Shown: in pieces, positions 1 to 44,789 of the stretch
How the letters are laid out: the number at the start of each line of letters is the position of its first letter
How positions within the stretch are numbered: position 1 is the stretch's first letter
From: Actinomycetota bacterium
GTDB taxonomy: Bacteria > Actinomycetota > Humimicrobiia > JAHJRV01
Assembly (NCBI GenBank): GCA_018830725.1
Contig: JAHJRV010000066.1
Location: 1-44,789 of the forward strand
Reading direction: 5' to 3'
Length of the DNA: 44,789 nt
Notes under the pieces: model-generated
Told to the model about the DNA's origin: nothing
Seen by the model: the letters and a program-made list of their open reading frames with translations, nothing else
Databases searched by the model: none
Made by a program: the position numbers and the translations under genes

Positions 1-552
1 CTTTAATATCTTTTTAAAATCTACATAAGGAAACATCTCTATACTTTTGAAATACTCTTCAACTCCTCCAGAATATTTCAAGCGAGATATTCCATCTATA
101 AGCGTTCTTTCCCGATCGCTTACGGATAGTTTTTGTCCTTCACGAAGCAAAAAAGTTTTGCCAAAACTTGTTTTTCCCTTCACAGAGCGATACTCCACCC
201 CCTGAAATTTGAATGGTCGAAAACCTCTATTAGTTATTATATACACTATCTTTGATGGAGAATAAGCTGCTCCATGAAGTTCTAATGCTGAATGATATCC
301 TATTAGGGAGTTCTTAGAAAGTTTATTTGCTACAAGAAAATTGTCTATAACATACTCCTCTTTGCTTGTTCCCTGAGGTATTATATAGTATAACCCTGGC
401 TTTACCTTTCCAAAATAGCCAGAGTTAAGTAAATCATTTAATCTCTTACGGAGATAATTTTCACTGTATTCTCTCCCGAATTTTTCTTTAAATTCCAAGA
501 ATGTAAATATTTTTTTGGAATAAAGTTCTCTGTAAAATCTTGGAAGTGCCAT
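1..552 (-). CDS. AbiEi-type antitoxin/transcriptional regulator, partial (C-terminus beyond window)
   Basis: The reading frame opens with ATG at 550-552 and stays open for 184 codons to the window edge. The first 65 or so residues form a winged-helix-like module ending in the segment KVKPGLYYIIPQG, which is the usual wing of AbiEi-family regulators. It is followed by an IGYHSALELHGA segment and the motif SDRERTLIDGISRL near residue 145, both typical of the family. AbiEi proteins act as antitoxins and autorepressors of type IV toxin-antitoxin systems. The nucleotidyltransferase partner, if any, would lie to the left of the window. Palindromes upstream (580-592 and 654-666) are likely its operator. 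The family call is good; the true C-terminus is not visible. Confidence 0.8.
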   Translation of the reverse strand, partial: MALPRFYRELYSKKIFTFLEFKEKFGREYSENYLRKRLNDLLNSGYFGKVKPGLYYIIPQGTSKEEYVIDNFLVANKLSKNSLIGYHSALELHGAAYSPSKIVYIITNRGFRPFKFQGVEYRSVKGKTSFGKTFLLREGQKLSVSDRERTLIDGISRLKYSGGVEEYFKSIEMFPYVDFKKILK

Positions 553-579
553 TTTACTACCCCTTTTTTACAAATTTTT

Positions 580-697
580 ACTAGTTAATAGTATAAAATT
601 ACGACAGAGTGGTACTCTTACATACCTTTACTTCCATTTTTTATCTATTTATTACTATTTAATAGTATAATATAATACTTTTTTGGTAATTTGTAAA
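580..697 (-). promoter_or_regulatory. Promoter with two 13-bp palindromic operators upstream of the AbiEi-like gene
   Basis: Two near-identical palindromes, ACTAGTTAATAGT (580-592) and ACTATTTAATAGT (654-666), lie upstream of the gene starting at 552. Read on the minus strand, a TTTACA box (692-697) is followed after 17 bases by TATATT, and the second palindrome lies just downstream of that -10. This fits autoregulation by the AbiEi-type product. The sequences are visible; the function is inferred. Confidence 0.5.
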
Positions 698-926
698 GTT
701 TTTAATTTTAACAGGAGCTTTTGCTGCAGGTTCTTTAGTTAGCATCTTTTTACATAATGTAATATATGGTCTCTTTATAAAATTGTGTGGAGAAAATTTC
801 TGGGAAAGAATTGGTATAGGGGATGAACCTTTCTTCTTTATATTAGCATTAATTGTTTGTCTAATTGCATTTATAGTAAGTGTAATAGGTAGAATAGTAC
901 TATTTATTAAGAAAAAAAAGAAGTAA
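690..926 (+). pseudogene. Remnant of a small membrane protein gene
   Basis: A frame of about 78 codons without any ATG, GTG or TTG start near its 5' end runs to a TAA at 924-926. It encodes two hydrophobic stretches separated by a polar loop (CGENFWERIGIGDEP) and ends in a lysine run (IKKKKK). This looks like the C-terminal part of a small two-helix membrane protein whose 5' end was lost. I do not recognise the family. The region overlaps the promoter of the divergent AbiEi-like gene, which fits decay of the former gene start. Confidence 0.35.
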
Positions 927-943
927 CTATTAATAAATTGAAA

Positions 944-1207
944 TTAAAATAAAGTAATTGAAACAATATAACTTTCGGAACCCTTAACTCCTATATCCAG
1001 TGGTACTATGGCATACAGCCCACTCTTCAGAGTTAGTATCCACTTTTTCTTCTTCAGGGAATGTAGAATTAAATAAGGCTCTTCCTTAAGTATCTTTCTT
1101 GCCTGCTTAACTGTGAAAATTGATTTGTTCTCTCTGGCAAGTTCTGAGAGTAGAAAAGATTCCTGCTTGCTCAATCCCTTTCTATAGTTTTCTGTATTTT
1201 CTTTCAT
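944..1207 (-). pseudogene. Truncated AbiEi-type regulator (N-terminal winged-helix only)
   Basis: This 87-residue frame contains the AbiEi N-terminal module: an LSKQESFLLSELA helix, a TVKQARKIL helix, and the wing KSGLYAIVPLD near residue 65. Family members continue for another 120-200 residues; here the frame ends abruptly after SYIVSITLF. The missing continuation suggests a truncated relative of the AbiEi genes at 1-552 and 1933-2970. It might still act as a DNA-binding fragment, but a decaying copy is more likely. Confidence 0.55.
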
Positions 1208-1366
1208 ATTCTCAAATATTTTACAGATTTATATTAATTTTATTATATATAAATGTTTTTAGAAGTCAAGTTCTTAATCCTGTGTATATACCACCAAAAT
1301 AGAAATGTCATGTTATACATCAGTAAAAAGATTTGTATTAAAAATAATTGAAAAGTTATTTCTGAA

Positions 1367-1432
1367 AGTATACAATTTTTGTATACTATGAGAAACGAGT
1401 TTGAGTTTAAAAGTAAAAAAATATTTCATTAG
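1367..1432 (+). other. Operator-like palindrome followed by a 14-codon gene remnant
   Basis: A perfect inverted repeat has arms AGTATACAA (1367-1375) and TTGTATACT (1379-1387) with a 3-base centre. An ATG at 1388 follows immediately and opens a 14-codon frame (MRNEFEFKSKKIFH). The frame stops where sequence resembling an IS256-type end begins (1433). The arrangement resembles the operator and first codons of a small antitoxin gene cut off by a past insertion. The product is not recognisable. Confidence 0.35.
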
Positions 1433-1453
1433 CAGAAAAACCGGGATTGACTC
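1433..1453. repeat. Isolated copy of an IS256-like right-end sequence
   Basis: The stretch CAGAAAAA, two bases, then GGGATTGACTC matches the right end of the IS256-type element (17543-17563) except for two bases (CC here, TT there). An AT-rich run that also looks alike follows both copies (ATTTATATAA). No transposase accompanies it here. A solitary scar of the same or a related element is the simplest reading. Confidence 0.4.
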
Positions 1454-1541
1454 GAAGTCTTATCAAAGGCAATTTATATAACTTTATCTATTATCAAAAT
1501 AAATAGTGATTTATTTTGATAATAAAAAAATTTGTCTAAAA

Positions 1542-1762
1542 TTATTTATATACATCTTTTCTATGACTTATTCTAAGGACTAATATCCCATCAACTGTTT
1601 TTACATAAATTACTTGATAAACACCAATTCTATACCGGTAAAGTTCTTGAAATTTGCCTTTAAGTAGCTCTCCTTTAACTGGATTTTTTTCAAATTACTT
1701 TCTATCTTATTTAGAAAGTTCAAAATATACTCTTTTGATGAAAGAATTAAAGAGAAGAATAG
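1542..1762 (-). pseudogene. Broken RelE/ParE-type toxin gene
   Basis: The minus strand encodes the classic RelE C-terminal half: KGKFQELYRYRIGVYQVIY, then VLRISHRKDVYK and a stop. These match the beta-strand core and C-terminal tail of RelE-type mRNA interferases. Upstream, the continuation (EYILNFLNKIESNLKK) is in another frame; the two join at a run of seven T on the plus strand (1684-1690), where one extra base would restore the frame. No start codon or N-terminal strand is found. The copy is therefore frameshifted and 5'-truncated, unless the homopolymer is a sequencing error. Confidence 0.6.
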
Positions 1763-1767
1763 TTAAC

Positions 1768-1898
1768 GTTCACTTATTATGAACATGTCATAAATAAGAA
1801 CAAATTAGTTGAGCTTCTCTATATTGTAATTTGGTTTTGAATTAAGAAATAATTTGACTTTTGTTCATAATTTTGGTATGTTCATAATTGATGAACAT
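1768..1898 (+). promoter_or_regulatory. Promoter and inverted-repeat operators of the AbiEi/nucleotidyltransferase operon
   Basis: A perfect inverted repeat ATGTTCAT (1878-1885) / ATGAACAT (1891-1898) with a 5-base centre lies 34 bases before the start codon at 1933. A second pair, GTTCA/TGAAC, lies at 1768-1784. TGTTCATAATT occurs as a direct repeat at 1862 and 1879. TTGACT (1854-1859) and TATGTT (1877-1882) are spaced by 17 bases and form a plausible promoter that overlaps the main operator. Autorepression by the downstream AbiEi-type protein is the natural inference. Confidence 0.55.
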
Positions 1899-1932
1899 AA
1901 TTAAAAATTGAACAGATAGGGGGGATGAGTAT

Positions 1933-2970
1933 ATGGTTAGGAAAAATATAGAAAATGAAATCCTTCAATATGCTCTGGAAGCATTTAAGAAAAATGTCGT
2001 ACTGCCAGTTAATATTGAGAAGGAAGTAGAGGTAACTGTGCAGAATTTAAAAGCAGATAGGCTATTGAGAATGACGGTTCAGGGAACTGAATTACATTTT
2101 TATGCTGAAGTAAAAACTAATATTACAAAAGCTGGAATTGGATTGATTTTGCTTCAAAAAGCTAAATTTCCATATCAAATGTTACTGGTAACCAGGTATG
2201 TTACAGCGCAGATGGCAGAACAGTTAAAACAAGACGATATACAATTTATCGACACAGCTGGGAATACATACATTAATCAACCTCCCTTGTATATTTTTGT
2301 AAAAGGGAATAAACCCCCTGATATTTTCAGGAAAGCTCCTCTCAAACGAGCCTTTAAACCTACAGGGCTAAGAGTGATATATGCTTTTTTGTGCAACCCA
2401 GGTTTAGAAAATAAAACGTATCGCAACATTGCTGAAGTGGCAGACGTGGCACTTGGAACTATTGGCTGGATAATAAGAGATTTGAAGGAGATGGGTTATT
2501 TGCTGGACATGGGAAAGCGGGGTTATAAATTAATCAAGAAGGAAGATCTGTTAAATCGTTGGGTGATAAACTATCCAGAAAAGTTAAGACCAAAGTTAGT
2601 ATTAGGGCATTTTAGGGGTCCTCACGACTGGTGGCAGAAGAAAATTTTAGATCCTATGTACGCACAGTGGGGTGGAGAGGTTGCTGCTGCTAAACTTACA
2701 AAATATCTGAAACCTCAAGTTATTACTATCTATACAACACCACAGCAACTTAATCCTTTGTTGATTGAAAACAGACTTAAAAAAGATCTGGAGGGTGATA
2801 TTGAAATCCTTAATAGATTCTGGACCCCCTTAGAAATGTGGCAATATGAGGATATGGTACATCCGATACTAATTTATGCAGATCTTATGGCAACAGGTAA
2901 CAAAAGAAATATTGAAACCGCAAGGATAATTTATGAAAAATATCTTGTTCGATATATCAGGGAAGATTGA
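1933..2970 (+). CDS. Type IV toxin-antitoxin AbiEi-family antitoxin / transcriptional regulator
   Basis: This 345-residue protein is an AbiEi-family regulator of the long type. The first 130 or so residues form an alpha/beta module with the segment QFIDTAGNTYINQPPLYIFV. A winged helix follows around 145-200 (TYRNIAEVADVALGTIGWI). The C-terminal part has the family signature HPILIYADLMATG and RNIETARIIYEKYL. An AGGGGGGATG ribosome site precedes the ATG. The gene overlaps the following nucleotidyltransferase gene by 38 bases, the usual antitoxin-toxin order. It likely neutralises the partner and represses the operon through the palindromes upstream. The family is clear; the biological trigger is unknown. 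Confidence 0.8.
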   Translation: MVRKNIENEILQYALEAFKKNVVLPVNIEKEVEVTVQNLKADRLLRMTVQGTELHFYAEVKTNITKAGIGLILLQKAKFPYQMLLVTRYVTAQMAEQLKQDDIQFIDTAGNTYINQPPLYIFVKGNKPPDIFRKAPLKRAFKPTGLRVIYAFLCNPGLENKTYRNIAEVADVALGTIGWIIRDLKEMGYLLDMGKRGYKLIKKEDLLNRWVINYPEKLRPKLVLGHFRGPHDWWQKKILDPMYAQWGGEVAAAKLTKYLKPQVITIYTTPQQLNPLLIENRLKKDLEGDIEILNRFWTPLEMWQYEDMVHPILIYADLMATGNKRNIETARIIYEKYLVRYIRED

Positions 2971-3799
2971 GAAGATAGGTCTCAATAAGGTTAATGCCCT
3001 TTATGAGGTTAAAAAGGTAGCTGATTCTCTGAAAATCCCTTTCTTTGTTGTTGGGGCATCAGCCAGGGATTTCATTCTTGAGCATTGCTATAATATAAAA
3101 TCACCTCGAATGACTGAGGATATAGATCTAGGGGTTGAGGTGGCTGACTGGGATAAATTTAATAAATTATCAGAGACTTTACTTTCAACAGGTAAATTCT
3201 CTAAGGCTCCAGAGAAACAAAGATTTCTCTTTAGGGATGTTTTTATTGATATAGTACCATTTGGTCCTATTGCAGGTAAGGATAAAAAAATAAGCTGGCC
3301 ACCTGAACATGAAATATTTATGAATATACTGGGGTTTGAGGAAGCCTATGAGTATTCAATAACTTTAAGACTTGGTTCAAAGCCCGAACTTGATATTAAA
3401 TTTCCTACATTATCGGGCTTGGCAATTATGAAAATAATATCCTGGAAAGAAGAGTACCCTGAGCGCAAAACTGATGCTGAGGATTTATTGTTTATAATGA
3501 AAAATTATGAAGTCGCTGGAAACGAAGAACGGTTGTATGGTCAAGCACTGTCTTTGCTTGAAGAGGAAGATTTTGATACTCGGTTAGCTGGTATTAGATT
3601 GCTTGGAAGGGATATAGCAAAAATATCTGATTCTCAGACCTTAAAAGCTGTCAAAGAAATATTAGAGGGTGAAACTGGAGAACAATCACGCTACAGGTTA
3701 GTTGAAGATATTGTTTCAGTAACTTTTATGTACAGTGATCAATTTGATGAAATATTAAATTATGTAGAAAAATTAAAAGAGGGAATTTCAGAAAAATGA
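2933..3799 (+). CDS. Nucleotidyltransferase, putative toxin partner (AbiEii-like)
   Basis: This 288-residue protein has the minimal nucleotidyltransferase features: VVGASARDFILEH near residue 40, the acidic pair in TEDIDLGVEV near 62-66, and a third acidic residue in VFIDIVPFG near 105. KTDAEDLLFIMKNY near 180 is usual in this group. AAGGA lies 7 bases before the ATG at 2933, inside the end of the antitoxin gene, which supports this start. By family analogy the enzyme would transfer nucleotides to tRNA or another target and stop growth unless balanced by the neighbour. The exact target is not inferable. The start overlaps the antitoxin by 38 bases, so translational coupling is likely. Confidence 0.75.
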   Translation: MKNILFDISGKIEKIGLNKVNALYEVKKVADSLKIPFFVVGASARDFILEHCYNIKSPRMTEDIDLGVEVADWDKFNKLSETLLSTGKFSKAPEKQRFLFRDVFIDIVPFGPIAGKDKKISWPPEHEIFMNILGFEEAYEYSITLRLGSKPELDIKFPTLSGLAIMKIISWKEEYPERKTDAEDLLFIMKNYEVAGNEERLYGQALSLLEEEDFDTRLAGIRLLGRDIAKISDSQTLKAVKEILEGETGEQSRYRLVEDIVSVTFMYSDQFDEILNYVEKLKEGISEK

Positions 3800-3807
3800 A
3801 TTGGAAC

Positions 3808-4245
3808 TTATTTCTCAGATAAAATTTTAATAAGCTGTTTAGGAGATACAATTTTTATCATTTTTACCTTATTTTGTAAACTTAACAAGTGCTTTTTATC
3901 AAGTGTTACTAAAAATTGAGCATCTGCTTCTAAAGCAGAAGCTAAAACATGAGCATCACCATAGTCAATAACTACTTTATAAAAGGATATAACAGTTGAT
4001 TTTTTTGGTGCTGGCAATACTTTTGGGAAAGTAGTGACTATTTTATTGATGGATTTTTTATTAAGTCCAGCCTTATTAATATTGCGTCTTATTTCATCCA
4101 AAATAACTTCACTGATTATTCCTGTAATTTTCTTTTGATTAGCCCATTGAAGCAGTTTTCCAGATCCACCCATAGGAGATTTTAAACCAGCTAAAACTAC
4201 AGAAGCATTAAACAATACATTTGGTACAGATTGTTCTTTACCCAC
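3808..4245 (-). CDS. PIN-domain ribonuclease toxin (VapC-like)
   Basis: This 145-residue PIN-domain protein has the N-terminal strand VLFNASVVLAGL, the middle acidic segment SEVILDEIRRN, and the C-terminal acidic cluster DYGDAHVLASALEADAQFLVTLD. PIN toxins are metal-dependent RNases that cut tRNA, rRNA or mRNA. The first catalytic position, usually aspartate, is asparagine here (residue 13), which may weaken activity. The start is GTG directly after the TAA of the antitoxin and in the same frame. The gene converges with the nucleotidyltransferase gene, whose stop is only a few bases away. Confidence 0.75.
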   Translation of the reverse strand: MGKEQSVPNVLFNASVVLAGLKSPMGGSGKLLQWANQKKITGIISEVILDEIRRNINKAGLNKKSINKIVTTFPKVLPAPKKSTVISFYKVVIDYGDAHVLASALEADAQFLVTLDKKHLLSLQNKVKMIKIVSPKQLIKILSEK

Positions 4246-4503
4246 TTATATTAACCCTTCGTTTTTAAGTTCATTAGTTTCTTTTTTATCTAACTCAAAA
4301 AATTCTTTTAATTCTTGTTTTGTATAACTACGAACTGGATAGGGAAGGGTTCTAACTGGCTCAATTATCAATCGTCCCTTTTCTTTTATTATACGCACTA
4401 AGCTATTTTCTTCAAAATAAGGTTTTTTTCGAAATTTGGCAGGGATTGTTAACAAACCCCTGGATTGAATTTTGACAATCTCCTCCTGTCTATTTTGTAT
4501 CAT
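4246..4503 (-). CDS. AbrB/MazE-type antitoxin (VapB-like)
   Basis: This 85-residue protein has an AbrB-type swapped-hairpin domain over residues 8-50: IVKIQSRGLLTIPAKFR followed by a RIIKEKGRLIIEPV strand pair. The C-terminal tail (KQELKEFFELDKKETNELK) is the acidic, flexible part that normally wraps the toxin. AAAGGAGA precedes the ATG. It forms a pair with the PIN toxin, with no base between them. Such antitoxins bind their own promoter; no clear palindrome was found upstream. Confidence 0.8.
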   Translation of the reverse strand: MIQNRQEEIVKIQSRGLLTIPAKFRKKPYFEENSLVRIIKEKGRLIIEPVRTLPYPVRSYTKQELKEFFELDKKETNELKNEGLI

Positions 4504-4692
4504 TTTTTCTCCTTTCTGATTTTCTATTTTACAGAAATTTAGTAATTATGTCAATAATTTAAAATAATTTAGTTCTTTTTTGAGATTGTAATTTATAAAA
4601 CAATTTTTTTAAGTTTTATTATTGTGAGATTTTAAAAAACATTTTAATATAATAAAAAGCACAAAAGAAATAATAAAGAAGAATTTTAATAG

Positions 4693-4842
4693 ATGAAAAT
4701 ATTTGAAAGATTATTAAAACTAATAATTCTGTTGACAACTGGAATTATTTTCTTTTTATTAGGTATAGCTTTGATATTTTTAGCTGTGAGGGAAAAGATA
4801 AAAGGAATGCTTAAAAAGTTTCTAATTTTATATTTTATATAG
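4693..4842 (+). CDS. Small hydrophobic protein, 49 residues, unknown
   Basis: An ATG at 4693 opens a 49-codon frame ending in TAG at 4840-4842. The product has one strong membrane segment (about residues 8-32), then a basic stretch (REKIKGMLKK) and a hydrophobic tail. It converges with tadC, whose stop lies 14 bases further on. The ribosome site is weak, so translation is not certain. I do not recognise a family; it could be a remnant of a larger membrane protein. Confidence 0.35.
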   Translation: MKIFERLLKLIILLTTGIIFFLLGIALIFLAVREKIKGMLKKFLILYFI

Positions 4843-4856
4843 TTAGTGTTTAACTT

Positions 4857-5801
4857 CTATCTACTAAATAGAGTTTCCATTAATATAGGAATTGATCTTA
4901 TAACAACTGGACCTAAGATTACAGCTATCAAAGCTGGAAACAAACAAAAAATAAGAGGAAAAACTAATTTAACTGGAGCTTTTATTCCAGCCTCTTCAGC
5001 TCGTTGACGCCTCCTCATCCTCATTTCAGATGCCTGAACTCTTAAAACCTTTCCAATTGAAATACCAAAAGTATTAGCATGTATCACAGCCATTATAAAA
5101 GCATTCATATCTAATACATCTGTTCTGTCTCTTAAATTATTTAAAGCTTCACGAGTGGAAAATCCAATCTGCTTTTCATGTAACATTCTGGCAAATTCTT
5201 CACTTAAAGCTCCTTTAATACTATTTGTAACCTTTGCTACAGCATTATCAAAACCCATACCTGCTTCAACACTAATTGTGAGTAAGTCAAGAGCATTAGG
5301 TAAAGTTCTTCTAATATCTCTCTTTCTTTTAGCTATTTTGTTACTCAAAAATACATCTGGTAAAAAGAAAGATAGTGGTACAAATGCTATTAATACAATC
5401 TTCATTATTAATGGTATTACAAAAAAGATAGCCACTAATATAGATATAAGCAAAAATACAACAGGGAAAAGAAATTTTATAGCTAAATAAATATCTGTAC
5501 TTATTATCTCTTGTAACCCAGCAAGCATTAACCTTTGTTCATTAGAATCTACAATTCCTTTTGGACTAATTCTTTTAACAATATAACCTATTTTTGTAAA
5601 GAAGGGTATAATTGATCTTTCATAAAAAGAAGGAATGACAATTTCATTTCTATTAGCCTTTGGACCATAATATTCCAATTTGCTCATACTGCTTTTTGGT
5701 CCTCTTTTCAAAACAACAGGTAACCCAAAGGTTAGTATTAATAAAAAAACAGAACCAAAAACTGCACCTAAAATTACATAGAAAAGAACATTTATTGACA
5801 T
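4857..5801 (-). CDS. tadC: Tad pilus inner-membrane platform protein TadC
   Basis: This 314-residue protein has the layout of TadC. It begins with an N-terminal membrane helix, then has two helices near 105-150, a cytoplasmic type II secretion F domain (about 165-290) with TLPNALDLLTISVEAGMGFDNAV, and a final membrane helix. TadB and TadC form the inner-membrane base on which the CpaF ATPase acts to polymerise Flp pilin. GGTGA lies 7 bases before the ATG. It is the last gene of the minus-strand tad operon, 67 bases after tadB. Confidence 0.85.
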   Translation of the reverse strand: MSINVLFYVILGAVFGSVFLLILTFGLPVVLKRGPKSSMSKLEYYGPKANRNEIVIPSFYERSIIPFFTKIGYIVKRISPKGIVDSNEQRLMLAGLQEIISTDIYLAIKFLFPVVFLLISILVAIFFVIPLIMKIVLIAFVPLSFFLPDVFLSNKIAKRKRDIRRTLPNALDLLTISVEAGMGFDNAVAKVTNSIKGALSEEFARMLHEKQIGFSTREALNNLRDRTDVLDMNAFIMAVIHANTFGISIGKVLRVQASEMRMRRRQRAEEAGIKAPVKLVFPLIFCLFPALIAVILGPVVIRSIPILMETLFSR

Positions 5802-5868
5802 TTATTATTCACCAATATTCTATTTTAATATTTTGTAATTAAAATTTCATTTATAAACAATTCTATTT

Positions 5869-7824
5869 CTAATAATCAACACGTACAATCTTAATAATCC
5901 ATACAGTTCCAATCACCATTAATGTAAATGCAATAGCAATTATAATAAGACCAAGTTTTGTAGTTACGAGTAAACTTACATACTCCCTGTTAAGAATCGA
6001 AAGAATCATGCCCACTACTATTGGCAAGGCTATCAGAATATAAGCAGATATTCTTCCCTCTGCTGTAAGAGTTTTAATTTGATTCATTACTCTATCTCTT
6101 TCTCTAATCGTACTAGCAATAATATCCATTACTTCAGCTAAATTACCACCAACTTCCCTTTGAACATTTATTGCCATTACTGTCCAATCAAAGTGTTCAC
6201 TATTTATTCGCTTTGCCATATTATCCAGAGCATCTTTTTCGGGTGACCCCATCCTAATCTCACTCAATACCCTCTTAAATTCATCAGATATAGGTGGTTT
6301 AGTTTCATCTTGAACCATACTTAAAGCTTGATTAAAGCTGTAACCGGCTTTTAAAGACCCACCAATTAACTGTAGTGTATCAGGTAACTGTTCATGAAAT
6401 TTTTTAATCCTTTGTGATGCTTTAAATTTTATAAATATAAATGGGCTTATAGCACCTAACAGTATAGCTACAACAGTGAGAGGAAGGTTATTAGTAAAAG
6501 TGTAAATTACCAAACTTGATATTATTTGAACTATAATATGTATAGATATGAATTCAGAACCCCGGATTTTCATACCTGCTCTTTCCAATCTTAGCGTAAA
6601 TAATTCCACAAAACCTCTTTTTGCAGCAATTTTGGATATAAAAGATGCGAAACGATTGAAACCACCTTTCTCATACTCATCCTCTTCTTCTATACTCTTT
6701 CTGACAGGTTTATATCCGTAAAATTCAGTTCTTTTCTTAAGTAACTGACTTGGTGGAATTATTAGCAAAATAAGCACATATAAAAAAAGTGTTACTCCTA
6801 TAAAAATTGAAGCATAAATAATTAATTTCATCCACCATCTGTCAAAAATTGTTAGAAAAAATGGTCTTTTTGGAATTCTTATTATTTTTGTTGGGGTTGG
6901 AGCATAAAAAGGATTTTCATAAGTAGTCTTTACTGAACTAGTTAATCCAGACTCTTCCACAATAATATTTATTTTTATTGTTTCAGTATTTGGCCAAAGA
7001 CTTGTGTATGAAATTTTATACTGGTTTCTTATTTTCCATGAAATTTGTCGGTAAAGTTCTTTTAGCTCCCCTGAATTTGCTGCAATTAACAATTCACCAC
7101 CAGAGCTTTCAGAAATATTCCCAATATCAGTTGGGTTAAAATCATAGGACATTAAAGCAACTGAAAATATGGTTACCTGCTCATCTTTAGCCTTATTAAT
7201 AACATCTTTTGTGGTTAGCTTGCTGACTGTATCTGTACCATCTGAAAGTACTATGGCGTATCTATACTTTATATCCTTTCTAATATTAAACTGATCTAAT
7301 GCAAGAAAGATACCATCATATAGGGAAGTTTCACCTTCAGCAGTTATTTCATAAATGAATTCTTTTAACTCTTGCCTATTAGAAGTAAAATTAGAATAGG
7401 TAGTAACATCATCAGCAAATCCAACTACTGCAAACTCATCAATCGATCTCATCTCATTCATAAAAACTAATGCTGCATCTATAGCATCCGCTATAGGTTC
7501 ACCTTTCATGCTACCACTGGTATCAAGGACAATAACTACTCCTATAGGCTCTTTAATTCTTGCTACCCTTTTAATAGAAAGGTCTATCACTTTATCATTA
7601 TTCTCTAAAACATAAAAATTTTCTTTACTTAAATCCAAAGATCCAAGAGTTGAGCCCTCTTTAAAATTAAGAAAAATATCTACTTCAGGATAATCAGTAA
7701 TATCAGTTTTTTTAATAACTATATCCGGGCTTTCCTGAGCCAAAAGTGAAACTGGCCATAAAATTAATAGCGTTAAAATTACTGAAAAAACTATTAAAAA
7801 ATATCTGTAGCTTTTTTTAATCAT
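5869..7824 (-). CDS. tadB: von Willebrand factor A domain fused to TadB
   Basis: This 651-residue protein joins two modules. Residues 1-30 are a signal peptide or anchor ending in LLAQ. A vWA domain follows over about 90-270 with a complete metal-site pattern: DTSGSM at 101-106, the threonine in GETSLYDG, and LSDGTD near 193. A membrane helix lies near 335-357. The C-terminal half is TadB: the F domain near 470-610 with LPDTLQLIGGSLKAGYSFNQ and two final helices. The vWA part would be outside the cytoplasmic membrane, facing assembled pilin. The gene takes the place of plain tadB between cpaF and tadC. Standard TadB is roughly half this length, so the fusion is the notable feature. Confidence 0.88.
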   Translation of the reverse strand: MIKKSYRYFLIVFSVILTLLILWPVSLLAQESPDIVIKKTDITDYPEVDIFLNFKEGSTLGSLDLSKENFYVLENNDKVIDLSIKRVARIKEPIGVVIVLDTSGSMKGEPIADAIDAALVFMNEMRSIDEFAVVGFADDVTTYSNFTSNRQELKEFIYEITAEGETSLYDGIFLALDQFNIRKDIKYRYAIVLSDGTDTVSKLTTKDVINKAKDEQVTIFSVALMSYDFNPTDIGNISESSGGELLIAANSGELKELYRQISWKIRNQYKISYTSLWPNTETIKINIIVEESGLTSSVKTTYENPFYAPTPTKIIRIPKRPFFLTIFDRWWMKLIIYASIFIGVTLFLYVLILLIIPPSQLLKKRTEFYGYKPVRKSIEEEDEYEKGGFNRFASFISKIAAKRGFVELFTLRLERAGMKIRGSEFISIHIIVQIISSLVIYTFTNNLPLTVVAILLGAISPFIFIKFKASQRIKKFHEQLPDTLQLIGGSLKAGYSFNQALSMVQDETKPPISDEFKRVLSEIRMGSPEKDALDNMAKRINSEHFDWTVMAINVQREVGGNLAEVMDIIASTIRERDRVMNQIKTLTAEGRISAYILIALPIVVGMILSILNREYVSLLVTTKLGLIIIAIAFTLMVIGTVWIIKIVRVDY

Positions 7825-7911
7825 ATGAATAAACTTAATAAATTTAATAAATAATTTAAAAATGTCATTAATAATAAAAAATTACCTTAGATAATTTAAT
7901 TTATTGAAATA

Positions 7912-9267
7912 TTAAATTTCTTTTTCAAACACTTCACTTGGAATATCTATTCCAACATCATTAAGTCTATATAAAAATCTCGGTCGTAGACCAGTTGATT
8001 TAATGCTTCCTTTAAATTTTCCAGTACTATCAATACCCATGGAGAAATCAAAAACAAAAAGATCCTGTAATGTAATTATGTCTCCTTCCATACCCTGGAC
8101 TTCAGTTATTTTAACAAATCTTCTAGTACCATCTTTAAGTCTGTTTAAATGGACAATTAGATCTATTGCAGATGAAATCTGTTGTCTTATCGCTCTTACC
8201 GGAAGTTCGAGTCCAGCCATCAGGACCATAGTCTCCAATCTGGAAAGTACATCTCTGGGAGTGTTTGCATGAACGGTACTAAGGCTACCGTCATGGCCTG
8301 TATTCATAGCCTGTAGCATATCTAAAGATTCTCCTCCTCGTACCTCACCAACTATTATACGATCCGGTCTCATACGAAGAGCATTCCTTACAAGATCTCT
8401 AATAGTAACTTCTCCTTTACCCTCTATATTAGGTGGTCTTGATTCTAATCGAATAACATGCTTCTGGTGTAATTGTAATTCAGCTGCGTCCTCTATTGTG
8501 ATTATCCTTTCATCATATGGAATAAAAGGAGATAGAACATTTAAGGTAGTAGTTTTTCCAGTTCCAGTTCCACCAGAGCAAATAATGTTTAATCTTCCTA
8601 TTACACATTGCTTTAAAAAATCTGCTACTTTCTGGGTACATGTTCCCATATCTACAAAATCTTCCATGGTAAATGGATCAAAAGAAAATTTTCTTATGGT
8701 CAATATCGGACCTTGAATAACTAAAGGATGGATTATTACATTTACTCTAGAACCATCAGGAAGTCTTGCATCTACATATGGTACTGACTCGTCAACTCTT
8801 CTTCCTACCTTACTAACAATTTTATCAATAATTCTCATCAAGTGAGCTTCATCAAGGAAAGTCTTAGTAGTTGGAAATATCTTTCCAAATTTTTCAACAT
8901 ATATGTTATAAGGATTATTAATCATAATCTCTGTTACTTCATGATCTTTTAAAAATTCTTCTATAGGTCCATATCCAACCACATCATCAATAAGGTCATT
9001 AGTTATTTTCTTTTTTTCTAAAATAGTAAGAGGAATATCATAATCATTCAGAATATCATTTATCTCTCTCTGTACTCTTAATTTTAACTCCACATCACTT
9101 ATTTTCTTTTTAAAAAGGACATCTGAAAGTTTTTCAATCAATTTAATGTGAATATCTCGCTTGATATCATCAATTTGTTTTGCTCTTATGGAAATGGACT
9201 TTTTCATCTTTACATTTAAATCATCCTCAAATTCTTGAATTTTTTTCAATCTCTCTTGTAATCTCAT
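7912..9267 (-). CDS. cpaF: Tad pilus assembly ATPase CpaF/TadA
   Basis: This hexameric secretion ATPase drives Flp pilus assembly. It has an N-terminal all-alpha region with charged helices, then the ATPase core with Walker A GGTGTGKTTTL (about 232-240), an acidic box IEDAAELQL, Walker B RIIVGEVRGGE (about 303-313) and the histidine box TGHDGSLSTVHAN. Length is normal for CpaF. An upstream TTG at 9291 could add eight residues, but the ATG at 9267 follows GAGTGG at a good distance and is preferred. It lies between cpaE and the vWA-tadB gene in the same operon. Confidence 0.9.
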   Translation of the reverse strand: MRLQERLKKIQEFEDDLNVKMKKSISIRAKQIDDIKRDIHIKLIEKLSDVLFKKKISDVELKLRVQREINDILNDYDIPLTILEKKKITNDLIDDVVGYGPIEEFLKDHEVTEIMINNPYNIYVEKFGKIFPTTKTFLDEAHLMRIIDKIVSKVGRRVDESVPYVDARLPDGSRVNVIIHPLVIQGPILTIRKFSFDPFTMEDFVDMGTCTQKVADFLKQCVIGRLNIICSGGTGTGKTTTLNVLSPFIPYDERIITIEDAAELQLHQKHVIRLESRPPNIEGKGEVTIRDLVRNALRMRPDRIIVGEVRGGESLDMLQAMNTGHDGSLSTVHANTPRDVLSRLETMVLMAGLELPVRAIRQQISSAIDLIVHLNRLKDGTRRFVKITEVQGMEGDIITLQDLFVFDFSMGIDSTGKFKGSIKSTGLRPRFLYRLNDVGIDIPSEVFEKEI

Positions 9268-9326
9268 TGTAAACCACTCTTTCGCTTTCAATTACAAAAA
9301 ATTAATATAAAAATTTTTTTTACTTT

Positions 9327-10508
9327 TTATCCAGCTTCCAACAAAAGCCTGGTTAATTTACGAATACTTTTACTAACCATAGACCTTGGTGCTCTTACAA
9401 CTACAGGTATACCTTTATTTATACATAAAGGAACAAGTTTGTCAGAGGGAATTGTAACATTTATTCGCTGCTTGATCGTTTTTTCTATTTCATCTATAGT
9501 GATACCAACTTTGGAATCAGCTCTATTAAGAATTACAAATATTTTTTCCTCTGGAAACTTTAATTGTTTAAGTATCTGCAATGAAATCTTTAAATTTTTA
9601 ATATTAGGAACATCCTTGCTGGCTACAATACACAAAAAATCTGTCTTTTCCAGAAGTAACATTACATTATCTGAGAAGCCTGAAGGTGTATCAATTATTA
9701 CATAATCACTTATATCTGAAAAAATATCTAATATTTTCATTGTAGCTGCTATGCTAATCGATTCTTCCTGAGAGGGATCAATTGGTGCAGGTAGAACTTT
9801 TACCCCAGATTCGTGAATGGTTAAAAAACTATTTAGCATTTCAGAATCTAATTGATTAATAACAGACATAATATCGTATGTGGTATGTTTGGGATATAAA
9901 TTAAGCATTAAAGCTACATCGCCAAACTGATAGTCAAGATCAAAAAGTACTACTCTTTTTTTATCAAATTTAGCTAAATCAACTGCGAGGTTTACTGCAA
10001 TAAATGATTTCCCTGAACCTCCCTTGGTACTAAAAACTGATATCTTTTTATGTATTTTTTTTCTCTGTTCTTCTTCTTTAATTTGTATTGAAGGCTTTTC
10101 CATTGATTTCAAAAACATATTTTCTGTTCTTTTAATGGAATCTCTTAATTCATCATATATAAAAGGAAATTCTATTACATCATGGATATTGAGCTTAATT
10201 GCTTTTTTTAATATATCAGTTGAAAATTTATCTACTGAAAGAATTACTTTAACAAAACGAAGACCATCAAAATTTGCAATTAAAATTTTTTCTATATCCT
10301 CTAACTTATATGATGGACCTAACAAAACAATATTTGAACTTTTTTCCTGAAGTATTAATTCAAAAAGATCAAGATTTCCACTAACTTCAGCAATTTCTAA
10401 CTTGGGGATATTTCTTAATAACGTAACAATTTTTTTAATGTTTTGTTCTTCCTTTTCAAGGATAACAAGTGAGATTTTATTATTAAAATTCCTATTCATA
10501 AACCTCAT
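9327..10508 (-). CDS. cpaE: Tad pilus localisation ATPase CpaE/TadZ
   Basis: This 393-residue protein has an N-terminal receiver-like domain (about 10-125) without a clear phospho-acceptor site, and a C-terminal ParA/MinD-type ATPase. The deviant Walker A motif is KGGSGKSFIAVN at about 162, VVLFDLDYQFGD is the switch-type segment, and DYVIIDTPSGF is Walker B. CpaE/TadZ proteins mark the cell position where Tad pili are assembled. A second ATG three codons in (10499) is equally possible, with GAGG just before it. The gene sits between cpaB and cpaF, the usual order. Confidence 0.85.
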   Translation of the reverse strand: MRFMNRNFNNKISLVILEKEEQNIKKIVTLLRNIPKLEIAEVSGNLDLFELILQEKSSNIVLLGPSYKLEDIEKILIANFDGLRFVKVILSVDKFSTDILKKAIKLNIHDVIEFPFIYDELRDSIKRTENMFLKSMEKPSIQIKEEEQRKKIHKKISVFSTKGGSGKSFIAVNLAVDLAKFDKKRVVLFDLDYQFGDVALMLNLYPKHTTYDIMSVINQLDSEMLNSFLTIHESGVKVLPAPIDPSQEESISIAATMKILDIFSDISDYVIIDTPSGFSDNVMLLLEKTDFLCIVASKDVPNIKNLKISLQILKQLKFPEEKIFVILNRADSKVGITIDEIEKTIKQRINVTIPSDKLVPLCINKGIPVVVRAPRSMVSKSIRKLTRLLLEAG

Positions 10509-10569
10509 GCCTTCGTATATATTATTTTCTATATTAATATAATTTTGAATTTATAATATTTTTTACTGA

Positions 10570-11382
10570 TTACTCAAAAATATTATCAAATGTTCTCCCA
10601 AATGTTTCTTCTCTTTCAATCTCCTTAGTAGGGAGCAAAGCTAACCATACACTGCCCATCTCTTCAGTGAAAACTAATTTCTCTGAATCCCCTGGAGTTA
10701 CTGCCAAAGTTATTGTTTTTATTTCAGATTTTTTAGCCCTCTCTTCAGTTTGAGCACCCAGGATTCCTTCAGCTCGTTCAGTAGTTTGAGTTATTTCAAT
10801 CCTGGTACCTATATATAAAACCTCAACATTCCATAGTAAAGTCTTTGTAATTTCTTGTTGGATTTCTTCAAGAGCTTCTTCAGCTTCTTCAGCTTCTGGA
10901 TAAACCGTTATAGGTTGTTCCTCGGTTGGTTTGAAAGTTGCAATAACATTAACTCTATCTCCAACATTAATTAGATTAGATACACCTATTACCTCATTAA
11001 CAGGAATGGAAATAGCTACCATATCATCGGGAATAATAAAAGCTAATCCAATATCTTCTGGTTTAATAAGCTTTGTCGCAGTAATTTGTTCTCCCTTATT
11101 TATTGGCACAGCAGCAACATATCCTTTATAATCTTCAAGAGAAGTAAGAACCCCTTCTGCCAGATATTTTCTTGGGATTGCCTGAGTAATAACACTACCG
11201 TTAGCAATTATAGTTTCAACCGGAGTTTCCCCCGGGATATTTTGAGCTGCTACAAGAACCTCAATTTTTTCAACTTCCTCTTCCACTGAAGCCCTGATAT
11301 TACTTATGTACCCTATTACTGCCACAACAGCAATTATAGCTAAAATAATTGCTATAATTAGTATTACAATTCGCATTCTCAT
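10570..11382 (-). CDS. cpaB: Tad pilus assembly protein CpaB/RcpC (SAF domain)
   Basis: This 270-residue protein has one N-terminal membrane helix (5-27) and a SAF domain with EKIEVLVAAQNIPGETPV, followed by VPINKGEQITATKL. The C-terminal half has the family strand AISIPVNEVIGVSNLINVGD. CpaB lies in the periplasm and in other bacteria supports the outer-membrane secretin channel. No secretin gene lies next to it here. A spacer of about 150 bases with a tandem repeat separates it from the tadG-like gene. Confidence 0.85.
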   Translation of the reverse strand: MRMRIVILIIAIILAIIAVVAVIGYISNIRASVEEEVEKIEVLVAAQNIPGETPVETIIANGSVITQAIPRKYLAEGVLTSLEDYKGYVAAVPINKGEQITATKLIKPEDIGLAFIIPDDMVAISIPVNEVIGVSNLINVGDRVNVIATFKPTEEQPITVYPEAEEAEEALEEIQQEITKTLLWNVEVLYIGTRIEITQTTERAEGILGAQTEERAKKSEIKTITLAVTPGDSEKLVFTEEMGSVWLALLPTKEIEREETFGRTFDNIFE

Positions 11383-11484
11383 TTTTTTCCCTAACTTTTA
11401 AAATTTATATAATCTATATATTTACTATTTATAATAACTGTTTATAAAAAAAAGCAATATTTATTAATTAATAATCCTTATTAC

Positions 11485-11553
11485 CTTATAAGTCTTACTA
11501 TTCTATAAGTTTTACTAACCTATAAGTCTCACTAGTCTATTAGTCTTACGACT
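11485..11553. repeat. Four imperfect 17-bp tandem repeats across the tadG-like stop codon
   Basis: Units of the type CTATAAGTCTTACTANN follow each other at 11485, 11503, 11520 and 11537, with period 17 (18 for the first). The stop codon of the tadG-like gene (11532-11534) lies within the array, so the last codons (RVVRLID) are part of it. Replication slippage is the likely origin. Confidence 0.7.
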
Positions 11554-12545
11554 CTAAGTCCTCCAGATTGAACAGGAATAATGCTACCTTCAGTTATAAC
11601 CAAAGCTTGGCTAAGAAACGTGCCTGTAATTGAGATACCATGACCATATACAGGATCGTGCATATCATGAATGCCAGTAATAATAAAAGGTGCAAACGCC
11701 ACTATTTCAACTTCATCATGTCCATGAACTTCCCCCAAACCATCGATTATTGGGACATAAATAAATTGACTATCAGGGTCGGTGAGTTTATAACCTGTTC
11801 CAAATACAGGATCTATATATTCAGCAACAAGTTCAAAAAATCCATCCAGTAAATTATTATGCTGCCCATATACTCTTTCGTTTACTCCTTGTAATGTTTT
11901 ACCTACCTTATTTCCTGTCAATGTTTCTATCATATCACCAACAGACAAAGGTGTACTGGCACCATCAATTATGTTATCCTTATATTCACTACCTCCAGGA
12001 CTATCGATTGTCAAAGGTTGATAGTTACCACAGACACCACCGCCAGGTGGTCCAGAACCATATTTTAATACAACTTCTTCACCAGGATCCCAGCTATCCT
12101 GTGGAACTCCCCATGGTACTACACCTACATGTTCTTCTGGCGAAGCTATCATAGCTGTTGCTGAAGCTACAACCTGTGTATGACTTAATCCTATAACTCT
12201 TGCAAAGTAAAGAGGAGCATTAGGATTTATTGCATTCACAGTAATCGTATCATCTTCAGCCAATGTAGAACTAATTATTACATCACTGGAATTAATAATT
12301 AAACCATGTTTTGAACCATATTCAATAGCTACGTTTATAGCCCCGTCCACATCCTCTGGCAATTCTTGGACCCCAGCTAAAGCTGCAGCATCAGCAACAG
12401 TTTGAAGATGTCTTCTTTCTTCATAAAGAGAACCCACATCTATAGCTAAAGCTGTTACCATCATTAGTGCTATAATGCTTAAAGCAACTATGACTACAAC
12501 TGCACCATTTTCACTTTTAAATCTTTTAATCTTCATAATTCTCAT
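11532..12545 (-). CDS. tadG: TadG-like pilus-associated protein
   Basis: This 337-residue protein starts with a short basic segment, then a membrane helix preceded by ENGAVVVIVALSIIALMMV, and then LAIDVGSLYEERRHLQTVAD, the signature of TadG-related proteins. The remaining 250 residues are a predicted extracytoplasmic region of beta-rich, glycine-rich sequence without a vWA motif. Many TadG proteins carry a vWA domain; here that domain is instead fused to TadB. A minor pseudopilin or envelope anchor is the likely role. A degenerate copy of its 3' end exists at 14655-14706. The ATG at 12545 has a second ATG two codons later, so the exact start is open. Confidence 0.75.
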   Translation of the reverse strand: MRIMKIKRFKSENGAVVVIVALSIIALMMVTALAIDVGSLYEERRHLQTVADAAALAGVQELPEDVDGAINVAIEYGSKHGLIINSSDVIISSTLAEDDTITVNAINPNAPLYFARVIGLSHTQVVASATAMIASPEEHVGVVPWGVPQDSWDPGEEVVLKYGSGPPGGGVCGNYQPLTIDSPGGSEYKDNIIDGASTPLSVGDMIETLTGNKVGKTLQGVNERVYGQHNNLLDGFFELVAEYIDPVFGTGYKLTDPDSQFIYVPIIDGLGEVHGHDEVEIVAFAPFIITGIHDMHDPVYGHGISITGTFLSQALVITEGSIIPVQSGGLRVVRLID

Positions 12546-12621
12546 CTTCTTATTATTTAAAAATTTACACTATTAATAGATATTATTAAAGATATTATTA
12601 ATAATTTTATAAAAAAGTTTA

Positions 12622-13023
12622 TTATTCATAATTCTCAAGACGCATAACTGCTTTATTTGTAAGTGGTATATTCCAACTTCCCACAAGTGGTATTTCTATA
12701 GTAATATTATAAGTAATCTCAACTTCTACAGGATCACCAATATTTGTTCCCTCAGGAGTAGTAATAATTATATCATCTTCAGTAATAGGAATTGGGTATG
12801 CTCTTTCAATTATAATGTCTTTAAGGTCAGGATTATTAAGATCTACAGCAGCCCGCCTGGCACCTTCTCTTGCTGCGTGAGTAATAGTAATATAGTTATT
12901 ATATGCTATTCCAAATTGAAATATTCCAAATACCAGCATTATCAATATGGGCAGAATAATAGCAAATTCTACCGCACTGGCGCCTTTTTCATTTTTTATT
13001 ATTCTGATGCTTTTTATTTTCAT
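12622..13023 (-). CDS. tadE: TadE-like minor pseudopilin
   Basis: This 133-residue protein has the TadE pattern: NEKGASAVEFAIILPILIML near residues 11-30, with a glycine before the hydrophobic segment and the conserved glutamate, then FGIAYNNYITITHAAREGARRAA. Prepilin peptidase processes TadE proteins, and they are needed for Flp pilus formation. It stands 76 bases before the tadG-like gene. The IS110 insertion upstream separates it from the pilin genes, so its own promoter or transcription from the element may now drive it. Confidence 0.85.
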   Translation of the reverse strand: MKIKSIRIIKNEKGASAVEFAIILPILIMLVFGIFQFGIAYNNYITITHAAREGARRAAVDLNNPDLKDIIIERAYPIPITEDDIIITTPEGTNIGDPVEVEITYNITIEIPLVGSWNIPLTNKAVMRLENYE

Positions 13024-13130
13024 TGTCTCTTAATTTAATTAGAAATTTATTTATAATTCTAATTATATGAACTATTTAAAAGATGTGTTTACAAACACAT
13101 GTTCTTATACATTGAAAAATATATAACCTT

Positions 13131-13235
13131 GTCATTCTGACCCTGAGTGTAACGAAGGGTAAGAATCTCATTATATTTATCTTTTTAAAAGGAGATTCTT
13201 CACTTCGCTATTGTTTCGTTCAGAATGTACTGTGT
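13131..13235. repeat. REP/MITE-like palindromic element with TCATTCTGA ends
   Basis: A region beginning GTCATTCTGACCCTGAG and containing AAGAATCTCA is mirrored by GGAGATTCTTCACTTCG and TTCGTTCAGAATG, forming a long imperfect inverted repeat of about 100 bases. A related single arm is at 20699-20740. These are common noncoding repeats in bacterial genomes. The element borders the end of the IS110 insertion. A short hairpin (ATGTGTTT/AAACACAT, 13083-13100) lies just left of it. Confidence 0.65.
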
Positions 13236-13267
13236 CAAGATATCAAAATTTTTGAAAATTAAATATA

Positions 13268-14257
13268 TTAACAATAAGCAAAACTTGTAAATTTCTCTTC
13301 ATAATTTGGGTCATATTTCCTATCATACTTTAATACTACAAATATCTGTCTGACTAATTTATTTAATACTGCTACTCTTAATACCTTATGTTCTTTCCCT
13401 TTTAAACTTAATCTTTCATACATATTCCTGCAAGCATTATTATGCTGCATTGCACTAAGTGATGTCATAAATAGTTGCTTTCTTAGATAACTATTACCCT
13501 TTTGACTGATTCTTCCTCTTCCTCTTAAAGAACTACCAGATTCTTTGGGTGAGGGATTAGTTCCTATATAGCTAACTACCTGCTTGCTATTTTTAAAATC
13601 TTCAAATCTACCAAAAAATGCAATAATTATAATAGCTGTTTTAGGACCTACTCCAGAAATTGAAAGCAATCTACTGTACTCATTAAGATAATGCTTATTT
13701 ATTAAATTTTTTAGTTCTTCTTCCAGTCTTTTAATTGAAATATTAAGCTCAGAGATTAATTTGTTAAAACATTCTTCTACTGATCTTTCCTTTAATGGGT
13801 CCTTATCTAAAGCCCCCAAACGATTTAAATAGTTATTTTTAGATACTGTAAGATCTTCTATTGCTTTGAGTATCTTTATTATTCTTTGTCTCTTTTTAGA
13901 TCTTGGTTGAAATAATTTAACATCTTGTTCATAACCGTATTGAGCAATTACTTTTGCATCCACTTTATCTGTTTTTGCACGAAGCATTTTCATCTCTGCA
14001 TATCTTTTAATTATTAGTGGATTAACTACAGATACAAGAAAACCTCTCTCATACAATATATTGGCTAATTGTAAATGATAGATTCCAGTAGCTTCCATAA
14101 CAAACAGTAGATCCTTTTTACCTTTATCATACTTTTTTAAGAATCTTTCAATGTCAGAATTTTTATTTAAGATAACTTTAAGTTTATGATTTTTGCCATC
14201 GTATTCAGAAATATTCAGTTTCTTCTTTGATACATCAGCTCCAATTACTAATTTCAT
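13268..14257 (-). CDS. IS110-family transposase (DEDD)
   Basis: This 329-residue recombinase has the N-terminal RuvC-like DEDD domain: GADVSKKKLNI with the first aspartate at residue 8, the FVMEATGIY glutamate near 55, and KTDKVDAKVIAQYG with the last aspartates near 97-101. A coiled central region follows. The C-terminal Transposase_20 domain is LLSISGVGPKTAIIIIAFFG plus SYIGTNPSPKESG, and a serine in that domain is expected to serve as nucleophile. Length is normal and the frame is intact. GGGAGGAG precedes the ATG. IS110 enzymes work with a noncoding bridge RNA from the element. Confidence 0.92.
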   Translation of the reverse strand: MKLVIGADVSKKKLNISEYDGKNHKLKVILNKNSDIERFLKKYDKGKKDLLFVMEATGIYHLQLANILYERGFLVSVVNPLIIKRYAEMKMLRAKTDKVDAKVIAQYGYEQDVKLFQPRSKKRQRIIKILKAIEDLTVSKNNYLNRLGALDKDPLKERSVEECFNKLISELNISIKRLEEELKNLINKHYLNEYSRLLSISGVGPKTAIIIIAFFGRFEDFKNSKQVVSYIGTNPSPKESGSSLRGRGRISQKGNSYLRKQLFMTSLSAMQHNNACRNMYERLSLKGKEHKVLRVAVLNKLVRQIFVVLKYDRKYDPNYEEKFTSFAYC

Positions 14258-14280
14258 ATTTTTCTCCTCCCTTTTTAGTC

Positions 14281-14432
14281 TGATGTGGAGAGCTATAATC
14301 TATCATCGTAATTTATACAGGCTTTTTAACCTAATGTACTGTTCAGATTTATTAGAGAAGGCGGGTTTAACATTCTGAACGGTCTTTAAAAACCAATGAC
14401 AATGCAAACTTATCCGCCTTCTCTCCACATCA
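14281..14432 (-). ncRNA. Candidate IS110 bridge RNA (noncoding left end)
   Basis: The noncoding end upstream of the transposase has nested pairing on the minus strand. TGATGTGGAGAG (14281-14292) pairs with CTCTCCACATCA (14421-14432). AGAGAAGGCGG (14354-14364) pairs with CCGCCTTCTCT (14414-14424). GTTCAGA (14341-14347) pairs with TCTGAAC (14374-14380). The first two helices share bases, so they would exclude each other. Length, position and orientation fit the bridge RNA of the IS110 group, which lies before the transposase. The pairing is seen directly; the RNA identity is inferred. Confidence 0.6.
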
Positions 14433-14654
14433 ATTTATTTGATACAATTTTATCAATTATGTTAACATAAACACATAATATCAACATACGATGACAAAAA
14501 ATATAAATTAATTCATATTTATATTTTATAAATAGTAAACTGTAAACACCAAGTTTAAATAGTACAAATTATAAAATATTTAACTTAATTTAAAATCTTA
14601 TAGTTACCAGGTAATTCTATTAATTAGAATCACCAGGAGATAATTCAAATAGTA

Positions 14655-14706
14655 ATGTAACCTTCAGCTATAATTAAAGATTGGCTAAGAAACCTGCCTG
14701 TGATGG
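14655..14706 (-). pseudogene. Fragment of a tadG-like 3' end
   Basis: About 55 bases here closely match 11581-11635 within the tadG-like gene, including the shared run TTGGCTAAGAAAC. On the minus strand it would read GRFLSQSLIIAEG, against GTFLSQALVITEG in the intact gene. It lies downstream of the first pilin gene. It is a leftover of a duplication or recombination in the tad locus. Confidence 0.6.
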
Positions 14707-14732
14707 CATTGCAATTTTACAAGCAGGTTTCT
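14688..14732 (-). terminator. Hairpin downstream of the pilin gene (possible attenuator or RNA end)
   Basis: AGAAACCTGC (14688-14697) and GCAGGTTTCT (14723-14732) form a perfect 10-bp stem with a 25-base loop, 30 bases after the pilin stop. No T-run follows, so it is not a classical terminator. It may stabilise the pilin mRNA 3' end or reduce read-through into the rest of the locus. Confidence 0.35.
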
Positions 14733-14762
14733 CATTAACCTCCAGAATTGATAATAAGTACA

Positions 14763-14948
14763 TTAAGGAGTAGCAGTGTCAAGAGCGTCTTTTATATAAG
14801 TGAATACAGCATTTAGCTGTCCACCGAGAGCAGTAACAGTAATAATTATAGCTACAGCAATAAGTGCGACCATAAGAGCATATTCTATGGCAGTTGCCCC
14901 TTCCTCCCTTCTTATATAGGTCATAAGCCACTTGATTAAAAAGCCCAT
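14763..14948 (-). CDS. flp: Flp-type pilin
   Basis: This 61-residue prepilin has a short basic leader (MGFLIKWLMTYIRREEG), then the Flp motif GATAIEYALMVALIAVAIII with the conserved glutamate and tyrosine, a hydrophobic helix and a short polar tail. Cleavage would fall after the glycine of EEG. AAAGGAGGTG, an almost ideal ribosome site, lies 4 bases upstream, in keeping with a major structural subunit. It is the second of two tandem pilin genes. Confidence 0.92.
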   Translation of the reverse strand: MGFLIKWLMTYIRREEGATAIEYALMVALIAVAIIITVTALGGQLNAVFTYIKDALDTATP

Positions 14949-15023
14949 TTTTCACCTCCTTTGATATGAATTTATTTAATTTTTCCATTTTGTCATTGAC
15001 CACCGGAATTGATAAGAGCCTTA

Positions 15024-15203
15024 TTAAGTTCCACCAAGAGAATCTATTATATTTTGGAATACCGTATTTATCTGTCCACCAAGAAGCCCAACAGTAACAA
15101 TTATAGCTACAGCAATAAGTGCAACCATAAGAGCATATTCTATTGCAGTTGCTCCTCTCTCTTTTTTTATAGAGGTCATAAACCATCTAATTAAAGAGCT
15201 CAT
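15024..15203 (-). CDS. flp: Flp-type pilin, second copy
   Basis: This 59-residue prepilin starts at ATG 15201-15203 behind AGAGGCG and ends in TAA at 15024-15026. The leader MSSLIRWFMTSIKKERG is followed by GATAIEYALMVALIAVAII, identical in the helix core to the neighbour. The two genes and their 3' flanks are alike, pointing to tandem duplication. It is the first gene after the riboswitch-terminator leader and should respond to it directly. No prepilin peptidase gene is present in the window. Confidence 0.88.
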   Translation of the reverse strand: MSSLIRWFMTSIKKERGATAIEYALMVALIAVAIIVTVGLLGGQINTVFQNIIDSLGGT

Positions 15204-15349
15204 TTATCGCCTCTTTTTTCTAAATTTTAATTTTTTCAATTTTTTATTTAGATTTATCAAAGATGCAGACATTAATCTCCTTTTAGTTAATTATTAAAAT
15301 TACTAAAAAATTTTATTAATTAATTTTTTAATCTTTATTATCTCTTCTT

Positions 15350-15398
15350 AAAAAAATAAAAACCGGCTAAAAATTATTTGATGTTTTTAAGGCCGGTT
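15350..15398 (-). terminator. Intrinsic terminator of the gene-proximal c-di-GMP-II riboswitch
   Basis: On the minus strand, AACCGGC (complement of 15392-15398) pairs with GCCGGTT (complement of 15361-15367). The stem is extended by an A-run/T-run pairing and followed by a T-rich tail (15350-15360). The 5' arm contains the ACCGGC that ends the aptamer core, so aptamer folding and terminator folding compete. Confidence 0.75.
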
Positions 15399-15459
15399 GT
15401 ACCATAAGCTCTATGAGATATAAGTACCCAGATTAAATCCCACTTCAAAGCTTCCTTAA
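15387..15459 (-). ncRNA. c-di-GMP-II riboswitch, gene-proximal copy
   Basis: Read on the minus strand, the core runs TGGGATTTAATCTGGGTAC, then CTTATATCTC, then AGAGCTTATGGTACAACCGG. This matches the class II cyclic di-GMP aptamer as I recall it (UUGGGCACUU ... AGUUAGUAGUGCAACCGACC), with GGGTAC pairing to GTACAACC. A closing helix TTAAGG/CCTTAA (15454-15459 with 15387-15392) encloses it. The pilin ATG lies about 180 bases downstream. Because the closing helix and core overlap the terminator arm, ligand binding should favour read-through (an ON switch). That logic is inferred. Confidence 0.85.
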
Positions 15460-15652
15460 TTTTTTTCTTATATTTAGTTTTTATATATATCATCTTTTTA
15501 TAAAAAAAGCAAGAATTTTTTTAAAAAATTTTCAAACCAAAATAGAATATTATCATTTTTTTTCTAAATTTTTTGACAGTTATATTAATTTGCATTTCCT
15601 CCTATACAGTTACTTTCCAATAAACCATATATATTATTAAATTGGATTTTTT

Positions 15653-15690
15653 AGTCGGGTACGCTATTAGCTCCACCTTCCTCAAGCATC
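15653..15690 (-). other. Degenerate c-di-GMP-II-like sequence between the two riboswitches
   Basis: The minus strand reads GATGCTTGAGG, a short spacer, then GGAGCTAATAGCGTACCCG. It resembles the 3' half of the class II aptamer (AGCTAGTAGTGCAACCGG), and ATGC could pair with GCGT. The TTGGG segment is missing. A decayed third copy or chance similarity are both possible. Confidence 0.3.
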
Positions 15691-15719
15691 TACTTTTGAG
15701 AAAATTTTTTTAGATTATA

Positions 15720-15748
15720 AGTATAAAATATTAATTTAATAATATCAA
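15720..15748 (-). promoter_or_regulatory. Candidate sigma-70 type promoter for the pilin leader
   Basis: On the minus strand TTGATA (15743-15748) is followed after 17 bases by TATACT (15720-15725). Transcription would enter the gene-proximal riboswitch about 255 bases downstream and then the pilin genes. Confidence 0.45.
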
Positions 15749-15850
15749 ATTCTCAAATTGGATTATTTTATTTAATTTGAATTTATAAAACAAAGAACTT
15801 TTTCTTATAGAGGCTAAAGAGTCAGTATTATCAATAAAAATTGATTAGAG

Positions 15851-15885
15851 AATAAAAAAGCCATTTAGTTTAGAGGCTAAATGGC
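15851..15885 (-). terminator. Intrinsic terminator of the distal c-di-GMP-II riboswitch
   Basis: On the minus strand GCCATTTAG (complement of 15877-15885) and CTAAATGGC (complement of 15860-15868) form a perfect 9-bp stem with an 8-base loop, followed by TTTTTTATT. Part of its 5' arm and loop (15872-15879) is complementary to the first bases of the riboswitch. Confidence 0.85.
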
Positions 15886-15966
15886 AATTATTTAAAAATA
15901 GCCGGTTGCACTACTAGCTCTTCACACCCTAAGTGCCCAAATTACTGGATGTGATTCATAGCCTCT
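15872..15966 (-). ncRNA. c-di-GMP-II riboswitch, distal copy
   Basis: On the minus strand the core is CAGTAATTTGGGCACTTAGG followed by AGAGCTAGTAGTGCAACCGG, almost the textbook class II cyclic di-GMP aptamer. The closing helix is AGAGGCTA (complement of 15959-15966) with TAGCCTCT (complement of 15872-15879). The second strand overlaps the terminator hairpin, so a folded, ligand-bound aptamer should prevent termination. A promoter lies about 60 bases upstream. No intact gene lies between this terminator and the second riboswitch. Confidence 0.9.
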
Positions 15967-16026
15967 ATTTCTAATAAGTTATTTCTATTAATTTTTAAAA
16001 GAACAATTTAATTTAAAATTAGAGTT

Positions 16027-16054
16027 ATTATAACATATTTTTTCTAATTGTAAA
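16027..16054 (-). promoter_or_regulatory. Promoter of the distal riboswitch transcript
   Basis: On the minus strand TTTACA (16049-16054) and TATAAT (16027-16032) are spaced by 16 bases. The start would lie near 16020, about 50 bases before the distal aptamer. Confidence 0.6.
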
Positions 16055-16173
16055 GTATTTTTATAAAAATTTTTTAAATTTTTTATAAATTTTATCTATT
16101 TTATAAAAATTTCTAATATCTAAAGCCTTAATATTATATATTATTAATATTAAATCTTAATTTCAGATTTAAA

Positions 16174-17563
16174 GGGACTGTGTTATATTTTCTGTAAAAT
16201 TGATCTTTGAAAATTTGAATGGGTCATCAAAATCCTTCATAATGTTTAAAAAACATTTAAAAAGGAGGTAACCAGATGACCCAAGTAAATATTACTAAAT
16301 TAAAAGAAATTTATCAAGAAGCAGTAGAAAAAGATTCTGATTTTATGAAGAAACTTTCAAACTACATACTGCAGAAAGTAATGGAAATGGAAAGAGATGA
16401 ACAGATTGGTGTTAAAGAGTACATAAGAGATGAAAAACAAAGAAAAGGAAGTAGAAATGGATACAAAAAGAGAACTTTTAATACTAGATTAGGTAAGATG
16501 GAGTTATTAAAGCCCCAGATAAGGGAATTTCCCTTTAATACAAATGTGTTTGAATATTATCAGAGAAGTGAGAAGGCATTGATGTTAACAATTCAACAGA
16601 TGGTGATAGATGGAGTATCTACAAATAAGGTGAAAAAGATAATAGGCAAGCTATCATCTGATTTAAGTTTTTCTAAATCAACAGTTTCAAGACTAATGAA
16701 AGAGCTAGATCCTATGATAAAGTCCTGGCGTAATGAGAAATTAAGTAAAAATTATGCTTACATTATTCCAGATGCTTGTTACTTTTATGTAAGAGAAAAC
16801 AGTTCTGTTGTAAAAAGACCTCTATTAATTAGTGTGGCAGTAGATATGACCGGTTATAGGAAGATATTAGGAGTAGATATGAAAATTGATGAGAGTGAAG
16901 AGTCCTTAAAGAGAACATATATTAAGTCTTAAAGAAAGAGGACTAAAAACAGTAAATCTTACTACATCAGATAATAATAAGGGACTAGTTAAAGTACTTA
17001 CTGAAGAGTTTGCAGGAACTGCCCATCAAAGATGTATGGTTCATTTTGAGAGAAATTTATTATCTTATGTACCTGCAAAGGAAAGAAAGCTGTTGAGTAA
17101 ATACATAAAGGCAATATATAGTTGCCCTAATAAAGAGATGGCATTAAAGATAGCAAATTTAATATCAGATAAATACAGAAATATTTATCCTAAGCTATCA
17201 AAACTTTTAGATGAAAATGTAGAAGAAACATTAACATTTTACAGTTATCCAGAAAATCATCACAGAAAGATTAGAACTACTAATATAATAGAAGGAACTC
17301 TAAATTCTATGTTAAAGAGACGTTCTAGAGTTGTTGGCATATTTCCAAACAGAGAATCGTGTATTAGATATGCTTGCTCTCTACTTATGGAAATAGATGA
17401 GGAATGGCAAACTAATAGAAGATATATGAGAATGCTAAAAGAAGATGAAAATTTAGATGTTGATGAATATTTCATGAGAGAGATAAATGACATAAGAAAT
17501 GAAATAAAAAAAGAGAAGGAGTTGGTGACTCTTTGAATTTTACAGAAAAATTGGGATTGACTC
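16174..17563 (+). mobile_element. IS256-family insertion sequence, degenerate
   Basis: The transposase remnant at 16276-17536 is flanked by imperfect terminal inverted repeats. The left end is GGGACTGTGTTATATTTTCT and continues GTAAAATT (16174-16201). The right end, read inward, begins GAGTCAATCCCAA and ends TTTTCTGTAAAATT (17536-17563). The inner 14 bases agree exactly; the outer right half has drifted. The length is usual for the family. Flanks share an ATTTAAA run that might be a target duplication, but AT-richness weakens this. Confidence 0.7.
16276..17536 (+). pseudogene. IS256-family transposase, frameshifted
   Basis: The first frame (16276-16932, 218 codons) holds the N-terminal part, with NGYKKRTFNTRLGKMEL, and the first catalytic aspartate in IIPDACYFYVRE. 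It breaks after ESEESLKRTYIKS. The continuation starts in another frame with EHILSLKERGLKTVNL near 16911, has the second aspartate in TTSDNNKGL and the AHQRCMVHFERNLL segment, and the final glutamate in TTNIIEGTLNSMLKRR, ending at 17536. A one-base shift near 16900-16912 separates the halves. All three catalytic residues remain in the sequence, so the damage is recent or an assembly error. AAAGGAGGTAACC precedes the start. Confidence 0.85.
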
Positions 17564-17768
17564 AATTTAAAAAAATTTATATAATTTGTATAATTCATAA
17601 TTAATGAAGTTTTATAAATTTTTCTTTTTTAATTTTATAAATTTCCTGGATTTGCTAAAATTTAAGCAGCTGAATTTCTTTGCGGTTTTAAAAAGTAAAA
17701 TAAAATAAAATAAATAAAACATAAGTAGTGGAATTTGAATTTGCAAATTAATAATAAAACAAGTTTCA

Positions 17769-18683
17769 ATGAGTATTAGGTTTATTTCCTTAATAAAGAT
17801 TACAACACTTTTTTTGCTTTTAGTAATGCTGGCAGGGTGTGCTAGAAGAGAAGCTAGTGATGCCTTTATCCAGATTAAAGGCTCAGATACAGAGGTTAAT
17901 CTTGTTCAGAGGTTGGCAGAAGAATTTATGAAGGATCATCAAATTTATATTGCAATTACAGGAGGAGGGTCTGGAACAGGAATTGCTTCCCTAATTAACA
18001 AGCAAACAGATATAGCGAATTCCTCTCGTGCTATGAAGGATGAAGAGATAAAGTTGGCAAAAGATAATGGGGTTGATCCAGTAGCCATTGTTTTTGCCTT
18101 AGATGGATTGGCTCTGATTGTGCATGAAAGTCTTCCTGTAGAATCTTTAACACTTGATGAGATAAGTCAGATTTATAGGGGAGAAGTTACTAATTGGAAG
18201 GAAGTAGGTGGTCCTGATCTTGGAATTTCAATGTATGGTAGGCAAAGCAATTCAGGAACATATATCTATTTAAGGGATAATGTAATTAAGGGAGATTATT
18301 CTCCTAAGGTTAGAAGTATGAATGGAACTGCACAGATTGTAGAAGCAGTTAGAAAGGATAAGGCAGGAATTGGGTATGTGGGCATTGGTTATATAATAGA
18401 TGATAAAGGCAATACATTATCTGGAATAAAATCTTTAGAAATAGCAAAAGATATAAATTCTCCTTTTGTTTCTCCTTTAGATCCTGAGAATGTGAAATCT
18501 GGACTTTATCCTATTGTAAGACCCCTATATCAATATACAGATGGTAAACCCAAGGGCAACATACTAAATCTCATACTTTTTGAATTAAGTGATAGGGGAC
18601 AGGATTTAGTTATGAAGGAAGGTTACTATCCTGTAACATCTGAATATATGGAAATTAATGAAAGCTTAGGAATTTTCGAATAA
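17769..18683 (+). CDS. pstS: Phosphate ABC transporter substrate-binding lipoprotein PstS
   Basis: This 304-residue protein has a lipoprotein signal with LAGC (cysteine 24). A PBP-like fold follows, with IKGSDTEVNLVQRLAEEFM, GGGSGTGIASLINKQTDIANSSR and YGRQSNSGTY. These are the phosphate-binding loops of PstS. It delivers phosphate to the PstC-PstA channel. It is the first gene of the pst set, about 200 bases after the IS256 element, with a weak ribosome site. No clear Pho box was seen. A gap of 180 bases to pstC, holding an AT-only hairpin (18703-18721), may allow higher pstS expression. Confidence 0.92.
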   Translation: MSIRFISLIKITTLFLLLVMLAGCARREASDAFIQIKGSDTEVNLVQRLAEEFMKDHQIYIAITGGGSGTGIASLINKQTDIANSSRAMKDEEIKLAKDNGVDPVAIVFALDGLALIVHESLPVESLTLDEISQIYRGEVTNWKEVGGPDLGISMYGRQSNSGTYIYLRDNVIKGDYSPKVRSMNGTAQIVEAVRKDKAGIGYVGIGYIIDDKGNTLSGIKSLEIAKDINSPFVSPLDPENVKSGLYPIVRPLYQYTDGKPKGNILNLILFELSDRGQDLVMKEGYYPVTSEYMEINESLGIFE

Positions 18684-18864
18684 CTTAATTATTTTAAAAT
18701 ATAATTTTTTACTAAAAAATTTTTTATGTTCTTTTTTCAAACAGGACTGTAAAATTAGTTTGTTAATAGTATATATTGAATATGAAATTCAATTTATCTA
18801 CTTAATTTCGAAATAAAAATATTGAAATTAATTTAATACATGAAATTATATTTATTTGTATAAT

Positions 18865-19773
18865 ATGAAAAATAAAATTATAAAAGCAATGAACTTGAAA
18901 AGGATTAAAGAGAAAGCAATATATTATTTCTTTTTTCTAACAGGAATTTTAGCGGTTATTATTCTTTTAGGTATCTTTTTAATGCTTCTTTTAAATGGAT
19001 TACAAACATTCAGAGATGTTAGATTTTCTGATTTTTTCTTTGGAACTGTCTGGAACCCTTCTGCTTACGGAGAATCTTCTTATGGAATTCTCTCCATGAT
19101 TGTGAGCACTTTTATGGTTACTTTAGGTGCTATGATAATTGCAGTGCCACTTGGTATTGGTGCTGCTGCTTATATTGCTGAAATTGCAAGTCAAAGGACA
19201 AGGGACATTTTAAAGACAATTATGGGAATTTTAGCAGGGATTCCATCAGTTGTTATTGGTTTCATAGGAATTGTTTTAGTTGGACCTTTTATAGCCAGGG
19301 TTTTTGGATTGTCATCCGGTTTAAATGCTCTAAATGGTTCTATTCTTTTAGCAGTTATGTCCTTACCCACTATTATTAGCGTTTCAGAGGATGCAATAAG
19401 AGAAGTTCCAAAGGAATATAAGGAGGCGTCTTATGCACTTGGAGCAAATAGATGGATGACTTTAATTAAAGTTACGATTCCAGCTGCTTATTCAGGAATT
19501 ATAGTATCCATTATGTTAGGAATTGGTAGAGCAATTGGAGAAACTATGACAGTTTTAATGGCTACTGGAAATGCTTCAGCAATGCCACATAGTTTTTTTG
19601 ATTCTGTAAGAACAATAACAGCTACAATAGCTATTGAAATGGGGGAGGTTCCTTATGGTACAACCCATTATTATGCATTATTTGCTGTTGGTGCAACTCT
19701 TTTTCTAATAAGTTTAGGAGTTAATCTAATTGCAGAGATAGTGACTTCTAAATATCGAGGTGCTAAAGTATGA
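18865..19773 (+). CDS. pstC: Phosphate ABC transporter permease PstC
   Basis: This permease of about 302 residues has six membrane segments. The permease loop reads VPKEYKEASYALGANRWMTL (about 185-205), the ABC-ATPase contact with the EAA pattern. The segment IGRAIGETMTVLMATGN is characteristic of PstC. It forms the phosphate channel with PstA. The ATG at 18865 is chosen over an in-frame TTG at 18856; neither has a good ribosome site. Its stop overlaps the pstA start by four bases, so the two are translationally coupled. Confidence 0.92.
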   Translation: MKNKIIKAMNLKRIKEKAIYYFFFLTGILAVIILLGIFLMLLLNGLQTFRDVRFSDFFFGTVWNPSAYGESSYGILSMIVSTFMVTLGAMIIAVPLGIGAAAYIAEIASQRTRDILKTIMGILAGIPSVVIGFIGIVLVGPFIARVFGLSSGLNALNGSILLAVMSLPTIISVSEDAIREVPKEYKEASYALGANRWMTLIKVTIPAAYSGIIVSIMLGIGRAIGETMTVLMATGNASAMPHSFFDSVRTITATIAIEMGEVPYGTTHYYALFAVGATLFLISLGVNLIAEIVTSKYRGAKV

Positions 19774-20624
19774 AACTAAAGAGATTAAGAGGGATAATAG
19801 GATTTAGTTTACTCAGACTCTCTGCTCTTGTCGTTGTATTAATATTAAGTATTATTGTATTTGATATTGCCATAAAAGGATTTAGAGCTATTAGTTTGAC
19901 CTTCTTGTTTGATTTTCCTAAAGAAGGAATGACTAAAGGAGGAATATTTCCAGCAATTATTGGAACAATATTCGTAACAGTTATAACTACACTATTTTCA
20001 ATTCCACTTGGTATTTCAGCAGCAATATATTTGAGTGAATATGCAGTAGAGGGAAGACTTACTCGTCTTGTTAGTGCTGCAATTAGAAATTTAGCTGGTA
20101 TTCCTTCAATTGTTTACGGTTTATTTGGTGTAGTAATATTTGTGCAAGGATTAAATTTTGGGACATCAGTATTATCCTCAGGACTTACTTTAGGATTATT
20201 AACATTGCCTTGGATTATTGCTACTTCTGAAGAGGCTCTTAAAATTGTACCACAATCATATAGGGAAGGATCTTTAGCTTTAGGTGCGACAAAGTGGCAG
20301 ACTATTCGTTCAAATGTTTTACCATATGCATTTCCTGGGATATTGACAGGCAGTATCTTAGGACTTTCAAGAGCAATAGGGGAGACCGCTCCAATTCTTT
20401 TTACTGGTGTTGCTTTCTTCCTGCCTTGGTTACCTAGTTCAGTTTTTGATCAGTTTATGGCTCTTCCTTATCATATATATATTTTATCCACACAGCATCA
20501 TGCTATTGAACAGGTTAGACCCTTGGCTTATGGCACAACTTTAGTATTAATAGCAATAGTATTTTTGTTAAACTTAGCCGCCATTATCATAAGATATCGA
20601 CTTGGAAGAAAATATAAAATATAA
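19770..20624 (+). CDS. pstA: Phosphate ABC transporter permease PstA
   Basis: This 284-residue permease has six hydrophobic helices and the conserved VPQSYREGSLALGATKWQTI loop near residue 160. The segment LSRAIGETAPILFTG follows, typical of PstA. It pairs with PstC and is energised by PstB. The start ATG overlaps the pstC stop (ATGA). Some 235 noncoding bases with a palindromic repeat separate it from pstB. Confidence 0.92.
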   Translation: MKLKRLRGIIGFSLLRLSALVVVLILSIIVFDIAIKGFRAISLTFLFDFPKEGMTKGGIFPAIIGTIFVTVITTLFSIPLGISAAIYLSEYAVEGRLTRLVSAAIRNLAGIPSIVYGLFGVVIFVQGLNFGTSVLSSGLTLGLLTLPWIIATSEEALKIVPQSYREGSLALGATKWQTIRSNVLPYAFPGILTGSILGLSRAIGETAPILFTGVAFFLPWLPSSVFDQFMALPYHIYILSTQHHAIEQVRPLAYGTTLVLIAIVFLLNLAAIIIRYRLGRKYKI

Positions 20625-20698
20625 CTTAATTTTAATATAGGATAACTCTAAAACTAAGGCTTTGAGTTAAAATAAAACTTAGGAAAAATCTGAATTTT

Positions 20699-20740
20699 GT
20701 CATTCTGAGGAGTGAAGCGACGAAGAATCTCTCTCAGAGG
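20699..20740. repeat. REP-like element
   Basis: The stretch TGTCATTCTGAGGAGTGAAG followed by CGACGAAGAATCTCTCTCAG belongs to the same repeat family as 13131-13235, here as a single arm. The rest of the 20625-20861 gap holds nothing I recognise. Confidence 0.6.
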
Positions 20741-20861
20741 TAAATATAGAAATAACTTATTTAGAGTTTTATAAATAAGAATATGCAAAAGATAATACTG
20801 CATAGAGTAAAAGTATATAAAAGTATAAAAAAATTGTAGTTTTATGGAGGTTTTAAACTAT

Positions 20862-21614
20862 ATGGATAAGATTGTGATGAAGGACTTGAGTTTATTCTAT
20901 GGTGAGAATAAGGTCATTGATAAGATAAATCTGTATATTCCAGAAAATAAGATTACTGCAATCATTGGTCCATCAGGTTGTGGAAAGACCAGTTTATTAA
21001 GATCTATAAACAGACTAAACGATCTTATCCCAAATGCAAGAGTCAAAGGACAAATACTTTTTAATGAAAAAGATATAAATGCAGATGATGCTGATGTTGT
21101 AGCGATTAGAAGAAAAATAGGGATGATTTTCCAGAAACCAAATCCTTTCCCAAAATCAATATTTGAAAATGTTGCTTTTGGACTTAAAATTGATGGTATC
21201 AAAAACAAAAGAGAGATTACTGAGATAGTGGAAAAAAGTCTGAGAGACAGTGGTCTTTGGGGGGAGGTTAAATTTCAACTTAATAGTTCTGCTTTGGAAC
21301 TTTCTGGAGGGCAACAACAGAGATTATGCATTGCCAGAACTCTTGCTATTCAACCGGAAGTTATTTTAATGGATGAACCCTGTTCTGCTTTAGATCCCAC
21401 AAGTATGTTAAAGATAGAAGAATTAATGAAGGAACTAAAAGAGCAATATACTATTATATTAGTTACTCATAATATGCAACAAGCATCAAGAGTTTCAGAT
21501 TTTACTGGATTTCTATATATGGGTAAAATTATTGAGTTTGGAGATACAAATCAAATATTTACTAGACCCAAAGAGAAACTTACAGATGATTATATTAGTG
21601 GTCGTTTTGCATAA
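20862..21614 (+). CDS. pstB: Phosphate ABC transporter ATPase PstB
   Basis: This ATPase of about 250 residues has Walker [12 protein letters not shown], the signature [15 protein letters not shown] and Walker [16 protein letters not shown]. The segment [18 protein letters not shown] is diagnostic for PstB. It powers phosphate import through PstCA. An ATG at 20844 would cover the GGAGG at 20846-20850, so the ATG at 20862 is the likelier start. phoU follows 18 bases later. Confidence 0.93.
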
Positions 21615-21632
21615 AACAAGGAGGCAATAACT

Positions 21633-22298
21633 ATGGTAAGAGAGGTTTTTCAAGAAAAATTAAAAGAACTTGAAAAGGAAATTATTGAAATGGGAGAGAT
21701 GGTAATTACTGCTATAAACCGTTCTATTGAAGCACTAAAGTCTCGTGATCTGGACAAAGCTAAAAATATAATAAACGATGATCTTCTCATAAATAAGAGA
21801 AGATGGGATATTGAAGAAAAGTGCATCAATCTAATATCCACTCAACAACCTGTAGCTACTGACTTAAGGACATTAATCACAATTTTAAATATCATTACGG
21901 AATTAGAACGTATGGGTGATCATGCTGAAGGAATTGCAAGAGTTGTTATTATGTATGGTGATAAACCATTGATAAAACCTTTAATTGATATTCCGAGAAT
22001 GGCTGAAAAAGTTAATAGTATGATTAAAAGAAGTCTTGAAGCATTAATAAAAAGAGATGAAAATACTGCAAGAGAGATATGTAGTGAAGATGATATAATT
22101 GATAATCTTCATGAACAGGTTTATCGTGAACTTATAACCTTTATGCTTGAAGATCCAAAAAAAATCACTGGTTCTACATATCTAATATGGGTTTCTCGTC
22201 ATTTGGAAAGAATTGCTGACCGTGTTACTAATATTTGTGAGCGCATAATTTATCTTGTCACAGGTGTTATGGAAGAAATAGAAGTCTCAAGATATTAG
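21633..22298 (+). CDS. phoU: Phosphate signalling protein PhoU
   Basis: This 221-residue protein consists of two PhoU three-helix repeats (about 8-95 and 115-205). Each has the metal-site helix: ITELERMGDHAEGIARVV in the first and VSRHLERIADRVTNICERI in the second. PhoU links the Pst transporter to the PhoR-PhoB response and limits phosphate uptake. AAGGAGG stands 10 bases before the ATG. It ends the pst set. About 175 bases of noncoding sequence follow, with a weak inverted repeat AATATAAC/GTTATATT at 22313-22351. Confidence 0.93.
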   Translation: MVREVFQEKLKELEKEIIEMGEMVITAINRSIEALKSRDLDKAKNIINDDLLINKRRWDIEEKCINLISTQQPVATDLRTLITILNIITELERMGDHAEGIARVVIMYGDKPLIKPLIDIPRMAEKVNSMIKRSLEALIKRDENTAREICSEDDIIDNLHEQVYRELITFMLEDPKKITGSTYLIWVSRHLERIADRVTNICERIIYLVTGVMEEIEVSRY

Positions 22299-22471
22299 GG
22301 ATAAGGTCTTGCAATATAACATTTCTTTGAATCAATTTTAAGAGTTATATTAGAATGTCAAGTTTTGTAATATTACATTCCTTTATTAATAAATAATTGT
22401 AAGATTTTTTACAATATGCCTTTTCTTTAAACAAATTAGTTGCATCTTCTATTGACTTTCTGATAAGGTGA

Positions 22472-22655
22472 GCAGAGTAACCCAACTCCTCACTTGCCTT
22501 TTAATCTAAATAATATCTTAATTATTTCTTCATAATTTCTAAACATTCTTTTGGTATCCTTTTATCAGTCCAATTTGACTGATAAAAAGAGAACAGTGAA
22601 AAAGGAGGCATTTATGTCCACAAAACTAAAAATTCTTATAGGATTACTTGTTTTA
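22472..22655 (+). repeat. Leader duplication, copy 1 (copy 2 at 29977-30165, inverted)
   Basis: From GCAGAGTAACCC to GGATTACTTG this segment repeats, in opposite orientation, the promoter and first codons of the gene at 29630-30016. Long shared runs include CACTTGCCTTTTAATCTAAA, the following TAATATCTTAATTATTTCTT, and AAAGGAGGCATTTATGTC. Between them only a 25-base stretch differs strongly; there this copy has a perfect hairpin TTTTATCAGTC/GACTGATAAAA (22560-22587). Confidence 0.8.
22524..22560 (+). promoter_or_regulatory. Direct-repeat box and -10 for an OmpR-family regulator
   Basis: ATTTCTTCATA (22524-22534) and ATTTCTAAACA (22535-22545) are direct repeats with an 11-base period. TATCCT (22555-22560) follows nine bases later as a -10. 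The same arrangement recurs at 30075-30111 on the other strand. Spacing and placement in the -35 region fit activation by an OmpR-type response regulator. Confidence 0.55.
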
Positions 22656-22697
22656 CATAGAGAGTCTAACTCATTAACAATACACGTAAAATATTAA
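22614..22697 (+). pseudogene. Truncated 5' copy of the small membrane protein gene at 29630-30016
   Basis: Behind AAAGGAGG, an ATG opens a 27-codon frame, MSTKLKILIGLLVLHRESNS and seven more residues. Its first 14 residues match MSTKRKILIGLLII of the intact gene. After that the similarity ends and a stop follows. It is transcribed ahead of the efflux genes, so it may serve only as a translated leader. Confidence 0.6.
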
Positions 22698-22723
22698 AAT
22701 TATTAAATATATAAGGAGAAGAA

Positions 22724-23989
22724 ATGATCACAAAAACGGATATCAGAACATTGAGTAGATTAAATATTAAAAATAATAAATTAAATAAGAAAACTAAATT
22801 AAAAGTGCTTACAATACTTATCATAGCCTTTTTTGTGAGCATTGTAACAAATATAAGCTGTGCGCCACTTTTTGGAACAAAAGTCAGTGAAGAGGAAACT
22901 GCAATAGTAGAAGTGGGAGATTTAGGAGAAACAATATCAATAATAGGAGAAGTTGTTCCTAAAAATGAAATGGATGTTAGTTTTAAAACTACTGGGACAG
23001 TTGAAGATGTTAATGTAAAAGAAGGTGATGTTGTAAGAAAGGGAGATATTATAGCTACTCTTAAAAATGAAGATTTAGAAATAGCCTTAGAAAATTATGA
23101 AAAGGACTTAAATAATGCAAAACAGAGAACTAATCAAGAGATAAAGGTAGCTCAAGATGCAGTAGATAATGCTGATAAGGCAAGTCATAACATCTGGATA
23201 TTAAATCAGAAGAAAAGTCAGCTATATGATCAGCAGAAACCACCTGCAGGTGCAACTGGTGAAGAAAGAACTGCAGATAAATACCAGGATTCTGTAAACA
23301 AGCAATCAGATAAGATTAGCCTGGAAAAGGCTCATGATACATACTGGAATTCAGTCAATAATCTAAATACTATAAAAATAAATTCAGAAGTAGAGATAGA
23401 AAATCTAAAAAGAACAGTATCAGAAGCAAAAAGAGAGTTAGAGGATTTAATCTTAACATCTCCTATAGATGGAACGATAACCTATTTAGAAGTAAAGGTT
23501 GGACAAGAAATAGAGGCTCAAACAACAACTCAAGTAACAATTACAGATTTATCAAAAATTCATATAGAGGCAGATGTTGACGAGATTGATATTGGGAAGT
23601 TAAAAGAGGGGCAGGAAGTAACAGTAGTGCTTGATACATATCCCGATGAAGAACTAACTGGAAATATTTACTATATATCACAGGTAGGTGATGAATCAAC
23701 AGGAGCTGTAACATATGAGGTTAGATTTAATATTAAAGATAACAAAGGACTTAAAATCAGGGCACTAATGAGCGCAACAATAGATATAGAGATTGAGGGA
23801 AGAAAGAATGTTTTAATTTTACCAAATAATACAATAACAGAAAGAGACAATAAAAAATTCGTTACATTAGTAATTAAAGAAGAAAAGAGAGAAGTAGAGA
23901 TTGAAACAGGATATTCTGATGAAGTAAATACAGAAATACTCTCAGGTCTAAAAGAAGGTGATAAAGTATTAATTCAAATAGCTGAATAA
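22724..23989 (+). CDS. Periplasmic adaptor of a MacAB-like efflux system (HlyD family)
   Basis: This 421-residue protein has an N-terminal membrane or lipoprotein signal (hydrophobic at 27-46, ending NISC). A barrel-sandwich domain begins at VSFKTTGTVEDVNVKEGDVV. A long alpha hairpin (about 115-240) follows, then LTSPIDGTITYLEVKVGQEI and a beta-barrel with IHIEADVDEIDIGKLKEGQEV. Such adaptors connect a MacB-type ABC exporter to the cell exterior or an outer-membrane channel. No TolC-like gene is near. AAGGAGAAG precedes the ATG. The ATPase gene begins 21 bases after its stop. Confidence 0.85.
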   Translation: MITKTDIRTLSRLNIKNNKLNKKTKLKVLTILIIAFFVSIVTNISCAPLFGTKVSEEETAIVEVGDLGETISIIGEVVPKNEMDVSFKTTGTVEDVNVKEGDVVRKGDIIATLKNEDLEIALENYEKDLNNAKQRTNQEIKVAQDAVDNADKASHNIWILNQKKSQLYDQQKPPAGATGEERTADKYQDSVNKQSDKISLEKAHDTYWNSVNNLNTIKINSEVEIENLKRTVSEAKRELEDLILTSPIDGTITYLEVKVGQEIEAQTTTQVTITDLSKIHIEADVDEIDIGKLKEGQEVTVVLDTYPDEELTGNIYYISQVGDESTGAVTYEVRFNIKDNKGLKIRALMSATIDIEIEGRKNVLILPNNTITERDNKKFVTLVIKEEKREVEIETGYSDEVNTEILSGLKEGDKVLIQIAE

Positions 23990-24010
23990 ATAAAGAAGTT
24001 TAAAGGCTTT

Positions 24011-24763
24011 ATGAAGAGAAAAGATATGATCATTAATAAAGTAATCTCTAAGAATAACTTAAAAAAAGAAAGTAACTACATTGTTGAACTTGAAAATGTA
24101 TCTGAAGAATTCAAGATGGGCAGTAGTGTAATAAAAGCCTTAGATAATATAAATTTAAAGATAAAAAGAGGTGAATTTCTATCGGTAATTGGAACATCTG
24201 GTTCTGGAAAATCAACATTATTAAACCTAATTGGTGGATTATTGAAACCAACAATTGGAAAGATTATAGTAGATGAGATTGATATCTCAACCTATTCTGA
24301 TAATGAGATGGCTAATTACAGGAAGAATATGGTTGGATTTGTCTTTCAATCATTTAATCTTATTCCTACATTAACAGCTCTTGAGAATGTTGAATACCCA
24401 ATGATATTTAGTGGTATTTCAAGGATAGAAAGGTTGAAAAGGTCTGAAGAAGTTCTTGAAAAATTAGGTTTAGGTGATAGATTAAAACATAATCCAACAG
24501 AGCTATCAGGCGGAGAGCAACAAAGGGTATCTATAGCAAGAGCAATTATAAATGAACCTGAGATAATTTTAGCTGATGAGCCAACTGGAAACTTAGATTC
24601 AAAAACAGGGAAAGGGATAATGGATGTATTAAAAACTATCAATGAGGAGATGAAAAGAACCTTAATAGTAGTAACACATGATATTTATATATCATATTAT
24701 TCAGACAGAAGAGTTTATCTAAGTGATGGAAAAATAGTAAAAATAGAAGAAGGAAAGGTTTAA
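24011..24763 (+). CDS. MacB-type ABC transporter ATPase
   Basis: This 250-residue ATPase belongs to the LolD/MacB group. Walker A is GTSGSGKSTLLNLIGG, the Q-loop region is GFVFQSFNLIPTLTALENVE, the signature is LSGGEQQRVSIARAI, and Walker B is IILADEPTGNLDS. It would energise the FtsX-like permease encoded next. The set exports lipids, peptides or drugs in other bacteria; the substrate here cannot be told. An alternative ATG a few codons in (24029) would shorten it slightly. Confidence 0.9.
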   Translation: MKRKDMIINKVISKNNLKKESNYIVELENVSEEFKMGSSVIKALDNINLKIKRGEFLSVIGTSGSGKSTLLNLIGGLLKPTIGKIIVDEIDISTYSDNEMANYRKNMVGFVFQSFNLIPTLTALENVEYPMIFSGISRIERLKRSEEVLEKLGLGDRLKHNPTELSGGEQQRVSIARAIINEPEIILADEPTGNLDSKTGKGIMDVLKTINEEMKRTLIVVTHDIYISYYSDRRVYLSDGKIVKIEEGKV

Positions 24764-24835
24764 ACAGATAAGCAATTAAAATAAAAATTTTTAATTTCAT
24801 TAAAAGAAATAAAAATATAAATAATTAAAAGAGAC

Positions 24836-26140
24836 ATGAAATTTTCAGACTTAATTAAAATAGTAATAAAAAATCTAAAAAGAATGAAGATAAGAACAGC
24901 TCTTACAGTTATAGGTGTAATTGTTGGAACTGCAGCAATAGTTGCTTTGGTTGGTATTGGAACAGGCTTTCAGAAAAGCATAACAGGTCAATTTGAGAGT
25001 GTGGGATTAGCAAAAAGCATACAGGTATATCCACAAAAATTAGCTAGGGTAATGGGTCCAATCCATGGAACAAAACCTACGGAAGCTGAAGAAGTACCCT
25101 TAGATGATAAGATTATCAAAGAAATAAGCGAAATTGAAGGTGTTGAAGGTATATGTCCACTAATAACTTTAAAAGATGCAAAACTACAGATTGGCAATTA
25201 TATTTCACAGGCAAGCACAGTTGGTGCAAATGACGATATGTTAAAACAGCTTGATATTGAGTTTGGAGAAAAGTTTAAAGAGACAGATCTAAGATACATA
25301 ATAGTAGGGAGTGATATAAATAAAACTTTCTATGATATAAATACGGAAAAGAGTGTTGATGAAATAGAACTTCTTGGACAAAAAGGCAGGATTATAGTTG
25401 AACAATATAGTAGAGAAGGAGGAACTTCAATTACTAAATTTCCAGTTATAGTGGTTGGAATTCTTGAGCAATCTTATCCGGATTATGATTTATCTATATT
25501 TGTTCCTATTGAATTTGCAGAGCGTCTACAAAAAGCATCAAGAGGTGAATCCTTTGCTCTAAGGGAAGGAGAGTATACAGCAATACAGGTATTTTCAGAA
25601 TCTGTGGAAAAAGTGGATAGTATAGTTGAAAAGATAAATGAAATGGGATTTAATGCCATGTCCATGGAACAGATTTTAGGAACTATATCTACAATATTTA
25701 CTATATTAACAGGAGTACTGGGAGCCTTAGGAGCAATTGCACTTTTTGTTGCTGCAATTGGAATAGTTAATACATTGGTTATGTCCATTTATGAAAGATT
25801 TAGAGAAATAGGGATAATGAAAGCCGTTGGAGCATCAAATAGTGATATTAATAAAATATTTCTTTATGAAGCAAGAGCCATTGGTTTTATGGGTGGAGTG
25901 TTTGGTGTAATTGCGGGATATATTTTTGGGAAAGGACTTAATATCATAGCTTCTTATTTTATTCAAACATATACAGAAGATGGACTTGCTTCTCTCTCTA
26001 ACTTAAATCTTTTTGAAGTTCCATTTTGGCTGTTTTTTGGAGCCATTATATTTGCTATTTTGCTTGGAGTTATTGCAGGGGTTTATCCAGCAAGAAGAGC
26101 TGCAAGACTTGATCCCATTGATGCATTAAGACATGAATAA
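24836..26140 (+). CDS. MacB-type ABC transporter permease (FtsX-like)
   Basis: This 434-residue permease has the MacB layout. The first helix is near 17-40 (RTALTVIGVIVGTAAIVALV). A large extracytoplasmic MacB_PCD domain covers roughly 45-275. Three C-terminal helices follow, with the FtsX core SIYERFREIGIMKAVGAS and ending in ARRAARLDPIDALRHE. These residues are strongly conserved in the family. It acts with the ATPase and the adaptor as a mechanotransmitter-type exporter. It is separated from the ATPase gene by 72 bases. Confidence 0.9.
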   Translation: MKFSDLIKIVIKNLKRMKIRTALTVIGVIVGTAAIVALVGIGTGFQKSITGQFESVGLAKSIQVYPQKLARVMGPIHGTKPTEAEEVPLDDKIIKEISEIEGVEGICPLITLKDAKLQIGNYISQASTVGANDDMLKQLDIEFGEKFKETDLRYIIVGSDINKTFYDINTEKSVDEIELLGQKGRIIVEQYSREGGTSITKFPVIVVGILEQSYPDYDLSIFVPIEFAERLQKASRGESFALREGEYTAIQVFSESVEKVDSIVEKINEMGFNAMSMEQILGTISTIFTILTGVLGALGAIALFVAAIGIVNTLVMSIYERFREIGIMKAVGASNSDINKIFLYEARAIGFMGGVFGVIAGYIFGKGLNIIASYFIQTYTEDGLASLSNLNLFEVPFWLFFGAIIFAILLGVIAGVYPARRAARLDPIDALRHE

Positions 26141-26322
26141 TCATAGAAATAAAAAGTATTAAAATTAATCCTTTATAATTCAGTAAAAGTAAAATAAGTT
26201 TTTATTGTATTTAGAAAAAAGATAAAAATTAAATTAAAAAGAAACAAGAGTAAATAACAGAAATTTTAATGAGTGTATAAATAACCATATATTATAAAAA
26301 GATATGTAAAGGGGAGGAATAA

Positions 26323-27096
26323 TTGGAAGCGCTAAAAGTTTTTATATTTTCATTTTTTAATCCTTTTAAAGCGTTTAGAATAATAGAGAAAAAATGGGGA
26401 TTTAAAATATACTGGTTTACTGCACTGCTCATCTTGCTAACTATAGTAATTTACTCTTTTACAGCTACACCCAGAGCAATAAGATTTTCTGAGAAATTAA
26501 AAGAATCACAAATTGAAGAAAGGAGAGAAAAGGTAGGTAGTCCTATGAAAAAAACGGGAGGTTCACAAGGACAAATACTAAGTTATCTAAAACAATTTAC
26601 CAATGTCGGTTCTTCTGGAAATGTAATGCAATTTATTTCAATGTTAGCATCTCCTTTAGTACAAATTATAAGCTGGTTTTTTATAGCACTTGTATATTGG
26701 GGACTTATTTATATATTTAGGAACAAAACAGAATACAGTAAGATTCTTACAGTAGTTGTAATATCCTCAGTTCCTATACTAATTTCTACACTTGTAAATC
26801 TGTTTTATACTTTGTTTACAGGAAAAATAATAATGCACACCGGTTTAAGCGGTCTGGTAGCATCTGGAAATGTTTTTGCTGATAGTTCAAATCTTCTTTA
26901 TATGATTCTCTCAAGAGTGGATATATTTATCCTCTGGGGTCTAATTCTTTTAATTATAGGTATTGCTATTGCCTGCAAAATGAAAGTCTGGAAATCCATA
27001 TCAATAGTTTTAGTAGTTTATATATTAAGTATCATTGTTGTGATAACAACATCTTCAATTAGTACGGTGTTTCTTGGTGGTATATTCCCCCAATAA
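26323..27096 (+). CDS. YIP1-family membrane protein
   Basis: This 257-residue protein starts at TTG, chosen because GGGGAGG lies 5 bases before it. It has five membrane segments: near 32-48, 110-130, 143-165, 195-220 and 228-250. The beginning FFNPFKAFRIIEKKWGFKIY is the pattern of bacterial YIP1-domain proteins, often encoded beside MacB-like exporters. The function of bacterial members is not established. A linker of polar residues (about 60-95) follows the first helix. It is 180 bases after the permease gene, and no strong promoter lies between, so it probably belongs to the same transcript. Confidence 0.75.
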   Translation: MEALKVFIFSFFNPFKAFRIIEKKWGFKIYWFTALLILLTIVIYSFTATPRAIRFSEKLKESQIEERREKVGSPMKKTGGSQGQILSYLKQFTNVGSSGNVMQFISMLASPLVQIISWFFIALVYWGLIYIFRNKTEYSKILTVVVISSVPILISTLVNLFYTLFTGKIIMHTGLSGLVASGNVFADSSNLLYMILSRVDIFILWGLILLIIGIAIACKMKVWKSISIVLVVYILSIIVVITTSSISTVFLGGIFPQ

Positions 27097-27280
27097 CTAA
27101 ATATATGAATTAATAATTATAAAAATTAGCAAGTATCTTGGATTCATAATTTATAAATTTCCTTGTTAAAGTTCAGAATGAGCTCAAAAATGATAAGTAT
27201 TAAGTTTACAAATTTCCTTTAAGCAATAAAAGATAAAAAGATATGAAATGGTTCGTTTTTTATGAGGCTTAACTCAGTCG

Positions 27281-27310
27281 TTGACAGTGTAAATATTGAT
27301 ACTATATTAT
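27281..27310 (+). promoter_or_regulatory. Promoter of the two-component genes
   Basis: TTGACA (27281-27286) and TATTAT (27305-27310) are spaced by 18 bases, 47 bases ahead of the response regulator ATG. A TATATT two bases earlier gives a 16-base alternative. Confidence 0.6.
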
Positions 27311-27356
27311 AAATTTGATATGTTACTACATAGAGGTAATAAAAAAAGAGATTTCA

Positions 27357-28057
27357 ATGATTAATACAATTTTGGTAGTGGATGATAAAGAAGAATTACG
27401 AACATTGTTAGAAGATTATTTAACAAAAGAGGGCTTCCGTATATTAACAGCTACAAGTGGACGGAAGCTCTATTTATAGCACGCAATGAAAAACCAGATC
27501 TTGTAATTTTAGATCTAATGATGCCAGAAATGAGCGGATATGAATTTATTCGAGTTTACAGTAAGGAATCAGATATTCCTATTATCATCTTAACTGCTAA
27601 ATTGGAAGAAAGTGATAAAATTTTAGGACTTGAAATGGGTGCAGATGATTATATTACAAAACCATTTAGTATGCATGAACTTACAGCAAGAATTCGTGCT
27701 GTATTGCGTCGTACAGGTAAAAAACCATTTAAACAAGAAATATTACGTGCAGCAGATATAATAATGAATCGTAAAAGTCGTATTGTAACAATAGGAGAGA
27801 AACATGTTGACTTAACACCTTCTGAATTTGACCTGTTAGCTACCTTAATGTCAAAACCAGGTCAGGTTTTTTCACGTCTTGAGTTGCTTAACAATTTACA
27901 GGGTAGCGCTTTTGAAGGATATGAACGCAACATTGATGTTCATATACGGAATTTGCGTGCTAAAATCGAGCCAAATCCCAGCGATCCAAGTTATATAGAG
28001 ACTGTTTATGGAGTTGGTTATCGTTTTACTACTCAAATAACTAAGGGAGTTAGGTGA
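27357..28057 (+). pseudogene. OmpR/PhoB-family response regulator, frameshifted
   Basis: The ATG at 27357 opens a receiver domain, MINTILVVDDKEELRTLLED, but the frame stops at 27477-27479. One extra G after ACGG near 27463 would restore GREALFIARNEKPDLVILDL, which continues in the next frame to 28057. That frame has the phospho-acceptor aspartate (LDLMMPEMSG), the lysine in YITKPF and a winged-helix output domain (LTPSEFDLLATLMSKPGQVF, RNIDVHIRNLRAKI). The rest of the gene is intact, so the break is either very recent or a base-calling error. It overlaps the kinase gene region. Confidence 0.85.
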
Positions 28058-28062
28058 TTAAG

Positions 28063-29436
28063 ATGCGTTCTTTATCAATTAAACTTATACTAGCCTTTCT
28101 CATTATTAGTCTAACTGTAGTTATGATTGTTGCTTTATTCATTGGTCAACGGATGCGACCTGAATTTGGTAAATTTGTTTTAAACCGTTATAAAATTGAT
28201 CTAATTAGTACATTAACTGAATACTATAAGGGAAGTAACAGTTGGGAAGGTATAAGTGCAATTTTAGTACGTGATAAAACAGGACATTGGAGACATTGGG
28301 GACGCATTTGGGTACCAGTAACACTTATTGATGCAAGTAGAGTAGTTGTATATAGTGGTCAGTACTACAAGGTGGGAGAGCAGATGACTCAAAGTGATAT
28401 TAAAAATGGGGTACCAATAGAGATAGGTGGAAAAACAGTTGGTTGGTTATTATTTGATTTAATTGAAAATAGTAGCCACCCCATATTGGAATTACCAGAG
28501 ATGAATTTCTTAAAGCGCATAAATGGAGTAATTGTTTTTAGTGCTTTGATTGCTGCATTAACTGCATTATTATTAGGTGTTTTGTTAGCACGTAACATTT
28601 CTCGTCCAATTCGTGAACTTACTGCTGCAACAAAAATCATTGCAAAAGGAGAGTTAGGGCACCAGGTGCCAGTTCGAACAAAGGATGAGTTAGGGGAACT
28701 GGCTTCTTCATTTAATAAAATGAGTTCTGATTTGGAACAATCAAACAAATTGCGTCACCAGATGACAACTAACATTGCCCATGATTTGCGAACACCATTG
28801 AGTGTAATCTTAGGTTATACTGAAGCATTGAGTGTTGGCAAGTTAGAAGGCAAATCAGAAGTATATGATGTTATACATAGAGAGGCTCAACATCTTGGTT
28901 ACTTAATTGATGATTTGCGAACATTGTCTCTTGCAGATGCTGGAGAATTGTCATTGAATCGTAGATATGTTTCACCATATAAGTTGTTAAAACGAACTGC
29001 ATCAGCATATATGACACAAACCAAAAAGCAAGATATTATTTTAGAAGTAAAAGCATCAGAGGATTTGCCAAAGATAGAAATAGATCCAGATAGGATGACA
29101 CAGGTATTAGGAAATTTGGTAAGTAATGCATTGCGTTATACACAAAAGGGAGGACAGATAATATTATTAGCTAAATATTATCCTGTATCAGTTAAAGGAA
29201 AAAATAATACAATTCACCTAAAAATCCACGATAATGGAGCTGGTATTGATCCAAAGGATTTGCCACACATTTTTGAGCGCTTCTACAGAGGTGATAAATC
29301 TCGTAAACAAAAAGAAGGTGAAACAGGCTTGGGACTTGCAATTGCAAAATCAATTGTAGAAGCACATGGTGGAACAATATCAGTTAAAAGTACACTCGGT
29401 AAAGGTACTACTTTTAAAATTTCACTTCCACTTTAA
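28063..29436 (+). CDS. Sensor histidine kinase
   Basis: This 457-residue kinase has two membrane helices (about 9-28 and 155-177) around an extracytoplasmic sensor of about 125 residues. A HAMP linker follows (ISRPIRELTAATKIIAKGEL), then the histidine box TNIAHDLRTPLSVILGY with H240, and the ATPase domain with LGNLVSNALRYT, IHDNGAGIDP and ETGLGLAIAKSI. It should phosphorylate the adjacent OmpR-family regulator. The ATG at 28063 behind AGGTG is preferred to a GTG at 28054 that overlaps the regulator stop. A terminator follows at 29524. Confidence 0.9.
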   Translation: MRSLSIKLILAFLIISLTVVMIVALFIGQRMRPEFGKFVLNRYKIDLISTLTEYYKGSNSWEGISAILVRDKTGHWRHWGRIWVPVTLIDASRVVVYSGQYYKVGEQMTQSDIKNGVPIEIGGKTVGWLLFDLIENSSHPILELPEMNFLKRINGVIVFSALIAALTALLLGVLLARNISRPIRELTAATKIIAKGELGHQVPVRTKDELGELASSFNKMSSDLEQSNKLRHQMTTNIAHDLRTPLSVILGYTEALSVGKLEGKSEVYDVIHREAQHLGYLIDDLRTLSLADAGELSLNRRYVSPYKLLKRTASAYMTQTKKQDIILEVKASEDLPKIEIDPDRMTQVLGNLVSNALRYTQKGGQIILLAKYYPVSVKGKNNTIHLKIHDNGAGIDPKDLPHIFERFYRGDKSRKQKEGETGLGLAIAKSIVEAHGGTISVKSTLGKGTTFKISLPL

Positions 29437-29523
29437 AATATTTATTATTTCACTTCTTCTTTCAAGTAAAACAATACAAATTTGCAGTACTTTTGTGAAT
29501 ATTTTATTTTGCTATCAATATGC

Positions 29524-29570
29524 AAAAAGAGGTGGAAACTACTAACATTTTTAGAAGCCCCACCTTTTTT
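29524..29570 (+). terminator. Intrinsic terminator after the histidine kinase gene
   Basis: AAAAAGAGGTGG and CCCCACCTTTTTT form a GC-topped stem with A and T flanks, so it can work in both directions. It lies between the kinase gene and the converging small membrane protein gene. Confidence 0.7.
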
Positions 29571-29629
29571 ATCAAATAATCTGATGCTATATCATAATCA
29601 ACTTAGTTATAGACCATTATCTTTAGAGT

Positions 29630-30016
29630 CTATTGTTGTGGTGTTTTATCTACAGGATGTTCTCCCAATTTCATATGAAACAATTTCAACATCTTTTTAT
29701 GATAAATAACAGCAGCAAAAATAAAAGTAGTAATTCCTATAATAGCTACAATTCCCAGTATAATCTTGAAAGGAAAGAAACCAACAAGTCCATGCATATT
29801 ACCTCTTCCAAAATGACCATAAGGTCTTTTTAGTATATTTGAAGCAGGGAAACCACGATGGAAGGGAAAGATACCATGACTACGTTCTCCAAAATTAGCT
29901 ACACTTAAAGATCCTACTCGATATCCAGCATAGTAAAGAGCATATCCACCACCAACCATAACAACAACAGCAAATATAATAAGTAATCCTATAAGAATTT
30001 TTCGTTTTGTAGACAT
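29630..30016 (-). CDS. Small two-helix membrane protein, unknown
   Basis: This 128-residue protein has a membrane helix at 7-30 (ILIGLLIIFAVVVMVGGGYA), a glycine-, histidine- and aromatic-rich extracytoplasmic segment (about 45-80, with FPFHRGFP and GHFGRGNMHGLVG), a second helix at 83-105 and a short polar tail. I do not recognise a family. AAAGGAGGCATTT precedes the ATG. Its leader is duplicated at 22472-22655 ahead of the efflux genes. The shared direct-repeat box suggests control by the neighbouring two-component system, perhaps as an envelope-stress component. Confidence 0.65.
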   Translation of the reverse strand: MSTKRKILIGLLIIFAVVVMVGGGYALYYAGYRVGSLSVANFGERSHGIFPFHRGFPASNILKRPYGHFGRGNMHGLVGFFPFKIILGIVAIIGITTFIFAAVIYHKKMLKLFHMKLGEHPVDKTPQQ

Positions 30017-30165
30017 AAATGCCTCCTTTTTTCTTCATTTTTATTAAGAAATGTTAATCAAATTAACTAACTTTAGAATAACAAAAAAATGTTTAGAAAT
30101 TGTGAAGAAATAATTAAGATATTATTTAGATTAAAAGGCAAGTGAAGAGTTGGGGTTATTTCTGC
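29977..30165 (-). repeat. Leader duplication, copy 2
   Basis: This is the counterpart of 22472-22655 and includes the promoter, ribosome site and first codons of the gene at 29630-30016. The two copies face each other and bracket about 7.3 kb. Confidence 0.8.
30075..30111 (-). promoter_or_regulatory. Direct-repeat box and -10 for an OmpR-family regulator
   Basis: On the minus strand ATTTCTTCACA (30101-30111) and ATTTCTAAACA (30090-30100) are 11-base direct repeats, with TATTCT (30075-30080) nine bases further on. Box spacing equals that at 22524-22560. Between 30166 and 30378 I see nothing else recognisable. Confidence 0.55.
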
Positions 30166-30378
30166 TTTATACCCTTCTATATGGGAGGAGTAGGGGTAGC
30201 TTAAAATTCATTTAATAGATTTTTTATAAAAATAATTTGACACTCTCCAATTTTTACAAATAAATTTCTATTTTGCTCGATTTTATTGGAATTGTAAAAT
30301 AAAATTAAAAAAAAATTATAATTTATAACATAATAGTTACCAAGTAATGTAACATTCATGTCATAAAATATGAAAAAA

Positions 30379-31530
30379 CTATCTACTTTTTTCTTTTACG
30401 AAAAATAGCATTATTATAGCTAAGATAGTTAAGATTAATGAAAAGATAAATGGGGTAGACATACTAATTTTATCCCACAGGATTCCAGCAATAAAAGATG
30501 CTGGTAAAGCAGAAAGTCCAATTACCATTTGATAAGTTCCTAAAATACTTGCCCTGTATTTTGTAGGAGAGAGTTCAGAAACTAAAGTCCTTTGTACTGG
30601 CTCTAAAGAACCTTTATGTAGACCATATAAAACAAAGACTACAAATATTACCCAATAGCTTTTAATAAAAGCAAAACAAATACATAATAAAATCCAAAAA
30701 ATGTAGGAGAGAACAAGAATTGGTTTCCTTCCTAATTTGTCAGATAACTTGCCAAATGGAAGAGCAGTTAAAGTTGCTACAACTGAAAATATTAAATAAA
30801 GTACAGGAATAAATTTAATTTGGAATCCAAGTTCTTTTGCAAATATTAATAAAAATGAATAGCTAAAAGCACCTAAAGCAAAAATTGTACTAAGAATTAG
30901 AAATAATATAAGGTTCTTATTAAAATCTTTTAGAGTTAATGATCTAAATACCTTTGTTATGCCTGCTCGTCTTTCTTTTATAAACATTAAGATGATAATT
31001 GCTCCAATAAAAGAGGGTATGGCAGCAATTAGGAACAGGTTTCTATATCCAAGTTTATTAAAAAGAAGAAGGCATAATAGTATTCCACACACTGCTCCTA
31101 AATTATCCATTGTTCTTAAAAAACCAAAATTTTTTCCACGATTCTCATCAGTAGAAAGGTCAGCTATTTCAGCATCTCTAGGTGCGCCTCTTATCTTACC
31201 TGCTCTATCTAAAATTTTAAATGGTATAAGATGTTGCCATATTGATGAAATGGCATATCCGACTCTGGAGATAGAACTCATTAAGTATCCTGGCCAGATA
31301 AAAATCTTTCTTTTTCTTATCCTGTCAGAAATGTAACCAGAGACTACCTGGGATAATGAAACAATAGCTTCACCCAAACCATCAATAAACCCTAAGGTTG
31401 ACATATTTGCTTTTAGAACATTTGTTACAAACAATGGCCAGATTGGATATATCATATCTGAACCCATATCATTTAAAAATGAAGCCAAGCCAAATATCTT
31501 TATCACTCTTTTTGATTCTCTTTCATCCAT
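30379..31530 (-). CDS. Major facilitator superfamily transporter
   Basis: This protein of about 383 residues has 12 predicted membrane helices. The first cytoplasmic loop carries SGYISDRIRKRKIFIWPGYL, and loop 8-9 carries FGKLSDKLGRKPILVLSYI, the two MFS signature loops. RGAPRDAEIADLSTDENRGK in the central loop is shared with a subgroup of drug- or metabolite-type carriers. The substrate is unknown. An upstream ATG at 31563 is possible, but AAAGGAAAC fits the ATG at 31530. The gene stands alone, divergent from the operator-controlled pair at 31836. Confidence 0.8.
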   Translation of the reverse strand: MDERESKRVIKIFGLASFLNDMGSDMIYPIWPLFVTNVLKANMSTLGFIDGLGEAIVSLSQVVSGYISDRIRKRKIFIWPGYLMSSISRVGYAISSIWQHLIPFKILDRAGKIRGAPRDAEIADLSTDENRGKNFGFLRTMDNLGAVCGILLCLLLFNKLGYRNLFLIAAIPSFIGAIIILMFIKERRAGITKVFRSLTLKDFNKNLILFLILSTIFALGAFSYSFLLIFAKELGFQIKFIPVLYLIFSVVATLTALPFGKLSDKLGRKPILVLSYIFWILLCICFAFIKSYWVIFVVFVLYGLHKGSLEPVQRTLVSELSPTKYRASILGTYQMVIGLSALPASFIAGILWDKISMSTPFIFSLILTILAIIMLFFVKEKSR

Positions 31531-31723
31531 TCTTAGTTTCCTTTTTTTATATTTTTTATTCATTAATAATATTTTTCTTTTAATTATAATTTTTAATAAT
31601 AATTATTTTATCAATAATGATTATTTTTTAATAAAAAGATTAATTCTAAATAATAGTAATTTGTACTTTATCATATTTTTATACTTAATTAATTACTTAT
31701 TCTTATTGGAATTAATGATATAA

Positions 31724-31822
31724 TTTACCAAACAACTATTATAATTGATAATATTGTTTGGTAACTTTTACTTGACAAATGTTACCAAACAGTATATTAT
31801 TTTTTTAGATATGTTTGGTAAC
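31724..31822 (+). promoter_or_regulatory. Promoter with four GTTTGGTAAC operator sites
   Basis: The 10-mer GTTTGGTAAC or its complement occurs at 31724-31733 (one mismatch), 31756-31765, 31781-31790 and 31813-31822. Sites 1-2 and 3-4 are inverted pairs, each with centres 32 bases apart. TTGACA (31772-31777) and TATTAT (31795-31800) are spaced by exactly 17 bases, with site 3 in the spacer. This is a dense repressor-binding array. Confidence 0.75.
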
Positions 31823-31835
31823 TAAAGAGGGAGAG

Positions 31836-32162
31836 ATGAAAGTAATTAAAGGGATTTTAGAGGAAGAGCTTCAGAATTCTCTTCGAATGAAAAAACAATA
31901 TGAAAAGGCTTTAAACAAACTTCCTAAGGGATGTTTGGTCAAAAAACAGATTAAGGGGCATAATTACTATTATTTAGCTAGTAGAGAAATTAATAAAGTA
32001 AGGTTTATGTATAAAGGAAAAATTTCTGAGAGTGAGAGAAATAAATATATTGAAGCTAAGAAATTACGTGCAAAATATAGAAAACATCTATCTCAGAGTA
32101 ATAAGCAGATAGCTTTTTTAAGAAAGGCTTTACGTGGAAAAGAAATACGATCTTTGTCTTGA
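31836..32162 (+). CDS. Small basic protein, putative antitoxin/regulator of the following nucleotidyltransferase
   Basis: This 108-residue basic protein has two long charged helices around a central strand segment. The N-terminal helix is GILEEELQNSLRMKKQYEKA, then LPKGCLVKKQIKGHNYYYLA reads like a beta hairpin, followed by VRFMYKGKIS and a long lysine/arginine-rich helix (about 65-105). Such proteins often precede nucleotidyltransferase genes; the function is unproven. The ATG at 31836 follows GAGGGAGAG; an upstream TTG lies inside an operator and is unlikely. It overlaps the next gene by 29 bases. Confidence 0.6.
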   Translation: MKVIKGILEEELQNSLRMKKQYEKALNKLPKGCLVKKQIKGHNYYYLASREINKVRFMYKGKISESERNKYIEAKKLRAKYRKHLSQSNKQIAFLRKALRGKEIRSLS

Positions 32163-32817
32163 AATTTTAAAAAGATTTCAACAAGTAGGAATCTTAGATA
32201 AAATAATAATAGTGGGAAGTTGGTGTATATATTTCTATAAAGAATATTTTCAAAATAAAAATTACACCTCTTCGATTAGAACAAGGGATATTGATATACT
32301 TGTCCCACTTCCATTTAGATCTAAAAAAACTATAAATATTCCTGAATTATTAAAAGACCTTGGGTTCATTGTGGATTTTCATAGAGAAGGTTATATTAGG
32401 CTTTTACATCCTGAGCTTATTATAGAGTTTTTAGTTCCAGAGAAGGGAAGAGGAACAGACAAACCTATTCATTTACCACAATTAGGCATAAAAGCAGAAG
32501 CTTTACGCTATATGAGTTTTATAGTAGATAATATAATAAAGTTAAATGTCTATAATTTAACTATAAATCTTCCTCATCCTGCAGCTTTTGCACTTCATGG
32601 TCTTTTAGTATCTTCCAGAAGATTTAGAGAATGGAAAAAAATTAAAGAAAAGCAAGAAGCTATTCATGTATTAAATGCTTTAATAGAAAATGGAGAGGAA
32701 GAGATAATAAGAAAATTATTTAATTCTATGCCTAAAAAGTGGAAACAGAAAGTAGTAAATATACTTGAAGAATTAGAAGAAATAAATATTCTTAATATTT
32801 TAATATTAAGAAAGTAG
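32134..32817 (+). CDS. Nucleotidyltransferase-fold protein, putative toxin
   Basis: This 227-residue protein begins at GTG with AAGG six bases before it. The nucleotidyltransferase signature is IIVGSWCIYFY (about 25-35) followed by TRDIDILVPLP near 52, with the two metal-binding aspartates, and an acidic residue in LIIEFLVPEKGRG near 107. Many such proteins are toxin components or act on tRNA. The overlap with the preceding small gene and the four-site operator suggest a toxin-antitoxin-like unit. The target cannot be told from sequence. Confidence 0.7.
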   Translation: MEKKYDLCLEILKRFQQVGILDKIIIVGSWCIYFYKEYFQNKNYTSSIRTRDIDILVPLPFRSKKTINIPELLKDLGFIVDFHREGYIRLLHPELIIEFLVPEKGRGTDKPIHLPQLGIKAEALRYMSFIVDNIIKLNVYNLTINLPHPAAFALHGLLVSSRRFREWKKIKEKQEAIHVLNALIENGEEEIIRKLFNSMPKKWKQKVVNILEELEEINILNILILRK

Positions 32818-32907
32818 TTTATAACTGTTTTGAGGGGTAAAAAAATCACATATTAAGAAAATAGAAATATTAGAAATAGGTGAGGAAATAAGTAATATTT
32901 AAGAGAT

Positions 32908-33552
32908 ATGGTATTTAAAAAAAGTAAGAAAAGAATAAGTGAAATTTTAAGAATATTGCATAAAAATTTTCCAGAAGCTAAGACAGCTCTAAAATGTAGT
33001 AATGCATTTGAGCTTTTGATTGCTACAATACTTTCTGCTCAATGCACGGATAAGCAGGTAAATAAGGTAATGAAAAATCTTGTTAAAAAATATCCTTCAC
33101 CTTATGAATATACTTATGCAAATCCGATTGAGTTGGAGCAGGACATAAAACCTACAGGTTTTTATAAAAATAAAGCAAAAAACATTATTGCATGTTGTAA
33201 AAAATTAATAGAAGATTTCGAAGGAAAGGTACCTGATAATATGGTAGATTTAGTCTCTCTTCCTGGGGTGGGTAGAAAGACTGCAAGTGTTGTTTTGGGA
33301 AACCATTTTAATATTCCATCTATTGCTGTTGATACACATGTAAATAGAGTTTCAAGACGTTTAGGACTTACTTCAGAAGAAAAAGCAGAAAAAATTGAAC
33401 TGGATTTAATGAAAGTAATTCCAAAGGACGAGTGGATATTCTTTTCAAATTCCTTAATTCTACATGGTCGTTACATATGTAAATCAAAAAAGCCTGATTG
33501 TTTAAATTGTGATTTCAACAAGCTTTGCCCTTCTAAAAACCTTTATATTTAG
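32908..33552 (+). CDS. nth: Endonuclease III
   Basis: This 214-residue DNA glycosylase/AP lyase removes oxidised pyrimidines. The helix-hairpin-helix LPGVGRKTASVVL (118-130) includes the catalytic lysine at 124. The catalytic aspartate is in VDTHVNRVSRRLG (142). The [4Fe-4S] cluster cysteines are at 191, 198, 201 and 207 with the expected 6-2-5 spacing. Length is normal. It converges with the sugar-type transporter gene with six bases between. Its upstream gap of 90 bases has no strong promoter. Confidence 0.95.
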   Translation: MVFKKSKKRISEILRILHKNFPEAKTALKCSNAFELLIATILSAQCTDKQVNKVMKNLVKKYPSPYEYTYANPIELEQDIKPTGFYKNKAKNIIACCKKLIEDFEGKVPDNMVDLVSLPGVGRKTASVVLGNHFNIPSIAVDTHVNRVSRRLGLTSEEKAEKIELDLMKVIPKDEWIFFSNSLILHGRYICKSKKPDCLNCDFNKLCPSKNLYI

Positions 33553-33558
33553 AAATAA

Positions 33559-34896
33559 CTACTCAATTTTTTCCATTTTTATTTTATGAAGCTTCTCTAA
33601 ACTGGCTTTAATTTCTGTAAGCTTCTTTCCGTATAGTGGATAGAATGATATTGAGATGAAAGCTAAAGCCAGAGAAATAATAGGAACGATAGATATTAGA
33701 GAACGGAGTCCTAATGCTACTGATGATGGTTGCACTTTAAGTTCTGCATTATATCCAGTTGAAGTGAGAACAAATGAAATCATTATTGCTTGAATTGAAA
33801 GTGATATTCTTACTATAAATCCTTGCATTCCGAAATACATCCCTTCTCTTCTAACACCAGTTTTAAGTTCATCCTCATCAATAACGTCTGAAAGTAAGAT
33901 ATCAAAAAGAAAATTTAAACCAGCTAAACCTATACCAAGAAATGCAGAAACAATCATTCCAGTCGTTATATTGTCTATAAAAAATAGAGGAATTATTGCT
34001 ATAGAAAAAGTTATTATTGCTATCCTAAATGCTTTTTTAGCTCCGAATTTATCAGTTATTTTTTTCCATATAAGTATTGTGGCAAAAGCAACTAAGAATA
34101 TAGGTAATAACATTTTTGTATTGTCTTGATCGGTACCTTTTAAGACATATTTTGTGTAGAAGGGTAAGCAAGCTATGAGCATTGTAAAACTAAGTTGAAC
34201 TAAAAAACTAGCTAAAACATAGGTTATAAAAGAACGATTTTTAAGGGAGCATTTTAATGCTTGAGTGAAAGGAAGTGCTTTTTCTATACTGAATTCTTTT
34301 TTCTCTTTGCTTCCCCATAAAGATATACTCATAATAATGATAAAAATTGATCCATATAAAATTCCCATGCCACTCCAACCAATTCTTGTATAAACAAGAG
34401 GGGAGAGGGCTGATCCTGTTATTAATCCAATAAATAGTAGAAAATTCCTGTATCCAGCAACCTCAGTTCTTTCTTTTAAATTAGTAAACATTTCTGGAAA
34501 AAGTGCTGATGTGTTTAAAAATATTAGTGTATAAAATGTGTCGAAGAGAAAAACAAAAATTAAATAATAAATAAAAAGTTGAGTTGTCTGACCACGCTCT
34601 ACTCTAAAAGGTGGGGACCAAATAAGTGCAAAACAGATTGCTAATGGAATTATGCTAAATGCAATATAAGGAATTCTTCTGCCCCATTTAGTTCTTGTTT
34701 TATCAGAAAAATGTCCAAATAGCGGGTCGTTAATTGCATTCCATATACTATATAAAATCCATCCATTACGGAAGAGTTGTGGGCTCAGTTTCATTAAATC
34801 TATATAAAAATAATTTACATAAGTTCCAAATGTATTAGAAACAAATTGAGAAGCAAATGAGCAAAAACTATAAGCAATCTTTTTTGTTCTCTTCAT
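33559..34896 (-). CDS. GPH-type MFS sugar/cation symporter
   Basis: This 445-residue carrier has 12 membrane helices. The early loop reads IWNAINDPLFGHFSDKTRTK WGRR (about 50-73), the pattern of glycoside-pentoside-hexuronide:cation symporters, and RTEVAGYRNFLLFIGLITGS is near 137. Members import sugars with H+ or Na+. The substrate is unknown. The start overlaps the amrS stop by four bases, so translation is coupled, an unexpected partnership for a radical SAM gene. Confidence 0.85.
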   Translation of the reverse strand: MKRTKKIAYSFCSFASQFVSNTFGTYVNYFYIDLMKLSPQLFRNGWILYSIWNAINDPLFGHFSDKTRTKWGRRIPYIAFSIIPLAICFALIWSPPFRVERGQTTQLFIYYLIFVFLFDTFYTLIFLNTSALFPEMFTNLKERTEVAGYRNFLLFIGLITGSALSPLVYTRIGWSGMGILYGSIFIIIMSISLWGSKEKKEFSIEKALPFTQALKCSLKNRSFITYVLASFLVQLSFTMLIACLPFYTKYVLKGTDQDNTKMLLPIFLVAFATILIWKKITDKFGAKKAFRIAIITFSIAIIPLFFIDNITTGMIVSAFLGIGLAGLNFLFDILLSDVIDEDELKTGVRREGMYFGMQGFIVRISLSIQAIMISFVLTSTGYNAELKVQPSSVALGLRSLISIVPIISLALAFISISFYPLYGKKLTEIKASLEKLHKIKMEKIE

Positions 34897-35906
34897 AAGC
34901 CTACACCATCAATTTTGAAACCACAGTGCTGGCATATCCCATCTTTAATATCCTTTTTTGTTATCTGATATCCCCATCTTTTAATTACTAAATTCTTACA
35001 GTTTGGACAGTATGTGCTTTCTCCTTTGCTATCTGGAACATTTCCCTCATATACATATTTAAGACCTTCATTTAAACCAATCTCTCTTGCCTTGTGAATG
35101 GTATCAATGGGTGTTGGTGGTTTGTCTTTTAAATTATATGAAGGATAAAATCTGCTTATATGCCAGGGAGTATCGTCACCTAATTCATTAACTATAAATT
35201 TTGCTATTTTTCTTAACTCATCAGGTGAATCATTGAGTGAGGGGATTATAAGTGTTGTTACTTCAACCCAAATTCCCAATTTTTTCATTAATTTTAGAGT
35301 ATCTAAAACTGGTTGTAATCGGGCACCACATAACTTTCTGTAAAAATCATCGCTAAATGATTTTAAATCCACATTAGCTGCATCTAAGTAAGGATTAATC
35401 TCTTTTAATGCTTCCTCAGTCATATAACCATTTGTAACAAACACATTTTTAATATCTGCTTCATGAGCTAATTTAGCTGTATCGTATGCATATTCAAAGA
35501 ATATAGTAGGTTCAGTATATGTATATGCAATACTTTTACTTCCATATCTTTTTGCATTCTCAACAATTGATTCTGGGGAAGCCTCATTGCCCATTATTAG
35601 ATGTTTATCTCTCACCATCTGAGATATTTCCCAGTTTTGGCAAAATTGGCATTTAAAATTACAACCAACAGTTGCAATAGAATAAGCAGTAGTACCTGGA
35701 TAAAAGTTAAATAACGGTTTCTTTTCAATTGGGTCAATAGCTTGAGATATTGTTCTACCATATACAAGTGTATATAAAATTCCATCTCTATTTTCCCTAA
35801 CGAGACATATTCCTTTTTTCCCTTCATTTATTTTGCATCGATGCGCACATAAATTACACTGTACTTTTTTATTACCAACTTTTTCATAAAGCATAGCTTC
35901 TTTCAT
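34893..35906 (-). CDS. amrS: AmmeMemoRadiSam system radical SAM enzyme
   Basis: This 337-residue radical SAM protein has the cluster motif GCNFKCQFCQNWE with cysteines 82, 86 and 89. An N-terminal zinc-like CNLCAHRCKINEGKKGIC (17-34) and the C-terminal CPNCKNLVIKRWGY with CQHCGF are typical of AmrS. PGTTAYSIATVGC before the cluster and WHISRFYPSYNLKDKPPTP near 230 complete the family picture. The enzyme belongs to the AmmeMemoRadiSam set whose role is not settled; the AmmA and MEMO partners are not in this window. No strong promoter was identified. Confidence 0.9.
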   Translation of the reverse strand: MKEAMLYEKVGNKKVQCNLCAHRCKINEGKKGICLVRENRDGILYTLVYGRTISQAIDPIEKKPLFNFYPGTTAYSIATVGCNFKCQFCQNWEISQMVRDKHLIMGNEASPESIVENAKRYGSKSIAYTYTEPTIFFEYAYDTAKLAHEADIKNVFVTNGYMTEEALKEINPYLDAANVDLKSFSDDFYRKLCGARLQPVLDTLKLMKKLGIWVEVTTLIIPSLNDSPDELRKIAKFIVNELGDDTPWHISRFYPSYNLKDKPPTPIDTIHKAREIGLNEGLKYVYEGNVPDSKGESTYCPNCKNLVIKRWGYQITKKDIKDGICQHCGFKIDGVGL

Positions 35907-36068
35907 AAGAATCCACCTTAAAATAAAGTCTTAACATTTAGGAATTTCAATTTTTTATTTTCAATATCTATTTTATATCAAAATTATATAACACCTATTT
36001 AAAAAACGAATATTATTAATTGTTATTACGAGCATATTCCTGGTTATCATTGATAATGTTTTACTGAT

Positions 36069-36198
36069 TGTCATTGCGAGCCACTGAAGGTGGCGTGGCA
36101 ATCTCAAATAAGATATGTTGTTAAATCTAATTAAAATGAGATTGCTCAGCCTGTTATGATAGAGATTGCTTCGTCGCTAAAGCTCCTCGCAATGACAT
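36069..36198. repeat. REP-like palindromic element with TGTCATTGCGAG ends
   Basis: TGTCATTGCGAGCC at the left and CTCCTCGCAATGACAT at the right are inverted ends, with GTGGCAATCTCA and TGAGATTGC inside forming a second, inner mirror. Fragments (TTATTACGAGCA, TAGTAATGACA) extend to both sides (36015-36250). It fills most of the 430-base gap between amrS and panB. The family differs from the TCATTCTGA elements but has the same architecture. Confidence 0.7.
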
Positions 36199-36336
36199 AT
36201 TAAAAATTTATTGTAATGACAACTGGAATCTCGTTCCTAGTAATGACACAGTATAGTTTAATTTTTTTTATTAAAAGGTAATGTTTGTAATATAATTAAC
36301 TTAAAATTTTCTTGTTAAATTTATAGGAGGTTTTGT

Positions 36337-37200
36337 ATGAGAGAAAAAAAAGTAACTATAAATAATCTCTTGGAGATGAAAAGAAAAGGTGAAAAAATTT
36401 CAATGGTGACTGCATATGATTATCATACTGCTGTTTTAGCTGATAGAGCTGGTATGGATGTTGTTTTGATAGGTGATAGTTTGGGTATGACAATGCTTGG
36501 ATATGAGAGTACTCTTCCAGTTACAATGAATGAGATGATAATATTTTCAAAAGCAGTGACAAGAGGATGTAAAAGACCTTTAGTTGTTGGCGATATGCCT
36601 TATATGACTTATCAGGTTTCAATTGAAGATGCGATGAGAAATGCAGGAAGATTTATGAGTGAAGCAGGAACTGATGCAATTAAATTAGAGGGTGGTAAGC
36701 ATATGGCAAAAACAGTAGAAGCTTTAGTTAAAGTTGGGATTCCTGTTATGGGACACATAGGTCTTACCCCACAAAGTATGGCAATGCTTGGTGGATTTAA
36801 AGTTCAAGGTAAAACTGCTCAGGCAGCAGTAGACATTTTAGATGATGCAATTGCATTGGAAAACGCGGGAGCATTTTTTATCCTTTTAGAACTTGTTCCA
36901 GCAGAAATTAGTAAGGTTGTATCTGAAAGATTAACAATTCCTACTGTGAGTATAGGAAGTGGACCAGACTGTGATGGCCAATTATTGATATTTCATGACC
37001 TTGTTGGTCTATTTGAAGCTTTTACACCAAAGCATGTTAAAAAGTATGCAAATCTATCAGGAGAAATAGAAAATGCTTTTAAAAACTATATAAAAGATGT
37101 AAAAGAAGTCAAATTTCCGACAGCTGAGCATTCATTTAAAATTTCTGAAGAAGAAAAGAAGATATTTTTAGACCTATTAAGTAAAAGAGAAAATAATTGA
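36337..37200 (+). CDS. panB: 3-methyl-2-oxobutanoate hydroxymethyltransferase
   Basis: PanB makes ketopantoate from alpha-ketoisovalerate and methylene-tetrahydrofolate, the first step of pantothenate synthesis. The 287-residue sequence has the TIM-barrel motifs ISMVTAYDYHTAVLADRAGM, IGDSLGMTMLGYESTLPVTM with a metal-binding aspartate, KLEGG, and GHIGLTPQS. TAGGAGG precedes the ATG. panC and panD are not adjacent. The next gene follows after 43 bases with its own AGGAGGA site, so the two may be co-transcribed. Confidence 0.95.
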   Translation: MREKKVTINNLLEMKRKGEKISMVTAYDYHTAVLADRAGMDVVLIGDSLGMTMLGYESTLPVTMNEMIIFSKAVTRGCKRPLVVGDMPYMTYQVSIEDAMRNAGRFMSEAGTDAIKLEGGKHMAKTVEALVKVGIPVMGHIGLTPQSMAMLGGFKVQGKTAQAAVDILDDAIALENAGAFFILLELVPAEISKVVSERLTIPTVSIGSGPDCDGQLLIFHDLVGLFEAFTPKHVKKYANLSGEIENAFKNYIKDVKEVKFPTAEHSFKISEEEKKIFLDLLSKRENN

Positions 37201-37243
37201 GTATGAGAAAGAACTATTAAAAGTAATAAAAGGAGGAGGATTA

Positions 37244-38176
37244 ATGGAAAGAGTAAAAAAAGCAATAGAAAAAGTGGGTATTCCTGGAAGAGATGTATAT
37301 GAGATTCCCGATTCTAATAAAGTTTTTCCTGATGGGGCACATTATAGAATGGAAATATCTGGTGTTGAAAGACCATCTACTCTAAAGGCATTAATTGATG
37401 AGGTTAATAAAAGAAAAATACCTGTTCATCGTCTTATTTCAACAGTAATGGGCTCAACTCTATTGGATAGAAAGGAACTAAAAGAATTTGCAAAAATGGC
37501 TTCTGATGCCAGAATGGAAGTTATTATTACTCCAGGACCACGAGGATTCTGGGATTTAGGAAAGCAGATAGCTACACCAGAAGGAGCACTTTCAGGTTTA
37601 CGAGTAAGGGGATCAGACAACTTAGCTTTGCTTGTTTCGGATATTATGAGATGTATTGACATAGGATTTAGAGGTTTTTTAGTCTGGGATGAAGGGGTTC
37701 TATATCTTCTTAGTAAGATGAGAGAAAATGGAGATATTCCATCTGATGTTGTATTTAAAGTCTCTATATTTGCTGGTCATGCTAATGCAGCAGGAGCAAA
37801 GGTTTTGGAGAATTTAGGAGCAGATACATTTAATCCAGTTGGTGACTTAACACTTCCCATGCTTGCTTCAATAAGAAAAGTAGTAGATATTCCAATGGAT
37901 ATTCATGTGCTTTTATTTGATTCTATGGGAGGTTTTAATAGAATGTGGGAGACACCAGAGTTAGCAAGGGTAGTTTCTCCTTGTTATTTTAAGATAGAAC
38001 CAGGTGCTTCAGTTGGTAGTTTATATAAACCGTGGGTATCTGAAGATTTATTAGCGAATATAGTTCGTGAAAAGGTCAAATATGCTCAGATAATAAAAGA
38101 AATGATAGATGAGAATCAACCAAAATTAAAGCTCTCAGAGATAGGTCCTGAAGATTTAGCCATCCCAAAAATCTAA
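37244..38176 (+). CDS. TIM-barrel-type protein resembling U32 peptidase-like proteins
   Basis: This 310-residue protein is conserved-looking but without a motif that proves a reaction. Residues 80-120 (MEVIITPGPRGFWDLGKQI, GLRVRGSDNLALLV) and 165-230 (VSIFAGHANAAGAKVLENLG, MDIHVLLFDSMGGFNRMWET) alternate strands and helices as in a TIM barrel. I associate this sequence type with proteins annotated as U32-family peptidase-like, but the catalytic role is unproven. It follows panB closely and has a good ribosome site (AGGAGGA). No signal peptide is seen. Confidence 0.5.
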   Translation: MERVKKAIEKVGIPGRDVYEIPDSNKVFPDGAHYRMEISGVERPSTLKALIDEVNKRKIPVHRLISTVMGSTLLDRKELKEFAKMASDARMEVIITPGPRGFWDLGKQIATPEGALSGLRVRGSDNLALLVSDIMRCIDIGFRGFLVWDEGVLYLLSKMRENGDIPSDVVFKVSIFAGHANAAGAKVLENLGADTFNPVGDLTLPMLASIRKVVDIPMDIHVLLFDSMGGFNRMWETPELARVVSPCYFKIEPGASVGSLYKPWVSEDLLANIVREKVKYAQIIKEMIDENQPKLKLSEIGPEDLAIPKI

Positions 38177-38200
38177 TTAATTAATTTAATAGAATTTCAC

Positions 38201-40552
38201 ATGATGTTATTACTTATTAAAAATTTTTATAAAAAAATATCAAAGTCAATCAGATTTTTATTTATTTCATTTATCTGCATTTTCCTTTTAAATTCTACAT
38301 TTTTTCCATATTTTATATCTGACAACAATATTTTTTTAAACAACAATAATAGTTTTTCAAAATACAATAGTATTTTCTTTAAAAATATACTTTTTATGAA
38401 TAAAGCTTATGCAGATAATTCAAAAAGGAAATCCTCTCAACAAAACTATTTAAAATCTAATCCTTATAATAATTTATTACTTTCTCCAATTGATGTTGAT
38501 AAAAATTTAATTTATAAAAAACTTTACATTTCAGGTCAAAATCATTTTCAATCAGGAAATTATTTAAGAGCAGAGAAATGCTTTTTTCGTATTTCTGAAA
38601 GCGCTTATATCTTATCTGATTACGCGTTATACTATCTTGCTCAAAGTAATCAGAAAATGGGGGATTATTCATTAGCAATTAAATATTATGAACAATATAG
38701 GGATAAATACCCTGAGGGATATTGGAATGAAAAAGTTGAACTTGAAAAGGTGAACTGCCTTTATCAATTAGGTGAGCTTTACAAAGTAGAAGAGACCCTG
38801 AGAGATTTTTTAAAGAATTATTCTGAATCTGAGTTAATTCCTGAGGTTATGTTTCAACTTTCGAGTTGTTTAGAGGAACAAGAAAAATGGGAAGATGCAG
38901 TAAAAAACTATTACCAAATCTGGCTGGATTGGCCACTATCAGAACAAGCAGGTAAAGCTAAAGTAAGATTTATGCAAATATCTGAAACTCATGATATTGA
39001 AATAAAACCTGCTAAATTAGCATCATTACATCAAAGAGCCAAGAAGTTAATGAAAGCATATCTTTTTGATTCTGCTTTATCAGACCTTTTGAAGTTGAAA
39101 GAAAGAGCTAATCTTGAACAGGAAGCTGAATTTGTATCAAAGGTGAAATTGGATATTGCTATCTGTAATTATAGACTAAGGAAATATGAAGAAGCTGCCT
39201 TTATTTTATCTGAATTACTTAATAGCGATATTTCATCTGCTTTGAAAAAAAATGTATTGTTTTGGTTAGCTAAAAGCAATACCTATTTAGGAAATACTCA
39301 ATATGCCATAGAGTACTATTCATTATTAGTTGAAAAATATCCATATAGTGATCTTGCGCCTGAAAGTTTAGAAAATATTGCAAAGATATGGGAAAACAAA
39401 AATCAGACCAAAGAAGCAATGAATACTTATGAAAGAATTATCACAGAATATCCATACTCAGTATTTGCAAAGAGGACATTATGGAATACTGGATGGATTT
39501 TTTACAAGAAAGGGGAATTTTCTGAAGCACTTGAAAAATTTGACAGATTAGTAAAAATTGGTCGCAACTCATCTCTTTACTCAAAATCATTATACTGGAA
39601 ATCTAAAGTCCTGGAGAAATTAGGTGAGAATTATTCAGCAATACAAGCTTACAAAGATCTTTTAGATAATAATTCTTATGATTTTTATAAGATAATGGCA
39701 ATTGCAAAATTAGAGAAAATTGATCCAAACTATATTGAAAATTTGGAAGAGAATTCTGATTATAATAAGATAGAAATAATATCATCAGGAGAAATTAAAT
39801 CTGAACATTATAAAAAAGCTAAAGAACTTTTTATGTTAGGTTTTAATTATGATGCTATAAATGAATTGGAAATAGTGAAAAATAAGGAGAATAAGGATAA
39901 GGAATTAATGGTTGAGGTTGGTAAGTTATTTTTTAAAGCTGGTGATTATTTCAGAGCAATAAGAGTTGCAGTTAATTATTTGAATGAGTTTTTGAGTGAT
40001 GAACCAAAGGGAGAGGCAAAGGATATCTGGAAATCTTTTTATCCAAGAGGATATCATGATACTGTTGAGAAGTGGGCAAATATTGAAAATGTCAATCCAT
40101 TTTTGATTTATTCAGTAATAAGAGAAGAAAGTCATTATAATCCTTTTGCTCTATCAATATCTAATGCCCGAGGTTTAATGCAGATAATTCCTCCAACTGG
40201 TAAATGGATTGCTGAAAAAATCAATTCTCGAAATTTTGATGTTGAAAAAATGTGGGATACAGAAACTAATATTAGAATGGGGTCATGGTATTTAAGATTT
40301 CTACTTGATTATTTCGATGGAGTAGAGATGTTAGCTACAGCAGGTTATAATGCTGGACAGGGAGCAGTTGGAAAATGGGTTAATAAGTATGATGAAAAAG
40401 AAGCAGATTTCTTTATTGAAAATATTCCATATGAGCAGACAAGAGAATATGTTAAAAAAGTTTTAAGAGATTATGTTGTTTATCATCAGATATATGGAAA
40501 AGATGATTTAAGTATATATTCATTAGTAAATAACTTCACAACAGGAGATTAA
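38201..40552 (+). CDS. Lytic transglycosylase with TPR-like repeats (Slt70-like)
   Basis: This 783-residue protein starts with a signal anchor (about 15-40). A long helical body with many TPR-like units follows, for example YLRAEKCFFRIS, YSLAIKYYEQYRDKYPEGYW and NTQYAIEYYSLLVEKYP. The C-terminal SLT domain (about 625-770) has the catalytic glutamate in SVIREESHYNPFALS, plus NARGLMQIIPPTGKWIA and ATAGYNAGQGAVGKW. Such enzymes cut peptidoglycan glycan strands with formation of anhydro-muramic ends. Periplasmic location is expected. Start choice between two adjacent ATGs is open, and the ribosome site is weak. Confidence 0.88.
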   Translation: MMLLLIKNFYKKISKSIRFLFISFICIFLLNSTFFPYFISDNNIFLNNNNSFSKYNSIFFKNILFMNKAYADNSKRKSSQQNYLKSNPYNNLLLSPIDVDKNLIYKKLYISGQNHFQSGNYLRAEKCFFRISESAYILSDYALYYLAQSNQKMGDYSLAIKYYEQYRDKYPEGYWNEKVELEKVNCLYQLGELYKVEETLRDFLKNYSESELIPEVMFQLSSCLEEQEKWEDAVKNYYQIWLDWPLSEQAGKAKVRFMQISETHDIEIKPAKLASLHQRAKKLMKAYLFDSALSDLLKLKERANLEQEAEFVSKVKLDIAICNYRLRKYEEAAFILSELLNSDISSALKKNVLFWLAKSNTYLGNTQYAIEYYSLLVEKYPYSDLAPESLENIAKIWENKNQTKEAMNTYERIITEYPYSVFAKRTLWNTGWIFYKKGEFSEALEKFDRLVKIGRNSSLYSKSLYWKSKVLEKLGENYSAIQAYKDLLDNNSYDFYKIMAIAKLEKIDPNYIENLEENSDYNKIEIISSGEIKSEHYKKAKELFMLGFNYDAINELEIVKNKENKDKELMVEVGKLFFKAGDYFRAIRVAVNYLNEFLSDEPKGEAKDIWKSFYPRGYHDTVEKWANIENVNPFLIYSVIREESHYNPFALSISNARGLMQIIPPTGKWIAEKINSRNFDVEKMWDTETNIRMGSWYLRFLLDYFDGVEMLATAGYNAGQGAVGKWVNKYDEKEADFFIENIPYEQTREYVKKVLRDYVVYHQIYGKDDLSIYSLVNNFTTGD

Positions 40553-40592
40553 TTTCTGCTTTCTTTCACCCTAAAAATTTTACAGGGATAAT

Positions 40593-42308
40593 ATGATAAG
40601 TAACAAAATAGCAAAGATTTTTGAAGATTTAGCAGATATGCTTGAGATAAAGGGAGATAACCCTTTTAGAATAAGAGCATATAGAAAAGTTGCTCGTAAT
40701 ATAAGGACCTTAACAGATGAGTTTGAAAAATTTGCTGATGAGGGTAGATTAGACCAGATTCCCGGTATTGGAGAAGGAATGAAAGAGAAAATATATGAGA
40801 TTTTGGACACTGGTCGTCTTCAATTTTATGAAGATTTAAAGAGTGAGATTCCACCAAGTTTGGTAAAGTTACTTTCTGTACCTGGTATTGGCCCTAAATT
40901 GGCTAAGAAGTTCTATGATGAATTAAATATTAGGGACATAGAGCAATTAGAAAAGATGGCTAAAGAACATCATTTAGCTGGATTACCAGGAATAAAAGAA
41001 AAAACTGAGCAAAATATTCTAAAAGGAATTGAAATGCTGAAGAAGGGGTTAGAGAGGATGAATTTGGGTATAGCTTTACCAATTGCAAATGAAATTGTAA
41101 ATCAATTAAGTAAACTTCCTGAAGTTAAAAGAATAAGTACAGCTGGAAGTATTAGACGAAGAAAAGAAACTATTGGTGATATAGATATTTTAACAACATC
41201 ATCTAATTCAAAAAAGGTAATGAATACTTTTATAAATTTGCCACAAGTTGAGAGGGTCTTAGTTAGCGGTGAAACTAAAAGCTCTATTGTAACTTTTGAC
41301 GGGATACATGTTGATTTAAGAGTTGTTAAACCTGAAAGCTATGGAGCTGCTTTGGCATATTTTACAGGTTCTAAAGCACACAATATTCGTATTAGAGAGA
41401 TAGCTATGAAAAATGGTCTTAAGATAAATGAGTATGGAGTTTTTGATGAAAAGAATAATAAAAAAATAGCAGGTGAGAATGAGGAGGAAATATATCAAAT
41501 TCTTGACTTACCATTTATAGTTCCAGAGCTTCGAGAGGATAGGGGAGAAATAGAAGTTGCGAAAAATAATAACTTACCAGATTTAGTTAAACTATCTGAG
41601 ATAAATGGTGATCTTCATGTACACACAGTTTGGAGTGATGGTGGAAATAGTATTGAGGAGATGATAAAAGATACACAAAAAAGAGGGTATAAATACCTTG
41701 CCATATGTGATCATTCGCAGAGTTTGAAGATTGCTGGTGGTCTATCAGAGGAAAAATTAGTAGAGCAAATAGAAAAGATAAAAGAACTAAATAAGAAATA
41801 TAAGAATTTTACTATTTTAGCAGGTAGTGAAGTTGATATAAAAGCTGATGGTTCATTAGATTATCCAGATGAGTTACTGAAAAAATTAGATATAGTAGTA
41901 GCAGCAATACATACTCGATTTAGAAGGTCAAGATATGAGATGACTAAAAGGATAATAAAAGCTATCCAGAATCCACATGTAAATATATTAGCGCATCCTA
42001 CAGGAAGATTGTTAGGAGTAAGAGATGCATATGAGGTTGATCTTGATGAAATATTAAAAGTTGCTAAAATAAATAAAATTGCATTAGAAATTAATGCTTT
42101 CCCCGAAAGATTAGACTTAAATGATATAAATTGTAGGAAAGCAAAAGAATATGGGGTAATGATATCTATAAATACTGATAGTCATATAACTAATCAATTG
42201 GATTATATGGCTTTAGGTGTATCAGTAGCAAGAAGGGGTTGGTTAGAACCTGAAAATATAATTAACACCAAACCCATAGAACAAATTATCAAATTTTTAA
42301 AAAGTTAA
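40593..42308 (+). CDS. polX: DNA polymerase/3'-5' exonuclease PolX (pol X plus PHP domains)
   Basis: This 571-residue repair polymerase has an N-terminal 8-kDa-like domain (KIFEDLADMLEIKGDNPFRI), two helix-hairpin-helix stretches (IPGIGEGMKEKI and VPGIGPKLAKKF), and the polymerase core with GSIRRRKETIGDIDILTTS (about 188-206) and a third acidic residue in IHVDLRVVKP. The C-terminal PHP phosphoesterase (about 338-571) has DLHVHTVWSDGG, ICDHSQSLKIAGG, GSEVDI, ILAHPTGRLLG and NTDSHITNQLDYM metal ligands. It fills short gaps in base excision repair. AGGG lies seven bases before the ATG. glgC follows 16 bases later. Confidence 0.94.
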   Translation: MISNKIAKIFEDLADMLEIKGDNPFRIRAYRKVARNIRTLTDEFEKFADEGRLDQIPGIGEGMKEKIYEILDTGRLQFYEDLKSEIPPSLVKLLSVPGIGPKLAKKFYDELNIRDIEQLEKMAKEHHLAGLPGIKEKTEQNILKGIEMLKKGLERMNLGIALPIANEIVNQLSKLPEVKRISTAGSIRRRKETIGDIDILTTSSNSKKVMNTFINLPQVERVLVSGETKSSIVTFDGIHVDLRVVKPESYGAALAYFTGSKAHNIRIREIAMKNGLKINEYGVFDEKNNKKIAGENEEEIYQILDLPFIVPELREDRGEIEVAKNNNLPDLVKLSEINGDLHVHTVWSDGGNSIEEMIKDTQKRGYKYLAICDHSQSLKIAGGLSEEKLVEQIEKIKELNKKYKNFTILAGSEVDIKADGSLDYPDELLKKLDIVVAAIHTRFRRSRYEMTKRIIKAIQNPHVNILAHPTGRLLGVRDAYEVDLDEILKVAKINKIALEINAFPERLDLNDINCRKAKEYGVMISINTDSHITNQLDYMALGVSVARRGWLEPENIINTKPIEQIIKFLKS

Positions 42309-42324
42309 TTTGAGGTGAATATTA

Positions 42325-43533
42325 ATGAAAAAAACTTTAGCGTTTATAATGGCAGGTGGTAAGGGAGAAAGGCTTTACCCTCTTACCAAAGATAGAGCAA
42401 AACCATCAGTCCCTTTTGGTGGTAAGTATAGAATTATTGATTTCACACTCAGCAACTGTTTAAATTCCAATTTGAGAAAAATAAATGTTCTAACTCAATA
42501 TAAATCTTTTTCACTATATATGCATATAAAACTGGGTTGGAATTTCTTCAAAAGTGAACTTGGTGAATATATAAATGTTATTCCTGCTCAAAAGATAGGT
42601 AGGGATGAGTGGTACCTTGGCACTGCAGATGCCATATATCAAAATATCTACTTCATAGATAAGGAAAAACCCGAGAGGGTGATCGTCCTTTCAGGAGATC
42701 ATATATATAAAATGGATTACCAGGATATGGTCATATTTCATAAGATAAAAAGAGCTGATCTAACAATAGCAACTTTAGAAATGGAGAGGGAGGAGACATC
42801 ACAGTTTGGAGTAATAGAGATTGATGAAAATGGAAAGGTTGTAGGATTTCAGGAAAAACAAAAAGAGCTCAAACCAATTCCAGGGAAACCTGAGTCCAGT
42901 CTTATATCCATGGGAGTATATATTTTTAATACTGATTTTTTAAAGAAGAAGTTAATAGAAGATGCAAAAAAGGTAGATTCAACTCATGATTTTGGAAAAG
43001 ACATAATTCCAAGTATGATAAAAAATACAAATGTTTATGCTTTTGTCTTTCAAGATAGGGAAACTGGTGAACCGAGGTATTGGAGAGATGTAGGTACAAT
43101 TGATACTTACTTCGAAGCTAATATGGATTTAGTTGGAATTAATCCAAAAATAAATCTCTATGAAAAAGAGTGGCCTATTTTTACATTGCAAACTCAATGC
43201 CCTCCAACAAAAATAATCGGGATCGAGAATAAAGAAAAAGGTTTGGCAATTTCATCACTACTTGCTGATGGATGTTTAATTAAAGGTGGAAAAGTTTTCA
43301 ATTCTATAATATCTAATGATGTTATAGTGAATGATTATTCTGATATTTCACATTCCATTATTTATGAAGGTGTTAATATAGGAGAAGGATGTAAGATTAG
43401 AAAAGCAATAATAGATAAAAATAACAAAATACCTCCTGATACAAGTATAGGATACAACTTAGAGGATGATAAAAAGAAATTCACTGTTAGTGAAGGTGGA
43501 GTAGTCGTGGTTCCCAAAGAATATTTTAAATAA
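42325..43533 (+). CDS. glgC: Glucose-1-phosphate adenylyltransferase
   Basis: GlgC makes ADP-glucose from glucose-1-phosphate and ATP, the committed step of glycogen synthesis. The 402-residue sequence has the nucleotide loop GGKGERLYPLTKDRAKPSVP, FGGKYRIIDFTLSNCLNS, GTADAIYQN, LSGDHIYKMDY and a C-terminal left-handed beta-helix with the SIISNDVIVNDY and SIIYEGVNIGEGC hexapeptide turns. Length is normal. GAGGTGA precedes the ATG by six bases. No other glycogen gene is in view. It converges with the MscS gene with 18 bases between. Confidence 0.94.
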   Translation: MKKTLAFIMAGGKGERLYPLTKDRAKPSVPFGGKYRIIDFTLSNCLNSNLRKINVLTQYKSFSLYMHIKLGWNFFKSELGEYINVIPAQKIGRDEWYLGTADAIYQNIYFIDKEKPERVIVLSGDHIYKMDYQDMVIFHKIKRADLTIATLEMEREETSQFGVIEIDENGKVVGFQEKQKELKPIPGKPESSLISMGVYIFNTDFLKKKLIEDAKKVDSTHDFGKDIIPSMIKNTNVYAFVFQDRETGEPRYWRDVGTIDTYFEANMDLVGINPKINLYEKEWPIFTLQTQCPPTKIIGIENKEKGLAISSLLADGCLIKGGKVFNSIISNDVIVNDYSDISHSIIYEGVNIGEGCKIRKAIIDKNNKIPPDTSIGYNLEDDKKKFTVSEGGVVVVPKEYFK

Positions 43534-43551
43534 TAAATATCAAATCGTATA

Positions 43552-44421
43552 TCATTCTTGTTTTAAAATTATGGCCTGTTTTGGATAAGGTATTTTCAAA
43601 TTTAATTGACCTGCTTTTTCAATAAGTCTTTTTCTAAACTCTCTATTAATTGGGAAATTTTTTCCAGGTTTTACCTTTCCCCAGACTCTTATAATTACAG
43701 ATGATTCTCCAAATTCTGTAATCCCTAACACTCTAATAGGTGTAATTATGTAATTTTTATAATTTTCATCCTCTGAGATTTCTTTACCAATTTCATTTAG
43801 GAGGTCAAAAGCTTTCTTAAGATCTTCATTATAAGGTACTCCAACATCAAGAATTACACGGGACCACTGTCTGCTACGATTGCTAACTGTTTTAACTTCA
43901 CTATTTGGGATAAAGTGAAGGTGTCCTTCTATGTCTCTAATTGATGTAACTCTAAGGGTTATATCTTCAATTGTTCCCGCAATATCACCAATTTTTACAG
44001 AATCACCAATAACATATTGATTTTCTAACAATATAAAAATTCCATTAATAACATCCTTAATTAAACTTTGAGCTCCAAAACCAAGAATCACTCCTATTAT
44101 TCCAGCACTTGCCAATATAGTTGTAAGTTCTTTAGGCTCTAAAAGAATATCAAAAATCAAAAAAATTGAAGCTAATACTACTAAAGCTGTCAAAGAATTT
44201 TTTGTGATCATTATAAATGTTTTTAGCCTTCTTTTAGGTGCAGTTTTTATAAATAAATCCTTATAAAACCTTGACCTGGTGAACTGATTGATAATAAGTC
44301 TAACCAATAAAGTAAATAAAATAGCTCCAATAATTATTATTAAGATCTTTATTGCCTTTTCACTGGAAATTGGACTTAGTCTTTGTAATATGTCATTCAA
44401 TTTTACATTCCCCCTTTTCAT
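43552..44421 (-). CDS. MscS-family mechanosensitive channel
   Basis: This 289-residue protein has membrane helices near 22-44, 72-92 and 100-130. The third is the pore helix with ILASAGIIGVILGFGAQSLI and KDVINGIFILLENQY. The beta domain follows (YVIGDSVKIGDIAGTIEDIT, LRVTSIRDIEGHLHFIPNSE), then an alpha/beta tail. It opens under osmotic downshock to release solutes. AGGGGGAATGTAA lies in its start region; the ATG at 44421 is the first in frame, and a second start at MNDILQ-like positions is not supported. Length is typical for short MscS proteins. Confidence 0.88.
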   Translation of the reverse strand: MKRGNVKLNDILQRLSPISSEKAIKILIIIIGAILFTLLVRLIINQFTRSRFYKDLFIKTAPKRRLKTFIMITKNSLTALVVLASIFLIFDILLEPKELTTILASAGIIGVILGFGAQSLIKDVINGIFILLENQYVIGDSVKIGDIAGTIEDITLRVTSIRDIEGHLHFIPNSEVKTVSNRSRQWSRVILDVGVPYNEDLKKAFDLLNEIGKEISEDENYKNYIITPIRVLGITEFGESSVIIRVWGKVKPGKNFPINREFRKRLIEKAGQLNLKIPYPKQAIILKQE

Positions 44422-44489
44422 ATTTTTTAACCTTTTTAATTATTTAAGGTCTATGATTTTAAATTACCTTTCTAATTTGAGATATTATT

Positions 44490-44537
44490 GTGAACTACCC
44501 CCAGCTATCGCAAGGGGACTTCTCGGCTATAGAGTTA
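44490..44537 (+). mobile_element. IS200/IS605-like end hairpin, solitary
   Basis: The stretch TGAACTACCCCC, AGCTATCGCAA, GGGGACTTCTC forms a CCCC/GGGG hairpin. It has the wording often found at the transposase-distal ends of IS200/IS605 elements (GTGAACTACCCC ... GGGG-CTTCTC). No tnpA or tnpB gene is in the window next to it. It may be a scar, or belong to an element outside the window. Confidence 0.35.
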
Positions 44538-44664
44538 AAAATATAAATTCACAATTATATGAAATGTATAAAGAATTATATCGTATTTTGAACTATATGA
44601 ATTTATAAAAAATTTTAAGGATTTAGTATAAAAAAAATACTTAAGTATATATTTTAAAAAGATC

Positions 44665-44747
44665 TTGACAAAATAATTAAAATAATCTCGACAAAATAAT
44701 TAAAATGATATATAATAATAGCACATTTGTATAATTATGCTATTATT
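44665..44747 (+). promoter_or_regulatory. Promoter with duplicated -35 region and an operator-like hairpin, for a gene right of the window
   Basis: GACAAAATAATTAAAAT is repeated 23 bases apart, following CTT at 44664 and CTC at 44687. The second unit gives TCGACA (44688-44693), 17 bases, then TATAAT (44711-44716). AATAATAGCA (44714-44723) and TGCTATTATT (44738-44747) are a perfect 10-base inverted repeat over the start region. No coding frame is seen in the remaining bases. Confidence 0.5.
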
Positions 44748-44789
44748 CAATAATAATAAATATTTATTCCTCTTGAGAATGTAAGGGAA

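What the first reader, a model, noticed from the sequence alone, without database searches (positions are those of the whole stretch)
13217..14381. Guide-like matches between the IS110 noncoding end and the palindromic repeat next to the element
The minus-strand RNA would contain CGTTCAGAATGT (complement of 14370-14381), identical to plus-strand DNA at 13217-13228 in the flanking REP-like repeat. It would also contain ACAGTACATT (complement of 14333-14342), identical to the minus strand at 13224-13233. Two segments matching opposite strands of one site is the logic of bridge RNA target guides. It suggests that this element targets TCATTCTGA repeats.
Basis: partly seen in the sequence, partly recalled or inferred. 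Interest (0 to 1): 0.7.

Follow-up and report, generated by a model that had tools for sequence, protein, structure and literature searches.

The report
IS110 element with REP-aimed bridge RNA

Summary
Both matches are real, but they belong to different guide pairs. The window holds a complete IS110-group insertion sequence, about 1,266 bp (13225-14490, minus strand): transposase 13268-14257, structured noncoding RNA about 14282-14431. Element-free copies of the host repeat in three same-genus genomes place the border at a shared ATG/CAT triplet (13225-13227 = 14491-14493). Given that border, CGTTCAGAATG is the right target guide, but ACAGTACATT is the left DONOR guide: it matches the element's own right end. 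All four lie in canonical bridge-RNA order; none of 20,000 shuffled RNAs scored as high. In 7 of 9 related elements (33-58% transposase identity) the right target guide pairs with its own flank, with guide and flank changing together, including a one-base guide/target change between copies in one genome and nine copies of one element in GTCATTGCGA repeats. The claim that the element aims at TGTCATTCTGA repeats is supported. It is a new member of a known kind (bridge-RNA IS110; REP targeting is known for IS621, ISPa11, ISPpu9/10).

The parts
13225..14490 (-). IS110-group insertion sequence (1,266 bp, counting one copy of the shared ATG/CAT triplet; the triplet is at 13225-13227 and again at 14491-14493)
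   Evidence: Element-free repeat copies in G001, G002 and G003 join 13227 to 14494 with one ATG
13268..14257 (-). IS110 recombinase/transposase, 329 aa; D8, E55, D97, D100, S240 align with the IS621 active site
   Evidence: Pfam DEDD_Tnp_IS110 and Transposase_20; PDB IS621 1.8e-36, ISCro4 1.7e-33
14282..14431 (-). predicted bridge RNA; closing stem GATGTGGAGAG (14421-14431) / CTCTCCACATC (14282-14292)
   Evidence: Fold -48.7 kcal/mol, z -5.2; covariation with 10 relatives
14355..14423 (-). target-binding hairpin: stem GAGAAGGCGG (14414-14423) / CCGCCTTCTC (14355-14364)
   Evidence: Identical to the left flank strand, window 14491-14497 reverse complement
   Evidence: Complementary to the right flank CATTCTGAACG; 0 of 20,000 shuffles
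   Evidence: Identical to the element's RE end 13225-13233; 6 of 20,000 shuffles
14304..14310 (-). right donor guide (RDG) TACGATG
   Evidence: Complementary to the LE start CATCGTA (14487-14493); changes with LE in L050 and L099
13217..13227 (-). right target half, CATTCTGAACG in element orientation
   Evidence: Flank continuous with element-free copies
14491..14497 (-). left target half, TTGTCAT in element orientation
13225..13233 (-). RE end / left donor, ACAGTACAT
   Evidence: Same CAGTACAT at the RE of L050, L099, L100, L101 and L152 beside differing flanks
14487..14493 (-). LE start / right donor, CATCGTA
   Evidence: same or matching LE starts in relatives
13233..13238 (-). TTGACA in RE: -35 box of the promoter predicted at the joined ends
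   Evidence: RE-LE junction TTGACA-18-TATTAT
14475..14480 (-). TATTAT in LE: -10 box of the same junction promoter
13129..13227 (.). REP-like palindrome hit by the element: arm TTGTCATTCTGACCC...AAGAATCTC and arm GAGATTCTTCACTTCG...TTCGTTCAGAATG (which continued into ACAA before insertion)
   Evidence: Sequence; element-free copies
13069..14565 (.). MITE-like dispersed repeat of the host that contains the target palindrome, interrupted by the IS110
   Evidence: Repeat copies with GAACTATTTAA...TTAAATAGTAC ends

Best explanation
13225-14490 is an IS110-group insertion sequence of the IS621 kind. When its ends join in a circle, a promoter (TTGACA-18-TATTAT) forms and drives a bridge RNA followed by the transposase. 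In the target loop of the RNA, LTG TTGTCAT and RTG CGTTCAGAATG pair with opposite strands of TTGTCATTCTGAACG, the tip of a REP-like palindrome. In the donor loop, LDG ACAGTACAT and RDG TACGATG pair with the joined element ends ACAGTACAT|CGTA. The DEDD/serine recombinase exchanges strands at the CAT shared by donor and target and inserts the element in one orientation. Shown here: borders, target, all four guides, RNA fold and its covariation, conserved catalytic residues, guide/flank covariation in relatives. Inferred: expression, the circle, the exact core dinucleotide (probably AT), and activity.
For: Borders from element-free repeat copies; four guides in canonical order, summed match length 34 against a shuffle maximum of 24; RNA fold z -5.2 and 18 of 29 pairs with two-sided changes; right guide and flank change together in relatives, 1 of 20,000 permutations as good; homology to IS621 and ISCro4 with all five catalytic residues; junction promoter; layout as published for bridge RNAs (PMC11208160).
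Against: No expression or transposition data. Only one intact copy in the genome. The element-free sites are paralogous repeat copies, not the orthologous locus. L101 has the same RTG with a non-matching right flank, and L152 pairs poorly. LTG and RDG alone are short (377 and 139 of 20,000 shuffles).
Confidence: 0.93

Rival explanations
1. One reading: CGTTCAGAATGT and ACAGTACATT are the two target guides, both reading the site at 13217-13233.
For: Both segments do match opposite strands of that stretch.
Against: 13228-13233 is element sequence, absent from element-free copies. CAGTACAT recurs at the RE of L050, L099, L100, L101 and L152 beside differing flanks. A better left target guide, TTGTCAT, exists in the target loop and matches the other flank.
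Confidence: 0.02
2. The guides exist but the element is a dead or dying relic that no longer moves.
For: Single copy; absent from three same-genus genomes; an old LE remnant of the same lineage lies upstream of eno in G000 and G001.
Against: The transposase frame, catalytic residues, both ends, all four guides and the junction promoter are intact; unoccupied full-match targets remain in the genome.
Confidence: 0.25
3. The element reached this repeat by homologous recombination or protein-only recognition of the palindrome, and the guide matches are by-products of shared ancestry with the repeat.
For: The target is a multi-copy palindromic repeat; some REP-specific insertion sequences of other families use no guide RNA (IS3 family, PMC1525189).
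Against: Guide bases change together with the flank across relatives and repeat families, and the guides sit in the loops of a covarying RNA.
Confidence: 0.03

Closest known systems
IS621 (IS110 group, bridge RNA; PMC11208160, PMC11208158)
   Same: DEDD plus serine recombinase with all catalytic residues aligned; RNA in the long LE upstream of tnp; two internal loops with LTG/RTG and LDG/RDG; core included in all four guides; insertion into REP palindromes.
   Different: Only distantly similar protein (1.8e-36); shared triplet CAT rather than a CT core; right target guide of about 9-11 nt instead of 4-7; different REP sequence and host.
ISEc21 (IS110 type, seekRNA; PMC11187229)
   Same: RNA upstream of tnp, target matches to both strands, promoter formed when the ends are joined, no target duplication reported.
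   Different: ISEc21 has a linear target inside IS3-family transposase genes, not a palindromic repeat.
ISPa11, ISPpu9, ISPpu10, ISRm19 (REP-targeting IS110-family elements; PMC1525189, PMC11187229)
   Same: High selectivity for repetitive extragenic palindromes of the host.
   Different: ISPa11 is IS1111-type with its RNA downstream of tnp; other REP families and hosts. No direct sequence comparison with these was made here.

Membership tests
IS110 family, IS110 group (bridge-RNA recombinases) | DEDD (RuvC-like) domain plus Tnp domain with catalytic serine | tested here: met
   Pfam DEDD_Tnp_IS110 and Transposase_20 above cut-off; D8, E55, D97, D100, S240 align with IS621 D11, E60, D102, D105, S241
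IS110 family, IS110 group (bridge-RNA recombinases) | Structured noncoding RNA in a long LE upstream of tnp, short RE | tested here: met
   RNA 14282-14431 upstream of tnp; RE only 40 bp beyond the stop codon
IS110 family, IS110 group (bridge-RNA recombinases) | Target loop with LTG matching the left target and RTG complementary to the right target | tested here: met
   TTGTCAT and CGTTCAGAATG against borders set by element-free copies
IS110 family, IS110 group (bridge-RNA recombinases) | Donor loop with LDG matching RE and RDG complementary to LE | tested here: met
   ACAGTACAT and TACGATG; donor guide changes with LE in relatives
IS110 family, IS110 group (bridge-RNA recombinases) | Core shared by donor and target and present in all four guides | tested here: met
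   CAT in both DNAs and all four guides; which two bases are the core is not resolved
IS110 family, IS110 group (bridge-RNA recombinases) | Circular intermediate with promoter at the joined ends | tested here: inconclusive
   Junction TTGACA-18-TATTAT predicted, 10 of 1000 shuffles as good; the circle itself was not observed and some relatives lack the promoter
IS110 family, IS110 group (bridge-RNA recombinases) | RNA bound by the recombinase and required for recombination | not testable with these tools
   Needs expression and assay
IS1111 group | Noncoding RNA in the RE downstream of tnp | tested here: not met
   Only 40 bp between the tnp stop and the border; the RNA is upstream
REP-targeting insertion sequences | Insertion at a fixed point of a dispersed extragenic palindrome | tested here: met
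   Element-free copies of the same repeat; relatives L050, L099, L153, L157 and nine G756 copies at GTCAT-type repeats. For the window element itself only one insertion is available

The most novel reading that the evidence does not exclude
This IS110 clade keeps a constant GTCAT anchor in the left target guide and core, and follows the palindromic repeat families of its hosts by changing only a few bases of the right target guide (targets CAT-TCTGA, CAT-CCTGA, CAT-TCCGA, CAT-TTCGA, CAT-TGCGA). REP families that begin with GTCAT would then form one continuous niche that the clade tracks across phyla.
Probability: 0.45. Interest if true: 0.5.

Novelty: new member of a known kind. Interest (0 to 1): 0.38.

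Why it matters
It gives a complete, sequence-derived guide/target/donor set for an IS110 clade not close to any solved one, with a non-CT shared triplet and a long right target guide. It also provides natural guide changes (for example L153 against L157, one base in guide and target within one genome) that could be used to study how these elements shift between repeat families. The mechanism itself is already established.

Tried and rejected
Other copies in the own genome: none intact, only an LE remnant. Relatives within the window's phylum: only one hit at E <= 1e-25 besides itself, at 27% identity, in 397 genomes. Viral contigs by protein: no relative. A scan of viral contigs for GRACAGTACATTAGG gave 46 stretches, none encoding this transposase by tblastn, so taken as chance. 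Plasmid tblastn gave only relatives at or below 37% identity, not pursued. Rfam: nothing at the gathering score. An orthologous empty tad locus in same-genus genomes was not found, so paralogous element-free repeat copies were used instead. Considered and rejected: the second match as a target guide (border evidence); IS1111 group (RNA on the wrong side of tnp). Structure prediction was not run because PDB homologues by sequence were decisive.

Full report
Observation. CGTTCAGAATGT is read from 14381-14370 on the minus strand and equals plus-strand 13217-13228. ACAGTACATT is read from 14342-14333 and equals the minus strand of 13233-13224.

The element. The minus-strand ORF 13268-14257 has both IS110 domains. 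By sequence it matches the solved IS621 (1.8e-36) and ISCro4 (1.7e-33) recombinases over residues 5-317; its D8, E55, D97, D100 and S240 align with the IS621 active-site residues D11, E60, D102, D105 and S241 (residue roles from PMC11208158). The transposase is present once in its genome and absent from the three same-genus genomes searched.

Borders. [quoted passage not shown] In same-genus genomes, flank position 13227 runs directly into 14494 with only one of the two ATG copies (13225-13227 and 14491-14493) present; the BLAST coordinates at G002:C76 overlap by exactly three bases. Direct alignments across the join are L080, L086 and L087 (TTCGTTCAGAATGACAACAAATA) and L085 (one base changed). 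These are paralogous copies of the repeat, not the orthologous locus; that is the weakest point of the border evidence, but four loci in three genomes agree. A diverged copy in G000:C144 also reads AAGAATGACAAC at this point.

Guides. In element orientation the left target is TTTTTTGTCAT, the right target CATTCTGAACGAAAC, the RE end CTTGACACAGTACAT and the LE start CATCGTATGTTG. Searching the RNA for border-anchored matches gives LTG TTGTCAT (7 nt), RTG CGTTCAGAATG (11), LDG ACAGTACAT (9) and RDG TACGATG (7), in that order along the RNA. The sum of 34 compares with a mean of 15.2 and a maximum of 24 in 20,000 dinucleotide shuffles. This is the layout defined for bridge RNAs: LTG and LDG pair with bottom strands, RTG and RDG with top strands, and the core is in all four (PMC11208160). 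The second is the left donor guide; it matches the neighbourhood of the target only because the element's own RE end sits there.

RNA. The strand folds into a closing stem and two hairpins with internal loops (-48.7 kcal/mol, z -5.2). Ten relatives share the architecture, and 18 of 29 consensus pairs have two-sided changes that keep the pair.

Relatives. Only distant relatives were found: L100 (57-58% identical), L099 (47-48%), L050 in a Candidatus Neomarinimicrobiota MAG (46%), L101, L152, L158 and a four-copy element in G702 (about 37-45%), and a nine-copy element in G756 (33%). Their flanks and guides were read by eye and scored. RTG and right flank change together. Window: CCGTTCAGAATG with CATTCTGAACG. 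L099: CCGTTCAGGATG with CATCCTGAAC. L153: CCGTTCGGAATG with CATTCCGAA. L157, L160, L162: CCGTTCGAAATG with CATTTCGAA. Nine G756 copies: CCCTTCGCAATG with CATTGCGA. L050 pairs 12 positions if wobbles count. One of 20,000 permutations of targets among the ten elements reaches the observed total pairing (6 of 20,000 for the eight without the exceptions; several guides are near-identical, which limits how far a permutation can fall below the observed value). The left target guide varies less; the clearest case is L099, LTG CACGTCAT with flank CACGTCAT. The donor guide also changes with LE: ACAATG with CATTGT in L050 and L099, ACGATG with CATCGT in the window, L100 and L101. Exceptions: L152 pairs poorly on both target sides, and L101 has the window's RTG but the flank CATCGTATGTTACAG, which resembles its right donor instead. 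The elements in this comparison are related, so the counts are not independent events.

Target. TTGTCATTCTGA occurs five times exactly in the 1.44 Mb genome. Two copies on G000:C147 are unoccupied and match the whole LTG-core-RTG stretch, TTGTCATTCTGAACG. The first arm of the same palindrome (13129-13140) is also unoccupied but departs from the RTG after TCTGA.

Expression. Joining RE to LE creates TTGACA-18-TATTAT in the window, and TTGACA or TTGACT with 17-bp spacing to TATACT or TATAAT in L101, L153 and L158; L152 has a weaker version. Junction promoters are described for this family (PMC11187229). L050, L099, L100 and L154 show no good junction promoter, so this feature is not universal in the clade.

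Novelty. REP-targeting IS110 elements have been known since IS621 and the 2006 survey (PMC1525189), and the guide mechanism since 2024 (PMC11208160, PMC11187229). This is a new member. Its distinguishing points are a shared CAT triplet (core probably AT, by analogy with the IS621 cut just after its core), an RTG of about 9-11 nt, and a clade that seems to retune mostly the right guide while keeping a GTCAT anchor. The last point rests on ten elements and needs a wider survey.

Noticed in passing
window 13069-14565; L079 (G001:C86, about 2619-2969); L081, L083: The target palindrome sits inside a dispersed MITE-like repeat with terminal inverted repeats (GAACTATTTAA...TTAAATAGTAC). In G001 a related copy interrupts an IS110 LE remnant and is flanked by a 9-bp duplication TGTTTATGT, while the same remnant is uninterrupted in G000:C155, so the repeat is itself mobile.
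   Followed up: partly
L015 (G000:C155:4268-4352) and L079 (G001:C86:2983-3041): Shared relic of an IS110 LE (94% to the window's LE) upstream of eno, cut off within the target-loop stem of its RNA; an element of this lineage was present before these species split.
   Followed up: partly
L101 (G655:C40), RE border: Right flank CATCGTATGTTACAG does not match this element's right target guide but matches its own right donor start (CATCGTAT); it may be an insertion at a donor-like site.
   Followed up: partly
L153 against L157/L160/L162 (G702): Near-identical elements in one genome differ by one base in the right target guide (CGGAATG / CGAAATG) and sit in targets that differ at the matching base (CATTCC / CATTTC): a natural reprogramming pair.
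   Followed up: yes
G000:C79:1424-1783 and G000:C100:26479-26844: Two Y1_Tnp (IS200/IS605-like tyrosine transposase) genes in the genome; whether they are linked to the REP-like palindromes was not examined.
   Followed up: no
window 16276-16932: 218-aa ORF that looks like the start of a mutator/IS256-type transposase, shorter than usual, possibly broken (family assigned from memory, not tested).
   Followed up: no
window 10570-13023 and 14779-15186: Tad/Flp pilus genes (RcpC/CpaB, TadG-like, TadE-like) beside the element; short duplicated stretches at 14779-15186 may be Flp pilin genes.
   Followed up: no

What the first reader, a model, noticed from the sequence alone, without database searches (positions are those of the whole stretch)
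15350..16054. Two consecutive c-di-GMP-II riboswitches, each with its own terminator, upstream of duplicated Flp pilin genes
Both minus-strand aptamers carry the class II core (GGGYAC ... GTRCAACCGG), a closing helix, and an overlapping intrinsic terminator. In both, the closing helix uses bases needed by the terminator, predicting that cyclic di-GMP turns transcription on. Two promoters are visible, one before each copy. Class II riboswitches are known to control type IV pili in clostridia; a double one on a Tad pilus would be a new arrangement giving a steep or staged response.
Basis: partly seen in the sequence, partly recalled or inferred. Interest (0 to 1): 0.85.

Follow-up and report, generated by a model that had tools for sequence, protein, structure and literature searches.

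The report
Opposed c-di-GMP riboswitches before pilin genes
Two RNA sensors for the bacterial signal cyclic di-GMP lie one after the other before a pair of pilus genes, but comparison with relatives predicts that the first switches genes off and the second switches the pilus genes on, so they are probably two unrelated switches placed side by side, not one double switch.

Summary
Both minus-strand sites pass Rfam's c-di-GMP-II threshold (82.2 and 57.8 bits; cut-off 53.5), each has a promoter and a terminator, and two 81%-identical Flp pilin genes follow.

Copy 2 is a standard ON switch: its terminator's 5' arm is the aptamer's own AACCGGC. Sites of this type precede Flp genes in three other genera of the class.

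In copy 1 the terminator does not overlap the closing helix. The aptamer's 5' strand (UAGAGGCUA) is instead complementary to the terminator's 5' arm and loop (UAGCCUCUA). This complement recurs across the class while the terminator stems change. It predicts an OFF switch. In relatives this type controls secreted CAP-domain proteins (19 of 20 tested). No CAP gene was found in the four genomes of the window's genus, and in a congener copy 1 sits ~500 nt before a diguanylate-cyclase gene.

Between the copies lies a third, 5'-truncated ON-type aptamer. The simplest reading is two independent transcription units of opposite sign, brought together by rearrangement. Tandem c-di-GMP-II riboswitches are already published; the class-wide OFF-type c-di-GMP-II platform is the newer part. 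Nothing here was tested at the bench.

The parts
16027..16054 (-). Promoter of copy 1 (TTTACA-16-TATAAT with extended -10 TG)
   Evidence: 11 of 12 consensus matches; conserved in G003 C76 as TTGACA...TGTTATAAT
15891..15975 (-). Copy 1: c-di-GMP-II aptamer, OFF type ('type A')
   Evidence: RF01786 82.2 bits; type A profile E 3.3e-19
15959..15967 (-). Segment A, UAGAGGCUA: inner P1 plus P2 5' strand, predicted antiterminator arm
   Evidence: Complement recurs downstream in 26 of 30 type A sites versus 2 of 49 type B
15871..15879 (-). Segment B1, UAGCCUCUA in the terminator 5' arm and loop
   Evidence: 9-bp perfect complement of A; 6 of 3000 dinucleotide shuffles reach the observed score; GCCUC conserved while stems vary
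15854..15885 (-). Terminator of copy 1 (GCCATTTAG-CCTCTAAA-CTAAATGGC plus T tract)
   Evidence: Terminator scan; identical in G003
15808..15816 (-). Segment B2, second copy of UAGCCUCUA
   Evidence: Conserved in G003, where it is complementary to the Shine-Dalgarno of a small ORF (-18.2 kcal/mol, 0 of 1000 shuffles); no such pairing is evident in the window
15649..15704 (-). Relic of a third aptamer, ON type, lacking its 5' strand
   Evidence: nhmmer with type B profile E 2.6e-8, model 24-79 of 84; Rfam only 19.3 bits
15521..15595 (-). Possible 24-aa remnant ORF (MQINITVKKFRKK...) behind AGGAGG
   Evidence: Read from the sequence; weak, start only 2 nt from AGGAGG
15484..15512 (-). Promoter of copy 2 (TTGCTT-17-TATATA)
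   Evidence: Read from the sequence; aligned with the promoters of related type B sites
15382..15464 (-). Copy 2: c-di-GMP-II aptamer, ON type ('type B')
   Evidence: RF01786 57.8 bits; pseudoknot GUAC/GUAC covaries with GCAC/GUGC of copy 1 and GUAU/AUAC of L014
15351..15398 (-). Terminator of copy 2; 5' arm AACCGGC (15398-15392) lies inside the aptamer
   Evidence: AACCGGC/GCCGGUU; terminator fold 5.4 kcal/mol below the ligand-free aptamer fold
15204..15272 (-). Conserved small leader ORF MSASLINLNKKLKKLKFRKKRR, stop abutting the first flp start
   Evidence: Same leader motif at three other type B loci in congeners
15024..15203 (-). Flp pilin gene 1 (59 aa)
   Evidence: PF04964 E 8.1e-16
14763..14948 (-). 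Flp pilin gene 2 (61 aa)
   Evidence: PF04964 E 1.9e-16; 81% identical 183-nt repeat of gene 1

Best explanation
Two complete c-di-GMP-II riboswitches of opposite predicted sign stand in series as separate transcription units. Copy 2 (ON): without c-di-GMP the AACCGGC of the aptamer core is taken by the terminator and transcription stops; c-di-GMP holds it in the aptamer and RNA polymerase reads into the leader ORF and the flp pilin genes. Copy 1 (OFF): without c-di-GMP the aptamer's 5' strand A pairs with B1 and prevents the terminator; c-di-GMP locks A into P1/P2, B1 is released, the terminator forms and transcription stops. Copy 1 belongs to a class-wide OFF family that in other genera controls secreted CAP proteins. 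In this lineage it has lost that target and appears to have been moved next to a duplicated or decayed ON-type array before flp. The pilins are therefore probably controlled by copy 2 and its own promoter, with copy 1 a bystander or insulator. Shown: sequence identity, conservation, mutually exclusive folds, target genes. Inferred: ligand binding, polarity, independence and the rearrangement.
For: Rfam scores. The 5'-strand complement is enriched downstream of type A sites (22 of 30 at p<=0.05; type B 3 of 49), and the 3'-core complement downstream of type B sites (22 of 49; type A 4 of 30). GCCUC is nearly invariant in type A although the terminator stems differ, with one compensatory change GAGG/CCUC to GGGG/CCCC. 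Copy 1: antiterminator favoured by 10.5 kcal/mol when the RNA ends at B1 and equal once the terminator is complete; 29 of 30 type A sites favour the antiterminator at that point. In three type A sites without a terminator, a hairpin including B covers the ribosome-binding site and start codon, again an OFF layout. Targets: CAP in 19 of 20 type A; Flp, SpaA adhesins, camelysin and GGDEF-HD among type B. Type B stands before flp in G022, G139 and G074. CAP was not found in the genus. The copy 1 homologue lies before a GAF-GGDEF gene in G003, while the own-genome homologue of that gene is on another contig whose end falls in the matching region. Truncated relic between the copies.
Against: No binding, termination or expression data. 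Vienna energies omit the pseudoknot and ligand. Conservation of GCCUC may partly reflect common descent. The strong promoter of copy 1 and its intact, conserved anatomy sit awkwardly with a useless bystander. The juxtaposition is seen in one contig of one fragmented genome only.
Confidence: 0.62

Rival explanations
1. One reading: both copies are ON switches in one leader, giving a steeper or staged c-di-GMP response of the pilin genes.
For: Two aptamers and two terminators before flp; ON-ON c-di-GMP-II tandems are published (PMC9481103) and candidate pairs occur elsewhere in the phylum (G005 C22, G048 C201).
Against: Copy 1's terminator does not overlap the P1 3' strand; its conserved alternative helix uses the 5' strand. 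Copy 2 has its own promoter. The middle aptamer, and the first copy of the ON-ON pair in G003 C70, look decayed, which argues against selection for arrays here.
Confidence: 0.12
2. Band-pass device: transcripts from the copy 1 promoter pass the OFF switch only at low, and the ON switch only at high, c-di-GMP, so they reach flp only at intermediate levels.
For: Opposite predicted signs in series on one strand with nothing but a relic between them; the copy 1 promoter is the stronger consensus match.
Against: The copy 2 promoter is conserved and would bypass the gate; the arrangement is seen only in this genome; no other A-B pair was found in the same orientation.
Confidence: 0.12
3. Copy 1 is still a working switch for something else: a feedback leader of the diguanylate cyclase gene or a small regulatory RNA, and its position before flp is incidental or an assembly join.
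For: In G003 the homologue lies about 500 nt before a GAF-GGDEF gene, with B2 able to mask a small ORF's ribosome-binding site; the own-genome cyclase contig ends in the matching region; promoter, aptamer, terminator and B2 are conserved.
Against: No read data to show a misjoin; in the window there is no cyclase gene downstream; the cyclase may have its own promoter.
Confidence: 0.14

Closest known systems
c-di-GMP-II riboswitch (Rfam RF01786); C. difficile Cdi2_4 before the pilA1 type IV pilus operon (PMC6200980, PMC11477304)
   Same: Aptamer family; copy 2 is predicted to be a transcriptional ON switch for pilin genes, with the terminator overlapping the aptamer core.
   Different: Here the pilins are Flp/Tad. 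C. difficile class II switches are reported as uniformly ON, while copy 1 and its family are predicted OFF.
Tandem c-di-GMP-II riboswitches (59 doublets, 9 triplets, mostly Paraclostridium COG4932 genes; PMC9481103)
   Same: Two or more complete c-di-GMP-II riboswitches in series.
   Different: Those are described as pseudo-cooperative, acting in one direction; here the two have opposite predicted signs and separate promoters.
Bacillus thuringiensis Bc1 c-di-GMP-I riboswitch with a long two-terminator platform (PMC11218506)
   Same: Long platform with repeated regulatory elements after one aptamer, a parallel to B1 and B2 after copy 1.
   Different: Different aptamer class and sequence; only the start of its abstract was consulted.

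Membership tests
c-di-GMP-II riboswitch (RF01786), copy 1 | Covariance score above gathering threshold, full length | tested here: met
   82.2 bits, model 1-84
c-di-GMP-II riboswitch (RF01786), copy 2 | Covariance score above gathering threshold, full length | tested here: met
   57.8 bits, model 1-84
c-di-GMP-II riboswitch (RF01786), copies 1 and 2 | Conserved pseudoknot GGGYAC ... GTRCAACCGG | tested here: met
   GCAC/GUGC in copy 1, GUAC/GUAC in copy 2, read
c-di-GMP-II riboswitch (RF01786), copies 1 and 2 | Binding of c-di-GMP | not testable with these tools
   Needs in-line probing
c-di-GMP-II riboswitch (RF01786), middle element 15704-15649 | Covariance score above gathering threshold with all helices | tested here: not met
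   19.3 bits; 5' strand missing
ON-type transcriptional platform, copy 2 | Terminator 5' arm overlaps the aptamer 3' core | tested here: met
   AACCGGC shared
ON-type transcriptional platform, copy 1 | Terminator 5' arm overlaps the aptamer 3' core | tested here: not met
   P1 ends 15891, terminator starts 15885; both form in one fold
OFF-type platform, copy 1 | Ligand-free antiterminator pairing the aptamer with the terminator, exclusive with both | tested here: met
   Helix A:B1, energies and class conservation; functional test not done
Pseudo-cooperative tandem riboswitch | Two complete riboswitches of the same direction controlling one ORF | tested here: not met
   Opposite predicted signs; separate promoters

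The most novel reading that the evidence does not exclude
A natural single-ligand band-pass leader: an OFF-type and an ON-type c-di-GMP-II riboswitch in series, so that pilin transcripts from the upstream promoter are made only at intermediate c-di-GMP.
Probability: 0.1. Interest if true: 0.85.

Novelty: new variant of a known kind. Interest (0 to 1): 0.55.

Why it matters
Characterised class II c-di-GMP riboswitches in C. difficile are all ON switches (PMC6200980). Here a whole bacterial class carries two c-di-GMP-II families whose platforms predict opposite signs: ON for pili and adhesins, OFF for secreted CAP proteins. One aptamer family would thus drive attached and free-living programmes in opposite directions. 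The conserved antiterminator makes this directly testable in a tube. The window itself is a caution that neighbouring riboswitches need not form one device.

Tried and rejected
Group I intron or other ribozyme after copy 1 (as in C. difficile): no Rfam match in 13000-16700 even at permissive threshold. A third working aptamer: the middle element lacks its 5' strand and scores 19.3 bits. B2 as a translational control in the window: pairing with the small ORF's ribosome-binding site is no better than shuffles. Orthologous flp locus in congeners to check the junction: the G001 CpaF orthologue (93%) lies on a 3.2-kb contig without flp and a DNA search found no orthologous flp region. Papers on c-di-GMP riboswitches before Tad pili: none found in the held library.

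Full report
Observation. Rfam c-di-GMP-II matches lie at 15975-15891(-) (82.2 bits) and 15464-15382(-) (57.8 bits), both full length and above the gathering score of 53.5. The whole genome (1.44 Mb, 171 contigs) holds only one other site, on contig C96, and a single GGDEF gene. The window is the entire contig C66. The downstream genes are two Flp pilins, an IS110 transposase, then TadE, a TadG-like protein, RcpC/CpaB, a CpaE-like ATPase, CpaF and two TadB/TadC-like proteins. The two flp genes are a tandem duplication, 183 nt at 81% identity.

Copy 2. The aptamer ends ...GGUACAACCGGCCUUAA and the terminator is AACCGGC...GCCGGUUUUUAUUUUUU, so its 5' arm lies inside the aptamer. Without ligand or pseudoknot, the terminator fold is 5.4 kcal/mol below the aptamer fold. 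This is the usual ON layout. The promoter, aptamer and terminator align with other type B sites of the genus. The transcript first carries a small ORF, MSASLINLNKKLKKLKFRKKRR, whose stop abuts the first flp start; the same leader motif occurs at three more type B loci of congeners, before unrelated genes, and nowhere else in the four genomes at up to two mismatches.

Copy 1. The P1 3' strand ends at 15891 and the terminator hairpin starts at 15885; aptamer P1 and terminator are both present in the minimum-energy fold. The aptamer's 5' strand UAGAGGCUA (15967-15959) is instead a perfect complement of UAGCCUCUA (15879-15871) in the terminator's 5' arm and loop; only 6 of 3000 dinucleotide shuffles of the next 60 nt match it as well. 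When the RNA ends at that point, the A:B1 antiterminator is 10.5 kcal/mol better than the aptamer helices; once the terminator is complete the two states are equal. This is the energetic shape of a switch in which ligand binding causes termination.

Comparison across the class. I collected 79 c-di-GMP-II sites, mostly from the class (31 of whose 40 genomes have a match), plus some from the phylum. By aptamer sequence alone they split into type A (30, with copy 1) and type B (49, with copy 2). GCCTC occurs within 130 nt downstream in 26 of 30 type A and 2 of 49 type B sites. Shuffle tests give a 5'-strand complement in 22 of 30 type A against 3 of 49 type B, and a 3'-core complement in 22 of 49 type B against 4 of 30 type A. 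In type A the GCCUC block is nearly invariant while the terminator stems change (GCCAUUUAG, GCCAUCCAG, GCCGUCCGG and others), and one site shows the compensatory pair GGGG/CCCC. In 29 of 30 type A sites the antiterminator is favoured before the terminator is finished. Three type A sites have no terminator; there a hairpin containing B masks the ribosome-binding site and start codon. Both versions predict repression by c-di-GMP.

Targets. Nineteen of 20 type A downstream genes tested encode CAP (PF00188) secreted proteins. Type B precedes Flp pilins, SpaA-type surface proteins, a camelysin-like protein and a GGDEF-HD protein. Of nine well-scoring Flp loci in the class, four, including the window, have a full type B site upstream and one (G267) a weak partial match. 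An ON-type c-di-GMP-II riboswitch before Flp pilins is therefore shared across genera.

History of the pair. No CAP gene was found in the four genomes of the genus, so copy 1 appears to have lost its usual target. In G003 its homologue, with promoter, terminator and B2 conserved, lies before a 54-aa ORF and, about 500 nt on, a GAF-GAF-GAF-GGDEF gene. In the window's genome the homologue of that cyclase gene sits on contig C125, whose end falls inside the remnant of that small ORF. Homology between window and G003 stops at 15766. Shortly after it, at 15704-15649, is a type B aptamer lacking its 5' strand (E 2.6e-8). A second ON-ON pair, in G003 C70, also has a degraded first copy (Rfam did not report it; nhmmer E 0.007; pseudoknot GGGUAA). 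I infer that a fragment carrying copy 1 was joined to a decaying type B array. No orthologous flp locus was found in congeners, so the junction rests on one contig and a misassembly is not excluded.

How it works. Copy 2 with its own promoter most likely gives c-di-GMP-induced pilin expression. Copy 1 most likely gives a transcript that is terminated when c-di-GMP is high. In series, any transcript from the copy 1 promoter must pass an OFF and then an ON switch, so it would contribute little except at intermediate c-di-GMP; this band-pass is the most novel reading not excluded.

Relation to what is known. Tandem c-di-GMP-II riboswitches are published (59 doublets, 9 triplets; PMC9481103). Class II switches in C. 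difficile are uniformly ON, including one before the type IV pilus operon (PMC6200980, PMC11477304). I found no report in the held papers of an OFF-type c-di-GMP-II family or of this aptamer before Tad/Flp pilins, but the library is incomplete.

Noticed in passing
window 13227-14491 (-): An IS110-type element (DEDD transposase 13268-14257, long non-coding end to about 14490 with apparent hairpins, where a bridge RNA would be expected) is inserted in a dispersed repeat whose two halves lie next to each other at several places in congeners; it separates flp from tadE.
   Followed up: partly
window 15272-15204 (-); G002 C112, G002 C116, G003 C70: Conserved basic leader peptide MSxxLINLN... between type B riboswitches and different downstream genes, possibly for translational coupling.
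   Followed up: partly
L014 about 3190-3450; L010 10578-10850: Third c-di-GMP-II site, behind a dinB-like gene, followed by a conserved short hydrophobic ORF (MKKLYRVLLLLSSLIGVCSCVRW in the own genome).
   Followed up: no
L009 530-3131: Predicted OFF-type c-di-GMP-II riboswitch upstream of a GAF-GGDEF diguanylate cyclase gene: a possible negative feedback on c-di-GMP synthesis.
   Followed up: partly
L164 2244-4322; L166 186-2267: Type B riboswitch directly before a 7TM-PAS-GGDEF-HD gene (Pfam-tested in L164; the L166 protein is near-identical by eye), a possible c-di-GMP feedback loop.
   Followed up: no
L162 1602-1937; L163 3710-3899: Tandem type B pairs (start spacing about 260 and 115 nt) elsewhere in the phylum.
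   Followed up: no
window 16276-17536 (+): Mutator/IS256-family transposase split into two ORFs, just upstream of the copy 1 promoter.
   Followed up: no
window 1933-4503: Probable AbiEi/AbiEii-type toxin-antitoxin pair and a PIN/MazE-like pair next to the Tad locus.
   Followed up: no
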